Under the pieces are notes generated by a model. That model was given only the letters and a program-made list of their open reading frames with translations. It had not been told where the DNA came from and did no database searches. Below are positions 1 through 59,210 of a DNA stretch of 59,210 nt, one piece after another. Both the position numbers and the translations under genes were made by a program. The stretch is from a virus, in the IMG/VR virus record IMGVR_UViG_3300035670_000236, positions 1-59,210 of that record; one strand, given 5' to 3'. The first letter of the stretch is position 1. The number at the start of each line of letters is the position of its first letter.

Positions 1-910
1 CAGGAGGAACATTGTCGCGAATCCAAGTCAGCAATTGTTTTTTAACTTCAATTTCTTTTTTTGCTGGTTTGCCTGGCTCTTTGAGTTGTAGATACTCAAA
101 GTCTTTGATGACTGGTCGATTCTTTGCATCACGATATTCTTTACCAGTTTTAGGATCAACAATGTAAATTGTATTCTCTGGATTATTTAGAATGACGTAA
201 ATGCCGCCATCTACTTCAGCAGGAATACCTTTGCTAACCAGACTGTAAACAGTCTGTGCTGCACCTCTATGTGTGGCTAATAGAATATCTTCTGGCACTA
301 CTCGACTGCGAGATTTGTTATTCTTGATTGCAATTTGATAATTTGTCAGAACCCAACTCAAATGAATGTTTCGTGTTTCATATCCTGCTTTGATAAGCAA
401 TGGAATTGTAGTGTTTAAATCATCCATGTCTTTGAATGTCACATCAAAGATGATGTTTGGTAATCTGCCGGCAGTAGCATCACCTAAAAGCAAATCAAGA
501 GTTTTATCTTTAGCGCCTGTTGCTTTAACTACCATGTGAAGAATATACACATGAGTTGGCGTTTTCAAATTTAAATCGCTAAGTTTTAGTTTTTTGTCGA
601 TTACTTCTTTTTGAATTAGCGCACGATCTCTTTCGTTTAATTTGTCTAATATGGTTGCAACGTTGAATTTGCCAAGCGCATCTAACTTTTGAAATGCCAT
701 CTTAAGTTCGTCAACATCGCGAATTTTAAAATTTTCGCCTTGCATAAAGTGCTTGATAGCAAATCCTTTACCTGAGCCTGCGCCGCCAGCAAGAAACACA
801 GCCTGTCCGTATTTCTTACCTTGATTGTAAAGGATTTGTTTTTCAACAAGTTCATGTGCGCGATAATCTTTCATCGCAGCATATTCTGTAAATGATAGTG
901 TTAGTGCCAT
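1..910 (-). CDS. P-loop (zeta-toxin/kinase-like) ATPase, C-terminus cut by window edge
   Basis: About 303 residues are visible, starting at the ATG at 910 (MALTLSFTEYAAMK). Near residue 45 there is a Walker A motif in the context VFLAGGAGSGKG, typical of zeta-toxin/AAA-type P-loop kinases. Later segments (ILLATHRGAAQTVY, GGIYVILNNPENTIYIVD) show a soluble alpha/beta protein. It ends a minus-strand run with the baseplate genes (6-nt gap to the next gene), so it is probably late-expressed. Substrate unknown; the P-loop is seen, the kinase role is inferred. Confidence 0.75.
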   Translation of the reverse strand, partial: MALTLSFTEYAAMKDYRAHELVEKQILYNQGKKYGQAVFLAGGAGSGKGFAIKHFMQGENFKIRDVDELKMAFQKLDALGKFNVATILDKLNERDRALIQKEVIDKKLKLSDLNLKTPTHVYILHMVVKATGAKDKTLDLLLGDATAGRLPNIIFDVTFKDMDDLNTTIPLLIKAGYETRNIHLSWVLTNYQIAIKNNKSRSRVVPEDILLATHRGAAQTVYSLVSKGIPAEVDGGIYVILNNPENTIYIVDPKTGKEYRDAKNRPVIKDFEYLQLKEPGKPAKKEIEVKKQLLTWIRDNVPP

Positions 911-916
911 GTTTGA

Positions 917-2398
917 TTACCTGGTAAAAAGATTTGCTAAATTTGGATATGTTGTTTTTAGTTTATCTATTAGAAGATTTTCAGACAAGAAATCTTTTCT
1001 ACTTGATCCTCTACTTAGTTCTAAAGTTTTCTGATATTTCTCTTGTGTAATTGCATGAGTTACGCCAGTTACATAATATCTACCTGAATAGATTTCATCA
1101 AGCGGAGGTGAGCCGGATGATGCATTCATCATTCGTTCAAAATAACTGATTACATTAAATTGAACAATATTTCCTACTGATATTGCATTTGTTCCACCCT
1201 GAACAATTACGCCAACCTTAAATAAATTTTTAGTAAGCATACCGAAGATATTATAAGGCAGCCAACCATCTTTGGTTTTATTTCCGAAAGAATTTAATGT
1301 CGTTACTTTTCTGTTTCCTATTTCTGTTGGATTTACATCTTGATCCATAAAGAATCTATTTTTTGTATCCAAAAAGGAAGTGCTGTATAAATCTTTACTT
1401 ACTTCAGTAAAGAAGTCTGGATCAGAATAAGATATTGCAGATGTTTCCGATGTTCTATTTGTTAAATTGAGATAGGTAAATTGGGTTCTATTCAAACCCA
1501 ATAAAGCAGATTCGAGTTGATTAAAGTTTGCTTCTTTTACAAATTTAGTCGCACGAATTGTATTACCGTCTTCCTGATTTGCGTTTGTTTTTGGACCAAA
1601 CACAATAGTTTTAATTCCACTTGTTCCAGCAGAATCAATCAAACTTTCAATCGATCCAAAGTAATGAGAACCTGCAAATGGTCTTCCGTTAATATATTGT
1701 CCCGTAACTGGAACAAATCTTTCGTAGAAAACAAAAAACTTTAATGGTCCTGATGCTCTTTGAGTTAAAAAGTCAATTGCTTTATGAGGATGAAGTCCTG
1801 TGCAAATATAAGCATCGTTTAATGTTACTTGAGGGTCTTCATACATTAAATCGTTTGAAGACATTTCTCCGTATAAACTTTTTACCGCATCAATCAGCGG
1901 CACGTTTTTATAAGATTTAAAAATTGTTTTCTTGATTGAACGAACGAAAGTATTTGAAGTAAACATGAGTTGATATTTTGCATTGCCTGTCATAGCATCA
2001 ACTTCATGCTTATTTACTTTATTGATGATAAAATCTTCTCTCCAAATCAGAATGTCTTCGGATTCAGGCTTATAGATTTTCATTCCTAGAGTTTCACCGC
2101 CGCGAATCTCAAACTTTTCTAATGCGCCCACGCTGTCATTCAATATGATAAATCCGTGAATCTTCATATTGAACATGCTCTCATTTACCACAACAGTTTC
2201 AAAGTAACCGCGCAGATCGATTTTAAGTCCACCATTGTTTAAAATTAGAGTTATTTCTCTAACGTCAACATCAGGACCAAATGTTGGTTCTGGTTGACCA
2301 TACGGATTATCATAAATGGGTACTTCAGGATTTTCTAACGTAAATCCTGTTGGTGTGTTTATACTTCCTGACGGAGGTGCAATTACTAGGCGCGTCAT
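917..2398 (-). CDS. Baseplate hub-like protein (T4 gp27-like candidate)
   Basis: 493 residues without signal peptide or membrane segment. It has the beta-rich look of a tail-hub protein, with segments such as KYQLMFTSNTFVRSIKKT and a C-terminal GRYYVTGVTHAITQEKYQKT resembling the 'converts position, then returns value' end of phage hub/late-control D proteins. It lies 3 nt after the gp53-like gene and in one minus-strand operon with the gp48-like gene, which supports a baseplate hub role. Sequence identity to gp27 is not obvious by eye; the assignment rests on size, style and neighbours. Confidence 0.6.
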   Translation of the reverse strand: MTRLVIAPPSGSINTPTGFTLENPEVPIYDNPYGQPEPTFGPDVDVREITLILNNGGLKIDLRGYFETVVVNESMFNMKIHGFIILNDSVGALEKFEIRGGETLGMKIYKPESEDILIWREDFIINKVNKHEVDAMTGNAKYQLMFTSNTFVRSIKKTIFKSYKNVPLIDAVKSLYGEMSSNDLMYEDPQVTLNDAYICTGLHPHKAIDFLTQRASGPLKFFVFYERFVPVTGQYINGRPFAGSHYFGSIESLIDSAGTSGIKTIVFGPKTNANQEDGNTIRATKFVKEANFNQLESALLGLNRTQFTYLNLTNRTSETSAISYSDPDFFTEVSKDLYSTSFLDTKNRFFMDQDVNPTEIGNRKVTTLNSFGNKTKDGWLPYNIFGMLTKNLFKVGVIVQGGTNAISVGNIVQFNVISYFERMMNASSGSPPLDEIYSGRYYVTGVTHAITQEKYQKTLELSRGSSRKDFLSENLLIDKLKTTYPNLANLFTR

Positions 2399-2401
2399 AA
2401 C

Positions 2402-2938
2402 TTATACGATGGGTTTTCTGTTTAGATTTCTTAGTGAAGATGCCATTGTTCTTGCGACACCTGGAGTAAACACTCTAATTTTAGATTTGTTTGTGTTAAT
2501 ACGCAATTCATACTGATATTCTGTTTCAATTCTTTTACCCGTATTTGCTGCAAGTGCGCTATAATCAGTAGCATTGATTACGTTTCCGTTTCCATCGTAA
2601 TAATACTTTACTGTAGCCATAGCAGTTTCAAGACTACCAAATTTTTGAATGATATATTGCTTGAATGATTCTGTATCTTTAGGCCATTCGTCATAGATGC
2701 TATGAATGTTATTGGCTAACAACACAACCCAATCTAATGTTGGATCATCATAGACTTTATTTGCAACGTTATCTGGTCTTTCTCCGTCTTGAATCACATA
2801 CGGCTGATAAGAGATGCCGGCAAAATCACGAAGAAAATCTTTTGACTTAAAACCGGTGGTTAAATCAACCGCTTCAACAAAGTCGTAATCATCAACTTTG
2901 AAAATTGTCTTTTGTGCTTTTGAAAAGAATCCAGGCAT
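2402..2938 (-). CDS. 53: Baseplate wedge subunit, T4 gp53-like
   Basis: 178 residues. The central block YVIQDGERPDNVANKVY followed by DDPTLDWVVLLANNI is the hallmark of the gp53 family (QDGERPDNVA..LYGDP...WVVLLAN). gp53 is a component of the baseplate wedge of T4-like phages and helps build the inner baseplate. It is 1 nt from the upstream gp48-like gene and 3 nt from the downstream hub-like gene, so translation is probably coupled. T4 gp53 is about 196 aa, so the length fits. Confidence 0.9.
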   Translation of the reverse strand: MPGFFSKAQKTIFKVDDYDFVEAVDLTTGFKSKDFLRDFAGISYQPYVIQDGERPDNVANKVYDDPTLDWVVLLANNIHSIYDEWPKDTESFKQYIIQKFGSLETAMATVKYYYDGNGNVINATDYSALAANTGKRIETEYQYELRINTNKSKIRVFTPGVARTMASSLRNLNRKPIV

Positions 2939-2939
2939 T

Positions 2940-4010
2940 TTAGTATATTACCAAATCTTGATAGTAATCTTCCGCTGCTCTCTCTGCTGTTACAAGAACG
3001 CTCTCTTGTAGAGACAAAGTAAGAGTAACTTCAGTTGGATAGTATTTGTTTTGATCGGCTTCAAAGAATGCAAGTTTACTTTGAGAACCGTAGTTAATTG
3101 ATACGTTCTCAATCATGCACAGTTCAGAGTCGAATAAAAGATTTGTTTGACCACCTACAAGAAGATAGATTGAGTATTTAACCATGTCAGGATAGATGAA
3201 CGTCAATGGAGTACCATAATCTTTTTCATCAGTTCCTAAACCAATTAATGCAGCAGTTGCGGAGTCTACTTCCTGCGCCAGAGCAACTTGCTGTGCTTGT
3301 TCGGCAGTTTGATCTTTATTTTGTTCAGTCGATGCAGCACTTGCAATATTTTCTACTTCAGTATTTCCTAATGAAGACAATGCATCGGTATTAATATCTG
3401 TTTTTGGTGATGATGCTACTCTGAAAGATGCAATGATTTGATTCATCGCTTCAGCCTCATCAGGTGATGTTGGTCGCATTGTAAACGAAGGTTGAAATCT
3501 TCTAAACACAGGACCTGCATAAGCAAGTTGTTGAAAGTTATTGACCATTCTACGCATTAAGAATTCTGCTTGGGTTTTACCACCTGCACCCATACCAGCA
3601 GCAAATCCTGTAACGCCAACCATTGCGTTTAAAATTTGTCGTGTTAAACTTTCATATGCACTTTTTCCTACTGCTTCAAGCAGGTTCATGCCAAGACCAA
3701 ACTGATCTAAGAATGATTTTGCTGGATTGTCTACACCAGTCAATCCAGCATAAGATGCACCGAATGCTTGAACGGATTGCCAACCTTGAGATAGGTTAGA
3801 GTCGAATCCTGTTGTAAATCGAACATAAATAACAGGTGCAGATGGTTCTGGTTCGCCCCTATTGTTATAAAATTCAAATCGTGCAACTGGTATCGCATAT
3901 GGTGCGTGTGCAGAATCAATGCTACCATTTTCCCCAACGCCGAAATATAGATTATCCGTTGTTGGATAGTATCCGGCGCTAGGTTTTTCTGTGTATAAGA
4001 CGAATGCCAT
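2940..4010 (-). CDS. 48: Baseplate tail-tube cap protein, T4 gp48-like
   Basis: 356 residues; T4 gp48 is about 364. The N-terminal part is beta-rich (VARFEFYNNRGEPEPSAP), the middle holds an Ala/Gln/Glu-rich stretch (about residues 205-245), and the C-terminal part (YSIYLLVGGQTNLLFDSELC, then VSINYGSQSKLAFFEADQNK) resembles the tube-cap proteins that join baseplate and tail tube. First gene of the minus-strand baseplate operon; a CATAAATAG late-type box lies about 36 nt upstream (4046-4054). Confidence 0.75.
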   Translation of the reverse strand: MAFVLYTEKPSAGYYPTTDNLYFGVGENGSIDSAHAPYAIPVARFEFYNNRGEPEPSAPVIYVRFTTGFDSNLSQGWQSVQAFGASYAGLTGVDNPAKSFLDQFGLGMNLLEAVGKSAYESLTRQILNAMVGVTGFAAGMGAGGKTQAEFLMRRMVNNFQQLAYAGPVFRRFQPSFTMRPTSPDEAEAMNQIIASFRVASSPKTDINTDALSSLGNTEVENIASAASTEQNKDQTAEQAQQVALAQEVDSATAALIGLGTDEKDYGTPLTFIYPDMVKYSIYLLVGGQTNLLFDSELCMIENVSINYGSQSKLAFFEADQNKYYPTEVTLTLSLQESVLVTAERAAEDYYQDLVIY

Positions 4011-4045
4011 TAATGTTCCCTTGTGAAACGAAAGTTTGATCTCAT

Positions 4046-4054
4046 CTATTTATG
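4046..4054 (-). promoter_or_regulatory. Candidate late promoter box (CATAAATAG)
   Basis: One base off the T4 late consensus TATAAATA, read on the minus strand toward the gp48-like gene starting at 4010. The divergent plus-strand gene starts at 4052, so the box overlaps its start codon. Confidence 0.45.
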
Positions 4055-4495
4055 TCATACAAAGGTCGATTCAAGCCAAAAAACTATCAAAAATATAAAG
4101 GTGACTCAACAAATGTCATCTATCGCAGTCTACTTGAAAGAAAATTCATGGTATATTGCGATTTGAATCCAAATATTCTTGAATGGTCTTCTGAAGAGGT
4201 TGTTATACCGTATAAGTCTCCCATCGACAATCGATGGCATCGATATTTTGTGGATTTTTATATCAAGTATAAAGACAAAAAGGGCGAAATTAAGTCCGCG
4301 CTAATCGAAATCAAGCCGCATGTTCAAACACAACCCCCAAAACGTAAAGATACACCAACCGGTAGACCTACAAGACGGTTTTTAAATGAAGTCGCAACAT
4401 GGGGTGTCAATCAAGCAAAGTGGAAAGCAGCAACAGAGTTCTGCGAAGACAGATTATGGGAATTTAAGATCATTACAGACAAAGATTTGAGATAA
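4052..4495 (+). CDS. 4: Head completion nuclease, T4 gp4-like
   Basis: 147 residues, close to T4 gp4 (about 150). It has the TnsA/PD-(D/E)XK-type layout of this family: RSLLERKFMVYCDLNPNIL early, then a core with acidic residue (YFVDFYIKY), then ALIEIKPHVQ giving the E-x-K motif. gp4 family proteins act late in head assembly, before tail joining. First plus-strand gene of a T4-like morphogenesis run; stop codon lies 8 nt before the next gene. Confidence 0.88.
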   Translation: MSYKGRFKPKNYQKYKGDSTNVIYRSLLERKFMVYCDLNPNILEWSSEEVVIPYKSPIDNRWHRYFVDFYIKYKDKKGEIKSALIEIKPHVQTQPPKRKDTPTGRPTRRFLNEVATWGVNQAKWKAATEFCEDRLWEFKIITDKDLR

Positions 4496-4499
4496 ATAG
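4492..4499 (+). promoter_or_regulatory. Late-promoter-like box (ATAAATAG)
   Basis: ATAAATAG sits across the stop codon of the gp4-like gene and only 4 nt before the ATG at 4504, so a transcript from here would be nearly leaderless. It may be a chance match. Confidence 0.2.
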
Positions 4500-4503
4500 A
4501 AGC

Positions 4504-5103
4504 ATGACAACAATATTCGATAACATTCTACAACAAGGCGTTCGCCAAGGAATCGTGCCTGCAAGAACAAAGGCTGCGAGGGATTGGTACAGGAATCAAG
4601 CAGGTAGAGTAAGTGGCAATATTACTTCAAGTCGTATTCTAGGACCCGCTGATGCAACAAGAAAAACGTCAGATATGGAATACGGACTCATGTATGCGTT
4701 TCGTTATGATCCTAAAATGAAGAAAGAATTGCCATACTATGATACGTTTCCTCTGATCTTTCCGGTTCGATTTGAACAAGATGGATTCTTAGGTATCAAC
4801 TTCCATTATTTACCTCCAATTCTTCGTGCAAAGTTGATGGATGCATTATATCCAAATGTCACGAATAAAAAGTATGACGCAACAACAAGAATGAAAGTGT
4901 CTTATTCAATTTTACAAAGTGCTTCAAAGTATCGATTCTTTAAGCCAACAATTAAAAAGTATTTGAGAAATCACGTTCGTTCTCAGTTTTTAGAAATACC
5001 TGCAACTGAATGGGATATTGCATTATTTCTACCCACAGAATCATTCAGAAAGTCCGATACAGGACGAATCTGGGAAGACTCACGAAAGAAAATAGGTCGA
5101 TAA
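4504..5103 (+). CDS. Conserved T4-like morphogenesis protein (possible gp2-like DNA end protector)
   Basis: 199 basic residues, no membrane segment. Recognisable conserved blocks are ELPYYDTFPLIFPVR and GFLGINFHYLPPILRAKLMD, found in proteins of T4-like marine phages next to gp4. In T4 the neighbour of gene 4 is gene 2, whose product caps packaged DNA ends, so a gp2-like role is possible, but direct similarity to T4 gp2 was not recognised by eye. The next gene starts on the base after its stop codon. Confidence 0.7.
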   Translation: MTTIFDNILQQGVRQGIVPARTKAARDWYRNQAGRVSGNITSSRILGPADATRKTSDMEYGLMYAFRYDPKMKKELPYYDTFPLIFPVRFEQDGFLGINFHYLPPILRAKLMDALYPNVTNKKYDATTRMKVSYSILQSASKYRFFKPTIKKYLRNHVRSQFLEIPATEWDIALFLPTESFRKSDTGRIWEDSRKKIGR

Positions 5104-5706
5104 ATGTCTAACATCGGAACGCTATCAGAATTTAAATCGTCAATACAGAAGTTGGTCAGACCCAATCTTTTTATTGCAACATTAGATGGTACGGATAATC
5201 TTCCTCTGAATAATTATCAAACAATAAGTCAGATAAAAGATTCATTCTCATTTAGGTGTGAGACTGCTGAATTTCCAGGAAGAAGTTTAGCCACAGTTGA
5301 TGATGTTGGTGCAGGCGGTCCTACTTTAAAGTTGCCCTATGATGTAACCTACAACGATATGAATATTTCAGTCATATGTGCTGAAGATATGATCGAACGT
5401 TCATTTTTTGAATTGTGGCTAGATTACATTGTTTCAACACCTCAAACAAGACGATTAGGTTATGCAGGACTAGTCAGATATCATACTGACTATGCAAGAG
5501 ATGTTACTCTTACTATTCGACAATTAGATCCAAAAGGAAATACAATATTTTATTATACTCTTTGGAATGTATTTCCTGTAGCAATTACCCCTATGAATGC
5601 AACATGGGAAGAAACAAACACTTATCAAAGATTTGGTGTGACTCTTAATTATAGATACTATACATTTGGAAATACTGAATACTATACACAAAATAGCGAT
5701 GGCTGA
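5104..5706 (+). CDS. Tail tube / baseplate-tube initiator protein (gp19/gp54 fold)
   Basis: 200 residues. The segment FSFRCETAEFPGRSLATVDD followed by LPYDVTYNDMNISVICAEDM is the characteristic beta-sandwich core of T4 gp19-type tail-tube proteins and of gp54, the baseplate initiator of tube growth. Further typical text: FPVAITPMNATWEETNTYQR near the C-terminus. Whether this is the main tube protein or gp54 cannot be decided here; the baseplate-gene context favours gp54. Confidence 0.8.
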   Translation: MSNIGTLSEFKSSIQKLVRPNLFIATLDGTDNLPLNNYQTISQIKDSFSFRCETAEFPGRSLATVDDVGAGGPTLKLPYDVTYNDMNISVICAEDMIERSFFELWLDYIVSTPQTRRLGYAGLVRYHTDYARDVTLTIRQLDPKGNTIFYYTLWNVFPVAITPMNATWEETNTYQRFGVTLNYRYYTFGNTEYYTQNSDG

Positions 5707-5734
5707 TTTTGATTTTTAACAATGGAGAAAAACT

Positions 5735-6478
5735 ATGGCACTACCTAAAATTGATGTACCTTTATTTGAGTTGATGTTACCGTCTACGGGTCAACCAGTA
5801 AAATACAGACCCTTTCTAGTTAAAGAACAGAAAATTCTTTTACTTGCACTTGAAGGACAAAACTTTAAAGAAACGGTGACTGCAATGCGTCAGATCGTTT
5901 CAAACTGCGTTTTGAGTGAAGAAGTTGATGTAGAAAAACTTCCAACATTTGATTTGGAATACATCTTCCTTAAACTTCGCGCAAAATCAATTGGTGAAGA
6001 AGTTGAATTAAATCTTCGTCATGCAACAGGATTAAACAGCAAAGAAGAAATTTGTGATGCAGTAACTATACACAAAGTTAATCTGATGGATGTTGAAGTA
6101 ATTAAATCTGTAGAGCATGAAGACAAGTTTATTCTAGATGAAAAGTCCGGACTTGGTATTAAGTTTAAGTATCCAACACCTGACTTAGATATGATGGATA
6201 ATGTTGAAGACAAGTCTCAACTTGAAATTGCCGCTGAGGCAATGATGAGTTCTATTGAATACATCTTTGACAACGAAAACGTATACAAAAAAGAAGATTA
6301 CACTAAGCAAGAATTGAATGATTTTATTGATTCAATGACACAAGATCAATTTGCTAAGTGCGGTAAATTCTTTGATACTATGCCAAAACTGAAGCATACT
6401 GTAAAGTGGAAATGCAAAGGTTGTGGATGTGAAGACGAAATTACATTGGAGGGTTTGACAAGTTTTTTCGTATTCTGA
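5735..6478 (+). CDS. 26: Baseplate hub assembly chaperone, T4 gp26-like (unshifted product)
   Basis: 247 residues with an RBS-like GGAG upstream. It opens LPKIDVPLFELMLPSTGQPV and KYRPFLVKEQKILLLALEGQ, the pattern of the T4-type baseplate chaperone family (PF12322, gp26/gp51). The C-terminus carries a zinc-finger-like CKGCGCEDEITLEGL. In 0-frame it stops at 6476-6478, but the end overlaps a gp51-like frame reached by a -1 slip (see 6463-6681). It lies directly before the large tape-measure-like gene, the place of the G/GT-type frameshifted tail chaperones in other long-tailed phages. Confidence 0.85.
   Translation: MALPKIDVPLFELMLPSTGQPVKYRPFLVKEQKILLLALEGQNFKETVTAMRQIVSNCVLSEEVDVEKLPTFDLEYIFLKLRAKSIGEEVELNLRHATGLNSKEEICDAVTIHKVNLMDVEVIKSVEHEDKFILDEKSGLGIKFKYPTPDLDMMDNVEDKSQLEIAAEAMMSSIEYIFDNENVYKKEDYTKQELNDFIDSMTQDQFAKCGKFFDTMPKLKHTVKWKCKGCGCEDEITLEGLTSFFVF
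6463..6469 (+). promoter_or_regulatory. -1 ribosomal frameshift heptamer T_TTT_TTC
   Basis: In the gp26-like reading frame the codons are AGT TTT TTC GTA TTC TGA, giving the canonical X_XXY_YYZ heptamer T_TTT_TTC at 6463-6469. A 6-bp stem (6474-6479 with 6506-6511) can form five bases downstream but has a long loop, so the stimulator is weak or different. Confidence 0.7.
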
Positions 6479-6681
6479 TCGGACAGGAGAGTCTAAAGAA
6501 CTTCTATCAGACAAACTTTGCTTTGGTACAACATCATAAATATAGTTTGTCTGACATAGAAAATATGATTCCATTTGAACGTGAAGTCTATCTAATGCTA
6601 CTTTCTCAACATGTGACTGAAGAGAATCAAAGAATACAAGATCAACAACAAATGCAAGCCGCACAAAGTAGGAGAAGATAG
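6469..6681 (+). CDS. 51: gp51-like C-terminal extension reached by -1 frameshift
   Basis: This frame has no start codon of its own but reads FRILIGQESLKNFYQTNFA and YSLSDIENMIPFEREVYLML, the typical gp51-like baseplate hub assembly text, ending QSRRR-stop at 6679-6681. A ribosome slipping back one base on 6463-6469 would join it to residues 1-245 of the gp26-like protein, giving a product of about 315 aa. The intact coding style across the overlap argues for programmed frameshifting rather than a sequencing error. Confidence 0.75.
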   Translation, partial: RILIGQESLKNFYQTNFALVQHHKYSLSDIENMIPFEREVYLMLLSQHVTEENQRIQDQQQMQAAQSRRR

Positions 6682-6706
6682 AAATGAAACTGAAGGGTAA
6701 TGCGTA

Positions 6707-9700
6707 ATGGCTCAATTAGGAAGTTACGCTCAAGCACTTGGTCAAATGGCTTCCGATGCAGCAGTCGGTGGGCTAAAAGGACTCGCTCAAGGAGCAAAAT
6801 ATGCTGCCATGAGAGAGATGCCTGCGCTCACCGGTGCCATGGCATTTGCTAAAGATGTGCGCGGCAGAGCGGCTAAAATTCAAGACAGTAAAACTGCCGC
6901 AGCAGAAGAACGTCAAGCAAATGCAACAGAAAAACTTGTAGATCAACAAGCACGAAACAATGTAATTAGCCTTGACATGGCTAGACAACTGAGACAGATG
7001 AACCAAAGCATCAGGGCTCAGAGTAGTCTATTAGGGTATCAGGTTCAAGATCAGAAACGTCAGATGCAATTTGCAGAAGAGTCTGAGAGAGAATCTAGAA
7101 ACTATCAAGAACGTCTTCTAAAAGCATTAGAAAAACTAACAACAGGACAAGGCGCAGGCGCAGGTTCTCCTGGCGGAGGTTCTGGTGGTGGTAGCGAAGG
7201 AGGATTCTTTGACTCTATCTTAGATTGGCTTGGTACCGCAGCACTCGGCGCATTAGCAGGAAAAGCATTAGGTGGGCGCGGAGGTAGAGGTGGGCGCGGA
7301 GGAAAACTTGCAGGACTTGCTGGCGCAGCAGGTAGTGCTATTCTTGGTGCGAGAGGACTAAGAGGTTTATTTGGTGCAAGAGGCGCAGCAAGACCACCAT
7401 CAAATGTAATTCCTTTTCCTGGAGGCGGCAGAGGCGGTATGGGTGGTGCTGCAAATGATGCGGCATTCAAACGTCCTGGATTCTGGTCGCGTCTTGGAGG
7501 CAAAGTAGGAAGCAAAATTGGAATTGGCGCGCTAGGAAAACGCGCAATACCTTATCTAGGTTGGGGTCTTCTTGCTTATGACATTTATGATGTTGTAAGT
7601 TACATGATGGAAGATCAGCAGAGCGGAGGTATGGGTGGTGGTCCGGGTGGCGGTCAAGGATTTAATGCTTTTGGTCCTATTGGTGCGCTTTATGCTGCAA
7701 CGTTATACAAAAATAGAAATAGAACAGCACAAAGACCAAGATTAGAACAAAGACCAACTCCTTATGCGTCAGAAGGCTATACTTTAGCACCAAATGCAGG
7801 TCGCGCAAGACCAGGATCAACAACGGCTCCTAGAGGAAGCAGAACTCCTGGAGTAAGACAACAGCCAGGAAGCAGACCGGAGACTCCTGCCACAGGAAAT
7901 AATCCGGGAATGAATATTCCTAACGCTCCACGTAGGAATCAGCCTCTTTCTGTAAGAAATAATAATCCAGGAAATTTAAGATATAGTGCAAATCTAACTA
8001 GACCTGGTGGTGTGTTAGAAGGTGCAACTGAAGGTGAAGGTGGGTTTGCTAGATTTGCTACACCTGAAGCAGGCATGGCTGCAATGCGTAAACAAATTGT
8101 TTTGGATACGCAAAGAAGAGGAATGACACTCAGACAGTTCATTTCAAAGTATGCACCTAAGAGTGAAAATAATACTGATAAGTATATTAGTGATGTAAGT
8201 AGAATGACTGGAATTAAACCGGATGATCGAATTACTCCGGATCAAATTCCAGCACTTCAACGTGCAATGATCAGTATTGAAGGTGATAGTCGTGCAATGG
8301 CATACTATTATCCAACAACACAGCCTGTAGGAGCCGAAAAACCGGCAGGCTCAACAACAGAAGCAGTTTCAGCAGCAAGAGGACCCCAATCATCAACCTC
8401 TTATGCATCAAGAGGTTATGCTCTAGGTTCAAATGCTCGCCCTCCAGGGGCTCCAACAGAAACAGTTTCTCCTCCAACTGGACCCGTTGAATCTTTACCC
8501 ACAATCACAGTTACAGGAAGAAGAATTCCTTCAGTAGAAAGAGGATATAGACCTGGCATGGTAATTCCTTCTACAGGAAATCCTAGGGCTGATGCATATA
8601 GAAGACATAGACTTATTGAGGCTGGTGTCGTACCAGTCGCAGCAACCACACCAAGTGGAACCGCAGTAAGAGGTCCTGAAGAGCCAGTACCAGTTCATGA
8701 CGCAAAAGCAACAGAAACACTTGAAGACATTAAAAAATCTCAAGGTAAAGTAGAAAAAGAAACAAGAGGTCTTGGACAAAATACTCAACAAGCCGCTAGA
8801 CTTTATGCGAGAAGACTTAGAAGTACCCGTAGAGTATTAACGCCTGAGGAAGAAGCAGACGAATATCTGAAGAAAGCCCAACAAGGTTTCTTGAATGCAT
8901 TTGATAGAACACTCACGAAAGCATTCAAAGACTTTGGAAATAATTTCTTAAAATCTGTAGGATATGCGCCTGGCGGAAGACCAGTCACCGCACAAGAAGC
9001 ATCGCGCACTGGCTATGCTGGTATGCAATTGGGTAAAGCACTTGACTTAGATAAAAAAACTGCATCCGCACTCGAAAAAGTAATTGGTAAAGAATATAGT
9101 CGTATGCTTGCACCTGCGGTTTCGCAGTTAGGTAAAGCATATCTGAATAGTCTTGCAATTGGTATTGGTCAAGGACTGTTCTCAGGCACAGTAGGCGCAC
9201 AAGGCGCTAAAGCACTCACTGGTCAAATTATCGGCAACTTTGCTAAAGGTAATAAGCAAATTGCTATGGAACAATTGTTGTTTGGTTTAACAGGCATTGC
9301 GTCTGGACCAGAAACAATTGCACAGTCATATGGATTTAGATCAGCAGCAGAAGGCATCGGCTACATGGCTGAAGTCTTTGCAGCAAAATCTACAAATGCA
9401 ATTCAAGGTCTATTTGGTTGGGAAGATAGAACTCGAGCACAGCAAGTAAGAGACCCAACTACAGGAAGACTGTATACACCAGGAGAAGGATTTACTGGTG
9501 GTGTAGCAATGCCTGACATGGAGAGAGTTGGCTATGGAGGTATGAGATTACCTCAACAGCCAACAACAACTCTTGTAGGTAAACAAGATAACTTACTGTC
9601 AACTGGCGCAAGAACATTAAATGGTGTTCTACTTGTTTCCGTAACAAACGCTGGAGACTTTGCAAGCGAAGAAGATAAGTTAAAGCATACACTTGAACAA

Positions 9701-11620
9701 GGCTTTATGGGATTCACCACAAGAGGTATGGGTGAACTCATGGGTATGGGTAGAGGACAGGGAATGAGAACGCCTGACTTTAATCCAAACGCAAATCGAT
9801 ATCAAATAGCGCAAAGCACGGCAGACTTGTCGATGAACCAAGGCAACCGATATGGTCTTGTTGGTTCAGAAGTTGCATCGGATATTTCAGATACATCATA
9901 CATAACCAGACAAAGTTATGAATTGACTGCCCAAGGTCAACGCATGTCGCTGAATGCTATGAATGCAAGCACTCAGCAAAACGTTTCTGTCACTTCACAA
10001 GCAGACCAAAATAACTTAGCAGGTATGGATGCACAAACTAGTGCAATTGTAACTGCAATCAATTCTCAGCCTCGCGCAACTGGCGGAGGCTCTATGGGAG
10101 GAAGTTTTGGGGGAGATTTTGCGAGTTTCTTAGGAAACATGGCAGTCTCTTTTGTTGCGAATAAAATCACTTCTAAAATTAAGAACCCATATTTAAGAGC
10201 AGCAGCAAACTTTGGTATTCAAGCAGCAGCGCAGAAATACGTTCTTCCTACCATTTTAGGAACTGGAGGAGGTGCAGCAGCCGGCGGAGCAGCAGGAAGT
10301 GCTGGAGTAGCCGGTGCAGCAGGCGCAGGATTCTTAGGTTCTCTTGCAATGCTGCCTAGTGCATTCTCAGCAGCAGGCGGATTTGCAGGACTAGGCACAG
10401 CAGTAGGTCGTTCATTTGGATTCTTTGGTGGACCAGCAGCAGGCGCAACATTCTCTCAATACGCAGCAAGTGTTTTAGGTGGGTCTGGATTTGCAACAGG
10501 CGCCAATTTCTTCTCAGGTATGTCTGCTAATTCTTTTGGTGCTGCCGGTTCTGCATTTGGAACAGCAGGTCAGTTTGGTTATGCAGTAAACCAAGCACTA
10601 CCTTACACAGCAGCAATTATGCAATTGTTCCAAGGAGATATTAAGGGTGCAGCAACAACAGCAGCACTCACATACATTGGTACCGCAATTGGTGGTCCTA
10701 TTGGCGGATTCATCGGCTCTGTTATTGGTAGCGTGTTTGGTAAGAAAAAGAAAGCGCCACCACCAAAAATTATTGACAAAGTTCTTGTTCTTGCTGATAG
10801 AGACATTGCTAAGAAAGCGACCGTTCGTGAAGAAAATAATCCGAGTGATGGTCAGAAACAACTGATTGATGCATTCTTGAATACCGCATTCAATACTGCA
10901 ATGTCAATTTATCAAGTAAGTAAGATAAATCCTCCGTTCAATGCGATTTATATTTCTATTCGTAACGCCAATCTAAAAATGGCATTACCAAGCAACTATA
11001 GTGGAGGCACCATTACAGATGGTTGGGTGTATGAAGTAACTATGGAAGAGAAAAAATCTTCTCAGTTCTATATGCTTGAAATTATGCGTAAGATTCGTGA
11101 AGTTTATAAAGCACAATCTCAAGACCCCGAATATCTGAAGAAAATTGATGAAGGCTATGCTCTTGTTGCAAGTAAGAGTGCGAGTCAACTTGCAGGTGGA
11201 TTAATTGGTAATCTGAAATATGGAAAGTATGCTCTTGACCCATCCGCACAAGGAAGAATGGGAAGCGCAACTAGACAAGCGGTGCAGTCATATGTTTTAG
11301 GTACTCAATCAGGAAGAACAACAGTAGGAACAGGAACGTCAGGAGTTACAGTATCAACACAGACAACTGAAACTGATGCGGGTTCACTAACACCAACTAC
11401 AACATCAGGAACTTCAGTCAGAATTACCCCAACAACAAGCGGTGCTGCTGGCGCAGGCACCTCAGGAACTGGTAATCAGAATGTTAATGTTGTTACAGAT
11501 AATTCTAGAACAACAAATGAAGGCTCTACGATTAACACAACATATCTGAATACAACTTCAGGTGGCGATATTTACGGTCGTTCTGGAATGAATACTGGTA
11601 TGTCATTTGTTGCTGCGTAA
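6707..11620 (+). CDS. Tape-measure-like giant structural protein with lysozyme-like domain
   Basis: 1637 residues. Order: N-terminal helical region (1-135, Gln/Glu/Arg-rich), Gly-rich hydrophobic region (about 140-300), Pro/Thr-rich linkers, a peptidoglycan-hydrolase-like domain at about 412-525 opening SVRNNNPGNLRYSANL and containing GEGGFARFATPEAGMAAM, a long Ala/Gly-rich part with membrane-like segments (about 1130-1340), a KKKKAPPP hinge near 1346 and a polar Thr-rich tail. Length, hydrophobic segments, the domain and its place after the frameshifted chaperone suggest a tail tape measure that carries a cell-wall-opening enzyme. T4 itself uses separate gp29 and gp5, so this is a different arrangement. 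Confidence 0.75.
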   Translation: MAQLGSYAQALGQMASDAAVGGLKGLAQGAKYAAMREMPALTGAMAFAKDVRGRAAKIQDSKTAAAEERQANATEKLVDQQARNNVISLDMARQLRQMNQSIRAQSSLLGYQVQDQKRQMQFAEESERESRNYQERLLKALEKLTTGQGAGAGSPGGGSGGGSEGGFFDSILDWLGTAALGALAGKALGGRGGRGGRGGKLAGLAGAAGSAILGARGLRGLFGARGAARPPSNVIPFPGGGRGGMGGAANDAAFKRPGFWSRLGGKVGSKIGIGALGKRAIPYLGWGLLAYDIYDVVSYMMEDQQSGGMGGGPGGGQGFNAFGPIGALYAATLYKNRNRTAQRPRLEQRPTPYASEGYTLAPNAGRARPGSTTAPRGSRTPGVRQQPGSRPETPATGNNPGMNIPNAPRRNQPLSVRNNNPGNLRYSANLTRPGGVLEGATEGEGGFARFATPEAGMAAMRKQIVLDTQRRGMTLRQFISKYAPKSENNTDKYISDVSRMTGIKPDDRITPDQIPALQRAMISIEGDSRAMAYYYPTTQPVGAEKPAGSTTEAVSAARGPQSSTSYASRGYALGSNARPPGAPTETVSPPTGPVESLPTITVTGRRIPSVERGYRPGMVIPSTGNPRADAYRRHRLIEAGVVPVAATTPSGTAVRGPEEPVPVHDAKATETLEDIKKSQGKVEKETRGLGQNTQQAARLYARRLRSTRRVLTPEEEADEYLKKAQQGFLNAFDRTLTKAFKDFGNNFLKSVGYAPGGRPVTAQEASRTGYAGMQLGKALDLDKKTASALEKVIGKEYSRMLAPAVSQLGKAYLNSLAIGIGQGLFSGTVGAQGAKALTGQIIGNFAKGNKQIAMEQLLFGLTGIASGPETIAQSYGFRSAAEGIGYMAEVFAAKSTNAIQGLFGWEDRTRAQQVRDPTTGRLYTPGEGFTGGVAMPDMERVGYGGMRLPQQPTTTLVGKQDNLLSTGARTLNGVLLVSVTNAGDFASEEDKLKHTLEQGFMGFTTRGMGELMGMGRGQGMRTPDFNPNANRYQIAQSTADLSMNQGNRYGLVGSEVASDISDTSYITRQSYELTAQGQRMSLNAMNASTQQNVSVTSQADQNNLAGMDAQTSAIVTAINSQPRATGGGSMGGSFGGDFASFLGNMAVSFVANKITSKIKNPYLRAAANFGIQAAAQKYVLPTILGTGGGAAAGGAAGSAGVAGAAGAGFLGSLAMLPSAFSAAGGFAGLGTAVGRSFGFFGGPAAGATFSQYAASVLGGSGFATGANFFSGMSANSFGAAGSAFGTAGQFGYAVNQALPYTAAIMQLFQGDIKGAATTAALTYIGTAIGGPIGGFIGSVIGSVFGKKKKAPPPKIIDKVLVLADRDIAKKATVREENNPSDGQKQLIDAFLNTAFNTAMSIYQVSKINPPFNAIYISIRNANLKMALPSNYSGGTITDGWVYEVTMEEKKSSQFYMLEIMRKIREVYKAQSQDPEYLKKIDEGYALVASKSASQLAGGLIGNLKYGKYALDPSAQGRMGSATRQAVQSYVLGTQSGRTTVGTGTSGVTVSTQTTETDAGSLTPTTTSGTSVRITPTTSGAAGAGTSGTGNQNVNVVTDNSRTTNEGSTINTTYLNTTSGGDIYGRSGMNTGMSFVAA

Positions 11621-11625
11621 AAAAA

Positions 11626-11647
11626 GGGGAAGCATTTCTGCTTCCCC
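11626..11647 (-). terminator. Strong rho-independent terminator of gp32
   Basis: Perfect 9-bp stem GGGGAAGCA/TGCTTCCCC (11626-11634 with 11639-11647) with a 4-nt loop. The run of A at 11619-11625 becomes a U-tract on the minus strand, so it ends the gp32 transcript; it also separates gp32 from the converging plus-strand gene. Confidence 0.9.
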
Positions 11648-11677
11648 AAACTTACTACAAAGGAGATGAAGACTATT

Positions 11678-12583
11678 TTAGTCTTCGGCTAACTTCTCAA
11701 AATAACTCACATCATCATCTTCATCGTCAGCCCAAGGCTTTGCTGATTCAACGTTTGCCTTTGGCTTAGATTCTGCTACTGCCTGTCGAGTAGCAACAGG
11801 CGGATTTGGCTTCAACTGAACAACGTTATCATTATCAAGACCAAGCACCTTGTTCAGGCGCGCCTTGAGTTCATCATAAGTCTTGAAGTTCTTTTCATCC
11901 AAGAATTCAGAGAGAGCATACTCGCTCTTCCAAATCTTCTCAAGATCATCATCGTCTTGAGAAAGAGGTGCTGAAGAATCAAACTCAGACTTGTCGTAGT
12001 TTGTATATCCTTCAACCTTACGAATCTTCAACTTGAAGTTTGCACCTTCCCACAGGTGAAAAGGATTCAGAGGAGTCTCATCTTCAAAATCTGGATTCAT
12101 TGCTTCATTGATCTTGTCAAAGATTTTCTTACCAAACTTGAAGAGGAACACCTTACCTTCGTTGTCAGGATTACCAGGGTCCTTAACAACATAGATGTTT
12201 GAAATGTATTGCAACTTGCGCTTTTGCTTACGCGCAACTTCCTTGTTTGCTTCAACACCAGAGTTCCAAAGAACTGTATTGTGTTCAGAAACAGGGTCTT
12301 TCTTATTGAGAGTAGTCAGAGAGTTTTCAATGTACCAGCCGCCTGGACCTTGAAATGAGTGGGAGAAAATTTGTACCCAAGGCACATCTTCTCCGCCTGG
12401 TGCGGGAAGAAAGCGAATGACTGCGGAGCCATTGCCTACCTTATCTACTGTGGGTTTCCAGAATCGAGTGTCCTCGTAGGATTTCTTACCTTCTGTCTTG
12501 TCAGACAACTTGGTAATTTCTGCTGTCAGGCGCTCCAGGTCTTTGTTACCAGAACGCTTCAAGTCTGCGAATGAATTTGCCAT
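11678..12583 (-). CDS. 32: Single-stranded DNA-binding protein, T4 gp32-like, without zinc site
   Basis: 301 residues, T4 gp32 size. Matches include NIYVVKDPGNPDNEGKVFLF, FGKKIFDKINEAM and HLWEGANFKLKIRKVEGYTN. Binds ssDNA cooperatively in replication, recombination and repair. The C-terminus is the expected acidic protein-contact tail (WADDEDDDVSYFEKLAED). The T4 zinc ligands (one His, three Cys) are not conserved: the region reads YIENSLTTLNKKDPVSEHN with no Cys, a variant I associate with marine T4-like phages. Own AU-rich leader and terminator suggest a single-gene unit. Confidence 0.95.
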   Translation of the reverse strand: MANSFADLKRSGNKDLERLTAEITKLSDKTEGKKSYEDTRFWKPTVDKVGNGSAVIRFLPAPGGEDVPWVQIFSHSFQGPGGWYIENSLTTLNKKDPVSEHNTVLWNSGVEANKEVARKQKRKLQYISNIYVVKDPGNPDNEGKVFLFKFGKKIFDKINEAMNPDFEDETPLNPFHLWEGANFKLKIRKVEGYTNYDKSEFDSSAPLSQDDDDLEKIWKSEYALSEFLDEKNFKTYDELKARLNKVLGLDNDNVVQLKPNPPVATRQAVAESKPKANVESAKPWADDEDDDVSYFEKLAED

Positions 12584-12720
12584 GTGTATTTTCCTTGTAT
12601 AAAAACGTATGTTAATGTATGTTTACTTGTCCACTTTATCATAATCTACTATAGTATATAGTCGATCCTGATCCGGTTTTGACATAAGAAGCCAACAAAT
12701 TTTTTGAGGTTTCTTATGTC
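12584..12720 (-). promoter_or_regulatory. gp32 leader and gp59-gp32 intergenic region
   Basis: On the minus strand this holds a hairpin just after gp59 (ACATAAGAA/TTCTTATGT, arms 12681-12689 and 12710-12718), then an AU-rich, weakly structured leader with repeated ACATAC and an AAGGAAAA ribosome site before the gp32 ATG. T4 gp32 represses its own translation by binding such a leader; the same is plausible here. No clear -35/-10 pair was found. Confidence 0.45.
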
Positions 12721-13320
12721 TCAATTCGTTATGAGTTCTCGCAGAAGTTTTTTTGCCTTCTGCTTTTCGAACTTTAAAAAGGGCTGGTACTTGTTGCATA
12801 GTTTACTTACCTCTTTGTAGACTGGATCGGTTACTTCAATGTCATATCGTTTGGTGAAATTCAGAATAGAATTTAGAATTGTCAGAGTCTCTAGGCTAAT
12901 CTCACCACGCAAGTATTTCTTGATGATGTTTGGGTGTTCGCCGCGAGTTACTCCAAACCAATTGTTCAATTCGTCTGCATCCCAACCTTCCATAAATGAC
13001 ATTTCATTCTTAAAAACATAAGTCAAAGATTCTTGCTTCTTTCTCCAACTATTGTATTTCGTTTCACATTCTTCCGATAGAAGTTCACCGACCCAAATCT
13101 TAGGGTCATGTAAAAAATTTGCAACCAGAAAATCCTCTAGGTACTTGTCCTTTTTATTTCCTAACTTTGCGAAAAAGATTTTGTCTTTACGCTTTAGAAA
13201 GGAATCATAACTTAGATTGATTTTCTTATTATACTTGAAGTAGTCGTAACTGTCAAGCACGAAATGGTTTTTGATTGCAGTATAAATCTTGTATGCATCA
13301 AATGCGTCCATTTTACTCAT
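12721..13320 (-). CDS. 59: DNA helicase loader, T4 gp59-like
   Basis: 199 residues from the ATG at 13320. The start DAFDAYKIYTAIKNHFVLDS followed by YDYFKYNKKINLSY matches the gp59 family, which loads the gp41 helicase onto gp32-coated forks. The C-terminal part (GEISLETLTILNSILNFTKR) is also typical. It overlaps the end of gp33 by 8 nt; a second in-frame ATG at 13311 follows a GATGAG sequence and could be the real start. gene order 33-59-32 on this strand is that of T4. Confidence 0.92.
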   Translation of the reverse strand: MSKMDAFDAYKIYTAIKNHFVLDSYDYFKYNKKINLSYDSFLKRKDKIFFAKLGNKKDKYLEDFLVANFLHDPKIWVGELLSEECETKYNSWRKKQESLTYVFKNEMSFMEGWDADELNNWFGVTRGEHPNIIKKYLRGEISLETLTILNSILNFTKRYDIEVTDPVYKEVSKLCNKYQPFLKFEKQKAKKLLRELITN

Positions 13321-13552
13321 CGTCAATAGGTAGTCTTGCCTTCGCGTTAGTGATCATCTTCGCTTTGATTGCTTCACCTTCAATTACCGCTTTCATTTTA
13401 GGGGTAATCAATGATGCAGCAGTCTCAACTTCAAGTCCTTTTTGTTCGCAATAGAGAAGCACCGCATCAAGTGTGGTGATCGGTTGCTTCTCTTTCAGAA
13501 TCTTTTTAATTTCTGATTCGAATTCTTTTTGTGTAAGTATCTTTAAATTCAT
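13313..13552 (-). CDS. 33: Late transcription coactivator, T4 gp33-like
   Basis: 79 residues. The core VLLYCEQKGLEVETAASLIT is typical of the short gp33 proteins of T4-like phages, which bridge RNA polymerase with the sliding clamp at late promoters. Position directly before gp59 is conserved with T4. Its presence fits the TATAAATA/CTAAATA late boxes seen in this window. Confidence 0.85.
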   Translation of the reverse strand: MNLKILTQKEFESEIKKILKEKQPITTLDAVLLYCEQKGLEVETAASLITPKMKAVIEGEAIKAKMITNAKARLPIDDE

Positions 13553-13737
13553 TCGTAATATCTTACCGCTAGAATTCGTCCAGATTTAAAACAACCATTG
13601 CGATCCTTTTTCATTGCCGGTTTAGCACTTCGCAAAGAAGGAATAGTCATGTCCTTCTTGGATGCGAAATAGCAACTTGGAAGTTTCTTCGCCTTATACA
13701 TTCTAATCGTAACCGCTTCAGATTTTTCTACCATCAT
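13549..13737 (-). CDS. Small basic hypothetical protein
   Basis: 62 residues from the ATG at 13737 (MMVEKSEAVTIRMYKAKK), preceded by GAGGAACG as ribosome site; the next codon is also ATG. Rich in Lys/Arg with three Cys. It overlaps the hydrolase gene upstream by 20 nt and gp33 downstream by 4 nt, so it is in the same operon. Function not recognised. Confidence 0.65.
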   Translation of the reverse strand: MMVEKSEAVTIRMYKAKKLPSCYFASKKDMTIPSLRSAKPAMKKDRNGCFKSGRILAVRYYE

Positions 13738-14317
13738 CGTTCCTCTCAAATCTATAAAAAATATGTTCACCAATTTGAACGATCTTGGTCTTAGTCTTTG
13801 CCCAAGGTGGTTTCACATATGTCGCATGATAGTGGGTTGCACCCTCTAACATTAACATAATATCATTATCCGCACCTTTTGTCAAGAGCATTTTTGCAAT
13901 TTGTAAACACTCTTGCCATGCTTCTTTGTTCGCTGGCGCTTTAACTACTCTATCGTTGTACCAAGAAAATTGATTTTTCTCAGTTACAACGTCTTTTACT
14001 GTTTTTGGATATCGAGGATCGTTCACTCTGTTTAGTGTAACGATACCTACTGCCATTTTACCAACTCTAGACTCGGATGCTGCTTCGTAATAGATATTCA
14101 AAGCAAGCCAGTATTCATCGATTTTCATCGATGCCGCAGCAGCGGTTGGTACAAATGAAATTGTTCTTTTGTTATTATCGATCACACTTGATATTGGATC
14201 GAATTGTCTAACTTGTGATGTTTGTGGTGTTGCGAAATTGATTTGCGATGCGATATAAAGTGTTACTCCGATTGTAAGTGCAAATACTGCAACCTTTACA
14301 TAATTCAAGGTTCTCAT
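13718..14317 (-). CDS. Cell-wall hydrolase, SleB/Hydrolase_2-like endolysin candidate
   Basis: 199 residues from the ATG at 14317, chosen because a strong AGGAG precedes it. Residues 1-25 (YVKVAVFALTIGVTLYIASQ) form an N-terminal membrane or signal-anchor segment. The domain at about 70-195 matches SleB-type hydrolases: NIYYEAASESRVGKMAVG, then VTLNRVNDPRYP, and GATHYHATYVKPPWA near the end, with the conserved Glu of YYEA. It would cut peptidoglycan at lysis; the anchor suggests export by the host Sec system (SAR-like), which is inference. Confidence 0.85.
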   Translation of the reverse strand: MRTLNYVKVAVFALTIGVTLYIASQINFATPQTSQVRQFDPISSVIDNNKRTISFVPTAAAASMKIDEYWLALNIYYEAASESRVGKMAVGIVTLNRVNDPRYPKTVKDVVTEKNQFSWYNDRVVKAPANKEAWQECLQIAKMLLTKGADNDIMLMLEGATHYHATYVKPPWAKTKTKIVQIGEHIFYRFERNDDGRKI

Positions 14318-14340
14318 ATTTCTCCTTTCTTGATTATTTC

Positions 14341-14361
14341 GGGGTAGCATTGCGCTACCCC
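14341..14361 (-). terminator. Hairpin between two minus-strand genes
   Basis: Stem GGGGTAGC/GCTACCCC (14341-14348, 14354-14361) with a 5-nt loop, between the 68-aa gene and the hydrolase gene. Only a weak U-rich tail follows, so it may attenuate rather than stop transcription. Confidence 0.6.
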
Positions 14362-14378
14362 TATTCTAACAGAAGAGA

Positions 14379-14585
14379 TTAGGATTTGTCAACAAATGCC
14401 TTAAGTGTCTCTGCTTCAGTTAGAATTTGCTGCGTAGTCGGAAACGCAGGAACCTCCGTCAAAGGTTCATTCTTCAGTTGACTGTTAGACTGCTTAATGT
14501 TCAGATCGGTATAATACCTCTGAGTCAACTGGTCTTGTGCCATCTTCAATAGTTCTAGACGGATTTCATAGGGTGTTTTACTCAT
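14379..14585 (-). CDS. Small conserved phage protein (MSKTPYEIR family)
   Basis: 68 residues from the ATG at 14585 (MSKTPYEIRLELLKMAQDQL), with CAGGAGAAAACT as ribosome site. This opening is familiar from small proteins of T4-like marine phages. Helical, no membrane segment. A CTAAATA late-type box lies about 60 nt upstream. Function unknown. Confidence 0.75.
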   Translation of the reverse strand: MSKTPYEIRLELLKMAQDQLTQRYYTDLNIKQSNSQLKNEPLTEVPAFPTTQQILTEAETLKAFVDKS

Positions 14586-14618
14586 AGTTTTCTCCTGTGT
14601 GTGATGTGTAATGAGTAT

Positions 14619-14638
14619 ACCTGGCAAAATTACCAGGT
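14619..14638. terminator. Intergenic hairpin ACCTGG/CCAGGT
   Basis: 6-bp stem (14619-14624, 14633-14638) with an 8-nt loop between the glycosyltransferase gene and the 68-aa gene. T-rich sequence follows only on the plus strand. Confidence 0.4.
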
Positions 14639-14642
14639 CTTT

Positions 14643-14649
14643 TATTTAG
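14643..14649 (-). promoter_or_regulatory. Candidate late promoter CTAAATA
   Basis: CTAAATA, the late-promoter form I know from marine T4-like phages, overlaps the stop codon of the glycosyltransferase gene (TAC TAA ATA) and would serve the 68-aa protein and hydrolase genes downstream. Confidence 0.45.
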
Positions 14650-15254
14650 TATTTCAAAAAGTTTTCTCTGTGTCTTCGGTAATAAAGTAGCCCTTGATTC
14701 AAATATGATACTGTTGCGCCTTTTGAAATCATTTTATTCCACATATTCCAATCTTCTTGGGTGTGATTTCCACTACCTAAACGTTTGTATCCAACCTCTT
14801 GACCCAATTTAGTGCGATACAACATAGAACCGTGGTGACCTTTGCGCTGCCAATAGATATCGCCTTGATAATCTGCGATTTCGCTAGGGTGACGATTTCG
14901 AATCTCATTCTTCAATTCACCAGTCACTACGATATCATAAGTCATTATATCAGTTTTTGTAGCAGAAAGCAAGTCTATAGCATCAGAACGAAGCCAGTTG
15001 TCTGCACCAAGAAACATGACATACTCCGATTTTACTCTCATCAGCATGTCTTGAAAATTATCAACGGTGCCTAAGTTCTTTTCTCTTAGAATGTATTCTA
15101 CCTTTGGATATAATTTCGGTAGATGTGTGCAGTCGCCAGCACCATCATCTACAAATAAAATATGTTCTGGTGTTTTTGTCTGACTTAAAACTGATTCAAT
15201 ACAATGTGCTGCTAGGTGTCCGTATCTATAAGATGAAATAACAACGGTAATCAT
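14646..15254 (-). CDS. Family 2 glycosyltransferase
   Basis: 202 residues with a GT-A fold: TVVISSYRYGHLAAHCIESV at the start, the nucleotide-sugar region ILFVDDGAGDCT (DDG), and MFLGADNWL as the DXD-like metal site near residue 90. C-terminal LYYRRHRENFLKY is typical of GT2 enzymes. It overlaps the dioxygenase gene by 4 nt and ends a five-gene modification operon. Acceptor (host surface glycan, DNA or virion) unknown. Confidence 0.85.
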   Translation of the reverse strand: MITVVISSYRYGHLAAHCIESVLSQTKTPEHILFVDDGAGDCTHLPKLYPKVEYILREKNLGTVDNFQDMLMRVKSEYVMFLGADNWLRSDAIDLLSATKTDIMTYDIVVTGELKNEIRNRHPSEIADYQGDIYWQRKGHHGSMLYRTKLGQEVGYKRLGSGNHTQEDWNMWNKMISKGATVSYLNQGLLYYRRHRENFLKY

Positions 15255-15973
15255 GGTATCATATTAGGATTCATTCGTTCAACAATTTTTCCATCGATCA
15301 AATAGTCTGGATATGCGAGTGCTGATTTAGAACGACAAAATCCATTCATGTATGTCATTCTATCTGCATTTGATGCGTTCGGTTCACTTCCATGAACAAT
15401 CGTAACTGTCCATATTAGCACAGAGCCTTTTGGTGCGGTATACTTTTTACCTCGAAATTCTCCTCGCGAGAAGATTCTAAGATTTCTAGGTGTAGGCCAA
15501 TATTCCCATTTGTGAGAGCCATCTATAAATTCTACTGCGCCGTTATCAACGGTGATATCATCAACAGCAATAATTGTCTGAAAGTAATCATCTACAACAT
15601 CATCTTTAAAGTTTTGGGGTTCTCGAAACATCGTATCACGATGCCAAGCGAATTGATCTTTACTGCCTGCTTCACGAAAATAAATTTGATTATTAATTTG
15701 CTTTACATCATTGCCGATAAATTCCTTAACCAGACTCACCATGCGCGAATCAGTTCTAATCTTATTGAGATAATCGTTAGCCAATGCGGGAAAGAAAATC
15801 AGTTCTTTTTTTCCATATGACATTTCACTAGGTGCATGACGATATCCAGCCTTTACAATATCTTTATCTTCAGTCAAATATGCTTGTCGTTTAATTTCAT
15901 CACATTCTTCTGAAGTAAACACATTAGGAATTACAATGATTCCATTCTCTTCATAGACGCTTTTTAAATCCAT
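15251..15973 (-). CDS. PhyH-type Fe(II)/2-oxoglutarate dioxygenase
   Basis: 240 residues. Metal ligands are visible: HRD in FAWHRDTMFREP (about residue 107) and the distal His in VTIVHGSEPNAS followed by a conserved Arg (NADRMTYMNGF). The jelly-roll marker GAVEFIDGSHKWE lies between. PhyH-family members hydroxylate small molecules or lipids/sugars. It overlaps the deacetylase gene by 10 nt and the glycosyltransferase by 4 nt, pointing to a shared modification pathway. Confidence 0.85.
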   Translation of the reverse strand: MDLKSVYEENGIIVIPNVFTSEECDEIKRQAYLTEDKDIVKAGYRHAPSEMSYGKKELIFFPALANDYLNKIRTDSRMVSLVKEFIGNDVKQINNQIYFREAGSKDQFAWHRDTMFREPQNFKDDVVDDYFQTIIAVDDITVDNGAVEFIDGSHKWEYWPTPRNLRIFSRGEFRGKKYTAPKGSVLIWTVTIVHGSEPNASNADRMTYMNGFCRSKSALAYPDYLIDGKIVERMNPNMIP

Positions 15974-16485
15974 GCAACATAATTCCTATGAATTTTAAAT
16001 TGATAATCAGGCACTCTGAAGTCTAAAGTTCCTTGCGTGACGCTATACGCTTTTTCATATCCTGCTTCTTTGACAATTTGAACAACTCTATCATTGAACG
16101 TACCGTATGGGTATGCAAAATATTTGCAAGGAAAAGGTGCAGTCACTTCTTTACGAATTTCTTCATCAGATAGTTTACATAGATCACGATGCGACCAAGT
16201 ATGCCAACCTAGTTCAAAATCATATTTGGTGCATAACTCCTGGACTTCTTCAAGAGTGCAATACTGTTCGAGTGCTGGCACATGCGCTAGATCAAACTTA
16301 TTGTCTTTACCAAAAAAGTCTCCCATGACAAACATGATGCCAGACTTACCGATTAGACAATCTTGATTATCATACACGTTTTTATAGATGCCGTCAAATC
16401 CAATTGCATCATCACATGCAATGATTTGTTCTCTTGTGTGATAATTCGGATGCTTATGATATCCGATGTTATGTGCTAATTTCAT
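15964..16485 (-). CDS. Polysaccharide deacetylase (NodB-like)
   Basis: 173 residues. NodB-like features: ELGWHTWSHRDLCKLS carries the HxxxH-type metal motif (HTWSH) and CKYFAYPYGTFNDR the conserved YPYG strand. The usual N-terminal catalytic Asp motif is less clear (IGFDGI or IIACDD). It would remove acetyl groups from N-acetylated sugars. Overlaps both neighbours slightly, so it is part of the modification operon. Confidence 0.8.
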   Translation of the reverse strand: MKLAHNIGYHKHPNYHTREQIIACDDAIGFDGIYKNVYDNQDCLIGKSGIMFVMGDFFGKDNKFDLAHVPALEQYCTLEEVQELCTKYDFELGWHTWSHRDLCKLSDEEIRKEVTAPFPCKYFAYPYGTFNDRVVQIVKEAGYEKAYSVTQGTLDFRVPDYQFKIHRNYVAWI

Positions 16486-16975
16486 AGATGACCAATCTTT
16501 GTGTATATTCTCTGTATGAAAATTCTTTTTCTAGAATGATTTTACCAAAGTCATAATGAATTAACCAATCTTTGATTCCTGCAATCAGAATGTGCTTAGA
16601 AGAGCAAGATTCAATCCACTCTTTGAATTGTCTGTGATCATATTGCTGATACAAGGTTCCTGTTGTCATCACAAGATCATATTTGTCTTGAGGCTCATGA
16701 ACTCGAATTACGTTTGACGAAAATCTTGAAGCAGCAAGATCAGAAATTTCAATGCCGTGAATAATCTTTGCAGGTATAGATTCAGTCACAAATCCTTCGC
16801 CGCATCCAATATCAATTGCTCTTTCATATTCTTGAAATTGATTAACCTGATGCAAAGCCATAATGATTTCTGCTTTGCGTTTCAAATCGGCTGGTGTTGT
16901 TTTATATACCCATGGATCAGGATTACGATACCATTCTTCTAATTCTGCTTTACTCTGCAAAATATTTCTCCTCAA
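16469..16975 (-). CDS. SAM-dependent methyltransferase (NodS-like)
   Basis: 168 residues. Motif I is AIDIGCGEGFVTES (about residues 53-66), then IHGIEISDLAASRF for motif II and YDLVMTTGTLYQQY for motif IV, the layout of class I methyltransferases such as NodS. The start is uncertain: the ATG at 16975 contains an AGGAG that is well spaced for a TTG start 15 nt further in. Overlaps genes on both sides. Confidence 0.82.
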   Translation of the reverse strand: MRRNILQSKAELEEWYRNPDPWVYKTTPADLKRKAEIIMALHQVNQFQEYERAIDIGCGEGFVTESIPAKIIHGIEISDLAASRFSSNVIRVHEPQDKYDLVMTTGTLYQQYDHRQFKEWIESCSSKHILIAGIKDWLIHYDFGKIILEKEFSYREYTQRLVIYEIST

Positions 16976-17375
16976 GTCCCAAAAGAATACGCATTACATC
17001 ATCTTCTTTCATAGAGGTGTTTTCAACAATGTCTTCAAGAGGCTGCATTTCCCATCTATCTTCCGATACATCATACCATGCAAAAATACAAATCTCTTCC
17101 TTAGGTCTATGTATAAGTGCCCAAGGAGTCATATCGTGTTCGGGAAATTCAAAATCTTCTGTGAGTGCGTCTTTGTGAATAAAGATCGCATAAGATTCTA
17201 GATTGATATCGTCTTGTTCGTCAGTTTCTTCATTATATCCATAACCATCGAATATAATTTTCACTTCGCAAACGTCAGAAATATTTTCACCAATCTCTAG
17301 ATCATCAGGATCGCGCCACATAACATTGAGTAGGTGTTTGATGCAGCGTTCATAGGCTTCATAATCGTAGTCCAT
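16950..17375 (-). CDS. Hypothetical acidic protein
   Basis: 141 strongly acidic residues (MDYDYEAYERCIKHLLNVMW), no membrane segment and no recognised domain. It overlaps the methyltransferase start by 26 nt. It lies between the pqqA hairpin and the modification genes, so it may be co-transcribed with the tmRNA-pqqA unit. Confidence 0.7.
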   Translation of the reverse strand: MDYDYEAYERCIKHLLNVMWRDPDDLEIGENISDVCEVKIIFDGYGYNEETDEQDDINLESYAIFIHKDALTEDFEFPEHDMTPWALIHRPKEEICIFAWYDVSEDRWEMQPLEDIVENTSMKEDDVMRILLGLEEKYFAE

Positions 17376-17394
17376 AATATATCCTAGTTGAAGT

Positions 17395-17412
17395 GGCGGG
17401 ATTTCTCCCGCC
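17395..17412 (-). terminator. GC-rich hairpin with GAAA loop after pqqA
   Basis: On the minus strand GGCGGGA-GAAA-TCCCGCC, a 7-bp stem closed by a GNRA tetraloop, 8 nt after the pqqA stop. No U-tract follows, so it may stabilise the upstream RNA or limit read-through rather than fully terminate. Confidence 0.65.
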
Positions 17413-17419
17413 GTTATGT

Positions 17420-17491
17420 TTATCGATTTGCGATATACATGGTGACTTCAAAACCATATCGCATTTCTGTAGCATTTGGCTTAGTCCACAT
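17420..17491 (-). CDS. pqqA: PqqA-like peptide, precursor of pyrroloquinoline quinone
   Basis: A 23-residue gene with an excellent ribosome site (TAGGAGAAAATT before ATG). It starts MWTKPNATEMRYG and ends FEVTMYIANR. PqqA peptides of bacteria have the same length and the same plan: MW-x-KP at the start, G-x-EVT-x-Y near the end. The Glu15 and Tyr19 (E-x3-Y) are the residues that PqqE joins and that become PQQ; both are present. No pqqB-E genes are in this window, so it would need the host's enzymes. It directly follows the tmRNA on the same strand and probably shares its late promoter. Confidence 0.92.
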   Translation of the reverse strand: MWTKPNATEMRYGFEVTMYIANR

Positions 17492-17579
17492 AATTTTCTC
17501 CTAGTCAATTGAGCGAGATTGCTCACTTTTATCTATAGAGTTTCAATCAGTTTTAAACTAAGTCAAATCATGAATAAGT

Positions 17580-17748
17580 GCTAGTTGATTCTGTTGCCAA
17601 GTTCAACTAGCAAAACTCCGGTCAGCGTTTAGGCTGCCAGTGCAAATCTTTCATCGTTTGCATTTACTTCGTTTGCTTGATTTACGGTCATCGCCTACCG
17701 TGCTGTCCACTCTGTTACTCTTTGCCCTGTCGAAACCAGGTCCGGCCC
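17580..17748 (-). ncRNA. ssrA: tmRNA, coding piece (permuted ssrA) with tag ANDERFALAA
   Basis: Starts G1 at 17748 with GGGCCGG, then GGTTTCGACAGGG, the conserved tmRNA 5' end. The tag frame at 17629-17661 reads A-N-D-E-R-F-A-L-A-A-stop, a beta/gamma-type ANDxxxALAA degradation tag. The 3' end is estimated after a 9-bp hairpin (17580-17588 with 17603-17611). Its first seven bases pair with the acceptor piece encoded upstream, so the order is acceptor, spacer, coding: a circularly permuted, two-piece tmRNA. The G3:U70 pair, the alanine identity element, is conserved. Confidence 0.92.
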
Positions 17749-17820
17749 ATCATAAGCATACTCGGAAGATTTATTTACCGCTGACTATTACTCTTCCCCA
17801 GCGTCACTCTAGTATGCTTA
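17749..17820 (-). other. Internal transcribed spacer of permuted tmRNA with 12-bp inverted repeat
   Basis: Joins the acceptor 3' end to the coding 5' end. A perfect inverted repeat CATAAGCATACT/AGTATGCTTATG (17751-17762 and 17811-17822) brings the two ends together and even includes two bases of the CCA. It would be removed by RNase P and 3' processing. Confidence 0.85.
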
Positions 17821-17884
17821 TGGTGGACCGGGCGGGAATCGAACCCGCGTCCAGAACACTTTTCTCTTTGCTTCATACAGCAAT
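17821..17884 (-). ncRNA. ssrA: tmRNA, acceptor piece (permuted ssrA)
   Basis: Ends with encoded CCA (17821-17823), discriminator A, acceptor strand CCGGTCC, and a canonical T-arm GCGGG-TTCGATT-CCCGC (17832-17848). The acceptor strand pairs with GGGCCGG of the coding piece over 7 bp including one G-U. The 5' end near 17884 is set by the late promoter box at 17890-17897. Permuted tmRNAs are known from alphaproteobacteria, some cyanobacteria and some betaproteobacteria. Confidence 0.9.
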
Positions 17885-17888
17885 ATTT

Positions 17889-18665
17889 TTATTTATATCG
17901 CTTAACCGTATCTATAATTGCATCCTGCACATTTCGCATCTTATAGACAGACTCCAGTTTCTTGGTACTCAATACACAATTACTTCTTGGTGCTTTTGTG
18001 ATTGCCCTAAACTCATCATCAGTCATCCATTCTTTGTTTAGTGCAAGTGCATCAGAAAGTTTTCTTGTGGTTGTGCTGCCAATATTTGTTACATTGTAAA
18101 TACCATACGCAGGTTTTTTAACAATGAAATGGGTAACACAATCTGCTAGGTCTTCTACTTGAGTTACACTATTTTCTTTGTCGATAAGTTTATCATAAGC
18201 CTCTAGTTTTGTCAAGAGATTTTTCTGAGTTCTATCTGGTCCGAATGGCATACGAATACGGAACAAATAAGACTTGTTCATGTATGGTTTGAGTAGCGTC
18301 TGTTCAAGTCCTTTACATGCACTATAGAATGATGCATTGTTGAAGGTAAAGTTTGGGGCATCTTCTTCCGTAAATTCTTTTTCGTATCCTGTATATACGC
18401 ATCCACTAGAGATATGGATGATTGGTCCGTTAAAATTTTTTTCCAGTTCAAGTGGATATAGAATATTACCTTGAACACATTCGTCTTTGTGTATTTCACA
18501 CGCATCAACGTTTGGTACTCCTGTGTATCCTGCGGCATTAATTATAAACTTAACGCCTCTTGGAATTACATCTTTGTGACTAAGCCAAAGATACTTAAAG
18601 TCATCACTTGACAACTTCTTCGCAATATACTGTCCAATATAACCGTGACCAATCAGTCCAATCAT
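17889..18665 (-). CDS. NAD(P)-dependent sugar reductase/epimerase (RmlD-like SDR)
   Basis: 258 residues. N-terminal Rossmann motif MIGLIGHGYIGQYIAKKL, then FIINAAGYTGVPNVDAC as in RmlD (dTDP-4-dehydrorhamnose reductase), and the catalytic Y-x3-K in SFYSACKGLEQ (about residue 135). Likely makes or changes a nucleotide-sugar for the neighbouring glycosyltransferase. Its stop overlaps the late promoter of the tmRNA, and its start overlaps the MazG-like gene by 4 nt. Confidence 0.85.
   Translation of the reverse strand: MIGLIGHGYIGQYIAKKLSSDDFKYLWLSHKDVIPRGVKFIINAAGYTGVPNVDACEIHKDECVQGNILYPLELEKNFNGPIIHISSGCVYTGYEKEFTEEDAPNFTFNNASFYSACKGLEQTLLKPYMNKSYLFRIRMPFGPDRTQKNLLTKLEAYDKLIDKENSVTQVEDLADCVTHFIVKKPAYGIYNVTNIGSTTTRKLSDALALNKEWMTDDEFRAITKAPRSNCVLSTKKLESVYKMRNVQDAIIDTVKRYK
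17890..17897 (-). promoter_or_regulatory. Perfect T4-type late promoter TATAAATA
   Basis: Exact TATAAATA, overlapping the stop codon of the reductase gene (TAT AAA TAA). The expected start, about 6 nt downstream, matches the 5' end of the tmRNA acceptor piece. It would drive tmRNA and pqqA late in infection. Confidence 0.75.
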
Positions 18666-19018
18666 TTTGCAAATTTCTCCAGACTAGGGGGTTTCCAACC
18701 CTCAGGCTTCATTACCTTGCCAACTTCATTCTTGATAACCTTCATTGTCTTTCGATCAATCTTATCAAGATTGCTTCGTGCAACTTCATTCCAAGCACCG
18801 TTTACGTCAAATCCTCGCATATGACAATACCCTAGAATCACCCAAATCATGTCCATACACGCATCAAGTTCTTCTACCTTATCACCTTTCTTATAGCCGT
18901 CCATGAATTCCCAAAATTCTTCGACAATCAATTTCTGATATAAGTGTCGATTCGCTTCAGTCTTTGCTTGTTCACATGCTGCGATAAAAGTTGCAACGTC
19001 AATATACATGTTACTCAT
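18662..19018 (-). CDS. MazG-like nucleotide pyrophosphohydrolase
   Basis: 118 residues, all helical. The metal-binding pattern of the MazG/all-alpha NTP pyrophosphatases is visible: EEFWEFMDGYKK, then VEELDACMDMIWVILGY (E-x2-E ... E-x2-D type). Such enzymes hydrolyse (d)NTPs or alarmone-like nucleotides in phage infection. The N-terminus overlaps the nuclease gene by 8 nt. Confidence 0.82.
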   Translation of the reverse strand: MSNMYIDVATFIAACEQAKTEANRHLYQKLIVEEFWEFMDGYKKGDKVEELDACMDMIWVILGYCHMRGFDVNGAWNEVARSNLDKIDRKTMKVIKNEVGKVMKPEGWKPPSLEKFAK

Positions 19019-19679
19019 CTTTCACCTCTTCGTAAATTTCACGATACTTGATAAAATCACCAATGTAATCATTGTGCTTCTTTACAAAGATTTGTGGCTG
19101 TTCGCCATCAACTGCAATGACAACTGCGATTCGAGGAACAGGTATGCCAGTCCTCTCTTCATACATGACTGCATAAGCAGAACATTGCATGAAGTAATTT
19201 AGAATCCATTTTTCTTCTTTTGGTTTGCTTGCTGTCTTAAAGTCAATAACAGAAAGTTTTCCGTCAAACTCGGCAATACAGTCTACGCGACCTGCAACTT
19301 TAAGATGATCTGAATATAGGGGAACTTCTAGCGCATGTATGTTGTCGATATACTGATCTAGAATTGGTTGAATCGCTTTGAACATAACAAGTGCGTCAGG
19401 CATTGTATCTCGCGCAAAGTCCTCTTCATTGTTCAAATAGTTTTCACACAACTTATGAACTCTGGTGCCGCGACCAGACGCTCTAGCGGAAACCCGATTC
19501 GCTTCGGCTTCACCAACTCGCTTTCGCCACTCAAGGATTTTATCCTTACCGTGCTGAGAGGTGATGGTAGTGACGGAGGGATATAGCAATCCCTCCGGTG
19601 TTTTATAGAAACGTTTTCCGTTTATTGTTTCTGTTGTCAAATCATAATCGATATCACAACCTACATGTTTAAAATTCAC
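19011..19679 (-). CDS. PD-(D/E)XK (RecB/Cas4-like) exonuclease
   Basis: 222 residues with a GTG start. Motifs in order: SVTTITSQHGKDKILEWRKR, GTRVHKLCENYLNN (His of the RecB family), VAGRVDCIAEFDGKLSVIDF with the active-site D and D-F-K (VIDFKTASKP), then QCSAYAVMYEE (Q-x3-Y). This is the full PDDEXK_1 signature of phage 5'-3' exonucleases and recombination nucleases. Lies next to phoH as in many T4-like phages. Confidence 0.88.
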   Translation of the reverse strand: MNFKHVGCDIDYDLTTETINGKRFYKTPEGLLYPSVTTITSQHGKDKILEWRKRVGEAEANRVSARASGRGTRVHKLCENYLNNEEDFARDTMPDALVMFKAIQPILDQYIDNIHALEVPLYSDHLKVAGRVDCIAEFDGKLSVIDFKTASKPKEEKWILNYFMQCSAYAVMYEERTGIPVPRIAVVIAVDGEQPQIFVKKHNDYIGDFIKYREIYEEVKDE

Positions 19680-19709
19680 TTTGCATATTCCTATTGAGTT
19701 ACTGTATTT

Positions 19710-20507
19710 TTATTTAGCAGCCTCCATAATGTCTTCGTATTGAAGTTTGGCTAGAATGTAATCTTTTACCAATGAAGAACGCACAATGTCATCTACCGTA
19801 AACTCAATACGAGTAAATGCATTCATGTGCGCTGCGATATCGAAAAACTTGAGAATACCACTCATGTCGTTTTTCTTCTTGTTCAAGTCTGTCTGTCGAT
19901 AGTCACCGCACCAAATAATTTTGGAGCGATAACCAACTCGCGTCATGACGGTATCGATTTCTTCGTATGTTAGATTTTGCATTTCGTCAACGATGATGAT
20001 TGCATCATCGAAACTCATACCACGAATGAATGATGTAGAAATAAATTCGATGTGGTGCTGTTCTTCTAATCGTTGATATGCATCTGGTCGACCAAATAAC
20101 GTATGACAAATTTGTTGATAGGGTTGGCGATAGATTTCAGTCTTCTCATTTAGATCACCCGGTAAGTGACCAACTTCTCTTGATGGTACAGCAGAACGAA
20201 CAATAATAATTTTGCTGAAAGAATTTGCTTTGTCTAAAACTTCTTCAAGTGCCTTATACAAGGCGCAGAATGTTTTACCTGTTCCTGCAACACCGTGCAA
20301 TGCTATGAAGTAATCTCCTCTTTTGTATGCATCAAAAAATGTTTTTTGATTTGCAGTAAGCGGTTGAAACGTCTTTAAATCATCCAATCTAATCCTTAAA
20401 CTGTTGTTTATAGATTTTAATTTTGTAGGTCTTTCACTTGGTGCATCAAAAAATTCAGGATTTGCGTTTGCTTGTTCTTTTAGCAGAGCAGCAGATTTTC
20501 TAGCCAT
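19710..20507 (-). CDS. phoH: PhoH-like ATPase
   Basis: 265 residues. Walker A is GVAGTGKTFCALY (about residue 73), then IIVRSAVPSREVGHLPGDL and Walker B IIIVDEMQNLTYEE, with sensor-like IIWCGDYRQTD. This is the PhoH NTPase/helicase-like domain frequent in marine phages; its role in infection is unsettled (RNA metabolism or phosphate stress). A CTAAATA box overlaps its stop. Confidence 0.93.
   Translation of the reverse strand: MARKSAALLKEQANANPEFFDAPSERPTKLKSINNSLRIRLDDLKTFQPLTANQKTFFDAYKRGDYFIALHGVAGTGKTFCALYKALEEVLDKANSFSKIIIVRSAVPSREVGHLPGDLNEKTEIYRQPYQQICHTLFGRPDAYQRLEEQHHIEFISTSFIRGMSFDDAIIIVDEMQNLTYEEIDTVMTRVGYRSKIIWCGDYRQTDLNKKKNDMSGILKFFDIAAHMNAFTRIEFTVDDIVRSSLVKDYILAKLQYEDIMEAAK
19711..19717 (-). 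promoter_or_regulatory. Candidate late promoter CTAAATA
   Basis: Overlaps the phoH stop codon (GCT AAA TAA) and points at the exonuclease gene. Same stop-overlapping design as at 14643 and 17890. Confidence 0.4.
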
Positions 20508-20543
20508 GTAAGTTTCCTTATATTGGTTTTACACAGCCCCATT

Positions 20544-20780
20544 TCAAAATGTATTAATATTCCCCCTTGGATGTGCTTCCTTAGCCTTAGCAAGGACCTC
20601 ACGAAAGCCCTGGTCGGGCTTCCTTAATCCTAGACGAATTGGATCACCAATTAATGGAGCGCCCGTAATCAAAGTCTCATATTGAGGGTTTTCTTTTAGA
20701 AACTCTTCCCTCCCACTAATGCTCATAAATTTTTCAAACGTTTCGCCAGTTTCTTTATTATGAAATGTATATGTCGGCAT
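20544..20780 (-). CDS. FmdB-like small protein without zinc cysteines
   Basis: 78 residues opening MPTYTFHNKETGETFEKFMS and continuing ISGREEFLKENPQ, as in FmdB/zinc-ribbon proteins of bacteria and phages, but the four Cys of the ribbon are missing. Common in T4-like marine phages. Overlaps the upstream gene by 23 nt. Function unknown. Confidence 0.75.
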   Translation of the reverse strand: MPTYTFHNKETGETFEKFMSISGREEFLKENPQYETLITGAPLIGDPIRLGLRKPDQGFREVLAKAKEAHPRGNINTF

Positions 20781-21363
20781 TTTCTATTCCTATTTCCGCA
20801 TCTAGTTCATTCGCCAATTGTGCTTTAGCAAACCATATTGGAGTTTCGCGTTTTGTCCACTTTGCAAAACTTGCTTTCTTATCTATGTAGTATTTATGGT
20901 ATGACGCAAGGGAATCGCCAGGTATTTTACATTCTTCTGGCATTGCTGGAGGCGGTTCTGTTTTATTATACTCAAGCGGAATATTCTTAGGAATGTTCTG
21001 AATAAATGTAGCATACTTTTCACATGCATGTCGCTTTCCATATCGATGCGTATATTCAAGACACAAAGCGCGCCATAGGTAATACAGCCACATGTAATTA
21101 TTGTTATTGGACCGAGTCCAGATGTTTGATGGATGATTAATGTGAGATGCTTTCATCAAACCTGTCTCACGTTCATCAGGCAAACGCCAACGCTTAATTC
21201 TACGACCATTTGCAGTCATATCAATATACTCTTCACCGTCAAGAATTCGGTGTGCAGTAGACATTAACTGTGCATACTCAATGATCATCTTGACAACATG
21301 CTTGTCGCAATGCATTTCGGCACACACTCTAGGGTCATTGTCAAGATAAAAAATGTTCATCAT
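20758..21363 (-). CDS. Conserved phage protein (CDKHVVKM family)
   Basis: 201 residues. The N-terminus NIFYLDNDPRVCAEMHCDKH and VVKMIIEYAQLMSTAHR is a block I recognise from conserved proteins of T4-like marine phages; NHPSNIWTRSNNNNYMWLYY is another. The Cys/His residues could bind a metal. No enzymatic assignment. The first two codons are both ATG. Confidence 0.8.
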   Translation of the reverse strand: MMNIFYLDNDPRVCAEMHCDKHVVKMIIEYAQLMSTAHRILDGEEYIDMTANGRRIKRWRLPDERETGLMKASHINHPSNIWTRSNNNNYMWLYYLWRALCLEYTHRYGKRHACEKYATFIQNIPKNIPLEYNKTEPPPAMPEECKIPGDSLASYHKYYIDKKASFAKWTKRETPIWFAKAQLANELDAEIGIENADIYIS

Positions 21364-21557
21364 TTAACTCCGAAATGTTCTTTCAACACATAATTCACTT
21401 GATATCCGCCCATTTCATTGTCATATAGAACATCACAACATTCCTGAACAATCAACTCGGCGAACTTTTCAAACTTATCTTCAATACCAAGTCGTTCTGC
21501 TTCGGGCTTATGGAAACCAGCCTCGTTAAAAAGTTTTTCAATTCGTTTGTTCATCAT
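21360..21557 (-). CDS. Small phage protein, paralogue A (FAELIVxEC...HFGV)
   Basis: 65 residues. Shares KFAELIVQECCDVL and the final KEHFGVK with the adjacent gene at 21554-21763, so the two are tandem paralogues. This family is common in T4-like phages; function unknown. Overlaps both neighbours by 4 nt. Confidence 0.75.
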   Translation of the reverse strand: MMNKRIEKLFNEAGFHKPEAERLGIEDKFEKFAELIVQECCDVLYDNEMGGYQVNYVLKEHFGVK

Positions 21558-21763
21558 TCAACTCCGAAATGTTGTTTAATGCTTCTCGCAATCTGCTCTT
21601 GGCTAGGCGGAACCATCCATCGTGTTTCTTCTACAATCTCTGCACATTCCCGAACAATCAACTCGGCGAACCTTTGAACCATATATTCGTTGGCATAGTC
21701 AAACCTGCCATCATCAGTTATCACAAAACACTCGTGAGCAAGTTCTTTGATTCGTTCGTTCAT
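21554..21763 (-). CDS. Small phage protein, paralogue B
   Basis: 69 residues opening MNERIKELAHECFVITDDGR, with RFAELIVRECAEIVEETRW and the terminal KQHFGVE shared with its tandem copy. Coupled to neighbours by 4-nt overlaps. Confidence 0.75.
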   Translation of the reverse strand: MNERIKELAHECFVITDDGRFDYANEYMVQRFAELIVRECAEIVEETRWMVPPSQEQIARSIKQHFGVE

Positions 21764-21948
21764 TTCGATTCCTTATATCGTTTCCATACTTCGATAGCCT
21801 CTTCAAGTTCATCCATCTGAGACAATCGAATGTCATCCATAATATTCATGCCGATGAATTCACTTTGCATATTTCGCTTTGTCATTTCCCAAAGTTTATC
21901 TCGGTGCTTTTGTAGAACATCGATTACAACATCAAAGTCTTCTTGCAT
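21760..21948 (-). CDS. Small helical hypothetical protein
   Basis: 62 residues (MQEDFDVVIDVLQKHRDKLW), charged and helical, possibly coiled-coil. Overlaps the paralogue-B gene by 4 nt; the upstream gene ends on the base after its start. Not recognised. Confidence 0.65.
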   Translation of the reverse strand: MQEDFDVVIDVLQKHRDKLWEMTKRNMQSEFIGMNIMDDIRLSQMDELEEAIEVWKRYKESK

Positions 21949-22143
21949 TTATCCTCCAAAGTGTTTGATGATAAGATTCAACGCTTCAATTGCTTTGATA
22001 TTCGAATCAACATCATTTGGATGCAACCAACCGCCTTTCTTATACTCTTTAAGTTCTTTATTCAAATAAGAACGATACTCTTTTAGATTCAAGAGGGTGA
22101 TTTTATCGGCAGTCTCACCATCAATTTCGAGTTTTCTTGGCAT
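21949..22143 (-). CDS. Small hypothetical protein
   Basis: 64 residues (MPRKLEIDGETADKITLLNL) with a good AAGGAAGAATT ribosome site. Lys/Glu-rich; ends IIKHFGG, vaguely like the HFGV ends of the paralogue pair downstream. Overlaps the upstream gene by 55 nt. Confidence 0.65.
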   Translation of the reverse strand: MPRKLEIDGETADKITLLNLKEYRSYLNKELKEYKKGGWLHPNDVDSNIKAIEALNLIIKHFGG

Positions 22144-22343
22144 AATTCTTCCTTGATTTTAAATTCTTTACTGCTATAGTGTTGGAGCAAAGTCCGTTCA
22201 ATGTAGCCTAACGTGATACCATAGTGAGGTGCTTTGAATACAAACGGAAGAAAAGACCAATTACCTTTTCTCAGGTAATCATTGTATGCTTTTCTATGTT
22301 TACGATTCGATGCATCAAATACCACTTCAGGCTTTTTGTTCAC
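22089..22343 (-). CDS. Conserved small phage protein, GTG start
   Basis: 84 residues, start GTG at 22343 with GGAG nine bases upstream. The block EVVFDASNRKHRKAYNDYL is familiar from phage hypothetical proteins. First gene after the promoter at 22380-22408. The last 55 nt overlap the next gene. Confidence 0.65.
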   Translation of the reverse strand: MNKKPEVVFDASNRKHRKAYNDYLRKGNWSFLPFVFKAPHYGITLGYIERTLLQHYSSKEFKIKEELCQENSKLMVRLPIKSPS

Positions 22344-22379
22344 TTCTTAGTTCTCCATTTTGAATGATGACCCTTATTC

Positions 22380-22408
22380 ATTATAGCACCATGCCACAAT
22401 AAAGTCAA
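22380..22408 (-). promoter_or_regulatory. Sigma70-type promoter
   Basis: TTGACT - 17 nt - TATAAT on the minus strand, directly after a terminator-like hairpin (GCCATTCGC/GCGAGTGGC at 22410-22432). Serves the small-gene cluster from 22343 downward. Confidence 0.85.
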
Positions 22409-22409
22409 A

Positions 22410-22432
22410 GCCACTCGCATTTGGCGAATGGC
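22410..22432 (-). terminator. Terminator after the HAD nucleotidase gene
   Basis: 9-bp stem GCCATTCGC/GCGAGTGGC (one G-U) with a 5-nt loop followed by TTTGACTTTATT on the minus strand; its U-rich tail is also the -35 region of the next promoter. Confidence 0.7.
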
Positions 22433-22458
22433 TTCTTTAAAATAATATTTGCGGTATG

Positions 22459-22953
22459 TCATTCGAATATTAGTCCAAGTGCTAAGTTCAACTTGAATTT
22501 TGTTTCTTCAATGTCATGATGCAAAATACCAATACCACCAGCATCATTGAATGCATCAATAACATCTGGAGTATCATCAATCAAAATTGTATTCTTGTTT
22601 GCGTAACTCTTTTTGATACCGCGACCAGGAACAACATTAGCAAGGTATGTAATACCTTGATTCTGTAGCCAGATGCGTTTCTGTTCCGCAACAGCATCAT
22701 GATGCTTTTTACCGCCAGATGAGGTTAGCATTTCAACATTGATATCAGGAATGCTTCGAACAAACGAAAGCAATTCCTGACCCGTCACATGCCAATCAAG
22801 TTTTTCAAATTGTCGCGTGATAATAAAGTCATCCCAGTCACCTGAAAATTCTTTCTTATCTCGCGATTGACGAGGTGTTCTCCCGAACAAGCCGAGCCAT
22901 CGTGCATCAAAATCGCACAGAACACCATCCATGTCTAGATATAAAGTCTTCAT
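22459..22953 (-). CDS. HAD-family 5'(3')-deoxyribonucleotidase-like phosphatase
   Basis: 164 residues from the ATG at 22953. HAD motif I is TLYLDMDGVLCDFDARW (DxDGV at residues 6-10), motif II VEMLTSSGG, and the C-terminal motif NTILIDDTPDVIDAF (DD). This matches 5' nucleotidases (NT5C) and other small HAD phosphatases, which tune nucleotide pools. Its ATG overlaps the stop of the small membrane peptide upstream (TAATG). Confidence 0.85.
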   Translation of the reverse strand: MKTLYLDMDGVLCDFDARWLGLFGRTPRQSRDKKEFSGDWDDFIITRQFEKLDWHVTGQELLSFVRSIPDINVEMLTSSGGKKHHDAVAEQKRIWLQNQGITYLANVVPGRGIKKSYANKNTILIDDTPDVIDAFNDAGGIGILHHDIEETKFKLNLALGLIFE

Positions 22954-23036
22954 TATACTACCAGCACCAATCCAATCATCACCAGATAACAAATGCTCTC
23001 ACCAAACGGAGCAAGATTAATCAAAGTCATATTCAT
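22953..23036 (-). CDS. 27-residue membrane peptide
   Basis: Opens MNMTLINLAPFGESI and continues with one hydrophobic helix (CYLVMIGLVLVV). Lies exactly between two genes with TAATG coupling to the nucleotidase and begins 5 nt after the upstream stop. Single-span micro-protein; role unknown. Confidence 0.6.
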   Translation of the reverse strand: MNMTLINLAPFGESICYLVMIGLVLVV

Positions 23037-23040
23037 CTTA

Positions 23041-23217
23041 TCAGTCATCGGTCATCCTATTGATCAAGTTTTTAATAATCGGTTGAACATGAAAAGAAGG
23101 CTGGCGCGCCATAGCGCAAACATAACTAATTACATCATTACCAGCCAAACCCATGTCCCATGCCTCAAAGACGTACCGCTCAATTTCTTTAACTAGACCT
23201 TCATCTAGCACTTCCAT
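23041..23217 (-). CDS. Small acidic hypothetical protein
   Basis: 58 residues from the ATG at 23217 (MEVLDEGLVKEIERYVFEAW), with GGAGAAGTGAC as ribosome site. Helical (GLAGNDVISYVCAMARQP). Follows the AKA-repeat protein by 13 nt. Not recognised. Confidence 0.65.
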   Translation of the reverse strand: MEVLDEGLVKEIERYVFEAWDMGLAGNDVISYVCAMARQPSFHVQPIIKNLINRMTDD

Positions 23218-23230
23218 GTCACTTCTCCGT

Positions 23231-23698
23231 TTATGCAACTCCCCGAATGAAAGCACTCGCATACTCGCGGTCTTCAAAATCGGTAATGTCAGTATCGATA
23301 GCATCAAGCACATCTACTGGACCTTTCTTGCTGAATGCCATTTCATCGGCATCAAAATCAGCAACAGGTGCAGCCTTTACAGCCTTAGCCTTCGCTACCT
23401 TGGGAGCAGCAGCCTTTGGAGCAGCAGCAGTCTTCACAACCTTAGCCTTAGCGACCTTCGGTGCGGTTGCCTTTGCAACTGGAGCAGTACCAGCGCCAGC
23501 GAGTTCATAACTCACAACGGTACGTCCATCGCGGACAGCCTTCACTTCAAAGCCGGTGTTTTTCTTAATCTCCCACAGATAAGTGGAAAGTCGAGTCGCA
23601 ACAATACCATCAAGGCTCTTGATAGCCGAGACAGAAACGGGACCCTTCGCAGCCTGGAGGGCTTCGAACACTTTAACATACTGAAGATTTTTTGCCAT
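23231..23698 (-). CDS. Winged-helix-like protein with Ala/Lys repeat linker
   Basis: 155 residues from the ATG at 23698 (MAKNLQYVKVFEALQAAKGP). The N-terminal 70 residues look like a winged helix (VSVSAIKSLDGIVATRLSTY). Residues about 75-115 are a histone-H1-like Ala/Lys/Pro repeat (units such as VAKAKVVKTAAAPK). The C-terminus DFEDREYASAFIRGVA is a conserved phage tail. A DNA-binding or nucleoid-associated role is plausible. Own promoter at 23734-23762. Confidence 0.75.
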   Translation of the reverse strand: MAKNLQYVKVFEALQAAKGPVSVSAIKSLDGIVATRLSTYLWEIKKNTGFEVKAVRDGRTVVSYELAGAGTAPVAKATAPKVAKAKVVKTAAAPKAAAPKVAKAKAVKAAPVADFDADEMAFSKKGPVDVLDAIDTDITDFEDREYASAFIRGVA

Positions 23699-23733
23699 AG
23701 TCAATTTCTCCTTAGAGGTTTATCACAGATTTA

Positions 23734-23762
23734 ATAGTAACACAACACCAACACAATGTCAA
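23734..23762 (-). promoter_or_regulatory. Sigma70-type promoter
   Basis: TTGACA - 17 nt - TACTAT upstream of the AKA-repeat protein gene; the -35 lies at the end of the LPD29-like gene. Confidence 0.7.
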
Positions 23763-24139
23763 GCGGTAAGCACATAAGGCTTGTTCCACTTTCCAATGTT
23801 CACGGACACATAGTAAGCGGTGTCGAAATAATCGACCTGGGCATCACTATTGTCATAATAATCAGCACCATACAACGCGGCTAGTGCCTCTCCCAAGAAC
23901 CTCTTGGAATCACCAGTAAAATGCTCATGATACCAATAGGGGTTCACTTGAATACCAAACTTTCGTGCATCTTCACGATCACCGTAGTCTGCGAAAAAGT
24001 CAATCTTACCGGACTTCACGGTCAGACAAATCGTGGAATGATTGTTGACAGACAGAGAACCTTTCACGCCATACTTAGCGAGAACAGGTTTCAGCAGGGC
24101 AGCAATCTTTGCTTTCTTTTCTTGATTCATGTAAGCCAT
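23759..24139 (-). CDS. LPD29-like protein
   Basis: 126 residues: MAYMNQEKKAKIAALLKPVL, YGVKGSLSVNNHSTICLTV, then FTGDSKRFLGEALAAL and FDTAYYVSVNIGKWNKPYVL. This is the layout of the 'large polyvalent protein associated' domain LPD29 seen in phages and plasmids. Function unknown. Own strong promoter at 24180-24208 with a long leader. Confidence 0.82.
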   Translation of the reverse strand: MAYMNQEKKAKIAALLKPVLAKYGVKGSLSVNNHSTICLTVKSGKIDFFADYGDREDARKFGIQVNPYWYHEHFTGDSKRFLGEALAALYGADYYDNSDAQVDYFDTAYYVSVNIGKWNKPYVLTA

Positions 24140-24179
24140 AGTAGGTTTCCTTTACTGTTTTCTCTCACTCAACACCTAT

Positions 24180-24208
24180 ATTATGACACTACCGAGACCG
24201 CTTGTCAA
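24180..24208 (-). promoter_or_regulatory. Sigma70-type promoter of the repeated cassette
   Basis: TTGACA - 17 nt - CATAAT, preceded by A-tracts (AAAAAAAGTTGAAAA type, UP-like) and a GTGTTGC/GCAACAC hairpin at 24243-24262. The leader contains GTTGAGTGAGA, shared with several other promoters here. Confidence 0.85.
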
Positions 24209-24435
24209 GGGTTTTTTCAACTTTTTTTCAACTTTTTTTGCTGTGTTGCACAAAAGCAACACTTGTAAGTTATTGATTTTCAATGGTTTTTAAGACCCTA
24301 AAATAGCGGTTTTGGGCGGTTTTCCGTAGGGGGTTGATATCTGAGTAGCACCCCACCCCCAAAGCCGCCCAAAAGCCCGGAAAACCGGTCGTTTTTGGGT
24401 TTCGGACAGTCCCCAAGTGTCGGATTCCGGCTAAA
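24209..24435 (-). promoter_or_regulatory. Long intergenic control region, homologous to 43993-44140
   Basis: No gene seen. Minus-strand order: palindrome at 24441-24470, GC-rich stretch with two ACCGCCCAAAACCG-type repeats, GTGTTGC hairpin, A-tracts, promoter. A very similar order and the phrase ACCGCCCAAAACCGC recur at 43993-44140. Confidence 0.6.
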
Positions 24436-24630
24436 TCACTCATATGTTAGTAAGCACTCACTAACATATGCTTCACGTTCAGCATCCGCAATTTCCCGGA
24501 GTTCGGCGTTCACTTCCTCGATCCAGCCGCCTTCCTCATACCATTGACGGTACTCAAGTTCGGCTTGATAGGCTAGATAGCCAGGGTCCTCTTCAATGGA
24601 AATTTCATCAAAGGGATCGAAAGCACTCAT
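24436..24630 (-). CDS. Small acidic hypothetical protein
   Basis: 64 residues from the ATG at 24630 (MSAFDPFDEISIEEDPGYLA), chosen over the adjacent ATG at 24633 because GGAG is then 6 nt away. Glu-rich and helical. The last codons are built from the CATATGTTAGT palindrome. Own promoter at 24661-24689. Confidence 0.65.
   Translation of the reverse strand: MSAFDPFDEISIEEDPGYLAYQAELEYRQWYEEGGWIEEVNAELREIADAEREAYVSECLLTYE
24441..24470. repeat. Operator-like palindrome CATATGTTAGT-8-ACTAACATATG
   Basis: Perfect 11-bp arms with an 8-bp centre, spanning the end of the small acidic gene. Shorter relatives occur at 25879-25904 and 28106-28121 and degenerate ones near 27368 and 51527, always upstream of a cassette promoter. 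Confidence 0.8.
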
Positions 24631-24660
24631 CATTTTCTCCAATGTCGATTTCATGGTGAA

Positions 24661-24689
24661 AGTATATCAGAGGAACGATTCTATGTCAA
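24661..24689 (-). promoter_or_regulatory. Sigma70-type promoter
   Basis: TTGACA - 17 nt - TATACT, lying in the last codons of the 66-aa gene and reading into the 24436-24630 gene. Confidence 0.8.
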
Positions 24690-24867
24690 CTTCAATTTCC
24701 CGAATGTTGCCATCAGGCAACACCTCAACAATCTTGCCGAGAATCATCCACTCATCCAACGGCATTTTTTGTTCGGTAAATTCATCCAGAAATTTCTTGC
24801 ATTCTTGCAAAGTCTCGAATTGTTTCGATCCAGTCAAGTTTCGGTCAAAAGGTTTAGCGAGGTACAT
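24667..24867 (-). CDS. Hypothetical protein
   Basis: 66 residues (MYLAKPFDRNLTGSKQFETL), helical, with MPLDEWMILGKIVEVLPDG. Its ATG overlaps the stop of the upstream gene by 1 nt. Not recognised. Confidence 0.65.
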   Translation of the reverse strand: MYLAKPFDRNLTGSKQFETLQECKKFLDEFTEQKMPLDEWMILGKIVEVLPDGNIREIEVDIESFL

Positions 24868-25241
24868 TATTCATCTCCATTACAAAATTCAACAAAGGCT
24901 TCATAGTCACCTTCAAAAATCACTTCGGTTGGATTCTTCACAACCACACGATTTTCGAAAACATGGTACTCATAATCCTGCCAGCAGTCGTTTGACGTAA
25001 CCGGGTAGATATAAAATCCACCAACAGACTGTTTAAAATTGGCGATCATTTGAGCCGCAAGGCAACCCATGCCGTTTGCAAGTTTAGGCTTCACTTCACC
25101 GTAACCATTCACAATTTCAAAGCCGCTTAGAAACTCTGCAAGTTCAGCACCATGTCCTGACGGATAACCATCAAACTGGCGATACATATTAATCAGAGGT
25201 GCATCACCATCATACACAAAAGTCAAAGACCTAGTTCCCAT
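24867..25241 (-). CDS. Conserved phage protein (MGTRSLTFVYDG)
   Basis: 124 residues opening MGTRSLTFVYDGDAPLINMY and QFDGYPSGHGAELAEFL; similar openings occur in many phage and some bacterial proteins of unknown role. Soluble alpha/beta. Overlaps the small membrane protein gene upstream (TAATG). Confidence 0.78.
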   Translation of the reverse strand: MGTRSLTFVYDGDAPLINMYRQFDGYPSGHGAELAEFLSGFEIVNGYGEVKPKLANGMGCLAAQMIANFKQSVGGFYIYPVTSNDCWQDYEYHVFENRVVVKNPTEVIFEGDYEAFVEFCNGDE

Positions 25242-25402
25242 TACGCCTCCTTAGAAAGTGCATTTGCACCAGAATACATGATAGCAAGACCAGCCATTGC
25301 CAACAATGTGCCTTGCAATAGAGTAGCCGATTCAGTCTCAATACCGCCAACAGCGCCAGCAGTAATCAGAATGCCTAGTAAAAATCGAATCGAACCTTTC
25401 AT
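25241..25402 (-). CDS. Small membrane protein (53 aa)
   Basis: Opens MKGSIRFLLGILITAGAVGG with one or two hydrophobic segments (LLQGTLLAMAGLAIMYSGAN). AAGGAGAAGGTCA is its ribosome site, formed by the end of the previous gene (ATGA overlap). The pattern is like small membrane proteins at 27876 and 28433 and of marine T4-like phages. Confidence 0.7.
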   Translation of the reverse strand: MKGSIRFLLGILITAGAVGGIETESATLLQGTLLAMAGLAIMYSGANALSKEA

Positions 25403-25557
25403 TGACCTTCTCCTTTAGCAGTCACTTCGCGGTCTTGCAATTCAGCACCAACAGCAAAGTAAATTTGTTCAAGATATTCTTTCGGCATTTTATCAATACT
25501 CTGATAAAAGTCGGAAGCAACCATCATCAAAATTTCTTCTTCGTTATAGTCATACAT
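25399..25557 (-). CDS. Small acidic protein (52 aa)
   Basis: Opens MYDYNEEEILMMVASDFYQS and ends REVTAKGEGQ; the final codons double as the ribosome site of the next gene. Its start is coupled to the upstream stop (TAATG). Role unknown. Confidence 0.65.
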   Translation of the reverse strand: MYDYNEEEILMMVASDFYQSIDKMPKEYLEQIYFAVGAELQDREVTAKGEGQ

Positions 25558-25790
25558 TATACAGTCTCCATTTTACATTTAGCAAGTCGTTTCAAATGAC
25601 GGACAACTTCCTCAGTAGAATCGAATCGATCAGCCGCTAGGGAAGTCAACATTGCTTCCAAAACACCGGACATAGCCGCGTAGGGCGATCCGTATGCTGC
25701 CCGCGCAGCATCCTCATATTCACGCATTGCATTGCGGATCATACCAGCACGGAGAGACCGGGCTTCCATTTCACGCGCAAATTTACTCAT
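25557..25790 (-). CDS. Hypothetical basic/helical protein
   Basis: 77 residues from the ATG at 25790 (MSKFAREMEARSLRAGMIRN), with GAGGAGAAGTT upstream. Ala/Arg-rich helices. First gene after the promoter at 25818-25845. Confidence 0.68.
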   Translation of the reverse strand: MSKFAREMEARSLRAGMIRNAMREYEDAARAAYGSPYAAMSGVLEAMLTSLAADRFDSTEEVVRHLKRLAKCKMETV

Positions 25791-25817
25791 AACTTCTCCT
25801 CTCAATCAACAGACTAC

Positions 25818-25845
25818 AGTATACCATAGTTGGACAGAATGTCAA
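25818..25845 (-). promoter_or_regulatory. Sigma70-type promoter of the repeated cassette
   Basis: TTGACA - 16 nt - TATACT, preceded by CCC and an A-tract and by a palindrome at 25879-25904. Leader contains CTGTTGATTGAGAGGAG. Confidence 0.85.
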
Positions 25846-25878
25846 GGGTTATTTTCGGCTTGTCGCGAAAAAACAACA

Positions 25879-25904
25879 TATGTTAGTAAGCACTCACTAA
25901 CATA
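25879..25904. repeat. Operator-like palindrome TATGTTAGT-8-ACTAACATA
   Basis: 9-bp arms; the minus-strand ACTAA supplies the stop codon of the 48-aa gene. Sits about 35 bp upstream of the -35 box. Confidence 0.75.
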
Positions 25905-26029
25905 ACTATAGTCGCGATAAATGAAATTTCCAGAATTCCCATAATGAGAACGGTTATCACATCCGCCGTTTCCATAGTGGAAGCGGCTAGTGTGATATCG
26001 TCCCAGGTATCGCGTAAAAATTCAATCAT
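25883..26029 (-). CDS. Small membrane protein (48 aa)
   Basis: Opens MIEFLRDTWDDITLAASTME, then one long hydrophobic helix (VITVLIMGILEISFIATIVM). Start overlaps the upstream stop (ATGA). The C-terminus LVSAY is encoded by the palindrome. Confidence 0.65.
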   Translation of the reverse strand: MIEFLRDTWDDITLAASTMETADVITVLIMGILEISFIATIVMLVSAY

Positions 26030-26247
26030 CGCACGATATCAAAATGTTCGCCGAGATACAAGTCAAAGGTTTTGACAAGGTGTTCGTAGTCGCCTTTCTT
26101 CATTTCCTCAACAATCCGTTCACCCAATTCTGGCGCACCAGATTGTCGGAAAGTTTTCAGAACCACGCCAATCAAATAGAATGCATTGCCTTGTGGACCA
26201 CTCAAGTCAATTTGAGGTTTAAACTTTTTAGGCTTTTTGCGAATCAT
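26026..26247 (-). CDS. Hypothetical protein with basic N-terminus
   Basis: 73 residues from the ATG at 26247 (MIRKKPKKFKPQIDLSGPQG), with AGGAGTGGTA upstream; the ATG overlaps the previous stop. The rest is a compact helical domain (NAFYLIGVVLKTFRQSGAPE). Not recognised. Confidence 0.68.
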   Translation of the reverse strand: MIRKKPKKFKPQIDLSGPQGNAFYLIGVVLKTFRQSGAPELGERIVEEMKKGDYEHLVKTFDLYLGEHFDIVR

Positions 26248-26513
26248 TACCACTCCTTTTGTGCAAAAGGTGTTTCATTGTAGCCAGCCATGTAAGCAGC
26301 AATTTCTTCTTCACTCATGTCCACTTCTTCAATCTTAGTCGATTGATAGGTGTCGCCAGTAAAATAATGAGGTTCCGCAGCCCGACCATAGTATGCATCA
26401 GCACTACCACGGTCGTAAGCGCCACCATGGCGAGTAAACACTTCACGTTCAGAAAAATTCATTTCATCACTCCTAGATGCAGCCATGAGCCGCTTACTTT
26501 GAAAACCAGTCAT
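26247..26513 (-). CDS. Conserved phage protein (RGSADAYYGR)
   Basis: 88 residues. FTRHGGAYDRGSADAYYGRA and the following PHYFTGDTY are blocks known from phage hypothetical proteins. Acidic C-terminus. Overlaps the Gp88 gene by 1 nt. Confidence 0.75.
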   Translation of the reverse strand: MTGFQSKRLMAASRSDEMNFSEREVFTRHGGAYDRGSADAYYGRAAEPHYFTGDTYQSTKIEEVDMSEEEIAAYMAGYNETPFAQKEW

Positions 26514-27265
26514 TATGCAGCCTTCAACATGATAGTGGGAAACTTCACAAAACCGCTGGTGTCTTTCTTAGCCTTACCCTTTGCGTAAAGACCAACTACA
26601 ACACCCTTCGGATCAAGGAATCGCAGGTCGGAATCGTCACCGTTGAAAACAGGAACACCTTTGTAATCTTCAGGCATCGGTTCGGTTTTCTTGATACCGA
26701 ACACAACCGCAACATTCATACCAAACAGAGTCATAGCCTTGAAAACGTCAGAATCGTTTCCGTCAGCAGCCGAGAATGTCAGGTGATAATTCGGAATATC
26801 TTTCACTTTACGACCAAGCACCTTGGTGTAGTCATAGAATTGAACCTCAGGAAAAGCGGCGAACACATTACGGAACAATTGTCCGTTACGCACAACCTCA
26901 TACTTTTCAAACGAAAGGTCACTGGTGCCGTTCAGGCGGAACACAGGAATCAAATTTTTCTTGGCGCTTTGCTTGATAGCCAATTCGATATCTTTAACCA
27001 GCAGAGCCATAAACTCAACACGGTTTTCGAAAAACATGCGAGTCTTACGCTTCCTGGCTTCTTGAATCACGTTAGTGGATTCGCCACGCTTAAACATCCC
27101 GCCGCGACCAGCGGTGTTCAGACAGGCTGCGGTGCAACCGGCAGTCCGCTTGGGACAGGTTTCGTAACCGCTTACGTTAGCAGGCGCAAGGTGTAGAATG
27201 TAGGTGTTGTAACCTTGGGACATTCCTTTGAGAATCTTGGGATTACCGGTCGAAAGCAGTTTCAT
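26513..27265 (-). CDS. Gp88 family protein
   Basis: 250 residues from the ATG at 27265 (MKLLSTGNPKILKGMSQGYN), with AAAGGACTGAAT upstream. The Cys-rich block YETCPKRTAGCTAACLNTAG is diagnostic for the Gp88 family (PF17338) of mycobacteriophages and other phages. The Cys residues may bind a metal. Function unknown. Served by the strong promoter at 27296-27323. Confidence 0.85.
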   Translation of the reverse strand: MKLLSTGNPKILKGMSQGYNTYILHLAPANVSGYETCPKRTAGCTAACLNTAGRGGMFKRGESTNVIQEARKRKTRMFFENRVEFMALLVKDIELAIKQSAKKNLIPVFRLNGTSDLSFEKYEVVRNGQLFRNVFAAFPEVQFYDYTKVLGRKVKDIPNYHLTFSAADGNDSDVFKAMTLFGMNVAVVFGIKKTEPMPEDYKGVPVFNGDDSDLRFLDPKGVVVGLYAKGKAKKDTSGFVKFPTIMLKAA

Positions 27266-27295
27266 ATTCAGTCCTTTTCTCACTCAACAGATTCT

Positions 27296-27323
27296 ATTAT
27301 ACACCATTCCTACCGCTTGTCAA
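27296..27323 (-). promoter_or_regulatory. Sigma70-type promoter of the repeated cassette
   Basis: TTGACA - 16 nt - TATAAT with upstream A-tracts (GAAAAAAAGTTGAAAAAAG), a TGTTG/CAACA hairpin and, further up, a degenerate TAGTAAGTAAGCACTAAC element. Leader CTGTTGAGTGAGAAAAGGA. Confidence 0.9.
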
Positions 27324-27385
27324 CAACTTTTTTCAACTTTTTTTCGATTGTTGCATGAAAACAACACTAGTAAGTAAGCACTAAC

Positions 27386-27601
27386 TTAGCAGTAGAAATT
27401 GGTTTCAAATCCGCAAGCATCATAAACAACTTCACGGACCGCGGTGTCCGTAGCCTCGCCATACAATTGTGCATCCGAATACGCAAGGACGCAAAGTTCC
27501 GAGTAAGTCCTAGCCCAGTCCCAACCGTTTGCCTTAGCGGCTTCAACAATCTTAGCAACAGCGGCATTACCTTCAGCGGTGAACATTGCAAAATCAGTCA
27601 T
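27386..27601 (-). CDS. Hypothetical protein
   Basis: 71 residues from the ATG at 27601 (MTDFAMFTAEGNAAVAKIVE), GGAGAAAATA upstream. Looks like a phasin/host-takeover-size helical protein: Ala-rich with ANGWDWARTYSELCVLAYS. Function not recognised. Confidence 0.68.
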   Translation of the reverse strand: MTDFAMFTAEGNAAVAKIVEAAKANGWDWARTYSELCVLAYSDAQLYGEATDTAVREVVYDACGFETNFYC

Positions 27602-27613
27602 TATTTTCTCCAA

Positions 27614-27859
27614 TCAAACCAAATCAACTTGAACCTGATAGCCGCGAACGTCACATGCAAGACCAATCGGCTGAATCTTTTCAACACGGCGCATCATAGC
27701 CAACTTCATCATTGCTTCCCACACGGCTACGCGCTGGTCGGTTTGACCAAACATGTCAAACGCCATTTCTTTCACCGTAGTGTAGAGAATGATGCCGTTA
27801 ATAATAACGCGAAATTTTTGAGAATTTTTGAAACCGTCAATGATCGTTTTGGTACGCAT
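27614..27859 (-). CDS. Hypothetical basic protein
   Basis: 81 residues from the ATG at 27859 (MRTKTIIDGFKNSQKFRVII), TAGGAGATTCTAGA upstream. Alpha/beta with EAMMKLAMMRRVEKIQPIGL. Not recognised. Confidence 0.66.
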   Translation of the reverse strand: MRTKTIIDGFKNSQKFRVIINGIILYTTVKEMAFDMFGQTDQRVAVWEAMMKLAMMRRVEKIQPIGLACDVRGYQVQVDLV

Positions 27860-27875
27860 TCTAGAATCTCCTAAA

Positions 27876-27968
27876 TTAACCGAGGGTCTTAACAGAGCCA
27901 GCAACAGCGCCGCCAGCGAGAACCATCACAAGAAAAACACTCAAAACAACAATCAGAAACGTAGTCAT
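27876..27968 (-). CDS. 30-residue membrane peptide
   Basis: Opens MTTFLIVVLSVFLVMVLAGG and ends AVAGSVKTLG, a single-span helix. Strong AAGGAGATTTTG site. First gene after the promoter at 28004-28031. Confidence 0.62.
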   Translation of the reverse strand: MTTFLIVVLSVFLVMVLAGGAVAGSVKTLG

Positions 27969-28003
27969 CAAAATCTCCTTATCAATCACTCACTACAGAT
28001 ACT

Positions 28004-28031
28004 ATTCTACAGGACTTTCGGCAAAAGTCAA
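28004..28031 (-). promoter_or_regulatory. Sigma70-type promoter of the repeated cassette
   Basis: TTGACT - 16 nt - TAGAAT, with CCC, A-tract and GTTGTTTTCGGACAAC hairpin upstream, and the palindrome at 28106-28121. Confidence 0.78.
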
Positions 28032-28105
28032 GGGTTTTCTACAAAAAAATAGGGATGTTGTCCGAAAACAACACCCCTAAGTCATTGATTTATAAGAAAG
28101 TATTA

Positions 28106-28121
28106 GTTAGTGTTCACTAAC
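28106..28121. repeat. Operator-like palindrome GTTAGTG-TT-CACTAAC
   Basis: 7-bp arms, 2-bp centre. On the minus strand CACTAA supplies the stop of the 109-aa gene, as in the 25879 copy. Confidence 0.72.
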
Positions 28122-28436
28122 ATGCTCATTTTGTTGCATTTTTTCAATGTCTGACACGATTCTACCCCATCGTTCTTGAGAATCATTCTCATCTTCTTCG
28201 GCAATTTCCGACCATGAGTCAGTTCGAACCTCATCCCAGAGGACCTGAAACTGATCATAAAGTTTAGAATCAATATCCTCAATCATGCCAAGCAAAGTAT
28301 ACATGACGGTTGTTACTTCATCAATGTCTGAACCAGTCTCAGCGATTCCCCTAGTCGTAACATCAAGCAACGTTTTAAATTCTCGCACACGATAGACTTG
28401 AGTTTCAAGTTCATTCAAAGTATTCCAATGTTTCAT
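28107..28436 (-). CDS. Hypothetical acidic helical protein
   Basis: 109 residues (MKHWNTLNELETQVYRVREF), acidic with VTTVMYTLLGMIEDIDSKLY; probably helical bundle. ATGA overlap with the gene upstream. Not recognised. Confidence 0.68.
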   Translation of the reverse strand: MKHWNTLNELETQVYRVREFKTLLDVTTRGIAETGSDIDEVTTVMYTLLGMIEDIDSKLYDQFQVLWDEVRTDSWSEIAEEDENDSQERWGRIVSDIEKMQQNEHVSEH

Positions 28437-28561
28437 TTCGAATTTTCCTTTAGTGAGGTTTTAAATTTTTCAACTTGTGCATCGGCTAATGTAGCCAGAC
28501 CAGAAAGACCAACAGTCGCAATGACGATACCGACAACTACTCCTGATAGAAATCGTATCAT
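28433..28561 (-). CDS. Small membrane protein (42 aa)
   Basis: Opens MIRFLSGVVVGIVIATVGLS, a single N-terminal helix, followed by a charged tail (VEKFKTSLKENSK). GGGAGACAGC upstream. Stop and start codons overlap neighbours on both sides. Confidence 0.68.
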   Translation of the reverse strand: MIRFLSGVVVGIVIATVGLSGLATLADAQVEKFKTSLKENSK

Positions 28562-28872
28562 GCTGTCTCCCAAATCATTTCATCACGAATCTTAACTGAT
28601 TCTGCACCATCATATTCGTGAATCTGAAATGCAGTTCCTTCAGGCAACCACGCAACATAGAGTCCATCTAGACCGCCAAGATATGCATCGGGATATTTTT
28701 CTTCACAATACTTTTCAATTTCATGCCAGTCTGGTTCTTCGCAGTCTACCATTCTTGCAACAACAGGATCGAAAAGCATTTCAGGATAGTCATAGTTCCA
28801 AGTAGACCAGCCAGCGCCAAATCCACCTGAAACTAGAACAGCAACTTTACCATCACGAATAAGTTTTTGCAC
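28558..28872 (-). CDS. Conserved phage protein (GFGAGWSTWN)
   Basis: 104 residues. DGKVAVLVSGGFGAGWSTWN and LGGLDGLYVAWLPEGTAFQI are conserved blocks in proteins of many phages. Soluble alpha/beta, function unknown. Follows the phosphoesterase stop directly. Confidence 0.8.
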   Translation of the reverse strand: MQKLIRDGKVAVLVSGGFGAGWSTWNYDYPEMLFDPVVARMVDCEEPDWHEIEKYCEEKYPDAYLGGLDGLYVAWLPEGTAFQIHEYDGAESVKIRDEMIWETA

Positions 28873-29799
28873 TTAAATCTCCACAGTTTTCAATTCAAAT
28901 ACATCTGCACGATGTTCATAATTAATGTAACCACGAGGATTGCACACAATGCGAGTGCTACCAATCATATAATCAAAGTCCTCATGAGTATGTCCATGAG
29001 TCCACAGTTTGATGTTTGGATTATCCAGCATCAGATTTTCAAGACTGCTACTGTATCCACCATTCATCAATTGTTCATCCTTATAGCGAGGATGAGTAGA
29101 TTGCCTGCTTGGTGCATGATGCCCAACCACAACAACCTTTTGAGTTCCAAATGTATTCAGAAACACGTTCAATTCAGTAAGATAAGCCTTGTGGTCTTCT
29201 ACTGCATCTTCTGGAGAGAATTTAGCATCGCGCTTGCGAAACTCCGCTTGATACAGTTGTCTACCATTTTCATCTAGTTTCTTGTCTCCGTTTTCATCTA
29301 GAAGAGCAACGTCTACCCTATAAGTAACTTGCTTGTTGCTATTCTTTACGATACGAAAGTCATTCATCATACCAGAAATACTATGCAAAGTCAAGGGGTC
29401 TTCTTTGTTCATATCAGTCCAAAGAGTACCACCAAAGAAAGGTACACCATCAAGCACTACGCTTTCTTTATCAAGCACATGCAGATTGACAAGATAACCC
29501 AATTGTTCTTTTAGATTACTCATTGTAGTCGCATAGTCGCCATGATAGTGTTCATGATTGCCTGCAACATAAACCACATGCTTAAATTCTTTGCAACAGT
29601 TTTGAAAGAAAGAATGGTATGCATCACTCTTTGCGAATGACGTACCCAATTCTTTTGCAGTCTCATCAAACTTATACAAGTCATTGGACACGCAGATATC
29701 ACCAGATAGCACTAGCACATCTGCGCCATCCGTATTCTTGAGTTCGATAGGACCAAACTCAAGATGGATATCACTACATACAGAAATCTTCATTTTCAA
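28873..29799 (-). CDS. Calcineurin-like metallophosphoesterase
   Basis: 308 residues with all phosphoesterase motifs in order: CSDIHLEFG (D-x-H), VLSGDICVS (GD), YVAGNHEHYHG (GNHE), VVVGHHAPS (GHH) and LWTHGHTHEDFD (GHTH). Likely acts on cyclic or polynucleotide phosphates; substrate unknown. Overlaps the upstream gene by 4 nt. Confidence 0.92.
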   Translation of the reverse strand: MKMKISVCSDIHLEFGPIELKNTDGADVLVLSGDICVSNDLYKFDETAKELGTSFAKSDAYHSFFQNCCKEFKHVVYVAGNHEHYHGDYATTMSNLKEQLGYLVNLHVLDKESVVLDGVPFFGGTLWTDMNKEDPLTLHSISGMMNDFRIVKNSNKQVTYRVDVALLDENGDKKLDENGRQLYQAEFRKRDAKFSPEDAVEDHKAYLTELNVFLNTFGTQKVVVVGHHAPSRQSTHPRYKDEQLMNGGYSSSLENLMLDNPNIKLWTHGHTHEDFDYMIGSTRIVCNPRGYINYEHRADVFELKTVEI

Positions 29800-30338
29800 C
29801 CTTCTTTTTTGTTCATTTCATCAAATTCTTGTTGAAGTTCATTTAAACTTTGTTCATCGGAATCTTCTTCGTCTTCATCATCCCATGATTCGAAACTATC
29901 ATGTAGATTCCAATTTTCTACAAGATGTTCTGGAATGTCATCCAAATCTTCTGCGCTACTGTATTCATAGCATTCATCGATACCATCGATGTATTCACCG
30001 ACAAACCCCATACCTTCTTCGCAGTATTCAGATTCTACAACAAGTCCTGTTGCTTGAATTTTATCGAACAATTGAATTGGAGGAGACCATGCGGTATCGT
30101 AGACCATGAAGATTTTGTCATCATCTAGTCGTTCCCATTGGTGACAAGTCACGTTCCACTTTGTACCCCAATTCTGAACATTCCATTCATACCAGCCTTC
30201 ATTCTCAAGTTCTTTAGGTGTTGGTGCGAAATAATCAAACCAATTCTCACCATCACGCTCTGTTAGAAATGCTTCAAACTTATCAAGTTCTTCTTTACTA
30301 CCACGAATTGTTGTGGTATTATAGCACCAGTTAGGCAT
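29796..30338 (-). CDS. DUF1281/Api92-like protein
   Basis: 180 residues opening MPNWCYNTTTIRGSKEELDK, the signature of the DUF1281/Api92-like ferredoxin-fold family in phages and plasmids; WNVQNWGTKWNVTCHQWERL is also typical. The last 50 residues are very acidic. Function unknown. Confidence 0.85.
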   Translation of the reverse strand: MPNWCYNTTTIRGSKEELDKFEAFLTERDGENWFDYFAPTPKELENEGWYEWNVQNWGTKWNVTCHQWERLDDDKIFMVYDTAWSPPIQLFDKIQATGLVVESEYCEEGMGFVGEYIDGIDECYEYSSAEDLDDIPEHLVENWNLHDSFESWDDEDEEDSDEQSLNELQQEFDEMNKKEG

Positions 30339-30340
30339 AA

Positions 30341-30946
30341 TTAGTTTCCTTGTAATGCTCGAATTTCTTCGATTTTTTGATTTTCAATCTTGTCAGTTTG
30401 CTGATCAAGTTCTCGGAAAGATTTCGATGCGCGGAATCGTGCATAGAGTGCTTGATTACGCTGAATTTCTGCAACGAGAATCTTGTTTGCTTCGTCAGTA
30501 GAATACTTCAATTGAACAAAGGATCGATATCCATCGCGTTCACGCACAACCTTAAAATTGTTTCGTTGAACACCTACCATGTTGACCTTTGCAACAACAA
30601 GTCGAGTGGTACGTTCAATGTCTGCACTTGCAACACCAACACCAAGAGTGCCAGATTCAACTGCAAAGTCTTTCATCATGGAACTAGTGTGTGAAGAAAA
30701 CTGTGACGCAAGTTCACGCTTTGCAGAAAGCATTGCTTTGTCAACTGAAAACTGAAAGTCTTTAGAGAATTCAGAACCAACTGCAAAGATTGCGCCCTTC
30801 TCACTAGGCTTATCAGTATACCAGCCAGGATAATCTACTTCATTGCTGAACGTCTTAGTTTCAGTTACACTAGAGCCGCGAAAATTTGTAGTTCCACAAG
30901 CACTCAATGCAAGCACAAGCGGCAATACCATCCAAGTTTTATTCAT
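30341..30946 (-). CDS. LPP20-like lipoprotein
   Basis: 201 residues from the ATG at 30946. Signal peptide with lipobox (LVLALSACGTT), so a lipid-anchored envelope protein. The body has the LPP20-like pattern PGWYTDKPSEKGAIFAVG, then a helical repeat and YRSFVQLKYSTDEANKIL. Starts immediately after the entericidin-like gene; probably acts in the host envelope. Confidence 0.8.
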   Translation of the reverse strand: MNKTWMVLPLVLALSACGTTNFRGSSVTETKTFSNEVDYPGWYTDKPSEKGAIFAVGSEFSKDFQFSVDKAMLSAKRELASQFSSHTSSMMKDFAVESGTLGVGVASADIERTTRLVVAKVNMVGVQRNNFKVVRERDGYRSFVQLKYSTDEANKILVAEIQRNQALYARFRASKSFRELDQQTDKIENQKIEEIRALQGN

Positions 30947-30948
30947 AT

Positions 30949-31077
30949 TCACCTTCCTACATTCTTAACATATTCACCAGCACGATTCAGATCATCGCCA
31001 GCACCTTTCATCGCGCCACCCACAGTACCACAACCAACTACACTCATTGCAATTAAAATCATAACAAAGTATTTCAT
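30949..31077 (-). CDS. Entericidin-like small lipoprotein (42 aa)
   Basis: MKYFVMILIAMSVVGCGTVG is a signal peptide with lipobox VVGC; the mature part (GAMKGAGDDLNRAGEYVKNV) has the Gly-Asp-x-x-x-Ala-Gly plan of entericidins (EcnA/B), small membrane lipoproteins linked to lysis toxicity. GAGGTGATGTG upstream. Role in infection is inference. Confidence 0.72.
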   Translation of the reverse strand: MKYFVMILIAMSVVGCGTVGGAMKGAGDDLNRAGEYVKNVGR

Positions 31078-31081
31078 CACA

Positions 31082-31819
31082 TCACCTCATGATTTGAATT
31101 TGTTGACTCACAACTTTCCTTCCCAGAAAAGGTAAATCCTTTACCATCTGATTAAATTCTATTTTACTATAGGATGGTCGGAATGTCAAGTTCTCTTCGG
31201 TAAATACGAATACAATCAGTTCGTTAGATTGACTCTTGCCGATTGGCAACTTTGCCTCAAGTTTATAATTGTTTGGGGGTAAACTAAATTCGATGTTCGG
31301 CTTGAATACTTTGCCTTGCCACACAAGTTTATATGTATCATCGATAAAGTTGTATGCCGCTATGCTTCCTGCGCGATTCGAAACACCTGCTACACGAAAA
31401 CGTTCACCGTGTTTGAATTCTTGTTTAGACTGAATAGATAGTTGAATAGAATTCGTAATCTTTTCTACATCAGCATCAAGGTGTACCATGCACACCGAAT
31501 GCTTTTGTTCTGGATAGACTAACGTTTCTAATTTGTTTATCTTTTTGATTTGACCGCTTGTTTCAGAATGAAATGCTCTGAGTGTAGAACATGTTTCATC
31601 TCTACACACTTGATTGGTAGTTGATTCAATGAATTCACCAACAAAGTTTTCAATTGCGTTTTGCTTTGCTCTTTCTTCTGCAATTGAACATGCTACATTC
31701 TGTGCAGTTTCAGGACCAAAGCGATACTCACCTTCGCCAATGACTGACGAATGTGCAATATTTGCACATACTAAGATTGCTGCCGCAATTGAAGTTTTTG
31801 CGATTCGCGTTCTAACCAT
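31082..31819 (-). CDS. Exported envelope protein
   Basis: 245 residues with signal peptide (TSIAAAILVCANIAHSSVIG, cleavage near residue 24). Several Cys may form disulfides. The N-domain resembles LPP20/Flg-type stress domains (CSIAEERAKQNAIENFVGEF); the C-domain (ERFRVAGVSNRAGSIAAYNF) is beta-rich, DUF4384-like. A promoter lies inside its end. First of three envelope genes. Confidence 0.72.
   Translation of the reverse strand: MVRTRIAKTSIAAAILVCANIAHSSVIGEGEYRFGPETAQNVACSIAEERAKQNAIENFVGEFIESTTNQVCRDETCSTLRAFHSETSGQIKKINKLETLVYPEQKHSVCMVHLDADVEKITNSIQLSIQSKQEFKHGERFRVAGVSNRAGSIAAYNFIDDTYKLVWQGKVFKPNIEFSLPPNNYKLEAKLPIGKSQSNELIVFVFTEENLTFRPSYSKIEFNQMVKDLPFLGRKVVSQQIQIMR
31160..31188 (-). promoter_or_regulatory. 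Internal sigma70-type promoter
   Basis: TTGACA - 17 nt - TAAAAT near the end of the exported-protein gene, reading into the two lipoprotein genes. Confidence 0.55.
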
Positions 31820-31905
31820 AATTTAGCATCCTCTTCATTATCAAAAAATGGACTGAGCATTACACCTTTTTCTGAATGAATATAGAAATAAGTGTAATGC
31901 TCCAT
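31771..31905 (-). CDS. Small hypothetical protein (44 aa)
   Basis: Opens MEHYTYFYIHSEKGVMLSPF and FDNEEDAKLWLERESQKLQ. No clear ribosome site, and the last 49 nt overlap the exported-protein gene, so it is less certain; the amino-acid pattern looks protein-like. Confidence 0.45.
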   Translation of the reverse strand: MEHYTYFYIHSEKGVMLSPFFDNEEDAKLWLERESQKLQLRQQS

Positions 31906-31930
31906 GTCCGCATCACGATATTGGATTAAC

Positions 31931-32404
31931 TCAAGCAACTTTGAGTCCCAAACCTTTCAGTCTGTCCGCAGCATAAGATGCAGCGAATGCCTTAGGTTTA
32001 ACCATTGGGATAACATTGCAAGTGCCGCGAATGTATCCAATTGCTTCGTTAATAACACAGTTACTTCCATGCATTTCGTTTGGATTAATGTCCAAATGCA
32101 CTTCAACTTCTTTGTCTTCCAATACTTCATGTAACTTCAGATACAATTCTGAAAGTTTGTATGCTTCGTTCATTAGACGATAACGTGGACGATTAACCTT
32201 TTGATCATAGTCGCGTTCTCTTTGAACTTCACCAAAGAGTTTGCATCCGTGTTTACCATCGACATGAACAACAATGGCTAGAATGTAATCCGCATACCAA
32301 TCATTACCAATACGAAATCTTTCAGAGTCGCATCCGATATAGATTTTTGTTTCTGGCGATTGATTAGCGATAAATTCTTTCACTTGTTCGAGATTGATTT
32401 TCAT
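31931..32404 (-). CDS. RNase H-fold DUF458/YkuK-like protein
   Basis: 157 residues. IYIGCDSERFRIGNDWYADY gives the GCDS start of the DUF458 (YkuK) RNase H-like fold; KHGCKLFGEVQRERDYD, EVHLDINPNEMHGSNCVI and AFAASYAADRL are conserved. Nuclease activity is possible but not shown. Promoter at 32431-32459. Confidence 0.85.
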   Translation of the reverse strand: MKINLEQVKEFIANQSPETKIYIGCDSERFRIGNDWYADYILAIVVHVDGKHGCKLFGEVQRERDYDQKVNRPRYRLMNEAYKLSELYLKLHEVLEDKEVEVHLDINPNEMHGSNCVINEAIGYIRGTCNVIPMVKPKAFAASYAADRLKGLGLKVA

Positions 32405-32430
32405 GGTTATCTTTCCAGGTTATAGTTAGT

Positions 32431-32459
32431 ATTATCTCACAAAAAAATTTGCCTGTCAA
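32431..32459 (-). promoter_or_regulatory. Sigma70-type promoter
   Basis: TTGACA - 17 nt - GATAAT between tRNA-Ile2 and the DUF458-like gene. Confidence 0.75.
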
Positions 32460-32467
32460 GATATTTA

Positions 32468-32543
32468 TGGTGGGCTCGGTGGGACTCGAACCCACGATCA
32501 ACCGATTATGAGTCGGCTGCTTTAACCACTAAGCCACAAGCCC
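32468..32543 (-). tRNA. trnI2: tRNA-Ile2(CAU), AUA-decoding
   Basis: 76 nt with encoded CCA. Anticodon arm CCGA-CTCATAA-TCGG. The body closely resembles bacterial tRNA-Ile2 (GACTCATAATCG) rather than elongator Met, so the C is probably lysidine-modified to read AUA. Isolated from the main array by the AhpD operon. Confidence 0.85.
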
Positions 32544-33059
32544 TTAAGAGTTTAGAATCTTTGCTACAGAATTGATGATAGCAGCAATTCTGCCGATATC
32601 ACGCAACTGTTCAACTGTATAGCCTTCTTTCTTCAATGTATCGTAATGTGCCTTCACGCAGAAATGACACTTGCCAACAATAGATGCAGCCAATGAATAT
32701 GCTTCAAATCTATCCTTAGTGGTTCCGCCGTGGCTTGCAATAGCATTCATACGCAATTGAGCAGGCAGTCCCTTTAGATTAGGGTCTTCTGCCATTTCAA
32801 CATATGGATACCACACATTGTTTTGTGCCATGATAGCACCAGCAGTCAATGCAGAATTAAACTCTGCACCACTTTCAAACATTCCTGCTTGAATGAATGA
32901 AACCAACTTACCATTACCAGTAGACATTGCTGCGGCTAATGCACAACCCATAGCAACATCACCAGGTAATGTGCTACGAGACATAACAGCATCTAAGTTT
33001 AGTTTTGCATCTTTAGCGTATTCAGGTAACGCTTCTTTAATTTGATCTACCCAACTCAT
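32544..33059 (-). CDS. ahpD: AhpD-like alkylhydroperoxidase
   Basis: 171 residues, AhpD size. The redox motif KCHFCVKAHYDTLKK (C-x2-C-x3-H) and GKLVSFIQAGMFESG-type helices match the AhpD/carboxymuconolactone decarboxylase fold. AhpD reduces AhpC in mycobacteria and others. Same operon as an AhpC, so the phage encodes a complete peroxide-reducing pair. Gene stops 1 nt from the tRNA 5' end. Confidence 0.88.
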   Translation of the reverse strand: MSWVDQIKEALPEYAKDAKLNLDAVMSRSTLPGDVAMGCALAAAMSTGNGKLVSFIQAGMFESGAEFNSALTAGAIMAQNNVWYPYVEMAEDPNLKGLPAQLRMNAIASHGGTTKDRFEAYSLAASIVGKCHFCVKAHYDTLKKEGYTVEQLRDIGRIAAIINSVAKILNS

Positions 33060-33451
33060 TTAGTTTTCTCCGCTAGTTCTTTGTAGCCTGCCCAACTTGG
33101 GTGAATGCCATCTTTTGAAAGACGAGTGATTGGAAGAATGATATCGTTATTTTCCTTTGCAACTTGAAAAACATCCGCTTGAATGTTTGTTTTGATTGCA
33201 GGCATGATCCAGAATACTCTATCTGCATCCACTTTGTTACGCATCTTTCGTAATTCAGAAATCGTTTTAACTCCAGCGTGATCATTCGAACCCAAACTGA
33301 TAATGACTGTTTTAGCAGTCAAATCTTTTTTCAAGTAGTCGCGATTCCATTGCCAAGTATTCCAACCACCTTTAGCATATGCGACACACTCCTGCCTTTG
33401 CTGGTGTGTGCCGACTGCAATGCTATCACCTAAAATTAGACATTCTAACAT
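33056..33451 (-). CDS. SGNH/GDSL hydrolase
   Basis: 131 residues. Block I CLILGDSIAVGTHQ (GDS), block III ISLGSNDHAGV (GSND) and block V KDGIHPSWAGY (D-x2-H) give the SGNH catalytic set Ser, Gly, Asn, Asp-His. Short for the family. Lies between ahpC and ahpD with overlaps of 1 and 4 nt, hence co-translated; its ester substrate and link to peroxide defence are unknown. Confidence 0.85.
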   Translation of the reverse strand: MLECLILGDSIAVGTHQQRQECVAYAKGGWNTWQWNRDYLKKDLTAKTVIISLGSNDHAGVKTISELRKMRNKVDADRVFWIMPAIKTNIQADVFQVAKENNDIILPITRLSKDGIHPSWAGYKELAEKTK

Positions 33452-33987
33452 TAAAGGGTTTCGCCGCCGATTGTGCGATTACACGCACACAATTCACCAG
33501 TCTGAAGTGCGTCAAGAATACGCAAAGTTTCTTCAGGTGAACGACCAACGTTCAGGTTGTTTACAGTAACATGCTGAATGATATTGTCAGGATCAACAAT
33601 AAAAGTAGCGCGAAGAGCAGCCCCGGCAGGTGCATAGAACACTCCTAATTGTTCAATTAAAGAAACATCATAATCTCTACTAGTATCTGCGAACTGAATG
33701 TGCTTAATTTTCTTCAAGTCTTCATGTGCATTCTGCCATGCAAGTTTACAGAATTCGTTATCTGTAGAACCAGTCAACAGAACAGCATCGCGGTCTGCAA
33801 AGTCTTGGAAGAGTTTATCGTATGCTACAATTTCAGTAGGACACACGAATGTGAAATCTTTAGGGTAGTAGACGATAATTTTCCACTTACCCATGAATGA
33901 GTCTTCATTGATATTAAAAAATTGATCACTACCAGGATTTACTCCTGTCACTACAAATGAGGGTAACTTATCACCAACGGTTAACAT
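33451..33987 (-). CDS. ahpC: Peroxiredoxin AhpC-like (2-Cys)
   Basis: 178 residues. Peroxidatic site FTFVCPTEIVAYDKL (about residue 49) and resolving Cys in TGELCACNRTIGG near the end, as in 2-Cys AhpC/Prx1 enzymes; VDPDNIIQHVTVNNLNVGRS is conserved. Detoxifies hydroperoxides, with AhpD as likely reductant. First gene of the ahpC-SGNH-ahpD operon, ribosome site AAGGAGAAATAT. Confidence 0.93.
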   Translation of the reverse strand: MLTVGDKLPSFVVTGVNPGSDQFFNINEDSFMGKWKIIVYYPKDFTFVCPTEIVAYDKLFQDFADRDAVLLTGSTDNEFCKLAWQNAHEDLKKIKHIQFADTSRDYDVSLIEQLGVFYAPAGAALRATFIVDPDNIIQHVTVNNLNVGRSPEETLRILDALQTGELCACNRTIGGETL

Positions 33988-34110
33988 ATATTTCTCCTTA
34001 TGTTCAAATCAAAAAGCGACATGCTTTATAATACTTAGTCATAGACAACATCAATTACTACTGTTTTACTTATGTTATTTTTCAATGAGCGTCATCGACA
34101 AAACAAATGG

Positions 34111-34194
34111 TGGTACCGCCACCCGGACTCGAACCGGGACGCACAAGGCGGGAGATTTTAAGTCTCCTGTGTCTACCAATTCCACCATGGCGGC
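34111..34194 (-). tRNA. trnL: tRNA-Leu(UAA)
   Basis: Class II tRNA, anticodon arm GGAGA-CTTAAAA-TCTCC, long variable arm (CGCC-TTGT-GCG), T-loop TTCGAGT, CCA encoded (doubled). Confidence 0.9.
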
Positions 34195-34204
34195 ATATTT
34201 ACGT

Positions 34205-34280
34205 TGGTGCTGGCAGTTGGATTCGAACCAACGACCCCCTCCTTACCATGGAGGAACTCTACCTCTGAGCCATACCAGCG
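34205..34280 (-). tRNA. trnT: tRNA-Thr(GGU)
   Basis: 76 nt, anticodon arm CCTCC-ATGGTAA-GGAGG, T-arm GTTGG-TTCGAAT-CCAAC, CCA encoded. Confidence 0.9.
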
Positions 34281-34285
34281 AATCT

Positions 34286-34362
34286 TGGTGCCCTTAGTCA
34301 GATTCGAACCGACACTCTACTGCTTTTGAGACAGTTGCCTCTACCTATTGGGCTACAAGGGC
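34286..34362 (-). tRNA. Atypical tRNA with CAA anticodon and short variable loop
   Basis: 77 nt with good acceptor, D, T stems and CCA. Anticodon arm ACTGT-CTCAAAA-GCAGT gives CAA (UUG, Leu), but the variable loop has only 5 nt (AGAGT) whereas tRNA-Leu is normally class II. Charging identity uncertain. Confidence 0.75.
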
Positions 34363-34364
34363 AT

Positions 34365-34455
34365 TGGTACCTCGGGCGAGAATCGAACTCACATCAGCCG
34401 CTTATCTGGCGCTACGGGGTATAAATCCGCTGTTTTACCATTAAACTACCGAGGC
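34365..34455 (-). tRNA. Atypical tRNA, anticodon probably UAU, long variable arm
   Basis: 91 nt. Acceptor GCCTCGG/CCGAGGT, D-stem GTTT/AAAC and T-arm GTGAG-TTCGATT-CTCGC are sound. The anticodon arm reads best as GCGGA-TTTATAC-CCCGT (one A-C mismatch), anticodon UAU (Ile, AUA), but about 21 nt of variable arm make it class II-like. Could also hide an insertion. Confidence 0.65.
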
Positions 34456-34461
34456 ATAACT

Positions 34462-34553
34462 TGGCGGAGATAGCAGGATTCGAACCTGCGCTACCCGTTT
34501 AGAGGTAGGACGGTTTAGCAAACCGCTGATTTAAGCCACTCATCCATATCTCC
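34462..34553 (-). tRNA. trnS: tRNA-Ser(GCU)
   Basis: 92 nt, class II. Anticodon arm GCGGT-TTGCTAA-ACCGT, long variable arm, discriminator G, CCA encoded. Confidence 0.9.
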
Positions 34554-34555
34554 GT

Positions 34556-34631
34556 TGGAGCGGGTAATCGGACTCGAACCGATGACATTTTCCTTGGCAA
34601 GGAAACATTCTACCAACTGAATTACACCCGC
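34556..34631 (-). tRNA. trnG: tRNA-Gly(GCC)
   Basis: 76 nt, anticodon arm TTTCC-TTGCCAA-GGAAA, discriminator U as usual for Gly, CCA encoded. Confidence 0.9.
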
Positions 34632-34694
34632 ATCATTTTGAAACACACTATCTCTACTTAAAGTTTATCAGCAAGCCGACACACAGTATGCTTC

Positions 34695-34720
34695 AAAATG
34701 AGGACTCTTTCGAATCCTCA
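34695..34720 (-). terminator. Terminator of the Ro-like gene
   Basis: TGAGGA/TCCTCA (34715-34720 with 34699-34704) followed by TTTTG on the minus strand, 10 nt after the Ro-like stop codon. Confidence 0.65.
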
Positions 34721-34729
34721 CCGTTCTAT

Positions 34730-36151
34730 TTAAAGAACTTTGTAGCGTTCATCCATGATGGTTTTCATCATGACTGCTACAGGAGTGAAGTTATCGATAT
34801 CTCCCGATAGGATAGGCTTCACAATCGCTGGCGAGAAGCCAGACACTAGCGCAGTACCACTCTTATCGAACTTGACTGGCGCGTTGCCGTAAGATGCGTT
34901 CAGGTTCCAGAACACCACTTGTGGTACTTTGTAACCGGCTGCAACATACTTGCGTTCAATCATTTCGATTGCAGAATTGTCATGCTTTACGCATTGGTCA
35001 AACTGCATATCGGACAGAATCAATACCATTGCTGGCATTTCTTCTTGTGGTACGTTACCCTTAACCGCAACATCAAGAATCTTGTTGAATGCTGCGTGAA
35101 GGTTAGTGTTCATCTCCCACTTAGATTTAACCATTTGGTCAATCTTCTGGTTGATGTTACCCTTCATGTGTACCAACTCTGGCTTGTGCGAGAAAGTTAG
35201 GAACGTGTCCTTGAACTTTCCAGTGTTCTTGTCTGCAAGATACAGTCCCAGAGAGACTGCAACTTCAAGGCAAGAAAGTTTTGTGTTCTTTCCTGCTGGA
35301 CAAGTCATAGAGCCAGATACGTCAACAAGAGGAAGGATGTTTGCATCACCAACATAGTTAGGCAATGCTTCCCATTGCTTTTGAATCAAGTCCATTTCTG
35401 TCTTGTCAAAAGAAACGCCATAAGAGTTGATGCGACCTTTTAGCACATCGTATGGATATGCAACAGATGCATTTACTTTTACAGTCTTGTCTTCACCCTT
35501 TACAAGCGAAGCAACATACTCGGCATACTTTTGAGTATTACGGTTGAATGCTTTCTTGTAACGAGCCGATGCTACAGAAGGCACATGGCTGAAGTTGATG
35601 GAATCCCATTCTTTAGCGCACATGTCTTGTTCTACAACCTTAGTCAATTCGACTAGGGACTTACGATAGAACTTAGGCGACATTCCGAAGAATTCGCGAA
35701 TCTCAACAGCAAGTTTACCTTGACGAGGAGTCCACTTTGCAGCCAAGCCATTACGCTGGCGCAGAGCATCACCAAGCATGGTAAATGCTTCAGACTTTAG
35801 TTCCTTGTCATTGAAGACAAAGATATCGTCCCAACGTCCCAATTCAGGAACTTTACGAAGCAAAGCCTTTGCTGCTTCTTTATCGTTCTTTTCTAGATAT
35901 ACTAGAATGTCACGAAACAATTGGCGTTCACCAGCACCACCACGGGCATCACGAAGCCATGCCGCTACGCGCAAAGCAAGGTCGCGGTTCTCTGCCATTG
36001 CAGCAGAGAATGCTGGAACGATGTTCTTACCGCGGGACGCACCAGCGTTATAGAACAGGTCAACTACAGCGTTGGCAGTTGACTTACGAGCCTTCATACC
36101 ATTTGCGGTACGAGCCTCTTGATTTACTACTGCATTTACAAAAGTGTTCAT
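34730..36151 (-). CDS. Ro60-like TROVE/vWA protein (DUF2828-like)
   Basis: 473 residues. N-terminal helical-repeat part (about 20-240) with NAGASRGKNIVPAFSAAMAE and LRDARGGAGERQLFRDIL as in TROVE/DUF2828 proteins; C-terminal von Willebrand A domain from about residue 268 with the MIDAS motif LPLVDVSGSMTCP and later LILSDMQFDQ. Bacterial Ro proteins form a ring that binds misfolded RNA and Y RNA and guides RNA decay. It lies in the middle of the tRNA array behind a 480-nt leader with structured RNA motifs, which fits an RNA partner. Family seen; RNA role inferred. Confidence 0.88.
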   Translation of the reverse strand: MNTFVNAVVNQEARTANGMKARKSTANAVVDLFYNAGASRGKNIVPAFSAAMAENRDLALRVAAWLRDARGGAGERQLFRDILVYLEKNDKEAAKALLRKVPELGRWDDIFVFNDKELKSEAFTMLGDALRQRNGLAAKWTPRQGKLAVEIREFFGMSPKFYRKSLVELTKVVEQDMCAKEWDSINFSHVPSVASARYKKAFNRNTQKYAEYVASLVKGEDKTVKVNASVAYPYDVLKGRINSYGVSFDKTEMDLIQKQWEALPNYVGDANILPLVDVSGSMTCPAGKNTKLSCLEVAVSLGLYLADKNTGKFKDTFLTFSHKPELVHMKGNINQKIDQMVKSKWEMNTNLHAAFNKILDVAVKGNVPQEEMPAMVLILSDMQFDQCVKHDNSAIEMIERKYVAAGYKVPQVVFWNLNASYGNAPVKFDKSGTALVSGFSPAIVKPILSGDIDNFTPVAVMMKTIMDERYKVL

Positions 36152-36164
36152 AGTATTTCCTTTT

Positions 36165-36229
36165 CAACAGGTTAATTTTTGCGTTTACAATTACAAGTTG
36201 TATGCTTTAGATGTTGCTGAACTTAACCT
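36165..36229 (-). ncRNA. TTCAGCAA motif copy R1b with anticodon-arm-like hairpin, in the Ro leader
   Basis: Closing helix AGGTTAA/TTAACCT (36223-36229 with 36169-36175), then GTTCAG-CAAC, and after the helix GTTG, which can pair with CAAC as a pseudoknot. The insert has a 5-bp/7-nt hairpin TACAA-CTTGTAA-TTGTA (36186-36202) identical in form to a tRNA anticodon arm (UGU). The helix ends about 12 nt before the AAGGAAA ribosome site of the Ro-like gene, so it may control its translation. Confidence 0.65.
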
Positions 36230-36235
36230 AAAAAA

Positions 36236-36356
36236 CAACAGAATAGTTTTCTTCTTTTTGTTTTATATGAGAACTCGAAACTCATATCGTCCGGCGAACC
36301 AGACCGTCTTGATACGGCAATGAAGCCGTTAAGTAAATTGTTGCTGAACCTATTCT
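36236..36356 (-). ncRNA. TTCAGCAA motif copy R1a with three-hairpin insert
   Basis: Closing helix AGAATAG/CTATTCT (36350-36356 with 36240-36246), then GTTCAG-CAAC, with GTTG after the helix. The insert has three consecutive stable hairpins: ACGGC/GCCGT, GTCTGG-TTCG-CCGGAC (UUCG loop) and ATATGAG/CTCATAT with a TTCGAGT-containing loop resembling a tRNA T-loop. Tandem with R1b; a candidate Y-RNA-like partner of the Ro protein. Confidence 0.65.
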
Positions 36357-36616
36357 TTCATCAAAAAAATAACGGGATGATCGGGTTGGTGTTAAACTGG
36401 TTCTTAAACCTCGGTGCCCCTTTCGGCGTATCCCCACCGTAATCAAATGGATTACCATTATTTCGTAGAATTATCTACATCAGATTTAATTCAAGTTTAC
36501 TCTCTAGCCGTTTAAAAATTACCTCTTACGAGGGTCCTCCTGTATCACGGCACTCTATAGTCATGTGATTTTTAGAGTTTGCTGTAGTCATCCCTTTTTC
36601 ATCATCAATACTGTGT
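36357..36616 (-). ncRNA. Structured 5' leader of the Ro-like transcript
   Basis: About 260 nt without an ORF. Visible elements on the minus strand: GCCGT/ACGGC closing a CCTC-GTAA-GAGG tetraloop hairpin, CGGTG/CACCG enclosing CC-GAAA-GG, and GGTT-TAAG-AACC. Starts just after the promoter at 36617-36645. Function unknown. Confidence 0.5.
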
Positions 36617-36645
36617 ATTGTAGCAGAATTTTCTGCTCTTGTCAA
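36617..36645 (-). promoter_or_regulatory. Sigma70-type promoter of the Ro-like unit
   Basis: TTGACA - 17 nt - TACAAT, directly after tRNA-Ser(UGA). Confidence 0.8.
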
Positions 36646-36647
36646 GT

Positions 36648-36737
36648 TGGCGGAAGCGGTGAGATTCGAACTCACGGAACATTTCTGTTCGTCTGTTTTC
36701 AAGACAGGTGCAATAAACCGGGCTCTGCCACGCTTCC
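36648..36737 (-). tRNA. trnS: tRNA-Ser(UGA)
   Basis: 90 nt, class II; anticodon loop CTTGAAA, long variable arm, T-arm GTGAG-TTCGAAT-CTCAC, discriminator G, CCA. Confidence 0.9.
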
Positions 36738-36757
36738 TTATTGCTTTAAAAATTAAT

Positions 36758-36831
36758 TGGCATCCCGCGAGGGACTCGAACCCCCACCAACAGTTTTGGA
36801 GACTGGTATGCTGCCATTACACTAGCGAGAT
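36758..36831 (-). tRNA. trnW: tRNA-Trp(CCA)
   Basis: 74 nt; anticodon loop CTCCAAA, discriminator G, acceptor ATCTCGC/GCGGGAT, CCA encoded. Confidence 0.9.
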
Positions 36832-36836
36832 ATATT

Positions 36837-36912
36837 TGGCGCGCCCGGAGGGACTCGAACCCCCATGAGACACTTTAGAAGAGTGTTGCCTTATCCTTTA
36901 GACTACGGGCGC
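36837..36912 (-). tRNA. trnR: tRNA-Arg(UCU), normal order
   Basis: 76 nt; anticodon arm ACACT-CTTCTAA-AGTGT. Same anticodon as the permuted tRNA at 38980-39054 but different body. Confidence 0.92.
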
Positions 36913-36918
36913 ATAAAT

Positions 36919-36994
36919 TGGAGCGGATGGTGGGAGTCGAACCCATCTATTGAGGTTTGGAAGACCGCCGTGTAACCACAAACACTTCACCCGC
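36919..36994 (-). tRNA. trnG: tRNA-Gly(UCC)
   Basis: 76 nt; anticodon loop CTTCCAA, discriminator U, CCA encoded. Confidence 0.88.
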
Positions 36995-37001
36995 ATATTA
37001 G

Positions 37002-37190
37002 TTAATCGTTATTAATCTTTTCTTTATCTTCAGGTAACATATTGCCTTGAAGAACTTCTCCATCTTCGTTTGTTTTTTCTTTGTCTAAATCACGACCAAA
37101 GATTGCATCCCATCGTCTTTCATACTCATCTTGAGTAACGCTAAAAGGTCTAGGAGAACTTCCTTTACCACCATGCCATTTATTGCCCAT
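37002..37190 (-). CDS. Conserved small phage protein (KWHGGKGSSPRPFSV)
   Basis: 62 residues opening MGNKWHGGKGSSPRPFSVTQ, a very common small protein of T4-like and other phages, often next to tRNA genes. Charged C-terminus. Overlaps the dioxygenase gene by 11 nt. Confidence 0.85.
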   Translation of the reverse strand: MGNKWHGGKGSSPRPFSVTQDEYERRWDAIFGRDLDKEKTNEDGEVLQGNMLPEDKEKINND

Positions 37191-37743
37191 TCAGAACTCC
37201 TACACTATGTTGAGGATTATTGGGAGAATGGGGAAGATCGAAAACAAATGTTATTCTATCTTCTTTACCATTGCTAAATGCCCAATGAGGTTTTTTGTTG
37301 TCGAACCAGAAAAACATTCCTGGTTTAATTTGTTTTGTTTCTCCACCTACGTTATACAAGTATTCTCCCTGTAAACATAGATGGTATCTGTCTCTAGTCA
37401 AATAATATGAACCATCATCAATATGTTCACCAACACTATCACCAACGTAAAGTCTGAAAAACGCAGCCCTTGAAGTTTGTTCGATGTTATAACTTCTCAA
37501 AAATTTATGTATCTCTGTATACTTATCATGCAAAGGTGTATTTCTTTGCAACTCAGAATTCTTAGGACTCATTTCAGGACTTGGAACTACTGCCATGACA
37601 AGAGGCATGAAGCCATATGGATTTGTTTCTCCTGCAATGTTTGGATACTCTTTAATTGCATTCCAATCATTAGGATTGTCCAATACTTGTTGAAGTATAT
37701 TTTTCACTTCAACATTGTCGTTGATGACAATAAAATTACTCAT
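37180..37743 (-). CDS. Aspartyl/asparaginyl beta-hydroxylase-like 2OG dioxygenase
   Basis: 187 residues. The jelly-roll core VGEHIDDGSYYLTRDRYHLC gives the metal His and Asp-like site, MFFWFDNKKPHWAFSNGKED the distal His, and DRITFVFDL the 2OG-binding Arg. This is the Asp/Asn beta-hydroxylase layout, frequent in marine phages. Substrate unknown. Overlaps the next dioxygenase gene by 4 nt. Confidence 0.85.
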   Translation of the reverse strand: MSNFIVINDNVEVKNILQQVLDNPNDWNAIKEYPNIAGETNPYGFMPLVMAVVPSPEMSPKNSELQRNTPLHDKYTEIHKFLRSYNIEQTSRAAFFRLYVGDSVGEHIDDGSYYLTRDRYHLCLQGEYLYNVGGETKQIKPGMFFWFDNKKPHWAFSNGKEDRITFVFDLPHSPNNPQHSVGVLNGQ

Positions 37744-38402
37744 CGTGGATACTCCAATAATTCCATATCACTCATGTCTTGATAGTTATATCTATCATAG
37801 TAATCATGATTTGACATTCCAATTGGCATAGCATTCATAGCAACAACAATACGATAAGAGCAATGTGTTGGTGAAGTTGAATGAGTAGCCCAAGCAGGAA
37901 ACATCACTAATGTTCCAGGCTTGAATTTAAATTCTTCTTGTGTTTTCAATAAAGGTTCTGAATCAAAATCATGCGGTGGTTGAATAACATATTTTTCGAT
38001 ATCGCTGTTATGAAATACTGTACCACTTGCTCCACCATCAGCATCGAAAAGATGAAATGATCCACCTAAAAAACTATTATGATGAGAATGTTTGTGATGA
38101 AATCCACCTTTACGTTGTCTTGTTGCCCACATGCTAGTGATACAACAATCCTTTTGATATCCCATCAGTTGCATTACACTCTCTGTGCATGAATGAAAAA
38201 ACTCAGTCAATTTTGATACGTTCTTATCTTTATGTAGATTTGCTCTAGTAATTTGCAAACCATTCTTTTCTCTTTCAGAGAGATAAAGATGCTCCTGTGC
38301 AAAGTATCGAACAAGATATTCTTCATCTTGCTTGAAATCTGGATATTCAAATCTCCACACGGGAGTAAAAAACAATTTATGAAACTCTACAGGATTCAAC
38401 AT
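37740..38402 (-). CDS. 2OG-Fe(II) oxygenase
   Basis: 220 residues from the ATG at 38402 (MLNPVEFHKLFFTPVWRFEY), with GGGAG upstream; the longer frame runs into tRNA-Pro and is unlikely. HHKHSHHNSFLGGSFHLF carries the metal ligands, LVMFPAWATHSTSPTH the distal His, SYRIVVAMN the Arg. This is the putative 2OG oxygenase group common in cyanophages and relatives. Confidence 0.85.
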   Translation of the reverse strand: MLNPVEFHKLFFTPVWRFEYPDFKQDEEYLVRYFAQEHLYLSEREKNGLQITRANLHKDKNVSKLTEFFHSCTESVMQLMGYQKDCCITSMWATRQRKGGFHHKHSHHNSFLGGSFHLFDADGGASGTVFHNSDIEKYVIQPPHDFDSEPLLKTQEEFKFKPGTLVMFPAWATHSTSPTHCSYRIVVAMNAMPIGMSNHDYYDRYNYQDMSDMELLEYPR

Positions 38403-38421
38403 CACAAACTCCCTACGATAT

Positions 38422-38499
38422 TGGTCCGGGTGGAGAGATTCGAACTCCCGACCCTCTGCTCCCAAAGCAGATGCGCTAACCAGACTGCGCTACACCCGG
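38422..38499 (-). tRNA. trnP: tRNA-Pro(UGG)
   Basis: 78 nt; anticodon arm TCTGC-TTTGGGA-GCAGA, acceptor CCGGGTG/CACCCGG, CCA encoded. Confidence 0.92.
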
Positions 38500-38506
38500 A
38501 ATGTTT

Positions 38507-38581
38507 TGGTGCATCGTGAGAGGATTGAACTCCCGACATTCGCCTTGTAAGGGCGCTACTCTACCGCTGAGTTAACGATGC
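38507..38581 (-). tRNA. trnV: tRNA-Val(UAC)
   Basis: 75 nt; anticodon arm GCGCC-CTTACAA-GGCGA, acceptor GCATCGT/ACGATGC, CCA encoded. Confidence 0.92.
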
Positions 38582-38589
38582 GAATTAAA

Positions 38590-38663
38590 TGGTGCCCCCA
38601 CACAGAATCGAACTGCGGATTGATGCTTACAAGGCAACTGTTATACCATTTAACTATGAGGGC
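38590..38663 (-). tRNA. trnT: tRNA-Thr(UGU)
   Basis: 74 nt; anticodon loop CTTGTAA, T-loop TTCGATT, CCA encoded. Confidence 0.9.
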
Positions 38664-38674
38664 ATTATCTTACT

Positions 38675-38703
38675 ATTATATATTCTTTAAAACTGAATGT
38701 CAA
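38675..38703 (-). promoter_or_regulatory. Sigma70-type promoter inside the tRNA array
   Basis: TTGACA - 17 nt - TATAAT between tRNA-Cys and tRNA-Thr, reading toward Thr, Val, Pro and the dioxygenases. Confidence 0.85.
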
Positions 38704-38712
38704 GTAATTTTT

Positions 38713-38790
38713 TGGAGGTGCGAGTGAGATTCGAACTCACGATACAAGAGTTTTGCAGGCTCCGCCGTTTGACCGCTCCGGCATCGCACC
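38713..38790 (-). tRNA. trnC: tRNA-Cys(GCA)
   Basis: 78 nt; anticodon loop CTGCAAA, discriminator U typical of Cys, CCA encoded. Confidence 0.9.
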
Positions 38791-38797
38791 ATGTAAT

Positions 38798-38871
38798 TGG
38801 CAGAGGGTAAAGGAATCGAACCTTTGACAACGGAATCAAAATCCGTGGTTATACCATTTAACTAACCCCCA
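38798..38871 (-). tRNA. trnQ: tRNA-Gln(UUG)
   Basis: 74 nt; anticodon arm ACGGA-TTTTGAT-TCCGT, discriminator G; weak first acceptor pair as usual in tRNA-Gln. Confidence 0.9.
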
Positions 38872-38878
38872 ACAAATT

Positions 38879-38953
38879 TGGCACCCAATGAGAGAATCAA
38901 ACTCCCAACTCTTCGTTCGTAGCAAAGTGTGATATTCATTTCACCAATCGGGT
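38879..38953 (-). tRNA. trnR: tRNA-Arg(ACG)
   Basis: 75 nt; anticodon arm CTTTG-CTACGAA-CGAAG, acceptor ACCCGAT/ATTGGGT, discriminator G; T-loop TTTGATT differs slightly from TTCGA. Confidence 0.88.
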
Positions 38954-39082
38954 ATTATATAACAGGATACGTTTTTAGTGATCTACCATTGATCTATTTT
39001 TCCCTAGTGGAAAAAGTTGGAGTCGAACCAACAACCTCTCGCTTAGAAGGCGAAATATTTTTTGCTGAATGTATCCTAAAAC
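38954..39082 (-). ncRNA. TTCAGCAA motif copy 1, carrying the permuted tRNA
   Basis: Starts right after the CCA of tRNA-Leu(UAG) and ends at tRNA-Arg(ACG). Closing helix AGGATAC/GTATCCT (39071-39077 with 38964-38970), then ATTCAGCAA, insert (38980-39054), and GTTAT after the helix. The same flanks, with a different insert, form copy 2 at 40119-40190. Confidence 0.75.
38980..39054 (-). tRNA. trnR: Circularly permuted tRNA-Arg(UCU)
   Basis: On the minus strand the order is anticodon arm TTCGC-CTTCTAA-GCGAG (39054-39038), variable AGGTT, T-arm GTTGG-TTCGACT-CCAAC (39032-39016), 3' acceptor strand TTTTTCC (39015-39009), loop ACTAG, 5' acceptor strand GGAAAAA (39003-38997), T8 A9, D-arm GATC-AATGGTA-GATC (38994-38980). 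Joined in circular order this is a complete cloverleaf: 7/7 acceptor, 4/4 D, 5/5 anticodon (one G-U), 5/5 T pairs, GG in the D-loop. The break lies between positions 26 and 27. CCA is not encoded. Normal-order reading would lack a D-arm. Confidence 0.82.
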
Positions 39083-39159
39083 TGGTGCCCAAGGCGGGAC
39101 TCGAACCCGCAAGATTTAGTTTCTAAGACTAACATGTATACCAATTCCATCACCTGGGC
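39083..39159 (-). tRNA. trnL: tRNA-Leu(UAG) with short variable loop
   Basis: 77 nt. D-arm is of Leu type (TGGAATTGGTATACATG), anticodon arm TTAGT-CTTAGAA-ACTAA, but the variable loop has only 5 nt (ATCTT) instead of a class II arm. CCA encoded. Confidence 0.85.
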
Positions 39160-39435
39160 TTATAAATTTCTTTTAAATGTAATGTATAGAAGAATCATGA
39201 TAACAAAAACTACGATTGCCCCATTTGATTTCTCCTTAAATTATTACGGCTACGTTTTCTAGGTCGCCCCGTAATGAGTTGACCTCCCTGTCACCACGTT
39301 TATATTTTCCTGAGCCGTTATGGTTCGGCACAGCGGTTCGGACTCCCTAGAATGGGCACTCTTCTTTACGGTTCACCGCCCCCGACTCTATAACGCCGAG
39401 TAGGCGACACAAATCACGTTTTGTGCTGACGAGAC
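39160..39435 (-). ncRNA. Structured non-coding spacer R2
   Basis: 276 nt between tRNA-Ile and tRNA-Leu without a credible gene. Hairpins on the minus strand: ATTACGG/CCGTAAT (7 bp), GCCG/CGGC, CGCC-TACTC-GGCG and CACAAAA/TTTGTG. The last 70 nt near 39163-39235 encode a hydrophobic frame lacking a start codon. Identity unknown. Confidence 0.5.
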
Positions 39436-39510
39436 TGGTACCGGATATTGGGTTCGAACCAATGACTTATCGCTTATCAAGCGATTACTCTACCGCTGAG
39501 TTAATCCGGT
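39436..39510 (-). tRNA. trnI: tRNA-Ile(GAU)
   Basis: 75 nt; anticodon arm ATCGC-TTGATAA-GCGAT, acceptor ACCGGAT/ATCCGGT, CCA encoded. Confidence 0.93.
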
Positions 39511-39552
39511 GAAAATTTACTTTGTTATTTGTCGAAAATTTACTTTGTTATT

Positions 39553-39628
39553 TGGTGCCGCCTGTCGGAATCGAACCAACTTCATCGGATTTTCAGTCCG
39601 CTGCAATGACCACACTTGCTCAAGCGAC
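39553..39628 (-). tRNA. trnF: tRNA-Phe(GAA)
   Basis: 76 nt; anticodon arm GCGGA-CTGAAAA-TCCGA, D-stem GCAA/TTGC, CCA encoded. Confidence 0.92.
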
Positions 39629-39629
39629 A

Positions 39630-39705
39630 TGGGGTGTTCTATGAGGATCGAACTCATACTTTCTCGGTCACAGCGAGAAGTGCAGACCACTACACTAAGA
39701 ACACC
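39630..39705 (-). tRNA. trnH: tRNA-His(GUG)
   Basis: 76 nt including an encoded G at position -1 opposite C73, the His identity pair; anticodon arm TCTCG-CTGTGAC-CGAGA. Confidence 0.92.
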
Positions 39706-39710
39706 ATAGT

Positions 39711-39785
39711 TGGTGGTGATAAGTGGTATCGATCCACTCTCCTCGGCTTATGAAACCGGTACGCATCCGTCTACGTCATATCACC
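39711..39785 (-). tRNA. trnM: tRNA-Met(CAU), elongator
   Basis: 75 nt; anticodon loop TTCATAA, fully paired acceptor GGTGATA/TATCACC, so elongator rather than initiator. T-loop ATCGATA is unusual. Confidence 0.85.
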
Positions 39786-40043
39786 GATAACCTTACATAT
39801 ATTGAAACAATCAACATATGTAAGGTGTCTTGCTACTAATCCTCATTAGCCCAAGACTGAGTGGTTACCCTGTCCATCTAGATAGTGATATAGTCCAATC
39901 TAGCGAAAACTGTGAATCTCTCAAGTCGCTTCTGAAATGAAGCCTTGGGGTAAACGGGGCTACCGTCACTTTCATCACTACCCTGCTCTTGTGGTTTGGC
40001 AATTACCCACTTTCGGTTTACCGACAAAGTGTAAACGGAGGAT
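39786..40043 (-). ncRNA. Structured non-coding spacer R2b
   Basis: 258 nt between tRNA-Asn and tRNA-Met. Minus-strand hairpins: CACTTT..CGG-TAAA-CCG..AAAGTG, GCTTC/GAAGC, CTAGAT/ATCTAG, GTCTTG..CTAAT-GAGG-ATTAG..CAAGAC, and a 10-bp CCTTACATAT/ATATGTAAGG with inner TTGA/TCAA just before tRNA-Met. No ORF. Identity unknown. Confidence 0.55.
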
Positions 40044-40118
40044 TGGCTCCGGTGGCTGGGATCGAACCAACGACCAATTGATTAACAGTCAACTGCACTA
40101 CCGCTGTGCTACACCGGA
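40044..40118 (-). tRNA. trnN: tRNA-Asn(GUU)
   Basis: 75 nt; anticodon arm GTTGA-CTGTTAA-TCAAT, acceptor TCCGGTG/CACCGGA, discriminator G, CCA. Confidence 0.92.
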
Positions 40119-40190
40119 ATAAAAATAACAGGATACGCTTTTTGCTTTATTTCCAGTAAAGTTTTTTAATTGCTGAAAGTATCCTAAAAC
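40119..40190 (-). ncRNA. TTCAGCAA motif copy 2 with anticodon-arm-like hairpin
   Basis: Starts after the CCA of tRNA-fMet. Closing helix AGGATAC/GTATCCT (40179-40185 with 40130-40136), then TTTCAGCAA, a 5-bp/7-nt hairpin CTTTA-CTGGAAA-TAAAG (40145-40161) of exact anticodon-arm form (GGA), and GTTAT after the helix. Same flanks as copy 1. Confidence 0.7.
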
Positions 40191-40267
40191 TGGTTGCAGA
40201 GGCAGGATTCGAACCTGCGATTCTCGGCTTATGAGACCAAGCGGATAGACCTCTTCCATACTCTGCG
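40191..40267 (-). tRNA. trnfM: tRNA-fMet(CAU), probable initiator
   Basis: 77 nt; anticodon loop CTCATAA. C1 faces A72, the mismatch that marks initiator tRNA. The anticodon stem lacks the usual three G-C pairs, so initiator identity is probable rather than certain. Confidence 0.8.
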
Positions 40268-40274
40268 TCAAACT

Positions 40275-40350
40275 TGGCGGTCTTAGGGGGTAACGATCCC
40301 CACTCTTTTGGCGTGACAAGCCAACGTGCGTCCATGAACACTTTAAGACC
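40275..40350 (-). tRNA. trnD: tRNA-Asp(GUC)
   Basis: 76 nt; anticodon arm TTGGC-TTGTCAC-GCCAA, acceptor GGTCTTA/TAAGACC, discriminator G. T-loop is ATCGTTA, unusual. Confidence 0.87.
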
Positions 40351-40354
40351 AAAT

Positions 40355-40443
40355 TGGTGGGGACTGAAGGAATTGAACCTAATCGCCGACCACTCTACAT
40401 ATTAAGGCAACGGATTTACAGTCCGCCGTAGAGAACAGCCCCC
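40355..40443 (-). tRNA. trnY: tRNA-Tyr(GUA), structurally aberrant
   Basis: 89 nt; acceptor GGGGGCT/AGTCCCC and anticodon arm GCGGA-CTGTAAA-TCCGT are good. Only 10 nt separate acceptor and anticodon stems, so a normal D-arm is missing; instead CTCTAC pairs with GTAGAG beyond the anticodon arm. T-stem is weak (3 bp). Possibly a re-engineered or decaying tRNA. Confidence 0.7.
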
Positions 40444-40447
40444 AAAA

Positions 40448-40584
40448 CTACCATATAGAAACACTCTGACCAGTGCTTGAATCTGCGGTGACCCTACTCT
40501 TCACGGCTGGTCCTTGCATTGGTCGACATTGGCAAGTATTTCAGTTGTTCCGCTGTAGTCACACAGAATGTTTTTATATGGTAG
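40448..40584 (-). ncRNA. CCA-anchored long-helix spacer RNA R3
   Basis: Closed by 10 bp, a 1x1 mismatch, and 10 bp (40448-40457/40575-40584 and 40459-40468/40564-40573). The 5' strand CTACCATATA contains the 3' end and CCA of tRNA-Lys. The ~95-nt interior has GTGAC/GTCAC and CTTGC/GCAAG helices. Same geometry as R4. RNase III substrate or novel RNA. Confidence 0.7.
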
Positions 40585-40652
40585 GGGCACAGAGAATCGA
40601 ACTCTGATTAATAGGTTAAAAGCCTACTACTTTAGCCGTTAAGTTATACCCC
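40579..40652 (-). tRNA. trnK: tRNA-Lys(UUU)
   Basis: 74 nt; anticodon arm GTAGG-CTTTTAA-CCTAT, T-arm CAGAG-TTCGATT-CTCTG, CCA encoded. Its 5' end overlaps the small basic gene at 40644 by 9 nt. Confidence 0.9.
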
Positions 40653-40775
40653 CAAAGGTTTCTGCTTTTCTGCCTTTCGCAAAGCCTTATTAGACTTACG
40701 ATGGGCTCCCGCTTTTTTAAATAACGCTAAGATAACGAACGGGTTACGTTTCTTAGCGATCTGTTTTCGCTTCAT
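40644..40775 (-). CDS. Small very basic protein in the tRNA array (43 aa)
   Basis: Opens MKRKQIAKKRNPFVILALFK and continues KAGAHRKSNKALRKAEKQK. TAAGGAGAAAGCG upstream is a strong ribosome site. Resembles small Lys/Arg-rich 'RNPxAK' proteins of phages and marine bacteria (possibly RNA or ribosome binding; inference). Confidence 0.7.
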   Translation of the reverse strand: MKRKQIAKKRNPFVILALFKKAGAHRKSNKALRKAEKQKPLGV

Positions 40776-40797
40776 CGCTTTCTCCTTAAAAAATGTT

Positions 40798-40872
40798 TGG
40801 TGGAAGGTAGGGGAATCGAACCCCTAACTATGCCTTGCAAGGGCATCACGTTCCCAATTACGCCAACCCCCC
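40798..40872 (-). tRNA. trnA: tRNA-Ala(UGC)
   Basis: 75 nt; anticodon arm ATGCC-CTTGCAA-GGCAT, G3:U70 identity pair present, CCA encoded. Confidence 0.93.
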
Positions 40873-40874
40873 AA

Positions 40875-41002
40875 TACCATTTGAAATGTCTACTGCACTA
40901 TTTGCTATGCTCATGCGGGATAGTCTAGAATTACCGCAATTATATACATAGTTACTCAGGCATGATCAAGCCCATGGCTTACAGTAGACATATCAAATGG
41001 TA
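40875..41002 (-). ncRNA. CCA-anchored long-helix spacer RNA R4
   Basis: Closed by 10 bp, 1x1 mismatch, 10 bp (40875-40884/40993-41002 and 40886-40895/40982-40991), the same plan as R3. The 5' strand TACCATTTGA contains the CCA of tRNA-Glu. Interior hairpins AAGCC-ATG-GGCTT and CTATG..TGCGG/CCGCA..CATAG. Confidence 0.7.
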
Positions 41003-41072
41003 CACGGTACGGGAATCGAACCCGTCTTTCCGCCTTGAAAGGGCAGCGTCCTAACCGATAGACGAACCGTGC
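40998..41072 (-). tRNA. trnE: tRNA-Glu(UUC)
   Basis: 75 nt; anticodon arm CTGCC-CTTTCAA-GGCGG, acceptor GCACGGT/ACCGTGT, CCA encoded. First tRNA after the array promoter. Confidence 0.92.
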
Positions 41073-41127
41073 AAATTGACAGACAAATTTTTAAAGAGCG
41101 GTGACTGATTTCTCAGTCTAGATGCGT

Positions 41128-41156
41128 ATCTTAACACGCATCCTGGTTGGTGTCAA
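41128..41156 (-). promoter_or_regulatory. Promoter of the main tRNA array
   Basis: TTGACA - 17 nt - TAAGAT with upstream A-tracts (GTGAAAAAAGTTCAAAAAG). Transcript would start about 50 nt before tRNA-Glu; an ACTGAGAAATCAGT hairpin lies in the leader. Confidence 0.85.
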
Positions 41157-41200
41157 CAACTTTTTGAACTTTTTTCACTTCGTTGTTTTCGTGCAACACA

Positions 41201-41232
41201 AAGAAAAACCCCCTAGTTTTTAGGCTAGGGGG
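41201..41232 (-). terminator. Strong rho-independent terminator before the tRNA promoter
   Basis: 8-bp CCCCCTAG/CTAGGGGG (41209-41216, 41225-41232) with TTTTTCTT on the minus strand. Ends the MazG-like unit just upstream of the tRNA promoter. Confidence 0.92.
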
Positions 41233-41265
41233 CTTGTCTTTGTATTCTTTTGGACTTCTTGGTCC

Positions 41266-41394
41266 TCAGGTACAAGCCCCCATTCCAGGTGTGTGGCTAC
41301 CATTAATCGCATCCTCAAAGCGAGAAACGGCTTGCCAATTGCATGATGCTGGCATTCCTTTTCTATATGAGAGTTGCGATAATAGTTTCTTCAT
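41266..41394 (-). CDS. Small conserved-looking protein (42 aa)
   Basis: Opens MKKLLSQLSYRKGMPASCNW and ends NGSHTPGMGACT. Start overlaps the MazG-like stop (ATGA). Not recognised. Confidence 0.6.
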   Translation of the reverse strand: MKKLLSQLSYRKGMPASCNWQAVSRFEDAINGSHTPGMGACT

Positions 41395-41672
41395 TGAATT
41401 TGTTCTTCCTTAAAAATATCTGACCACTTTGTCAGACGATTACGTTTGTTCATTTCTTCTTTGTGAACTCCAAAGTCATCCACTACATTTGTTTCTTTGA
41501 GTAGCGAAATCATACATTGAAGATCACCTAATTCTGCTTGAAGCCTTTGACGGTTTGTTTGACCATCATACACTTCATCAATTCCAAATCGAAAAATTTT
41601 GCTGATTGCTTGAATTACCTCAGCGCATTCTTCTTGTGTAATTCGGAGAATTTCTTTTTGTTGTTCATTCAT
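41391..41672 (-). CDS. MazG-like NTP pyrophosphohydrolase (second)
   Basis: 93 residues; LRITQEECAEVIQAISKIFR and LQAELGDLQCMISLLKE give the E-x2-E ... E-x2-D metal pattern of MazG-like enzymes. Different subgroup from the one at 18662. Promoter at 41696-41724. Confidence 0.85.
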   Translation of the reverse strand: MNEQQKEILRITQEECAEVIQAISKIFRFGIDEVYDGQTNRQRLQAELGDLQCMISLLKETNVVDDFGVHKEEMNKRNRLTKWSDIFKEEQIQ

Positions 41673-41695
41673 TATATATCCTTCTTACATGCAAA

Positions 41696-41724
41696 ATTAT
41701 AGCACATCCAAAATATTTTTTCAA
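41696..41724 (-). promoter_or_regulatory. Sigma70-type promoter
   Basis: TTGAAA - 17 nt - TATAAT just before the MazG-like gene, with an A-rich upstream part. Confidence 0.75.
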
Positions 41725-42029
41725 GTTTCTTGTATGAATTTTTTGACAAGAAAACTTTTCACTTCACTTGCATACTTAAACGATTGATTGAATCGTTTGC
41801 CTTTCATCATATACTGCACTTCAAGATTCTTCGGTGCCTTTACCAGAACTGCACCATAACAATCTTTTGATAACCCAAATGGTATCACATATGCATCACC
41901 TTTGTCAAGTTTTTGCTTGCGGTAACCATTTGCGCCTTTGATACGATCCAGCGCACCGAATCGAACTGTGTCTAGAATCTCAACAGCCATTGACTGCCGA
42001 GGACCCATACCATCAAGAAAAGTAATCAT
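41721..42029 (-). CDS. Hypothetical protein
   Basis: 102 residues (MITFLDGMGPRQSMAVEILD). Basic, alpha/beta (DAYVIPFGLSKDCYGAVLVK). Start overlaps the upstream stop. Not recognised. Confidence 0.7.
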   Translation of the reverse strand: MITFLDGMGPRQSMAVEILDTVRFGALDRIKGANGYRKQKLDKGDAYVIPFGLSKDCYGAVLVKAPKNLEVQYMMKGKRFNQSFKYASEVKSFLVKKFIQET

Positions 42030-42688
42030 CAAAAATACGCCAAAATAATTTTGTTGTCATTCGGATCGGCACAATAGTGACATTGTAAAGTAATCCTATG
42101 CTCACCAGGAAGGGTGAAAAACCCACCAATCTTGTGCGGCATAGTAGACTTCCACATGTTGAATTGTCCATAGTGATAATGCTTAACTAATTTGTTTCCT
42201 GCATTGTCTAGGTAATCCAGCCATGCGCCATTCTTTGGTTTCTCAATTAATAACAATACAGAATACACCGTGTTCATATCTACCTTAGGTCGATACATCA
42301 ATATGCTTCGATCCTGATGATAGTATGAAGGTGAATATTGTATTGGTACTTGACTGATATGAAATCCTGGAACAGTTAGACCATTATACAACTTAACCTG
42401 CTTACCTGTCAACTCCTCAATCTTCTTAAAAATTCTATCGTAAATCCATTTGAATTCTTTCAACAGAATTTTTTGTGTGCCGCGATTGATATCTTCTTCT
42501 TTCTTGTCATTTGATTCCATTTCATAGAGAGAATCGCCTAACGTGTAGAAAAAAGTTTTCTTTGCCGTAGAGTATCCAATTGCATCCTGTCCCGTTACCA
42601 TTGTCCATTTGTTACGCAACATCAGGACCGAACGGCGCAGATTCAGTCTTTCATTCTCAGTAAAAAAATCTTTCTCAGAATGGATCAT
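42029..42688 (-). CDS. Putative 2OG-oxygenase-fold phage protein
   Basis: 219 residues from the ATG at 42688 (MIHSEKDFFTENERLNLRRS). SPSYYHQDRSILMYRPKVDM has an H-x-D, VYSVLLLIEKPKNGAWLDYL a jelly-roll strand, and GGFFTLPGEHRITLQCHYCA a distal His and Arg, so a 2OG-Fe(II) fold is likely. Overlaps the upstream gene by 14 nt. Confidence 0.65.
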   Translation of the reverse strand: MIHSEKDFFTENERLNLRRSVLMLRNKWTMVTGQDAIGYSTAKKTFFYTLGDSLYEMESNDKKEEDINRGTQKILLKEFKWIYDRIFKKIEELTGKQVKLYNGLTVPGFHISQVPIQYSPSYYHQDRSILMYRPKVDMNTVYSVLLLIEKPKNGAWLDYLDNAGNKLVKHYHYGQFNMWKSTMPHKIGGFFTLPGEHRITLQCHYCADPNDNKIILAYF

Positions 42689-42911
42689 CCATACCGCCGC
42701 CATAGTCTTCATCGGTACCAAATCCAGCAGAGGCTAGAGCCGATGCATCATCACCGTCCATTGAATCATTATACTCAGAATCATCGAACCTGTCAAGGTA
42801 TTCGGCAATCCACTTTACTGGCATACCAGTTACATTTGCAATTGCAGTTACAGAATGTCCCGCAAAGTATAATTCTTCAATTTCAATTAGCAGGTCGCCC
42901 ATCTTACTCAT
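42675..42911 (-). CDS. Small helix-turn-helix-like phage protein
   Basis: 78 residues; GHSVTAIANVTGMPVKWIAE looks like a helix-turn-helix, followed by an acidic low-complexity tail ending DYGGGMDDPF. A family common in T4-like phages. Confidence 0.75.
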   Translation of the reverse strand: MSKMGDLLIEIEELYFAGHSVTAIANVTGMPVKWIAEYLDRFDDSEYNDSMDGDDASALASAGFGTDEDYGGGMDDPF

Positions 42912-43249
42912 GCTACCATCCTCTCTTCAATCAAATCGGAATACTCCATGGTGGGTTCTTTGCAAGTTATAGAACCATCATACTCAAGTTGGCTCTTTTC
43001 GAACCACGACAAGTAATCATCGGACTCTATGGACCAATCGATAACATGCTCACGGAAATAATCGTCATCCCGTTCTACATCGGCAAGGCTAACGATAGCC
43101 TCATAGTCGGTGTTCAACGGAACATTCAGAACCTTATACTCGGACCCACCCTTTGCTTTCCAATATGCATCAGGACCAGTGCCAATGGAACCGTCTTCGT
43201 TCCATGCATAGTTTTCGTAAACTTGAGTGCGGATAACAAGCATAACCAT
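42908..43249 (-). CDS. Conserved phage protein
   Basis: 113 residues (MLVIRTQVYENYAWNEDGSI), with DAYWKAKGGSEYKVLNVPLN. This opening is frequent in phage hypothetical proteins. Soluble. Function unknown. Confidence 0.75.
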   Translation of the reverse strand: MVMLVIRTQVYENYAWNEDGSIGTGPDAYWKAKGGSEYKVLNVPLNTDYEAIVSLADVERDDDYFREHVIDWSIESDDYLSWFEKSQLEYDGSITCKEPTMEYSDLIEERMVA

Positions 43250-43259
43250 TACAGTCTCC

Positions 43260-43508
43260 TTACGCAGCCTCGGTTTCGCGAGTAGCCTTCATTTGTTCGA
43301 ACAGAATAAACTTCGCAACGTTCAATTGTTTGCGAACATATTCAACGGACCTAGGTCCTGCACCCATTGCTAACATTTCTTGGCAATCGGACAGAATACC
43401 AGCAACAACCATTTCTTGACCAGACAATCGTGCAGTCAGAGAATTCATGTATTGCTCACGGACATCCTCAGCGGACATCCCCATAGAGTTACGTTCAAAT
43501 TCCGTCAT
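43260..43508 (-). CDS. Hypothetical helical protein
   Basis: 82 residues from the ATG at 43508 (MTEFERNSMGMSAEDVREQY). Helical. First gene behind the cassette promoter at 43539-43566. Confidence 0.7.
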   Translation of the reverse strand: MTEFERNSMGMSAEDVREQYMNSLTARLSGQEMVVAGILSDCQEMLAMGAGPRSVEYVRKQLNVAKFILFEQMKATRETEAA

Positions 43509-43538
43509 TTCGTATCCTTTTCTCACTCAACAGACTAC

Positions 43539-43566
43539 AGTATATCACACTCGGAGGGAAAGTCAA
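43539..43566 (-). promoter_or_regulatory. Sigma70-type promoter of the repeated cassette
   Basis: TTGACT - 16 nt - TATACT; upstream GTTGCGGGAAAGCAAC hairpin; leader CTGTTGAGTGAGAAAAGGA identical to that at 27296. Confidence 0.87.
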
Positions 43567-43600
43567 CAACTATTTTCATAGTGTTGCTTTCCCGCAACAA

Positions 43601-43933
43601 TCAGACAAGGTACATAGGACCAGTCCAGCGAATTTCGTAGCCACCGTCCAGAATGTTACCGCGAGCGGCGTTTCGTGCGGGAGCAGCCCAACCAGCAGCC
43701 TTGAGAATGTCGCCTTTGCGGAATTTCTTATCCTTGTCGGTGTTCACAATGAAACCCCAAACAGAGGAACCAGTAATCACCTTGATATACTTGCTACCTT
43801 CGGCAATTCGAATGCCGTTGATAAACTCATCAAGCATCCTTGCTTGAATCTCGGTGCGAGGTTTGCTTTGCCAACCTTCGTAGTCGGCAATAATGTCATT
43901 CTTAAGGGTTTCGAGTGCGGTTTCCATATTCAT
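43601..43933 (-). CDS. Conserved phage/plasmid protein (GSVWGFIV...WAAPARN)
   Basis: 110 residues from the ATG at 43933 (MNMETALETLKNDIIADYEG). IKVITGSSVWGFIVNTDKDK and ILKAAGWAAPARNAARGNIL are conserved blocks of a widespread family of unknown function. The start was chosen because the promoter lies only 30 nt upstream. Confidence 0.8.
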   Translation of the reverse strand: MNMETALETLKNDIIADYEGWQSKPRTEIQARMLDEFINGIRIAEGSKYIKVITGSSVWGFIVNTDKDKKFRKGDILKAAGWAAPARNAARGNILDGGYEIRWTGPMYLV

Positions 43934-43964
43934 ATCAAGACCTCTTTCGTTCATCACAGAGTCT

Positions 43965-43992
43965 AGTATAGCACAGTCGGTACCCATGTCAA
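43965..43992 (-). promoter_or_regulatory. Sigma70-type promoter of the repeated cassette
   Basis: TTGACA - 16 nt - TATACT after CCC and A-tracts, GTTGT/ACAAC hairpins upstream. Confidence 0.85.
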
Positions 43993-44141
43993 GGGTTTTC
44001 CACAAAAAAGTGAAAAAATATGTTGTGTAAAAACAACAACTTAGGGATTTGTTGGGTTTTTGTTGCAAAAAAGCAACAAAATTAGGGCGGTTTTGGGCGG
44101 TTTTTAGGGTGGGGGTGATATCAGACACTATCCAGACAGAG
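43993..44141 (-). promoter_or_regulatory. Long intergenic control region, homologous to 24209-24435
   Basis: No gene. Holds TTTTGTTGC/GCAACAAAA, a second GTTGTT hairpin and ACCGCCCAAAACCGCC repeats, as in the region before the LPD29-like gene. Confidence 0.6.
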
Positions 44142-44164
44142 AAAACCGCCTAGAGGGCGGTTTT
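44142..44164 (-). terminator. Terminator AAAACCGCC/GGCGGTTTT
   Basis: 9-bp perfect stem, 5-nt loop, U-rich on the minus strand; its stem includes part of the stop codon of the gene ending at 44163. Confidence 0.85.
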
Positions 44165-44441
44165 AGGCGTTGTCCGGTCGAGTCTTAGAAGTCGGAATGC
44201 CTATGTTGGCAAGCATTTCTCTTGCCTCATTGAGTTCCGATTGTTCCGCAGCAGAATCACAAAGTCTAAGGTGATACATTGCCATAAGTTCTAAAGCATA
44301 ATTCAAGTCATCTTGACTAACCACTTGCATCCATTGTTTGATAGTCGATTTAGATGAAGTCAACAAAAAATTCAAGTTATCCAAATCTCTCTGTGAGAGA
44401 CCATCGTAGTCTTTACCGCTATTGGTAATCTTCGAATTCAT
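44163..44441 (-). CDS. Hypothetical protein
   Basis: 92 residues (MNSKITNSGKDYDGLSQRDL), helical with LNYALELMAMYHLRLCDSAA. Overlaps the upstream gene by 23 nt. Not recognised. Confidence 0.7.
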   Translation of the reverse strand: MNSKITNSGKDYDGLSQRDLDNLNFLLTSSKSTIKQWMQVVSQDDLNYALELMAMYHLRLCDSAAEQSELNEAREMLANIGIPTSKTRPDNA

Positions 44442-44604
44442 CAAAGTCCTCTTCCCTCATATTTTTTGGATCAAGAAAACGAAATTTCTTTTTCATCTTG
44501 TCCTTGTTTTTTCGGGTGACCTCTGGAGCCTTGGGCTTTTTTCGAGGGCGTTCTTCATCCTCATAGAATTCACGAAAACTGTTATACTTTTTAGTTTTAG
44601 CCAT
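44419..44604 (-). CDS. Small highly charged protein
   Basis: 61 residues (MAKTKKYNSFREFYEDEERP), with Lys/Arg-rich middle (KKPKAPEVTRKNKDKMKKKF) and acidic end. Probably disordered, maybe nucleic-acid or protein binding. Next to DUF6433-like and RNase H genes. Confidence 0.7.
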   Translation of the reverse strand: MAKTKKYNSFREFYEDEERPRKKPKAPEVTRKNKDKMKKKFRFLDPKNMREEDFDEFEDYQ

Positions 44605-44609
44605 GACTT

Positions 44610-45056
44610 TTACGCTTCTTTTTCTCCTAGAAAAACTTCTGGTAGTGCTTCCTCTACCAACTTCCTTGTGATGCCTTTATACTTCAATTTCTTATCTTTA
44701 ACTTGAAGAACCAACTCCGCTTCTTCTGGAGTTACTGCTTCAAGAATTTCGATAAAGATTTTTTCTTTCTTGATCTTGTTCAAATTAGATGACGGAAGCA
44801 AATATTCTAGTTTACGAATTTCTGCGGGAAGTCGATTCATACCCATATTCTCTGGCACTTCCATTTTATTGAACGGAGGTGAACCAGCAGGCAAATCAAA
44901 CTTTGCGTCTTTTCTAAAGACATACCACATCAAGACCTTTACCTCTTTGCGTAAATTTCCAATCTGTTTCAGAGCATCGGTGCGTTTAGCAGTCGGCAAC
45001 TCAGAGACATGCTGAAAAATTTCAGGTAGTGTCATTTTACTAATATCAATAGCCAT
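44610..45056 (-). CDS. DUF6433-like conserved phage protein
   Basis: 148 residues. LPEIFQHVSELPTAKRTDAL and LRKEVKVLMWYVFRKDAKFD are typical of a conserved protein next to RNase H in marine T4-like phages. Function unknown, likely replication-associated by context. Confidence 0.78.
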   Translation of the reverse strand: MAIDISKMTLPEIFQHVSELPTAKRTDALKQIGNLRKEVKVLMWYVFRKDAKFDLPAGSPPFNKMEVPENMGMNRLPAEIRKLEYLLPSSNLNKIKKEKIFIEILEAVTPEEAELVLQVKDKKLKYKGITRKLVEEALPEVFLGEKEA

Positions 45057-45058
45057 TG

Positions 45059-45925
45059 TTAAAATTCCTGTATGTGTTCCATCAGCATTTTCATACGATG
45101 TTTAATTAAATAGTCGAAAATCTTCTCTCTGCCATTTGTCTTGGCAGTCTTGTATGTATCCAGAATCTTTTGCTTGAATTCTTGAGGAATCTTACTCAAG
45201 TCAATCAGCATTTCATTCCTACGATAATTTCTAAGCATATTCTCATCGCAGAATGCTTCAGGTTCTTGATCCATCCAACTATTTAGTTTTTTCTCAGTTA
45301 CAGGTTTCTGCCGGCTTTCAGTAACAAAGCAATCATCACCGCTAAGAAAATTAGGAATCCCATCGCTTCTATCTCCCTTTATGATATGTTCTTTTAAGAA
45401 TTTATCAGGAGAATTGTTGCGAATAAACTTCTTTGCCATGGGGCTGTATTGATCAACATTGACAAACTTTTGCAATTGTTGAAAGTCTTTATCGCTTGAG
45501 AGAATCAGAATTTTCTCAGTATCAGCATTCTTCAGATAAACACCATACTCATGGCAAAGTGTGCCGATAACGTCATCGGCTTCAGTCTTCTCAACTTGAA
45601 TAACCTTGTAAGGAAAGTTCTCGCGAATTTCATCACGGACTTTATTCAGAGTTTCAAAAATTAGATTCCAGTCAAATGGGGATGCTTCGCGGTCCTTCTT
45701 ACGGGATGCTTTGTAATACGGAAAGATATCTCTGCGCCAATACTTTTTGTCGTCGGAACAGATAACCATTTCGCCATATTCATCCTTGAATTTGACGTTA
45801 TACATTCTCAGCGAATTGAGAACCATGTGACGAATCAGGTTTTCATCAATCTGATTTGCAGCATTGGAATTTACCTGCATCATCAGGTTTGCAATCATGA
45901 CCTGATTCAAGTCAACTAAAATCAT
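45059..45925 (-). CDS. rnh: RNase H / 5'-3' exonuclease, T4 rnh-like
   Basis: 288 residues, T4 RNase H size (305). FEN-type motifs: MILVDLNQVMIANLMMQ at the start, VICSDDKKYWRRDIFPYYKA, then EKTEADDVIGTLCHEYG and LILSSDKDFQQLQKF with the acidic metal cluster, and GDRSDGIPNFLSGDD. Removes RNA primers of Okazaki fragments. Promoter inside the upstream gene at 46108-46136. Confidence 0.93.
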   Translation of the reverse strand: MILVDLNQVMIANLMMQVNSNAANQIDENLIRHMVLNSLRMYNVKFKDEYGEMVICSDDKKYWRRDIFPYYKASRKKDREASPFDWNLIFETLNKVRDEIRENFPYKVIQVEKTEADDVIGTLCHEYGVYLKNADTEKILILSSDKDFQQLQKFVNVDQYSPMAKKFIRNNSPDKFLKEHIIKGDRSDGIPNFLSGDDCFVTESRQKPVTEKKLNSWMDQEPEAFCDENMLRNYRRNEMLIDLSKIPQEFKQKILDTYKTAKTNGREKIFDYLIKHRMKMLMEHIQEF

Positions 45926-46470
45926 GTTTTTTCTTCCTCATCCGCCCATTCGGCAGTTTTGTTTCGATAGTGTGCTGCTTCTTCGCCATATCGTTCATCA
46001 GCATGTTTCTCGCAAAGAGTTTGATGCCAACCCATGGTATAAGTCATACCAGGCGCGCCGCATTCTTCGCACGTTCTATGGCTCAATGCTTCTGCAAAAC
46101 TAATATAATTATACTGTCTTTCGGTTGCCCTGTCAACGTAGAATCGAAGTCCACCAAACTTTTCTTTCACTTGCACAGCCACCGGACAAGGATTTTCATC
46201 AAGTTCTTTCTGCGCCTTGTCAATATCCTCTTGGGTTACAAACTTGCCTTTCCAAAGTTCTTTACCAAAATTGTTGCGATAATATTCTAGACGATCTTTG
46301 GCGCGTCTATGTTCAGCAGACAGCATCCACGATAGAGCGTCAATAAGTTGATACCAACCATCGCCACAAGAGAAACCCCAACACATAAGAGTTTCTTTCA
46401 TGTTGCCATGCCTATCGCGGTAAAGTTCTGGATAATTGGCTACCAGTTTAGCGTCAAGTTCTTCGTTCAT
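45922..46470 (-). CDS. Conserved phage protein with zinc-finger-like C-terminus
   Basis: 182 residues. GFSCGDGWYQLIDALSWML and VQVKEKFGGLRFYVDRATER are conserved blocks seen in phage and some bacterial proteins. RTCEECGAPG...HQTLCEKHAD holds a C-x2-C/C-x2-H metal site. Promoter at 46498-46526. Confidence 0.8.
   Translation of the reverse strand: MNEELDAKLVANYPELYRDRHGNMKETLMCWGFSCGDGWYQLIDALSWMLSAEHRRAKDRLEYYRNNFGKELWKGKFVTQEDIDKAQKELDENPCPVAVQVKEKFGGLRFYVDRATERQYNYISFAEALSHRTCEECGAPGMTYTMGWHQTLCEKHADERYGEEAAHYRNKTAEWADEEEKT
46108..46136 (-). promoter_or_regulatory. Internal sigma70-type promoter before RNase H
   Basis: TTGACA - 17 nt - TATAAT, a full consensus match, lying inside the 182-aa gene. 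Confidence 0.75.
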
Positions 46471-46497
46471 ACCAATCCTTAGTTAATCTATAGAGTA

Positions 46498-46526
46498 ATT
46501 ATATCAACAAAATTAATCGTTGTCAA
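46498..46526 (-). promoter_or_regulatory. Sigma70-type promoter
   Basis: TTGACA - 17 nt - TATAAT; the -35 box is formed by the last codons of the upstream gene. Confidence 0.82.
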
Positions 46527-46983
46527 CATACTCTCGATATTCGGTGGTAGGTGTGTATGGAAAAGTTACTGACACTCTACTTTCTCTTCCGGTAAAATAC
46601 GACTTGTGTTTATCCCCGTTTTCATCTACATACCAGTCATAAAAAACAATACCATTGATATCATATGCACCTTCGTTATCTTTGAACACATGACCACATC
46701 GCTTGTTCTGCCAAAGCGGTCCGCCATTCTGTTCTGCAACATTGACCCATTCCCAATCTTCGCCAGTCAATGGCACGATAGGTTCGAAAGAAGCAAGTTT
46801 CTTAAAAAGATTAATTGCATAGGGCGCACTAGAGCCAGAGTGTCCTTCTCCATCAAACACTTCAAGCAACTTCAATACATGATCACAAATCATTTCTTGC
46901 ATTTCATCATTGAAGTTTCCATTTTCGTCAGTCCAACCGGCTGCACGAAATTCTTCTTTAGCGTGACGTTCATAGTTATTCAT
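46513..46983 (-). CDS. Conserved phage protein
   Basis: 156 residues from the ATG at 46983 (MNNYERHAKEEFRAAGWTDE). EGHSGSSAPYAINLFKKLAS and FEPIVPLTGEDWEWVNV are conserved phage blocks. Soluble alpha/beta; function unknown. Confidence 0.8.
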   Translation of the reverse strand: MNNYERHAKEEFRAAGWTDENGNFNDEMQEMICDHVLKLLEVFDGEGHSGSSAPYAINLFKKLASFEPIVPLTGEDWEWVNVAEQNGGPLWQNKRCGHVFKDNEGAYDINGIVFYDWYVDENGDKHKSYFTGRESRVSVTFPYTPTTEYREYVDND

Positions 46984-47332
46984 TGTATTCTCCTTTTTCA
47001 TTCTTTAGTGCTGGCTTGCGGCGCAGCAGTCTAGAAATTTTCCATCCTAATTGTGAGTGTGCGTGACGAATTCCAAATGTAATGCGAAACCAAGGTAAAA
47101 CTGCACCAACATAGATTCCATCAAAACTGATTCCTGCATCTAAACCAAATGAAAAATGTTCCATTGTCCATACATGAAGAAACAACCAATGTAATGACCA
47201 AGCGTTTGCATTGTATTCATCACCCCTGCGATATTCAAATCTAGGAACTAATGGACATGCATCATTACACCAAAGTTTGTGTAGCGGATAATGTTCCCAC
47301 CAATATTTTTCACGATAAGCAACTTCACTCAT
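46976..47332 (-). CDS. Hypothetical aromatic-rich protein
   Basis: 118 residues from the ATG at 47332 (MSEVAYREKYWWEHYPLHKL). Trp/His/Phe-rich, with a membrane-like or buried middle (GISFDGIYVGAVLPWFRITF) and a basic end. Not recognised. Confidence 0.7.
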   Translation of the reverse strand: MSEVAYREKYWWEHYPLHKLWCNDACPLVPRFEYRRGDEYNANAWSLHWLFLHVWTMEHFSFGLDAGISFDGIYVGAVLPWFRITFGIRHAHSQLGWKISRLLRRKPALKNEKGEYNE

Positions 47333-47913
47333 GGCGCAACCCATCCTCTTTCTTTATACTTCTCAACTCTGGCAAATTTAACATCACCTCTATAGTTAGG
47401 ATTCATAACAATTTTCTTTTCGCGAATAGATTCGAATTGTTTGCGTGAAATATAGAATTTCCTTTCACTCAACTTGTAGTAAGGCATACAATGAATGAAG
47501 TCAAAATGAGTTCTTGCGACTTCAGCAGTAGCCCTAGTAATCACTTGAATACCATTCTCAAAAGTAACAGCATTTTCAGTAATCACTTTACCACCAGTTG
47601 TTTCGAATTCACGGTAGTTAGGATTAGCATCAGCAATCACCCGTCTAACAGGACCGTCACTCTTAATCATTACATCAAACTCTTTAATTGCTTCTTCATT
47701 CTCAAGATACACATCCCAATCGTTAGGTTGCTTAGAATGAAAAATAGATGAAACGCATCCACCAGTAATAGTTCCAGCAGTAAGAATAAGATTCTGTAGA
47801 TTGCGCGGCATCATACCTAGCAGTCCACCAAAGTCACTATAAATCTTTTCCTTTACGGAAATGATGCTTGCAATTTCAAGTTCAGAGAAATTATCTCTAG
47901 CAAGGGTAGTCAT
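47329..47913 (-). CDS. Nucleotidyltransferase-like phage protein
   Basis: 194 residues. TAGTITGGCVSSIFHSKQPN followed by DWDVYLENE gives a GG...D-x-D site like polymerase-beta-type nucleotidyltransferases, known from conserved phage proteins. Substrate unknown; a tRNA link would be speculation. Confidence 0.72.
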   Translation of the reverse strand: MTTLARDNFSELEIASIISVKEKIYSDFGGLLGMMPRNLQNLILTAGTITGGCVSSIFHSKQPNDWDVYLENEEAIKEFDVMIKSDGPVRRVIADANPNYREFETTGGKVITENAVTFENGIQVITRATAEVARTHFDFIHCMPYYKLSERKFYISRKQFESIREKKIVMNPNYRGDVKFARVEKYKERGWVAP

Positions 47914-48134
47914 AGTTTATTTCCTAATTGATCAGTTTCACATGCCCAATGAACAACGCACCAATCTTCGATGCATCGTTCGCGTGTTGCAATATCACCT
48001 TTTCCTGCTTCAATCATTTTTGTGAACCAGTAGGTGTAATATGATTTGATGATTTGATCTTCAGACCATGTTTCTTGCACATGTTGATCAAACTCACCAG
48101 GAAAAACAATAGTCCAATACTTCACGAAAACCAC
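47910..48134 (-). CDS. Small conserved-looking protein
   Basis: 74 residues (MVFVKYWTIVFPGEFDQHVQ), Trp-rich with CIEDWCVVHWACETDQLG. Overlaps both neighbours. Not recognised. Confidence 0.7.
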   Translation of the reverse strand: MVFVKYWTIVFPGEFDQHVQETWSEDQIIKSYYTYWFTKMIEAGKGDIATRERCIEDWCVVHWACETDQLGNKL

Positions 48135-48502
48135 CTAGAACAAAAAGCATAACCATCTTCATCATCCCAATCGTATTCGGGATTGAACCATGGTCGCTTA
48201 TCAATTTTTCCTTGTTCGTTGTGTTGAAGATTCTTGCGCCCATCTTCACGCACATAACCAGGCGCTTTGTGTGTTTCAATAAAATTGACAAACCAATCAT
48301 AGTCTATTCGTTCGCCATACTCATCCATGATGATTTGGTTTTTGAGAAATTCTTTCCATGCACGCCAAGACACCAATCGCTCTTCACGATAGCCTTGAAA
48401 TGAGAATGCCCAACCGTATGACGATTTTCCGATATGATATTCTTCATCATAGCGATTGCAACATTCACACAGATTCTTCGCAACATAATAATTGGTGCCC
48501 AT
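48122..48502 (-). CDS. Conserved phage protein (MGTNYY...CECC)
   Basis: 126 residues from the ATG at 48502. MGTNYYVAKNLCECCNRYDE and HIGKSSYGWAFSFQGYREE are a familiar phage family with a zinc-like C-x-C-C site and HIGKSS motif. Start overlaps the upstream stop (TGATG). Confidence 0.83.
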   Translation of the reverse strand: MGTNYYVAKNLCECCNRYDEEYHIGKSSYGWAFSFQGYREERLVSWRAWKEFLKNQIIMDEYGERIDYDWFVNFIETHKAPGYVREDGRKNLQHNEQGKIDKRPWFNPEYDWDDEDGYAFCSRWFS

Positions 48503-49635
48503 CACAAGACCCTTACAATAACGGTATCTTCATTCAATCGACCGGTGGCGGCAGATTCTTTCGTAGTCAACTCTGTCATCAACTTACGCAGAACAACTTT
48601 ACCACCACTCAAAACATTCTTAATAGTCACTTCTGGTTTGCGTAGTCGCTTACTGATTGAAGTGGCTTCTTCAAAGTTTTGTAGTGTAGTGCCTTTAACA
48701 GTCAGACCCTTTGCATTGTTCGCATTGTAAACGGACAATGTGCGAGTCTTTGTATTGAATGTCCAGACTTGTAGCGCACCAATCATCTTTTCTGGATTGG
48801 TACTTACAATGCCAAGTTCGGCAAACTCTTTCATGTATTTTACTTTTGATACAAGCACACTTGCAGGCTTTTCTTTAACCTTGCGCTTCTTACGAATAGG
48901 CTTGTTTTCTACACTCAGTTTGTTTGCACCAAGAACGATTGAATCCAAGAAATCCTTGAATCTCTTAAGTTCAGGTTTTGTGAAATTCGAATACCCTTCG
49001 ACCAACTGTTCGTCAGCGCCAGCGATTGCATCGCGAATTTCTTCAGACACACTAACGTAGTAATCACACACTTTCTTTGCGACAACGGAAGACATACTGC
49101 GAGACTTTAGATAGTTCTCCATGTCAATATTTGTCTTACACTTATTCGTCACAAAGTCATCGACCATACCTTCAAGTTCAGCAATCTCTTCACTCGCCTT
49201 TTCGCGAATTCGATCTTGAATAGAAACAACAACCGTAGGTGTTGCCGCATTTTCTTTTTCTTTTTTCTCGGTGTAATTTTGCTTTGCTTTAGATAGCAAT
49301 GCTTTGAATTGTTCTACGAATCGATTGCGAACATTTTCATCAGGCGTATATCCTAGGCACATCATTCGTGCTAGTTTGCCTGTGGTTGCATTCATTTCAG
49401 AATCAGTCAGGGAGCGAATCAAAGCAATTTCATCTTTGCTTCGACCAACGCTTTGCATGTATTCTAAAAGAAATTGTTTTGCTTGTTTAGTGTCGGTGAA
49501 ATAACTGTACCAGTTTAATGCTGCGGATAGCGCACTACGCTTTTGTTCTTCCGACATAGAATCTTGGCTGGACCAAGAAGGCTCTTGACCCAACCACTTC
49601 TCTTCACCACCGGTCGAAATTTTCGACAGTTTCAT
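48502..49635 (-). CDS. Conserved hypothetical protein, 377 aa
   Basis: Soluble protein with helical N-terminal two thirds (ALNWYSYFTDTKQAKQFLLE) and a Lys-rich hinge (PIRKKRKVKEKPASVL) before a beta-rich C-terminal domain (ALQVWTFNTKTRTLSVYNAN). I recall similar proteins in marine T4-like phages but no function. Confidence 0.75.
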   Translation of the reverse strand: MKLSKISTGGEEKWLGQEPSWSSQDSMSEEQKRSALSAALNWYSYFTDTKQAKQFLLEYMQSVGRSKDEIALIRSLTDSEMNATTGKLARMMCLGYTPDENVRNRFVEQFKALLSKAKQNYTEKKEKENAATPTVVVSIQDRIREKASEEIAELEGMVDDFVTNKCKTNIDMENYLKSRSMSSVVAKKVCDYYVSVSEEIRDAIAGADEQLVEGYSNFTKPELKRFKDFLDSIVLGANKLSVENKPIRKKRKVKEKPASVLVSKVKYMKEFAELGIVSTNPEKMIGALQVWTFNTKTRTLSVYNANNAKGLTVKGTTLQNFEEATSISKRLRKPEVTIKNVLSGGKVVLRKLMTELTTKESAATGRLNEDTVIVRVL

Positions 49636-49638
49636 TTT

Positions 49639-49974
49639 TTATCCTATAGTAAATTCGATCTTCCGAATAGAGTCATAGCGAAAGGAACGCCATTCATTCT
49701 TTTCCAAGTCAACTACAGAAAGTGTATCGTCATTAGATGCACGAACACGTTCAGTTTTCTTTTCATAAGAAGGCATGTGTTCTTCACGCAATGAACATTT
49801 CATAACACGCATTGTACCATCTTTCTTTTGGAAAGTCAATGTCGCGGTTTCGTTCTTTAGAACACCCCTCAGAAATTCTCGGAATTGCTTTTGCTCTTTG
49901 GCGCTAGCCTTTGCATAATAACAATCGTCTTTAGAAATCATTGTATTGATCATATCTTTATCCTCTTGGTTCAT
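49639..49974 (-). CDS. DUF2693/WYL-like small protein
   Basis: 111 residues. FLRGVLKNETATLTFQKKDG followed by MRVMKCSL and VVDLEKNEWRSFRYDSI is the SH3-like DUF2693 pattern widespread in T4-like phages. Function unknown. Confidence 0.8.
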   Translation of the reverse strand: MNQEDKDMINTMISKDDCYYAKASAKEQKQFREFLRGVLKNETATLTFQKKDGTMRVMKCSLREEHMPSYEKKTERVRASNDDTLSVVDLEKNEWRSFRYDSIRKIEFTIG

Positions 49975-49975
49975 G

Positions 49976-50353
49976 TTAATTTTTCACCTTTATAAAATCT
50001 CCAGGATCATAATTCAGATTTTCAGAGAAAATCTTGCCCTTATATTCGTAAGTCACTTGGTAGCCGGTTACAACATTCATAATTTGTTCTTCATGAATGA
50101 ACCTGCATTGTACCATATTATTAGGAATAACCTTAATAATATTTTCGTGCCTATCTATATGTATTCGCTCAGTTACTTTTTCACACACTCGCCTTGTTGT
50201 AAGTCTAGGCATATGGTCAATGATCATTGTCTTCGACAAGACCTTTGCCATATACTCTTCGGAATCATTTGACGATCCATCCTTGACCAAAGTAACTTCA
50301 GCACATGCGGAAGTCGCTACAAAAAGTAGCGCATAACAAATTGTGGTTTTCAT
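49976..50353 (-). CDS. Exported protein A
   Basis: 125 residues with signal peptide MKTTICYALLFVATSACA. The end, VTGYQVTYEYKGKIFSENLN, matches the end of the neighbouring glycine-zipper protein (ITGYNVTIEYDGELRTVRLA), so the two are distant paralogues. Envelope location expected. Confidence 0.75.
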   Translation of the reverse strand: MKTTICYALLFVATSACAEVTLVKDGSSNDSEEYMAKVLSKTMIIDHMPRLTTRRVCEKVTERIHIDRHENIIKVIPNNMVQCRFIHEEQIMNVVTGYQVTYEYKGKIFSENLNYDPGDFIKVKN

Positions 50354-50814
50354 TCTAGGACATATACTCGCTTAACAACTTTAACGGATACTCTAGTTCC
50401 AGGATCACGCGCAAGGCGAACGGTACGCAACTCACCGTCATATTCAATCGTTACATTATAACCAGTAATTCGATTGTAATATTCTCTATCGTGATATGTA
50501 GTGCATTGTTCTCTAGGTTCAGTCACATGGTCACCAATCACAGCGCCAGCAATTGCACCTACAACAGTTCCGGCGTCCTTGTCTTTTGCCATACCGCGAC
50601 CAACTGCACCGCCGACAATTGCGCCGACTACAGGACCGCTGTTACTTTGTCTCTCTATCGTAGTGCATGTGGTTCGAGGAACCGTTCGATATGCTGAATT
50701 TGTAATAGGTTCAACACTTAGAACCCTAGCATAGCCATGCGTAACAATTTCTTGTGCCGATGCACTCATTGCAAAACTTGCAACAACTGCACCAATTAGC
50801 ATTTTCATTTTCAT
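50350..50814 (-). CDS. Glycine-zipper 2TM-domain exported protein
   Basis: 154 residues. Signal peptide (AVVASFAMSASAQEI), then a glycine zipper VVGAIVGGAVGRGMAKDKDA and TVVGAIAGAVIGDHV as in SlyB/17-kDa antigen proteins, but without a lipobox Cys. Likely inserts in or bridges host membranes. Overlaps exported protein A by 4 nt. Confidence 0.83.
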   Translation of the reverse strand: MKMKMLIGAVVASFAMSASAQEIVTHGYARVLSVEPITNSAYRTVPRTTCTTIERQSNSGPVVGAIVGGAVGRGMAKDKDAGTVVGAIAGAVIGDHVTEPREQCTTYHDREYYNRITGYNVTIEYDGELRTVRLARDPGTRVSVKVVKRVYVLE

Positions 50815-51071
50815 GCCTCTTTCGCTTTACTCATAAAGGAACGAATCAAATAAATGAACCAAGCAACAGAAAGAATTTGAGTAAATCCAATCTCAACTAC
50901 TGGTCCGAACAGCACCGTTACCGCAGTCAATGTAATCCATGATGCAATCAAATACCATGCAATCATGAATACAGTAATCAGCCCAAGAAACCATATTGCA
51001 GCCGCTTGTGCATCCTGCGGGTTCATGCCTTTAACGGCATCTTTCAAAATTTTCTTTGCGTCAGTATCCAT
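50811..51071 (-). CDS. Inner-membrane protein (86 aa)
   Basis: From the ATG at 51071 (MDTDAKKILKDAVKGMNPQD), GGAGAATGTT upstream. Two or three hydrophobic segments (IWFLGLITVFMIAWYLIASW). Part of the envelope gene set with the two exported proteins. Promoter with palindrome at 51090-51124. Confidence 0.75.
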   Translation of the reverse strand: MDTDAKKILKDAVKGMNPQDAQAAAIWFLGLITVFMIAWYLIASWITLTAVTVLFGPVVEIGFTQILSVAWFIYLIRSFMSKAKEA

Positions 51072-51089
51072 AACATTCTCCATTCATAC

Positions 51090-51124
51090 GTTACTATAGT
51101 AACATATTTAGAGAGCCGTGTCAA
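51090..51124 (-). promoter_or_regulatory. Sigma70-type promoter with 14-bp palindrome over the -10
   Basis: TTGACA - 17 nt - TACTAT; the -10 lies inside the perfect palindrome GTTACTATAGTAAC (51090-51103), which could be an operator. Confidence 0.65.
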
Positions 51125-51125
51125 G

Positions 51126-51437
51126 TCAAAAAGTATTCAAGGAAGGTTCCCATGCCGCGATCAATTCACGCTCACGTTGGTGTGCAGGTTTTCTGCCGCG
51201 AACAACTTCAACAACTTCATACTGCCATTCACAATCGGCTAAGTCACGAATTGCTTGGCAAAATGACCAATCTTTAGTTTCGCGCATTGCACGGCTTACA
51301 TGCTTTTGCCAGCGAATCTTAACGGATTTGAGATACGCTTGACCGAGTGCAACAGTCAGTCCGATGTAAGTATCGCCTGTGTCTACGCAAGTCACTTGGT
51401 AGATCACATGGTTTCTGTCAGAACGTTTCTTTCTCAT
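51126..51437 (-). CDS. GIY-YIG family nuclease
   Basis: 103 residues from the only sensible ATG at 51437 (MRKKRSDRNHVIYQVTCVDT). VIYQVTC and DTYIGLTV form a GIY-YIG-like core and KIRWQKHVSRAMRE supplies the Arg/His site; the terminal Glu motif is RERELIAAWEPSL. A free-standing nuclease, maybe homing-like or host-DNA directed. The -10 box ends only 10 nt before the start codon, so the mRNA is nearly leaderless. Confidence 0.78.
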   Translation of the reverse strand: MRKKRSDRNHVIYQVTCVDTGDTYIGLTVALGQAYLKSVKIRWQKHVSRAMRETKDWSFCQAIRDLADCEWQYEVVEVVRGRKPAHQRERELIAAWEPSLNTF

Positions 51438-51446
51438 ATATGCATA

Positions 51447-51474
51447 GTATACCACAACTGTAGGCTTTGTCAAG
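51447..51474 (-). promoter_or_regulatory. Sigma70-type promoter of the repeated cassette
   Basis: TTGACA - 16 nt - TATACT, with CCC, A-tract and TTGTTTTTGTGCAA hairpin upstream and a degenerate GTTAGCACTTACTTAC element near 51533. Confidence 0.85.
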
Positions 51475-51568
51475 GGTTTTTTTCGGCTTGTTGCACAAAA
51501 ACAACGCCGTAAACCCTTGATTTTTCAATAAGTTAGCACTTACTTACTTTTTAGATTGCCGATTTTCC

Positions 51569-51575
51569 CTAAATA
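51569..51575 (+). promoter_or_regulatory. Candidate late promoter CTAAATA for the plus-strand block
   Basis: CTAAATA about 100 nt before the Asn/Thr-rich gene. A tiny frame MKLFNY with a TTGGAG ribosome site (51604-51624) lies in the leader. Confidence 0.5.
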
Positions 51576-51676
51576 AGTAGAACCTAACCCCATTGGAGTA
51601 AAAATGAAACTATTTAATTACTGATTGATAATGATGATTACGGCAGAAAAACAAATAAACAAAAGAGAGGAAATAA

Positions 51677-52954
51677 ATGACAACATGCAGAAAGGTCGCA
51701 TTGGCGGCACTTTTTGTTATGATGACTGGAGGCGCGAACGCCCAAACTACATATGATTCTAAAACATTGGTTGATACAAACAATACTTCAACAAGTAACT
51801 CAACGGTAACGTCAAATAATACGAATACCAATACGTCTACTTCGACCTCAAATTCGACTGTAGATAGCACAAGTAATAATACAAACACAAACGTAAATAC
51901 TTCAACGTCTACTTCAACAAACACAAATACCAATATAAATCAAACAACGGTAAGTGGAGAGACAACAGTAAATAACGTCAACTCCGGAACAATGACATAC
52001 AATAACAATAATGTCAATTCCGGAACAATGACATACAATAACAATAATAACACCACATCAACAAATACAAACACAAACAATAATATTAATCAGAACATTA
52101 ATAGTGGAACTCAGACATTTAATAATAATAATGTCAGCAGCAGCACTTCAACTTCCACAAACGTGAATACAAATAATAATATTAATAGCGGCGACCAAAC
52201 AATTAGAAATGTTATGAGTGGTGGCACTAATAATACAAACGTAAATACAAACACAAACATCAATACGTCAACATCTACCAGCGATAATACTAATCGTAAT
52301 ATCAATACTGGTGACATGACAAATCGAAACATTAATACGTCTACAAGCACCAACGATAATACAAATCGTAATATTAATACTGGTGACATGACAAATCGAA
52401 ACATTAATACTTCAACTTCGACAAGCAATAATACAAATAACAATAACAATGTAAACACTAATACGTCTGACAATAGAAACGTTAATATTCAGCAGGGAGA
52501 AATGACAAACCGAAATATTAACGACACTACTATTAGACAGATTATGCCACCACCAACTGCGATTGCACCAGCAATGATGAGTGGAGGTAATAATGATTTG
52601 TGTACCACAGGAACATCTGGCTCAGTTCAGACACAGATTCTTGGTGTTTCTTCAGGCGGAACAGTTAGAGATTTGAATTGCGAAAGACTGAAGAATGCTA
52701 AGACACTTTATGACATGGGTATGAAAGTTGCAGCCGTTGCAACGCTATGTCAAGATAGAAGAGTGTTTGATGCAATGTGGCACGCCGGAACACCATGCCC
52801 ATATGAGGGAACAATTGGTGTTGCTGCGAGAATGGCATGGGAACAAAATCCAGATAAAATTCCAAAATCAGAGGAACCAAAGAGTGATGATTTCTATAAG
52901 AAGACTGGCTTCGGCGCTTTGCTTGGCGCTCTGCTTTTCGGTCTCGTTAAGTAA
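51677..52954 (+). CDS. Exported Asn/Thr/Ser-repeat protein
   Basis: 425 residues. Signal peptide MTTCRKVALAALFVMMTGGA-NAQ; residues about 30-285 are almost only Asn, Thr, Ser, Val, Ile, with direct repeats such as NVNSGTMTYNNNN (two copies) and NTNRNINTGDMTNRNINTST (two copies); then a Cys-containing conserved domain (CERLKNAKTLYDMGMKVAAV, ATLCQDRRVFDAMWHAGTPC) and a C-terminal membrane-like segment GFGALLGALLFGLVK. The repeat part suggests a beta-solenoid or glycosylated surface stalk. A GAGAGGAAATAA ribosome site precedes it. Confidence 0.85.
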   Translation: MTTCRKVALAALFVMMTGGANAQTTYDSKTLVDTNNTSTSNSTVTSNNTNTNTSTSTSNSTVDSTSNNTNTNVNTSTSTSTNTNTNINQTTVSGETTVNNVNSGTMTYNNNNVNSGTMTYNNNNNTTSTNTNTNNNINQNINSGTQTFNNNNVSSSTSTSTNVNTNNNINSGDQTIRNVMSGGTNNTNVNTNTNINTSTSTSDNTNRNINTGDMTNRNINTSTSTNDNTNRNINTGDMTNRNINTSTSTSNNTNNNNNVNTNTSDNRNVNIQQGEMTNRNINDTTIRQIMPPPTAIAPAMMSGGNNDLCTTGTSGSVQTQILGVSSGGTVRDLNCERLKNAKTLYDMGMKVAAVATLCQDRRVFDAMWHAGTPCPYEGTIGVAARMAWEQNPDKIPKSEEPKSDDFYKKTGFGALLGALLFGLVK

Positions 52955-54815
52955 GGCGCAAGACTTAGCAACGGGTCAATTAGACCCTACGCAAGTTTAT
53001 ACAACGCCAAACCTTGTTCAGCCTACGGTGTCTGGAACTAATCAGACACCATGGCAGAACGGTGTCTATCAAGATAACCTAACATGTTGGGCATGGGGTG
53101 ATCCTGGCTATTGCGGTCCAAATCCAATTGTGCGTCCTGGTGGCAACATAAACTTTTCTTTTGGACTAACAGACTTGTATCAAGCACAAGCGGTTGCGAG
53201 TGTTCTTCCTAATTCAGGAACAGGGCTTCGAGTGAATGGATATAACTTTGGGTTTACTGCAAAGAATGGTAACGGATGGGACAATGGACAAGTAGACTAT
53301 CTGAGTGCATACGTTAATTTCTATGACCCATCAGGTAGTTTACTTCGCGGCGACAACTACAATTTGAATTATAAGTTTGATTGGACAAACTTCAATTTCA
53401 GTCAGACTTTCAACACACCATATGCAACAAAAGATTTAGGTGATGTTCGTTATGGCTTTATCGGCGGCGACTCAAACTTTTGGGCAGGTCCATATGGACC
53501 CGAAATCTACAATGTTAATTTCAGTCTGAAGTTTTCTGTTGATCCATGCTTCGTGAATGTATTAAGTTCTCCTTCATGTCCTGGTTACTTAGAAGAATTG
53601 GCTAAACTCAATACTACACCTACTATCGCTGAAATAACAACAAACACAACTGGTACAGGAACTCAAATTGTAGAACCTGTAACACAAACTGTTTTGAGTT
53701 CACCAACTACTTCAACCACAACTATCACAGAGACTTCTTCACCCGCAACTGTTGTTTCACCAACAACAACTGTTGTCGCAACCACAACGTCTTCATCTGC
53801 TGCGCCAGCAACAACTGCAAGTCCTACTGTAAATAATCCACAACCTAAAGTTGGTGAAGTTAATGCATCAACTGCACCAAAATCTACAGTATCAACTTCT
53901 CAGATTCTAAGCATTATTTCTAAAGAACAAGACAGACTTGGTAGCGTAGAAAGAAGTGTAGTAGAACAAACTACACAGCAGGCGAATCAAGCGGCGACAA
54001 GCGCAACTCAACAAGCGGAAGCAGTAGCAGCACAAGCACAGTCACAAAGTATTGCGGCAAGTGTTCAAGCAGCAAAAGATGCACAAGCAACCGCGCAGGC
54101 GTCATCTAGATCGGCAGAAATGTCGATTGCAATAAATGCGCCTTCTGTAGTTCAGAATTCTGTTTTAATGAATTCACAAACAAATTTGGGAACAGGAATT
54201 AGATTGCCCGAATCTGCATCAGTCAATATAATCACAGATAATAATTTTAATACCGCATCGAACACTAGCACTTATAGACAATCTGTTCAACCTCAACAAA
54301 TTTTGCCACAGGTAATATCTATTGTGCCACAACAATCAATTCAATATCAGCAGTCGATAACATCTACACAAGAAAGCGGAACAATGACGTTTTCAGTAGC
54401 ACCACAATTATCCATAAGAAGTTTTTCAATTGATCAAAAAAATACAGAAACAAATATAACACAAGAAACTCAAATTGCAACCGTATCAACACTCGATAGA
54501 CAATTGCTTGATGATATACAAAAGCCAACAACTATACAAACAGAAACTAAAACAACAACACAAAAATCTTCCGTCAATCAAAAAGCAAAAGATAATGAAC
54601 TTGCTGCTGGAGTTAATCTAGCATCAATGACAACTCAACCCGTAGGATTTGAATTGTATATGAGTGCATTGCCTGATGGTCAATTCTACGCACCAAAGGA
54701 AATATATAAAGGACAAAAGAATGTTGATAATGCTAGATTGTTGAGAGGATTAACAGGGGGAAGTGATAGATTACATCAGCAGATGATCGACTCACAGTAT
54801 AATTTAGGTAACTAA
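52887..54815 (+). CDS. Exported repeat-rich structural/adhesin-like protein
   Basis: 642 residues from the ATG at 52887, which gives a clear signal peptide (RRLASALCLALCFSVSLSKA); it overlaps the previous gene by 68 nt. An N-terminal globular domain (about 40-230, Trp/Gly/Asn-rich, PNPIVRPGGNINFSFGLTDL) is followed by Thr/Ser linkers, an Ala/Gln coiled-coil-like part (TQQANQAATSATQQAEAVAA) and a beta-type C-terminal region. Translationally coupled with the Asn/Thr protein; both may work together at the host surface. Confidence 0.78.
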   Translation: MISIRRLASALCLALCFSVSLSKAQDLATGQLDPTQVYTTPNLVQPTVSGTNQTPWQNGVYQDNLTCWAWGDPGYCGPNPIVRPGGNINFSFGLTDLYQAQAVASVLPNSGTGLRVNGYNFGFTAKNGNGWDNGQVDYLSAYVNFYDPSGSLLRGDNYNLNYKFDWTNFNFSQTFNTPYATKDLGDVRYGFIGGDSNFWAGPYGPEIYNVNFSLKFSVDPCFVNVLSSPSCPGYLEELAKLNTTPTIAEITTNTTGTGTQIVEPVTQTVLSSPTTSTTTITETSSPATVVSPTTTVVATTTSSSAAPATTASPTVNNPQPKVGEVNASTAPKSTVSTSQILSIISKEQDRLGSVERSVVEQTTQQANQAATSATQQAEAVAAQAQSQSIAASVQAAKDAQATAQASSRSAEMSIAINAPSVVQNSVLMNSQTNLGTGIRLPESASVNIITDNNFNTASNTSTYRQSVQPQQILPQVISIVPQQSIQYQQSITSTQESGTMTFSVAPQLSIRSFSIDQKNTETNITQETQIATVSTLDRQLLDDIQKPTTIQTETKTTTQKSSVNQKAKDNELAAGVNLASMTTQPVGFELYMSALPDGQFYAPKEIYKGQKNVDNARLLRGLTGGSDRLHQQMIDSQYNLGN

Positions 54816-54816
54816 A

Positions 54817-55206
54817 ATGAAAAGAAGAAAGAGATATACCGATGAGGAATTTGAAATGAACGAACGTCAAATAATGTTAGAGAATGAAGACAAAAAACAA
54901 GATGCACAAAGGAACATGGCATGGTTTGCGCTTGCAGGTATGCTACTATATCCTTTTGCAGTAGTCATAGCAATTTGGTTAGGACTTGATAAAGCAGCAA
55001 CTATCTTAGGCGATATGGCAGCAACGTATTTCGTTTCTGTTGCAGCAATTGTTGCGGCATTTTATGGTAAAGAAGCATTTGTTTCTAGAAATGATCCACC
55101 CAAGCCAAGAAGAAGATACTATGAAGAGAATGATGAACCAGTTAGATATTCACCTAGATCATATAGAGGAACACCATTACCAAAACAAGAACAAGAGGAA
55201 CTATAA
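54817..55206 (+). CDS. Two-span membrane protein, holin candidate
   Basis: 129 residues: charged N-terminus, two hydrophobic segments (AWFALAGMLLYPFAVVIAIW; YFVSVAAIVAAFYGKEAF) and a charged, Pro/Arg-rich tail. This layout and its place in a short coupled cassette suggest a holin-like lysis role, but the family is not proven. Confidence 0.7.
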   Translation: MKRRKRYTDEEFEMNERQIMLENEDKKQDAQRNMAWFALAGMLLYPFAVVIAIWLGLDKAATILGDMAATYFVSVAAIVAAFYGKEAFVSRNDPPKPRRRYYEENDEPVRYSPRSYRGTPLPKQEQEEL

Positions 55207-55754
55207 TGTCAGAAAAAAACTTAGACGATGCAGTAGACAAGTTGGAGTCTGCGGTTGATCCCAATACTGTTATTAGTATTGGAGGATATAATTTTACTCC
55301 AGCAAAACTTATGATTGCAGGTACAATTGTTACCTCAGTCTTAGGTGGTCTATATGGTGCGTTTGAGGTATATAAAGATTATATGGATATGAAAGAAAAA
55401 ATTCAGCAGTATGTTGCACCAGACTTAGCAGAGATTTATAAAAAGATTGAATTGTTACAAGTAAACACAGACAAGACTATGGAATACACCAACGAAATCA
55501 AAAATGATTTAAAGGGTGATATTCGCAGACTTGAGAGTGTGGTTGAAAGTGTAGAACGTTCTACTAAAACAGATCAAAGATTGACTGATTCTGCAATGAA
55601 AGAAGTTCGTAGATATTCTGATACAACGATTAAAGAAGTAAATGCAGAATTAACAAAACTACAAAAAGAAAACGCAGCGGAGATTCGTGCGCTGCGTAGA
55701 GAACTTGATGATAAGATTAAGAAGGCTTTAGATAACCCACTTGCAAATCAATGA
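55206..55754 (+). CDS. Membrane-anchored coiled-coil protein (spanin-like candidate)
   Basis: 182 residues. One membrane segment (AKLMIAGTIVTSVLGGLYGA, about 33-52) and a long coiled coil to the end (LQVNTDKTMEYTNEIKNDLK onward). Start overlaps the previous stop by 1 nt. An i-spanin-like or envelope-tethering role is possible. Confidence 0.72.
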   Translation: MSEKNLDDAVDKLESAVDPNTVISIGGYNFTPAKLMIAGTIVTSVLGGLYGAFEVYKDYMDMKEKIQQYVAPDLAEIYKKIELLQVNTDKTMEYTNEIKNDLKGDIRRLESVVESVERSTKTDQRLTDSAMKEVRRYSDTTIKEVNAELTKLQKENAAEIRALRRELDDKIKKALDNPLANQ

Positions 55755-55846
55755 TACTTTACGATCAATACATTCGTTTGATGATTGTGATATGGTTTTT
55801 GCCGTATACCCTTATCGGATATACGGCAAATTCCTGTAAGCCTTAA
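55751..55846 (+). CDS. 31-residue membrane peptide
   Basis: Start overlaps the coiled-coil stop (ATGA). Opens MILYDQYIRLMIVIWFLPYT and ends LIGYTANSCKP, one hydrophobic helix with a late Cys. Third member of the cassette; converges and overlaps by 4 nt with the EF-hand gene. Confidence 0.58.
   Translation: MILYDQYIRLMIVIWFLPYTLIGYTANSCKP
55804..55830. terminator. Convergent-gene hairpin
   Basis: GCCGTATA/TATACGGC flanked by T on the left and A on the right, giving an 11-bp stem between converging genes; part of the 31-aa frame. Confidence 0.55.
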
Positions 55847-56139
55847 GCCTTAGTTGCTTTTGGCTTTCTGTTTCTAACAGCAGTCTTTGCTTTAACGGCT
55901 GCTTTCTTGACCTGAGTCTTAGCCTTTTCCGCTACAACTTTTACATCAGCAGCGTCAACTTTGCCGTCTTTGTTTGCGTCAGCGGCAACCTTAACTTCTT
56001 CTACTGTTTTCTCAAGCATTGCGCCTGCGTCTTTAAGATCGACTTTGCCGTCCTTATTTGCATCAAATCCGGTGTCGCGATTTGCATACCAAATTGCACC
56101 AAGAACTACAATTGCGATTAAAGCGATGATAATTTCCAT
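55843..56139 (-). CDS. Membrane-anchored EF-hand protein
   Basis: 98 residues: N-terminal membrane helix (MEIIIALIAIVVLGAIWYA), two calcium-binding loops FDANKDGKVDLKDA and ADANKDGKVDAADV (EF-hand/dockerin type), then a Lys/Ala-rich basic tail (AVKAKTAVRNRKPKATKA). Similar proteins occur in marine T4-like phages. Role unknown. Confidence 0.85.
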   Translation of the reverse strand: MEIIIALIAIVVLGAIWYANRDTGFDANKDGKVDLKDAGAMLEKTVEEVKVAADANKDGKVDAADVKVVAEKAKTQVKKAAVKAKTAVRNRKPKATKA

Positions 56140-56188
56140 AGTTTTCTCCTGTGGGGTAGTTTATTAGAAATAGTATTTATAAGCGAAA

Positions 56189-56962
56189 TTAGTCCCAAAG
56201 TCCGCGATAATATTTACCGAAAAGACGTAGACCATTGTCAATACGTTTAGAGTGTTCAGCATAACCTTCAGCATCAAACTTTGCAGTATGTTCAGGACCC
56301 TCTTTAAGTTGATAGAGTTTAGGAGTTCCGTCTTCTTTCCAGTCACTTACTTCGGTATAAAAGTCGTGTTTACCTGTATGAAATTGAGACTCCCAATCAC
56401 TAGACAATTGTTCAAAAGACCAAATCATTTGATCAAGAACCCATTCCCAACGCATGTGAGTGAGGTCCCATGCTGCTTCATCCGCAGCACCTTTGCTGTC
56501 AGGAAACAAATCTAGTTGGTCATAATCGTGTTCTTTATATGTAGTATGAAACTTTTCAGGCACATCTTCATCGTCAACAATTTGAGAACCGTGCTTGGTT
56601 GCTTTCAATTGCTTCAGCATAGGAAGAATAATAGGATTCAAAGTTGAATCCATGTTCCAAGTATCATAACGATCAATCTTCACATAGATAATGCGTTTTC
56701 TCTTAGATTCAATCCAAAGCAAAAACTTATAAAGAAGTGTCTCTTTACGATCTTCTCTATCTAAAAACTTTTTGGGATCATCACCTTTCTTAGGTTCAGG
56801 TTCTACACTACCATGTGCAAGCCATTCCCCAAAGTTGTGAACCCAATCTGGCGTTCTATCGAATCCATATTCATCCTTTTCTTTCTTTGCCCAAAAGCAA
56901 AGTTTCTCAGCAAGTTGGTATGGACCAAACCAATTTTTATATGGACCGATATAAACTTTCAT
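56189..56962 (-). CDS. Conserved phage protein (MKVYIGPYKNWFGPYQ)
   Basis: 257 residues from the ATG at 56962. The opening MKVYIGPYKNWFGPYQLAEK and WDLTHMRWEWVLDQMIWSFE are conserved in T4-like and other phages. Soluble, function unknown. Starts inside the end of the 50-aa gene. Confidence 0.83.
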   Translation of the reverse strand: MKVYIGPYKNWFGPYQLAEKLCFWAKKEKDEYGFDRTPDWVHNFGEWLAHGSVEPEPKKGDDPKKFLDREDRKETLLYKFLLWIESKRKRIIYVKIDRYDTWNMDSTLNPIILPMLKQLKATKHGSQIVDDEDVPEKFHTTYKEHDYDQLDLFPDSKGAADEAAWDLTHMRWEWVLDQMIWSFEQLSSDWESQFHTGKHDFYTEVSDWKEDGTPKLYQLKEGPEHTAKFDAEGYAEHSKRIDNGLRLFGKYYRGLWD

Positions 56963-57111
56963 TTCCAATCATCCTTTGCTTTTTCTATCTCATCCATTCT
57001 TGAAAGAATTCGTTTTGCAATATCACGAACCTCTTGCGTTACTGCCCACCCAAATCCTTCAGGATGATTTAGTTCCTTAAGGAACCATTTAATCTCTTCG
57101 TCAAGCCGCAT
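56959..57111 (-). CDS. Small protein (50 aa)
   Basis: MRLDEEIKWFLKELNHPEGF and WAVTQEVRDIAKRILSRMDE; helical. Overlaps both neighbours (11 and 4 nt), typical of coupled small genes. Confidence 0.68.
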   Translation of the reverse strand: MRLDEEIKWFLKELNHPEGFGWAVTQEVRDIAKRILSRMDEIEKAKDDWK

Positions 57112-57379
57112 CTGGCGGTTCTGGTTTGGTAGTACCATTGCTCTTTACCTTATTGTCTACGATCAAATGTAATGATGAAAAAGGTTTTGTATCAAACCAC
57201 TCAGGAAGTCTTTCTGCTATCAATTCAAGATGATAGTTATCAGGATAGTGTCGCAATACCCAAAGTGCTTTTCTACGAACATCTTTAGGCACTCTAGGCG
57301 TTTTCTTCGGGTCAATCAATTCGTAAAGAAATTCTTTACCGCATTTGAGTGCGCGATATCTTTCGTCAGGCAGAGTCAT
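57101..57379 (-). CDS. BPSL0761-family protein
   Basis: 92 residues from the ATG at 57379 with GGAGC upstream. MTLPDERYRALKCGKEFLYE and VRRKALWVLRHYPDNYHLEL match the BPSL0761 family, known from betaproteobacteria (named for Burkholderia). Function unknown; a hint on host range. Confidence 0.8.
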   Translation of the reverse strand: MTLPDERYRALKCGKEFLYELIDPKKTPRVPKDVRRKALWVLRHYPDNYHLELIAERLPEWFDTKPFSSLHLIVDNKVKSNGTTKPEPPDAA

Positions 57380-57839
57380 CTTCTTGCTCCTTCCAAGTAG
57401 TGAAGAATGCTTCTTTCTTCTTTTCGTCAGACCATGCGCGACAATAATCATTGTCTTCATCACAAATGCGTAGTGCTTCGGCTTCAGTTACAACACGATG
57501 AGAAACAATTGTCTCACCGAGATGTTTCTGAGAAAACTCTTTTGCTTCTTCCATTGTTACAGTATCTAGCGCCCATTCTGATTTATCTTTTCCGTAACGG
57601 TCTGTACCAGTAGGCACTTCAACTAGATATCGTTGACGAAATGTAGAGATACATTCTACCATCACCAGTTGTGTTTCAACTTTCTTACGCATAGTCCAAG
57701 TTCCGTCTTTGTTGTCAATCCATTCAATTGTGTCGCCAGTTTTCCAACCTGCTTGCTCTAGTATATCATCACTTAACGGGAGAATCAAGTCTCCTGTTTC
57801 GGGGTCTTCTTCCAGACTGATAATCCATTGCTTACTCAT
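57366..57839 (-). CDS. AbrB-like conserved phage protein
   Basis: 157 residues. EEDPETGDLILPLSDDILEQ and AGWKTGDTIEWIDNKDGTW resemble an AbrB/SpoVT-type swapped-hairpin domain; the rest is acidic. Common in T4-like phages. Confidence 0.78.
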   Translation of the reverse strand: MSKQWIISLEEDPETGDLILPLSDDILEQAGWKTGDTIEWIDNKDGTWTMRKKVETQLVMVECISTFRQRYLVEVPTGTDRYGKDKSEWALDTVTMEEAKEFSQKHLGETIVSHRVVTEAEALRICDEDNDYCRAWSDEKKKEAFFTTWKEQEDDSA

Positions 57840-58164
57840 AATGTAACTCCATAAACTTAGTTGACTCGGGCATTAGTTCCATCGATGCATCTTCACGCCC
57901 CTCAAACGTCTTTTCAAAATTTGCAAAGACACCTGAAGTGTATCCACTCATACCGTATGCATCTTTGTGACAACGATAAACACTACCACTAGACCCATGA
58001 AAAAGATAATAGTTTCCATCTTCTTCAATTCGTGTGCAACCACTATTCAGTTTCCATGAGTCGCTACCTAGATAGCCACCATACCAACTTGCGAGAATCT
58101 TATAGATTACTTCGCCATTGTGATTGAATTTTACCATTACCCATTTGTCAGGATTGTATTCCAT
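57832..58164 (-). CDS. Hypothetical protein
   Basis: 110 residues (MEYNPDKWVMVKFNHNGEVI), beta-rich with YKILASWYGGYLGSDSWKLN and CTRIEEDGNYYLFHGSSGSV. Looks like a conserved phage protein; function unknown. Confidence 0.75.
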   Translation of the reverse strand: MEYNPDKWVMVKFNHNGEVIYKILASWYGGYLGSDSWKLNSGCTRIEEDGNYYLFHGSSGSVYRCHKDAYGMSGYTSGVFANFEKTFEGREDASMELMPESTKFMELHYE

Positions 58165-58170
58165 AATATT

Positions 58171-58320
58171 CTACCAATGATGAATTATACCGGCGATGAT
58201 AAAAAAGTTTGTAATGATGTATATCGCAACAATTACGGTACGAATTATTGCTACTTTATCTGCATCACTATTTGCCGGAAATGCTTTTTCGCCTAGAGCC
58301 TTTGCCCATAACTTCCACAT
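58171..58320 (-). CDS. Small membrane protein (MWKLWAKALGEKA)
   Basis: 49 residues: MWKLWAKALGEKAFPANSDA then one hydrophobic helix (IRTVIVAIYIITNFFIIAGI). A familiar small protein of marine T4-like phages. The -10 of a consensus promoter abuts its ATG. Confidence 0.78.
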   Translation of the reverse strand: MWKLWAKALGEKAFPANSDADKVAIIRTVIVAIYIITNFFIIAGIIHHW

Positions 58321-58349
58321 ATTATACAATATCCTATAGGGATTGTCAA
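58321..58349 (-). promoter_or_regulatory. Sigma70-type promoter abutting the next start codon
   Basis: TTGACA - 17 nt - TATAAT directly followed by ATG. A transcript from here would start inside the 49-aa gene, so it may serve genes further down instead. Confidence 0.6.
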
Positions 58350-58636
58350 ATTGCCATTCTAATCAATCCAACGGTGTCAATCGTAGTTAGCAAGATGTAA
58401 TTAGCCAACATGCCAAATGATTTCCTAGTATAAGCAGCCCAAGCATAAATTGCACACCCAGCAATCCACAGAGGATAAAGAGCCAGTAGTGGGGGATTGG
58501 GCACAGTGAGCGCCATCGTAATGCTGCAACCAATACTGATAGCCCAAGCAAGCAACTCAGCAACAAACCTAAAAGGATGAGAGTTCCAGTCATCTTTAAT
58601 CCATTCTATAGTAGGTCGAAAAATTTCATTTAACAT
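58346..58636 (-). CDS. Conserved membrane protein (96 aa)
   Basis: From the ATG at 58636 (MLNEIFRPTIEWIKDDWNSH). Hydrophobic segments AELLAWAISIGCSITMALTV and LLALYPLWIAGCAIYAWAAY. Conserved in marine T4-like phages; function unknown. Confidence 0.82.
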   Translation of the reverse strand: MLNEIFRPTIEWIKDDWNSHPFRFVAELLAWAISIGCSITMALTVPNPPLLALYPLWIAGCAIYAWAAYTRKSFGMLANYILLTTIDTVGLIRMAI

Positions 58637-58637
58637 A

Positions 58638-59210
58638 TTAGTCCAAGTTGAATAACTGTTGCTGAGTTTTAACAAAATGCATACGAATTGCATTCCATTG
58701 ATCAAATATTTCAGCAGAGTCGTGTTTAACAATATACGTTTTCATTTTATTGAGTGCATCCAAGACTTCAACAAAATCTCCAACTTCAGACTTATATACA
58801 GAATAGTCATAAGGTTTCGAATGAACCTTAAACTTATCGTGATTTAAAATCAAAAAGGTAGAAAACATACGCTCAATAATAAATGGGAACATATTTAATG
58901 ATGCATCCCTCGAATAGTTTGCGCTACTCTCATAAATATTTTTTACATCTTCAGGCAATTTCTCAAGTGCTTCTTTTATCTTAATCAAGAAATAAAGATA
59001 TTCATTCCAAAAAGATTTTCTAGCCACAAAGTAACTACAGTATCCAGTATTTGCTTCAGTCATGAATGCATGAAGTGGAGTGGTATCATACCCTGCAATT
59101 TCTAATGCGGTTCTTGCAACTAAACGAATGCCTTTATGAAAATATTCGCCTTGTTCCCAAACATTATACGTCAATGCATTTACTGTTCGTGCGTGATTAA
59201 AAACCCAAAC
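58638..59210 (-). CDS. Hypothetical protein, 5' end beyond the window
   Basis: The frame stays open to the right edge (191 codons visible), reading VWVFNHARTVNALTYNVWEQ before the first possible internal TTG start, so it is treated as 5'-partial. Helical, aromatic-rich, with FIIERMFSTFLILNHDKFKV. Not recognised. Confidence 0.65.
   Translation of the reverse strand, partial: VWVFNHARTVNALTYNVWEQGEYFHKGIRLVARTALEIAGYDTTPLHAFMTEANTGYCSYFVARKSFWNEYLYFLIKIKEALEKLPEDVKNIYESSANYSRDASLNMFPFIIERMFSTFLILNHDKFKVHSKPYDYSVYKSEVGDFVEVLDALNKMKTYIVKHDSAEIFDQWNAIRMHFVKTQQQLFNLD

What the first reader, a model, noticed from the sequence alone, without database searches (positions are those of the whole stretch)
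38954..39082. Circularly permuted tRNA-Arg(UCU) gene in a phage
Seen directly: on the minus strand the anticodon arm, variable loop, T-arm and 3' acceptor strand come first, then a 5-nt loop (ACTAG), then the 5' acceptor strand, T8-A9 and the D-arm. All stems pair (7/7, 4/4, 5/5, 5/5), loops have canonical lengths and bases, and the anticodon loop is CTTCTAA. The two free ends are held by AGGATAC/GTATCCT. Permuted tRNA genes are known from some algae and archaea; I know of none in a phage. Maturation could need RNase P at G1, 3' trimming plus CCA addition and either ligation at 26/27 or function as a nicked tRNA, like the two-piece tmRNA of this genome. An ordinary tRNA-Arg(UCU) exists at 36837, so it could also be a decoy for anticodon nucleases.
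Basis: partly seen in the sequence, partly recalled or inferred. Interest (0 to 1): 0.95.

Follow-up and report, generated by a model that had tools for sequence, protein, structure and literature searches.

The report
Phage Y-like RNA mimicking a tRNA
The back-to-front "tRNA" in this phage is real, but it is almost certainly not used to read codons: it is one of at least five small RNAs that share a docking stem, apparently for a phage relative of the human autoantigen Ro60, and it carries a complete imitation tRNA.

Summary
The circularly permuted tRNA-like sequence is real. ARAGORN calls tRNA-Arg(UCU) only after rotation, RNAfold returns the exact predicted structure, and no shuffle reproduces it. 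It is more than a lone permuted gene.

Its flank (stem AGGATAC/GTATCCT, then a CAGCAA motif, ending CTGTT) recurs at four other places in the window. Three copies lie directly upstream of ORF 34730-36151. That ORF is a DUF2828 protein whose predicted fold matches Ro60 along nearly its whole length (Z 16.4 over 386 residues).

The same stem-CAGCAA elements occur hundreds of times in DUF2828 phages, including KVP40, Cronobacter S13, a Listeria phage and mycobacteriophage JoeDirt. 109 elements carry a permuted T-acceptor-D module; 46 of these also have an anticodon arm. Helices and the 15-48 tertiary pair covary. TROVE/Ro60 phages carry a parallel set of YrlA-like permuted tRNA mimics without CAGCAA.

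Best reading: a bacterial-type Y RNA of a DUF2828-linked subclass, in which a stem binds the Ro-like protein and a tRNA-mimic domain recruits or blocks a tRNA-binding enzyme. A decoding tRNA is unlikely: no CCA, a closed acceptor loop, a dispensable anticodon arm. Y RNAs as tRNA mimics in phages are known; the DUF2828 subclass, stand-alone anticodon stem-loop mimics and a resemblance to dictyostelid Class I RNAs appear new.

The parts
38954..39082 (-). The whole spacer RNA, lying exactly between the CCA end of tRNA-Leu(UAG) (39083) and the first base of tRNA-Arg(ACG) (38953); cutting out the two tRNAs would release it
   Evidence: release by tRNA processing is inference
39071..39077 (-). 5' strand of the outer stem (AGGATAC)
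   Evidence: covaries across relatives (S1-S7)
39062..39067 (-). Conserved CAGCAA motif just inside the outer stem
39038..39054 (-). Anticodon arm, loop CTTCTAA (anticodon UCU at 39047-39045)
39016..39032 (-). T arm (TTCGACT loop)
38997..39015 (-). Acceptor stem closed by the 5-nt loop ACTAG (39008-39004), no CCA
   Evidence: (aligns with the closed CUA loop of YrlA)
38979..38996 (-). U8-A9, D arm (AATGGTA loop with G18G19) and A26
   Evidence: D stem GATC/GATC becomes GCGC/GCGC in the closest relative L289
38964..38970 (-). 3' strand of the outer stem (GTATCCT), followed by GTT (CUGU end)
40130..40185 (-). Second element with the same stem and CAGCAA motif; 56 nt, payload is an anticodon-stem-loop-like hairpin CTTTA CTGGAAA TAAAG
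   Evidence: Rfam Dictyostelium Class I RNA 32.3 bits, below its cut-off of 41.5
36374..36594 (-). Third element, 221 nt, stem GGGATGA/TCATCCC
36240..36356 (-). Fourth element, 117 nt, stem AGAATAG/CTATTCT
36169..36229 (-). Fifth element, 61 nt, stem AGGTTAA/TTAACCT, hairpin with loop CTTGTAA; ends 18 nt before the DUF2828 start codon
34730..36151 (-). DUF2828 + DUF7788 (vWA) protein, 473 aa, Ro60-like fold; proposed protein partner of the elements

Best explanation
The element is a phage-encoded Y-like RNA: a small non-coding RNA partner of the phage's own Ro60-like (DUF2828) protein. The outer stem with the CAGCAA motif is the part common to all members and is inferred to be the protein-docking site. 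The permuted tRNA (T arm, acceptor, D arm, here also a full anticodon arm) is the effector domain, an imitation tRNA displayed on the Ro-like ring. By analogy with bacterial Rsr/YrlA, it would tether or gate a tRNA-binding enzyme such as a nuclease, or keep tRNA-targeting nucleases busy. Shown here: the structure, its covariation, the family, and its genomic association with the Ro-like gene. Inferred: binding, release from the tRNA operon, and the tether or decoy role (tether about 0.5, decoy about 0.3).
For: The same stem + CAGCAA + CTGTT frame occurs 5 times in the window and 248 times in 80 DUF2828 viral loci, against 15 in reversed sequence. In viral records chosen by the RNA, DUF2828 is present in 22 of 30, against 0 of 38 others (Fisher 1.5e-11). 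TROVE/Ro60 is present in 20 of 24 records with the parallel non-CAGCAA permuted tRNA mimics and in 0 of 11 CAGCAA records (3e-6). The DUF2828 protein aligns with TROVE (hhalign 95.8%, E 7e-9), and its model matches Ro60 at Foldseek E 8.8e-7 and Z 16.4 over 386 residues, with the best unrelated chain a vWA domain only at Z 10.4 over 172. It is already annotated 'Ro-like RNA binding protein' in mycobacteriophages. 109 permuted elements vary freely in sequence but keep all stems. The tertiary 15-48 pair switches between A-U (33) and G-C (26) in CAGCAA elements, and is 15 and 10 of 25 in the TROVE set, so a tRNA-like elbow is selected. Rfam YrlA aligns to the core, with ACTAG against its closed CUA loop.
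Against: Binding of the RNA to the DUF2828 protein is not shown. 8 of 30 RNA-bearing records show no DUF2828, though several are fragments. The YrlA score (30.7) is far below the gathering score (69), and the YrlA model also rings weakly in 9 of 14 control genomes. A near-perfect anticodon arm is more than a tether of the known YrlA type needs. The counts of paired cells are biased, because the scanner required pairing.
Confidence: 0.85

Rival explanations
1. A true permuted tRNA-Arg(UCU) gene: the precursor is cut at G1 and A73, CCA is added, and the ends at 26/27 are ligated (or left nicked) to give a decoding tRNA.
For: All arms and loops are canonical, anticodon loop CTTCTAA; ARAGORN accepts the rotated form; the closest relatives keep anticodon UCU (L289, L150, L333, L359).
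Against: No encoded CCA although all 27 tRNAs called by ARAGORN here encode it. The acceptor is capped by a 5-nt loop, in relatives by TTCG, CCTG or TAAT. The base after G18G19 is U, not the A20 used by bacterial ArgRS (own knowledge), and U dominates across the family whatever the anticodon (59 of 81). 63 of 109 relatives lack a tRNA-like anticodon arm. An ordinary tRNA-Arg(UCU) is present at 36837. The flanking frame is shared with elements that hold no tRNA body.
Confidence: 0.06
2. A decoy or sponge: the element, together with the stand-alone anticodon-stem-loop elements, is bait for tRNA-cleaving defence nucleases, with the Ro-like protein stabilising or presenting it. This overlaps with the best explanation and differs in function only.
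For: 50 of 162 short payloads fold as anticodon stem-loops with U33 and a purine at 37, against 0.5 in shuffles; U36 in 36 of 50 and in 27 of 46 armed permuted elements. The tRNA-like domain of Salmonella YrlA was proposed as a competitive inhibitor of an anticodon nuclease (PMC7790460).
Against: Many elements have no anticodon loop at all; no defence nuclease or cleavage was tested; the host is unknown.
Confidence: 0.3
3. A relic of recombination between tandem tRNA genes, without function.
For: Duplication followed by loss of the outer halves would give this order; adjacent real tRNAs give a chance hit in about 1% of shuffled arrays.
Against: Compensatory D-stem change GATC to GCGC in L289, family-wide covariation, the 15-48 tertiary pair and a fixed flanking frame.
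Confidence: 0.02

Closest known systems
Bacterial Y RNA YrlA (Rfam RF02553) with Rsr/Ro60
   Same: A stem joining the RNA ends plus a permuted tRNA-like T-acceptor-D module with a closed acceptor loop; gene near a Ro60-fold protein; known from bacteria and mycobacteriophages (PMC8394870, PMC12282133).
   Different: Partner is DUF2828, not TROVE; shorter outer stem with a CAGCAA motif and CTGTT end; many copies per phage; this copy adds a complete anticodon arm, whereas YrlA is described as resembling the D, T and acceptor arms.
Dictyostelid Class I RNAs (Rfam RF01414)
   Same: Short terminal stem of variable sequence, an 11-nt unpaired motif beside its 5' strand with conserved T3, C6, C9, A10, A11, a CUGU end, a variable inner part and about 42-65 nt in the short members (PMC7919456).
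   Different: Eukaryotic; no tRNA-like payload described; no DUF2828 partner reported in the paper read; phage copies score 22-35 bits, below the 41.5 cut-off.
Circularly permuted tRNA genes of algae and archaea
   Same: 3' half precedes the 5' half.
   Different: Those mature through bulge-helix-bulge splicing and ligation to ordinary tRNAs (PMC3978253, abstract only); here the break is at 26/27, the frame is shared with non-tRNA elements and nothing indicates maturation to a tRNA.
Two-piece (permuted) tmRNA, present at 17571-17928 of this window
   Same: Permuted order with a loop joining the acceptor strands.
   Different: tmRNA is processed in that loop to expose a chargeable 3' end; here loops are short, varied and without CCA.
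Listeria phage CKA15 putative Y RNAs beside CKA15_055 (PMC12282133)
   Same: CKA15_055 is an Rsr-like protein and the DUF2828 homologue; the authors propose that abundant RNAs upstream of it are Y RNAs; three CAGCAA-stem elements lie just upstream of its start.
   Different: No motif, family or tRNA mimicry was described there; the mapped hottest region (26,236-26,727) is not one of my elements.

Membership tests
Bacterial Y RNA (YrlA type) | Terminal stem plus permuted tRNA-like domain (T arm, acceptor with closed loop, D arm) | tested here: met
Bacterial Y RNA (YrlA type) | Matches Rfam RF02553 at or above its gathering score | tested here: not met
   30.7 bits against 69; elements in TROVE phages also fail, best 50.7
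Bacterial Y RNA (YrlA type) | Gene near a TROVE-domain Ro60 orthologue | tested here: not met
   No TROVE match in the 59 kb window; a DUF2828 protein with Ro60 fold stands in its place
Bacterial Y RNA (YrlA type) | Binds the Ro60 protein | not testable with these tools
   needs pull-down or gel shift
Dictyostelid Class I RNA | Short terminal stem with compensatory changes, adjacent 11-nt motif, CUGU end | tested here: met
   against the description in PMC7919456
Dictyostelid Class I RNA | Rfam RF01414 gathering score | tested here: not met
   22-35 bits against 41.5; hits in 10 of 16 DUF2828 records, 0 of 14 TROVE, 3 of 15 others
Permuted tRNA gene | tRNA halves in reversed order with a complete cloverleaf after rotation | tested here: met
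Permuted tRNA gene | Matures to a charged tRNA | not testable with these tools
   sequence features argue against it: no CCA, capped acceptor, no A20
Ro60/TROVE protein family (ORF 34730-36151) | HEAT-like ring plus vWA domain, Ro60 fold | tested here: met
Ro60/TROVE protein family (ORF 34730-36151) | Pfam TROVE PF05731 match | tested here: not met
   it is PF11443 + PF25043, linked to TROVE by profile comparison

The most novel reading that the evidence does not exclude
DUF2828 proteins and stem-CAGCAA RNAs form a distinct Ro-like ribonucleoprotein system, common in large phages and shared in its RNA with the orphan Class I RNAs of social amoebae. Its RNAs present tRNA pieces, from bare anticodon stem-loops to whole permuted tRNAs, as bait or docking handles in the conflict over tRNAs during infection.
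Probability: 0.35. Interest if true: 0.88.

Novelty: new variant of a known kind. Interest (0 to 1): 0.72.

Why it matters
It replaces an isolated oddity (a permuted tRNA in a phage) with a testable RNA-protein system present in isolated phages: DUF2828 is in 673 INPHARED records, and CAGCAA elements were seen in phages such as KVP40, S13, LP-125 and JoeDirt. It gives a large set of 'RNA-binding protein' annotations a predicted RNA partner with a recognisable motif. It extends tRNA mimicry by Y RNAs to a full four-arm tRNA and to bare anticodon stem-loops. It also offers a candidate explanation for the Class I RNAs of Dictyostelium, whose function has been open since 2004.

Tried and rejected
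A permuted-tRNA maturation pathway was considered and rejected (no CCA, capped acceptor, optional anticodon arm). blastn in named phages found only the neighbouring tRNA-Leu. MAFFT misplaces the acceptor/D region of L150, so pairs were counted from parsed structures, not with the count of structure pairs. Weak YrlA hits were dropped as evidence by themselves, because the model rings in 9 of 14 control genomes. DUF2828 loci from bacterial genomes show few elements with the strict motif (22 against 9 in reversed sequence). I tried to equate the most abundant CKA15 RNAs with my elements: the one region with published coordinates (26,236-26,727) does not coincide with the three CAGCAA elements (about 25,289-25,553), so this is not claimed. 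The primary Y RNA papers (Chen 2014, Wang 2018, Sim 2020) are not held; statements about them rest on papers that cite them. No paper describing DUF2828 with such RNAs was found.

Full report
What is there. On the minus strand between tRNA-Leu(UAG) and tRNA-Arg(ACG), the 129-nt spacer 39082-38954 contains, in this order, a stem strand AGGATAC, ATT CAGCAA, an anticodon arm, variable loop, T arm, acceptor 3' strand, the loop ACTAG, acceptor 5' strand, U8-A9, a D arm, A26, CTAAAAAC and the stem strand GTATCCT. ARAGORN recognises tRNA-Arg(tct) only in the rotated sequence. RNAfold gives exactly these five helices with z -3.05. A strict scan for this architecture finds none in 5.9 Mb of shuffled sequence.

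It is a repeated frame. The stem and the CAGCAA motif recur in the window at 40185-40130 (56 nt), where the stem encloses only a hairpin CTTTA CTGGAAA TAAAG that looks like an anticodon arm. Three more copies (221, 117 and 61 nt) stand in a row directly upstream of ORF 34730-36151. The frame is TTTTAG[G/A]..., two or three bases, CAGCAA, payload, the paired strand, then CTGTT.

The neighbour protein. ORF 34730-36151 (473 aa) is DUF2828 + DUF7788, PHROG 850 'RNA-binding protein'. Profile comparison with phage TROVE proteins gives 95.8% probability. An AlphaFold2 model (pLDDT 74) matches Ro autoantigen and Rsr as the only Foldseek hits under 0.001, and reaches Z 16.4 over 386 residues with Ro60, against 10.4 over 172 residues for the best vWA-only chain. 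Mycobacteriophage homologues are annotated 'Ro-like RNA binding protein'.

The family. A scan for DUF2828 gave 80 viral loci, with at least 567 relatives matched. These loci hold 248 strict frames in 77 of 80 loci; reversed sequence gives 15. In records selected by the RNA alone, DUF2828 is found in 22 of 30, against 0 of 38 TROVE or control records. TROVE is found in 20 of 24 records that hold a second class of permuted tRNA mimics (no CAGCAA; several with longer outer stems; YrlA-like) and in none of 11 CAGCAA records. Two Ro-like proteins thus travel with two kinds of permuted tRNA-like RNA. The frames also occur in isolated phages: KVP40, Cronobacter S13 (one permuted), Synechococcus BUCT-ZZ01, Listeria LP-125 (three in tandem), Stenotrophomonas DLP_6, and JoeDirt, where a permuted mimic lies about 110 nt after the Ro-like gene.

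Structure is under selection. I parsed 109 permuted CAGCAA elements, 46 of them with a tRNA-like anticodon arm; almost every helix position shows several pair types with changes on both sides. The scanner demanded pairing, so paired percentages are not evidence, but the diversity is. L289, fetched by its protein, differs from the window in the D stem by GATC/GATC to GCGC/GCGC, two compensatory pairs. The Levitt pair 15-48, which the scanner did not use, is A-U in 33 and G-C in 26 of 83 CAGCAA elements, and A-U in 15 and G-C in 10 of 25 TROVE-linked ones. The tRNA elbow is therefore truly formed.

Why not a decoding tRNA. All 27 ARAGORN-called tRNAs of the window encode CCA and this one does not. 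The acceptor is closed by ACTAG here and by TTCG, CCTG or TAAT in relatives; only 12 of 83 have NCCA at that place, perhaps traces of descent from tRNA genes. The base after G18G19 is U in most of the family, whereas A20 is an arginine identity element (own knowledge). The anticodon arm is missing in 63 of 109. Rfam's YrlA alignment puts ACTAG on the closed CUA loop of YrlA.

Mechanism. Bacterial YrlA binds Rsr by its stem and PNPase by its tRNA-like domain (PMC8394870), and has been proposed as a competitive inhibitor of an anticodon nuclease (PMC7790460). The simplest reading here is the same division of labour: the CAGCAA stem docks on the DUF2828 ring and the payload addresses something that handles tRNAs. 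An unexpected hint comes from the short members: 50 of 162 distinct payloads are hairpins with anticodon-like 7-nt loops (CTTGTAA 16, CTTTTAA 9, and others) against 0.5 in shuffles, mostly with U36 and A37. Related phages contribute related sequences, so these are not independent events. This favours a target that reads the anticodon loop, such as a tRNA-cleaving defence nuclease or a modification enzyme, but that is inference.

Relation to known RNAs. Y RNAs in phages have been reported (mycobacteriophages, cited in PMC12282133), and the authors of that paper suspect that abundant RNAs beside the Rsr-like gene of Listeria phage CKA15 are Y RNAs. I find three CAGCAA frames just upstream of that gene, but the one mapped hot region in the paper lies elsewhere, so expression of the frames is not claimed. 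The frame also resembles dictyostelid Class I RNAs (terminal stem, 11-nt motif, CUGU end, 42-65 nt; PMC7919456). Rfam's Class I model hits 10 of 16 DUF2828 records full length, against 0 of 14 TROVE and 3 of 15 others, always below the cut-off (Fisher 4e-4). Common descent is possible and unproven.

Limits.

Noticed in passing
window 40991-40886, minus strand: About 105-nt spacer between tRNA-Glu and tRNA-Ala enclosed by a 12-bp stem ATGTCTACTGTA/TGCAGTAGACAT, with a second stem outside it (GTACCATTTGA/TCAAATGGTAT, 41003/40874); an unnamed structured RNA without the CAGCAA motif.
   Followed up: partly
window 40584-40448, minus strand: Another stem-enclosed spacer (CTACCATATA/TATATGGTAG) with ACTACAGCGGAA near its 5' side; possible divergent member.
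   Followed up: no
window about 40446-40370, minus strand: Probable tRNA-Tyr (loop CTGTAAA) missed by ARAGORN; its D-arm region is odd, since CTCTAC before the anticodon arm can pair with GTAGAG after it.
   Followed up: no
window 39430-39240, minus strand: GC-rich, highly structured non-coding stretch (..GGGGCGACCTAGAAAACGTAGCC..) between tRNA-Leu and tRNA-Ile, without an Rfam match at gathering score.
   Followed up: no
window 39714-39785, minus strand: tRNA with anticodon CAU found by Rfam (45.5 bits) but not by ARAGORN.
   Followed up: no
window 17571-17928, minus strand: Permuted two-piece tmRNA (RF04321, 140.9 bits; tag ANDERFALAA) carried by the phage; fits the betaproteobacterial model.
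   Followed up: no
L054 5700-6330 (minus): Several permuted tRNA-like elements in tandem, and two tRNAs in normal order (Lys, Phe), each enclosed in its own 8-11-bp stem, with neither the CAGCAA motif nor DUF2828/TROVE in the record; possibly a third system.
   Followed up: partly
L412, L427, L400 (Lachnospiraceae contigs with DUF2828): GCAGCAA-bearing, permuted tRNA-like arrays near DUF2828 in gut Clostridia genomes.
   Followed up: no
Listeria phage CKA15, OR088597.1 26,236-26,727: The most abundant infection transcripts in PMC12282133 come from this non-coding region in the tRNA cluster upstream of the Ro-like gene; it is not a CAGCAA frame by my scan.
   Followed up: partly
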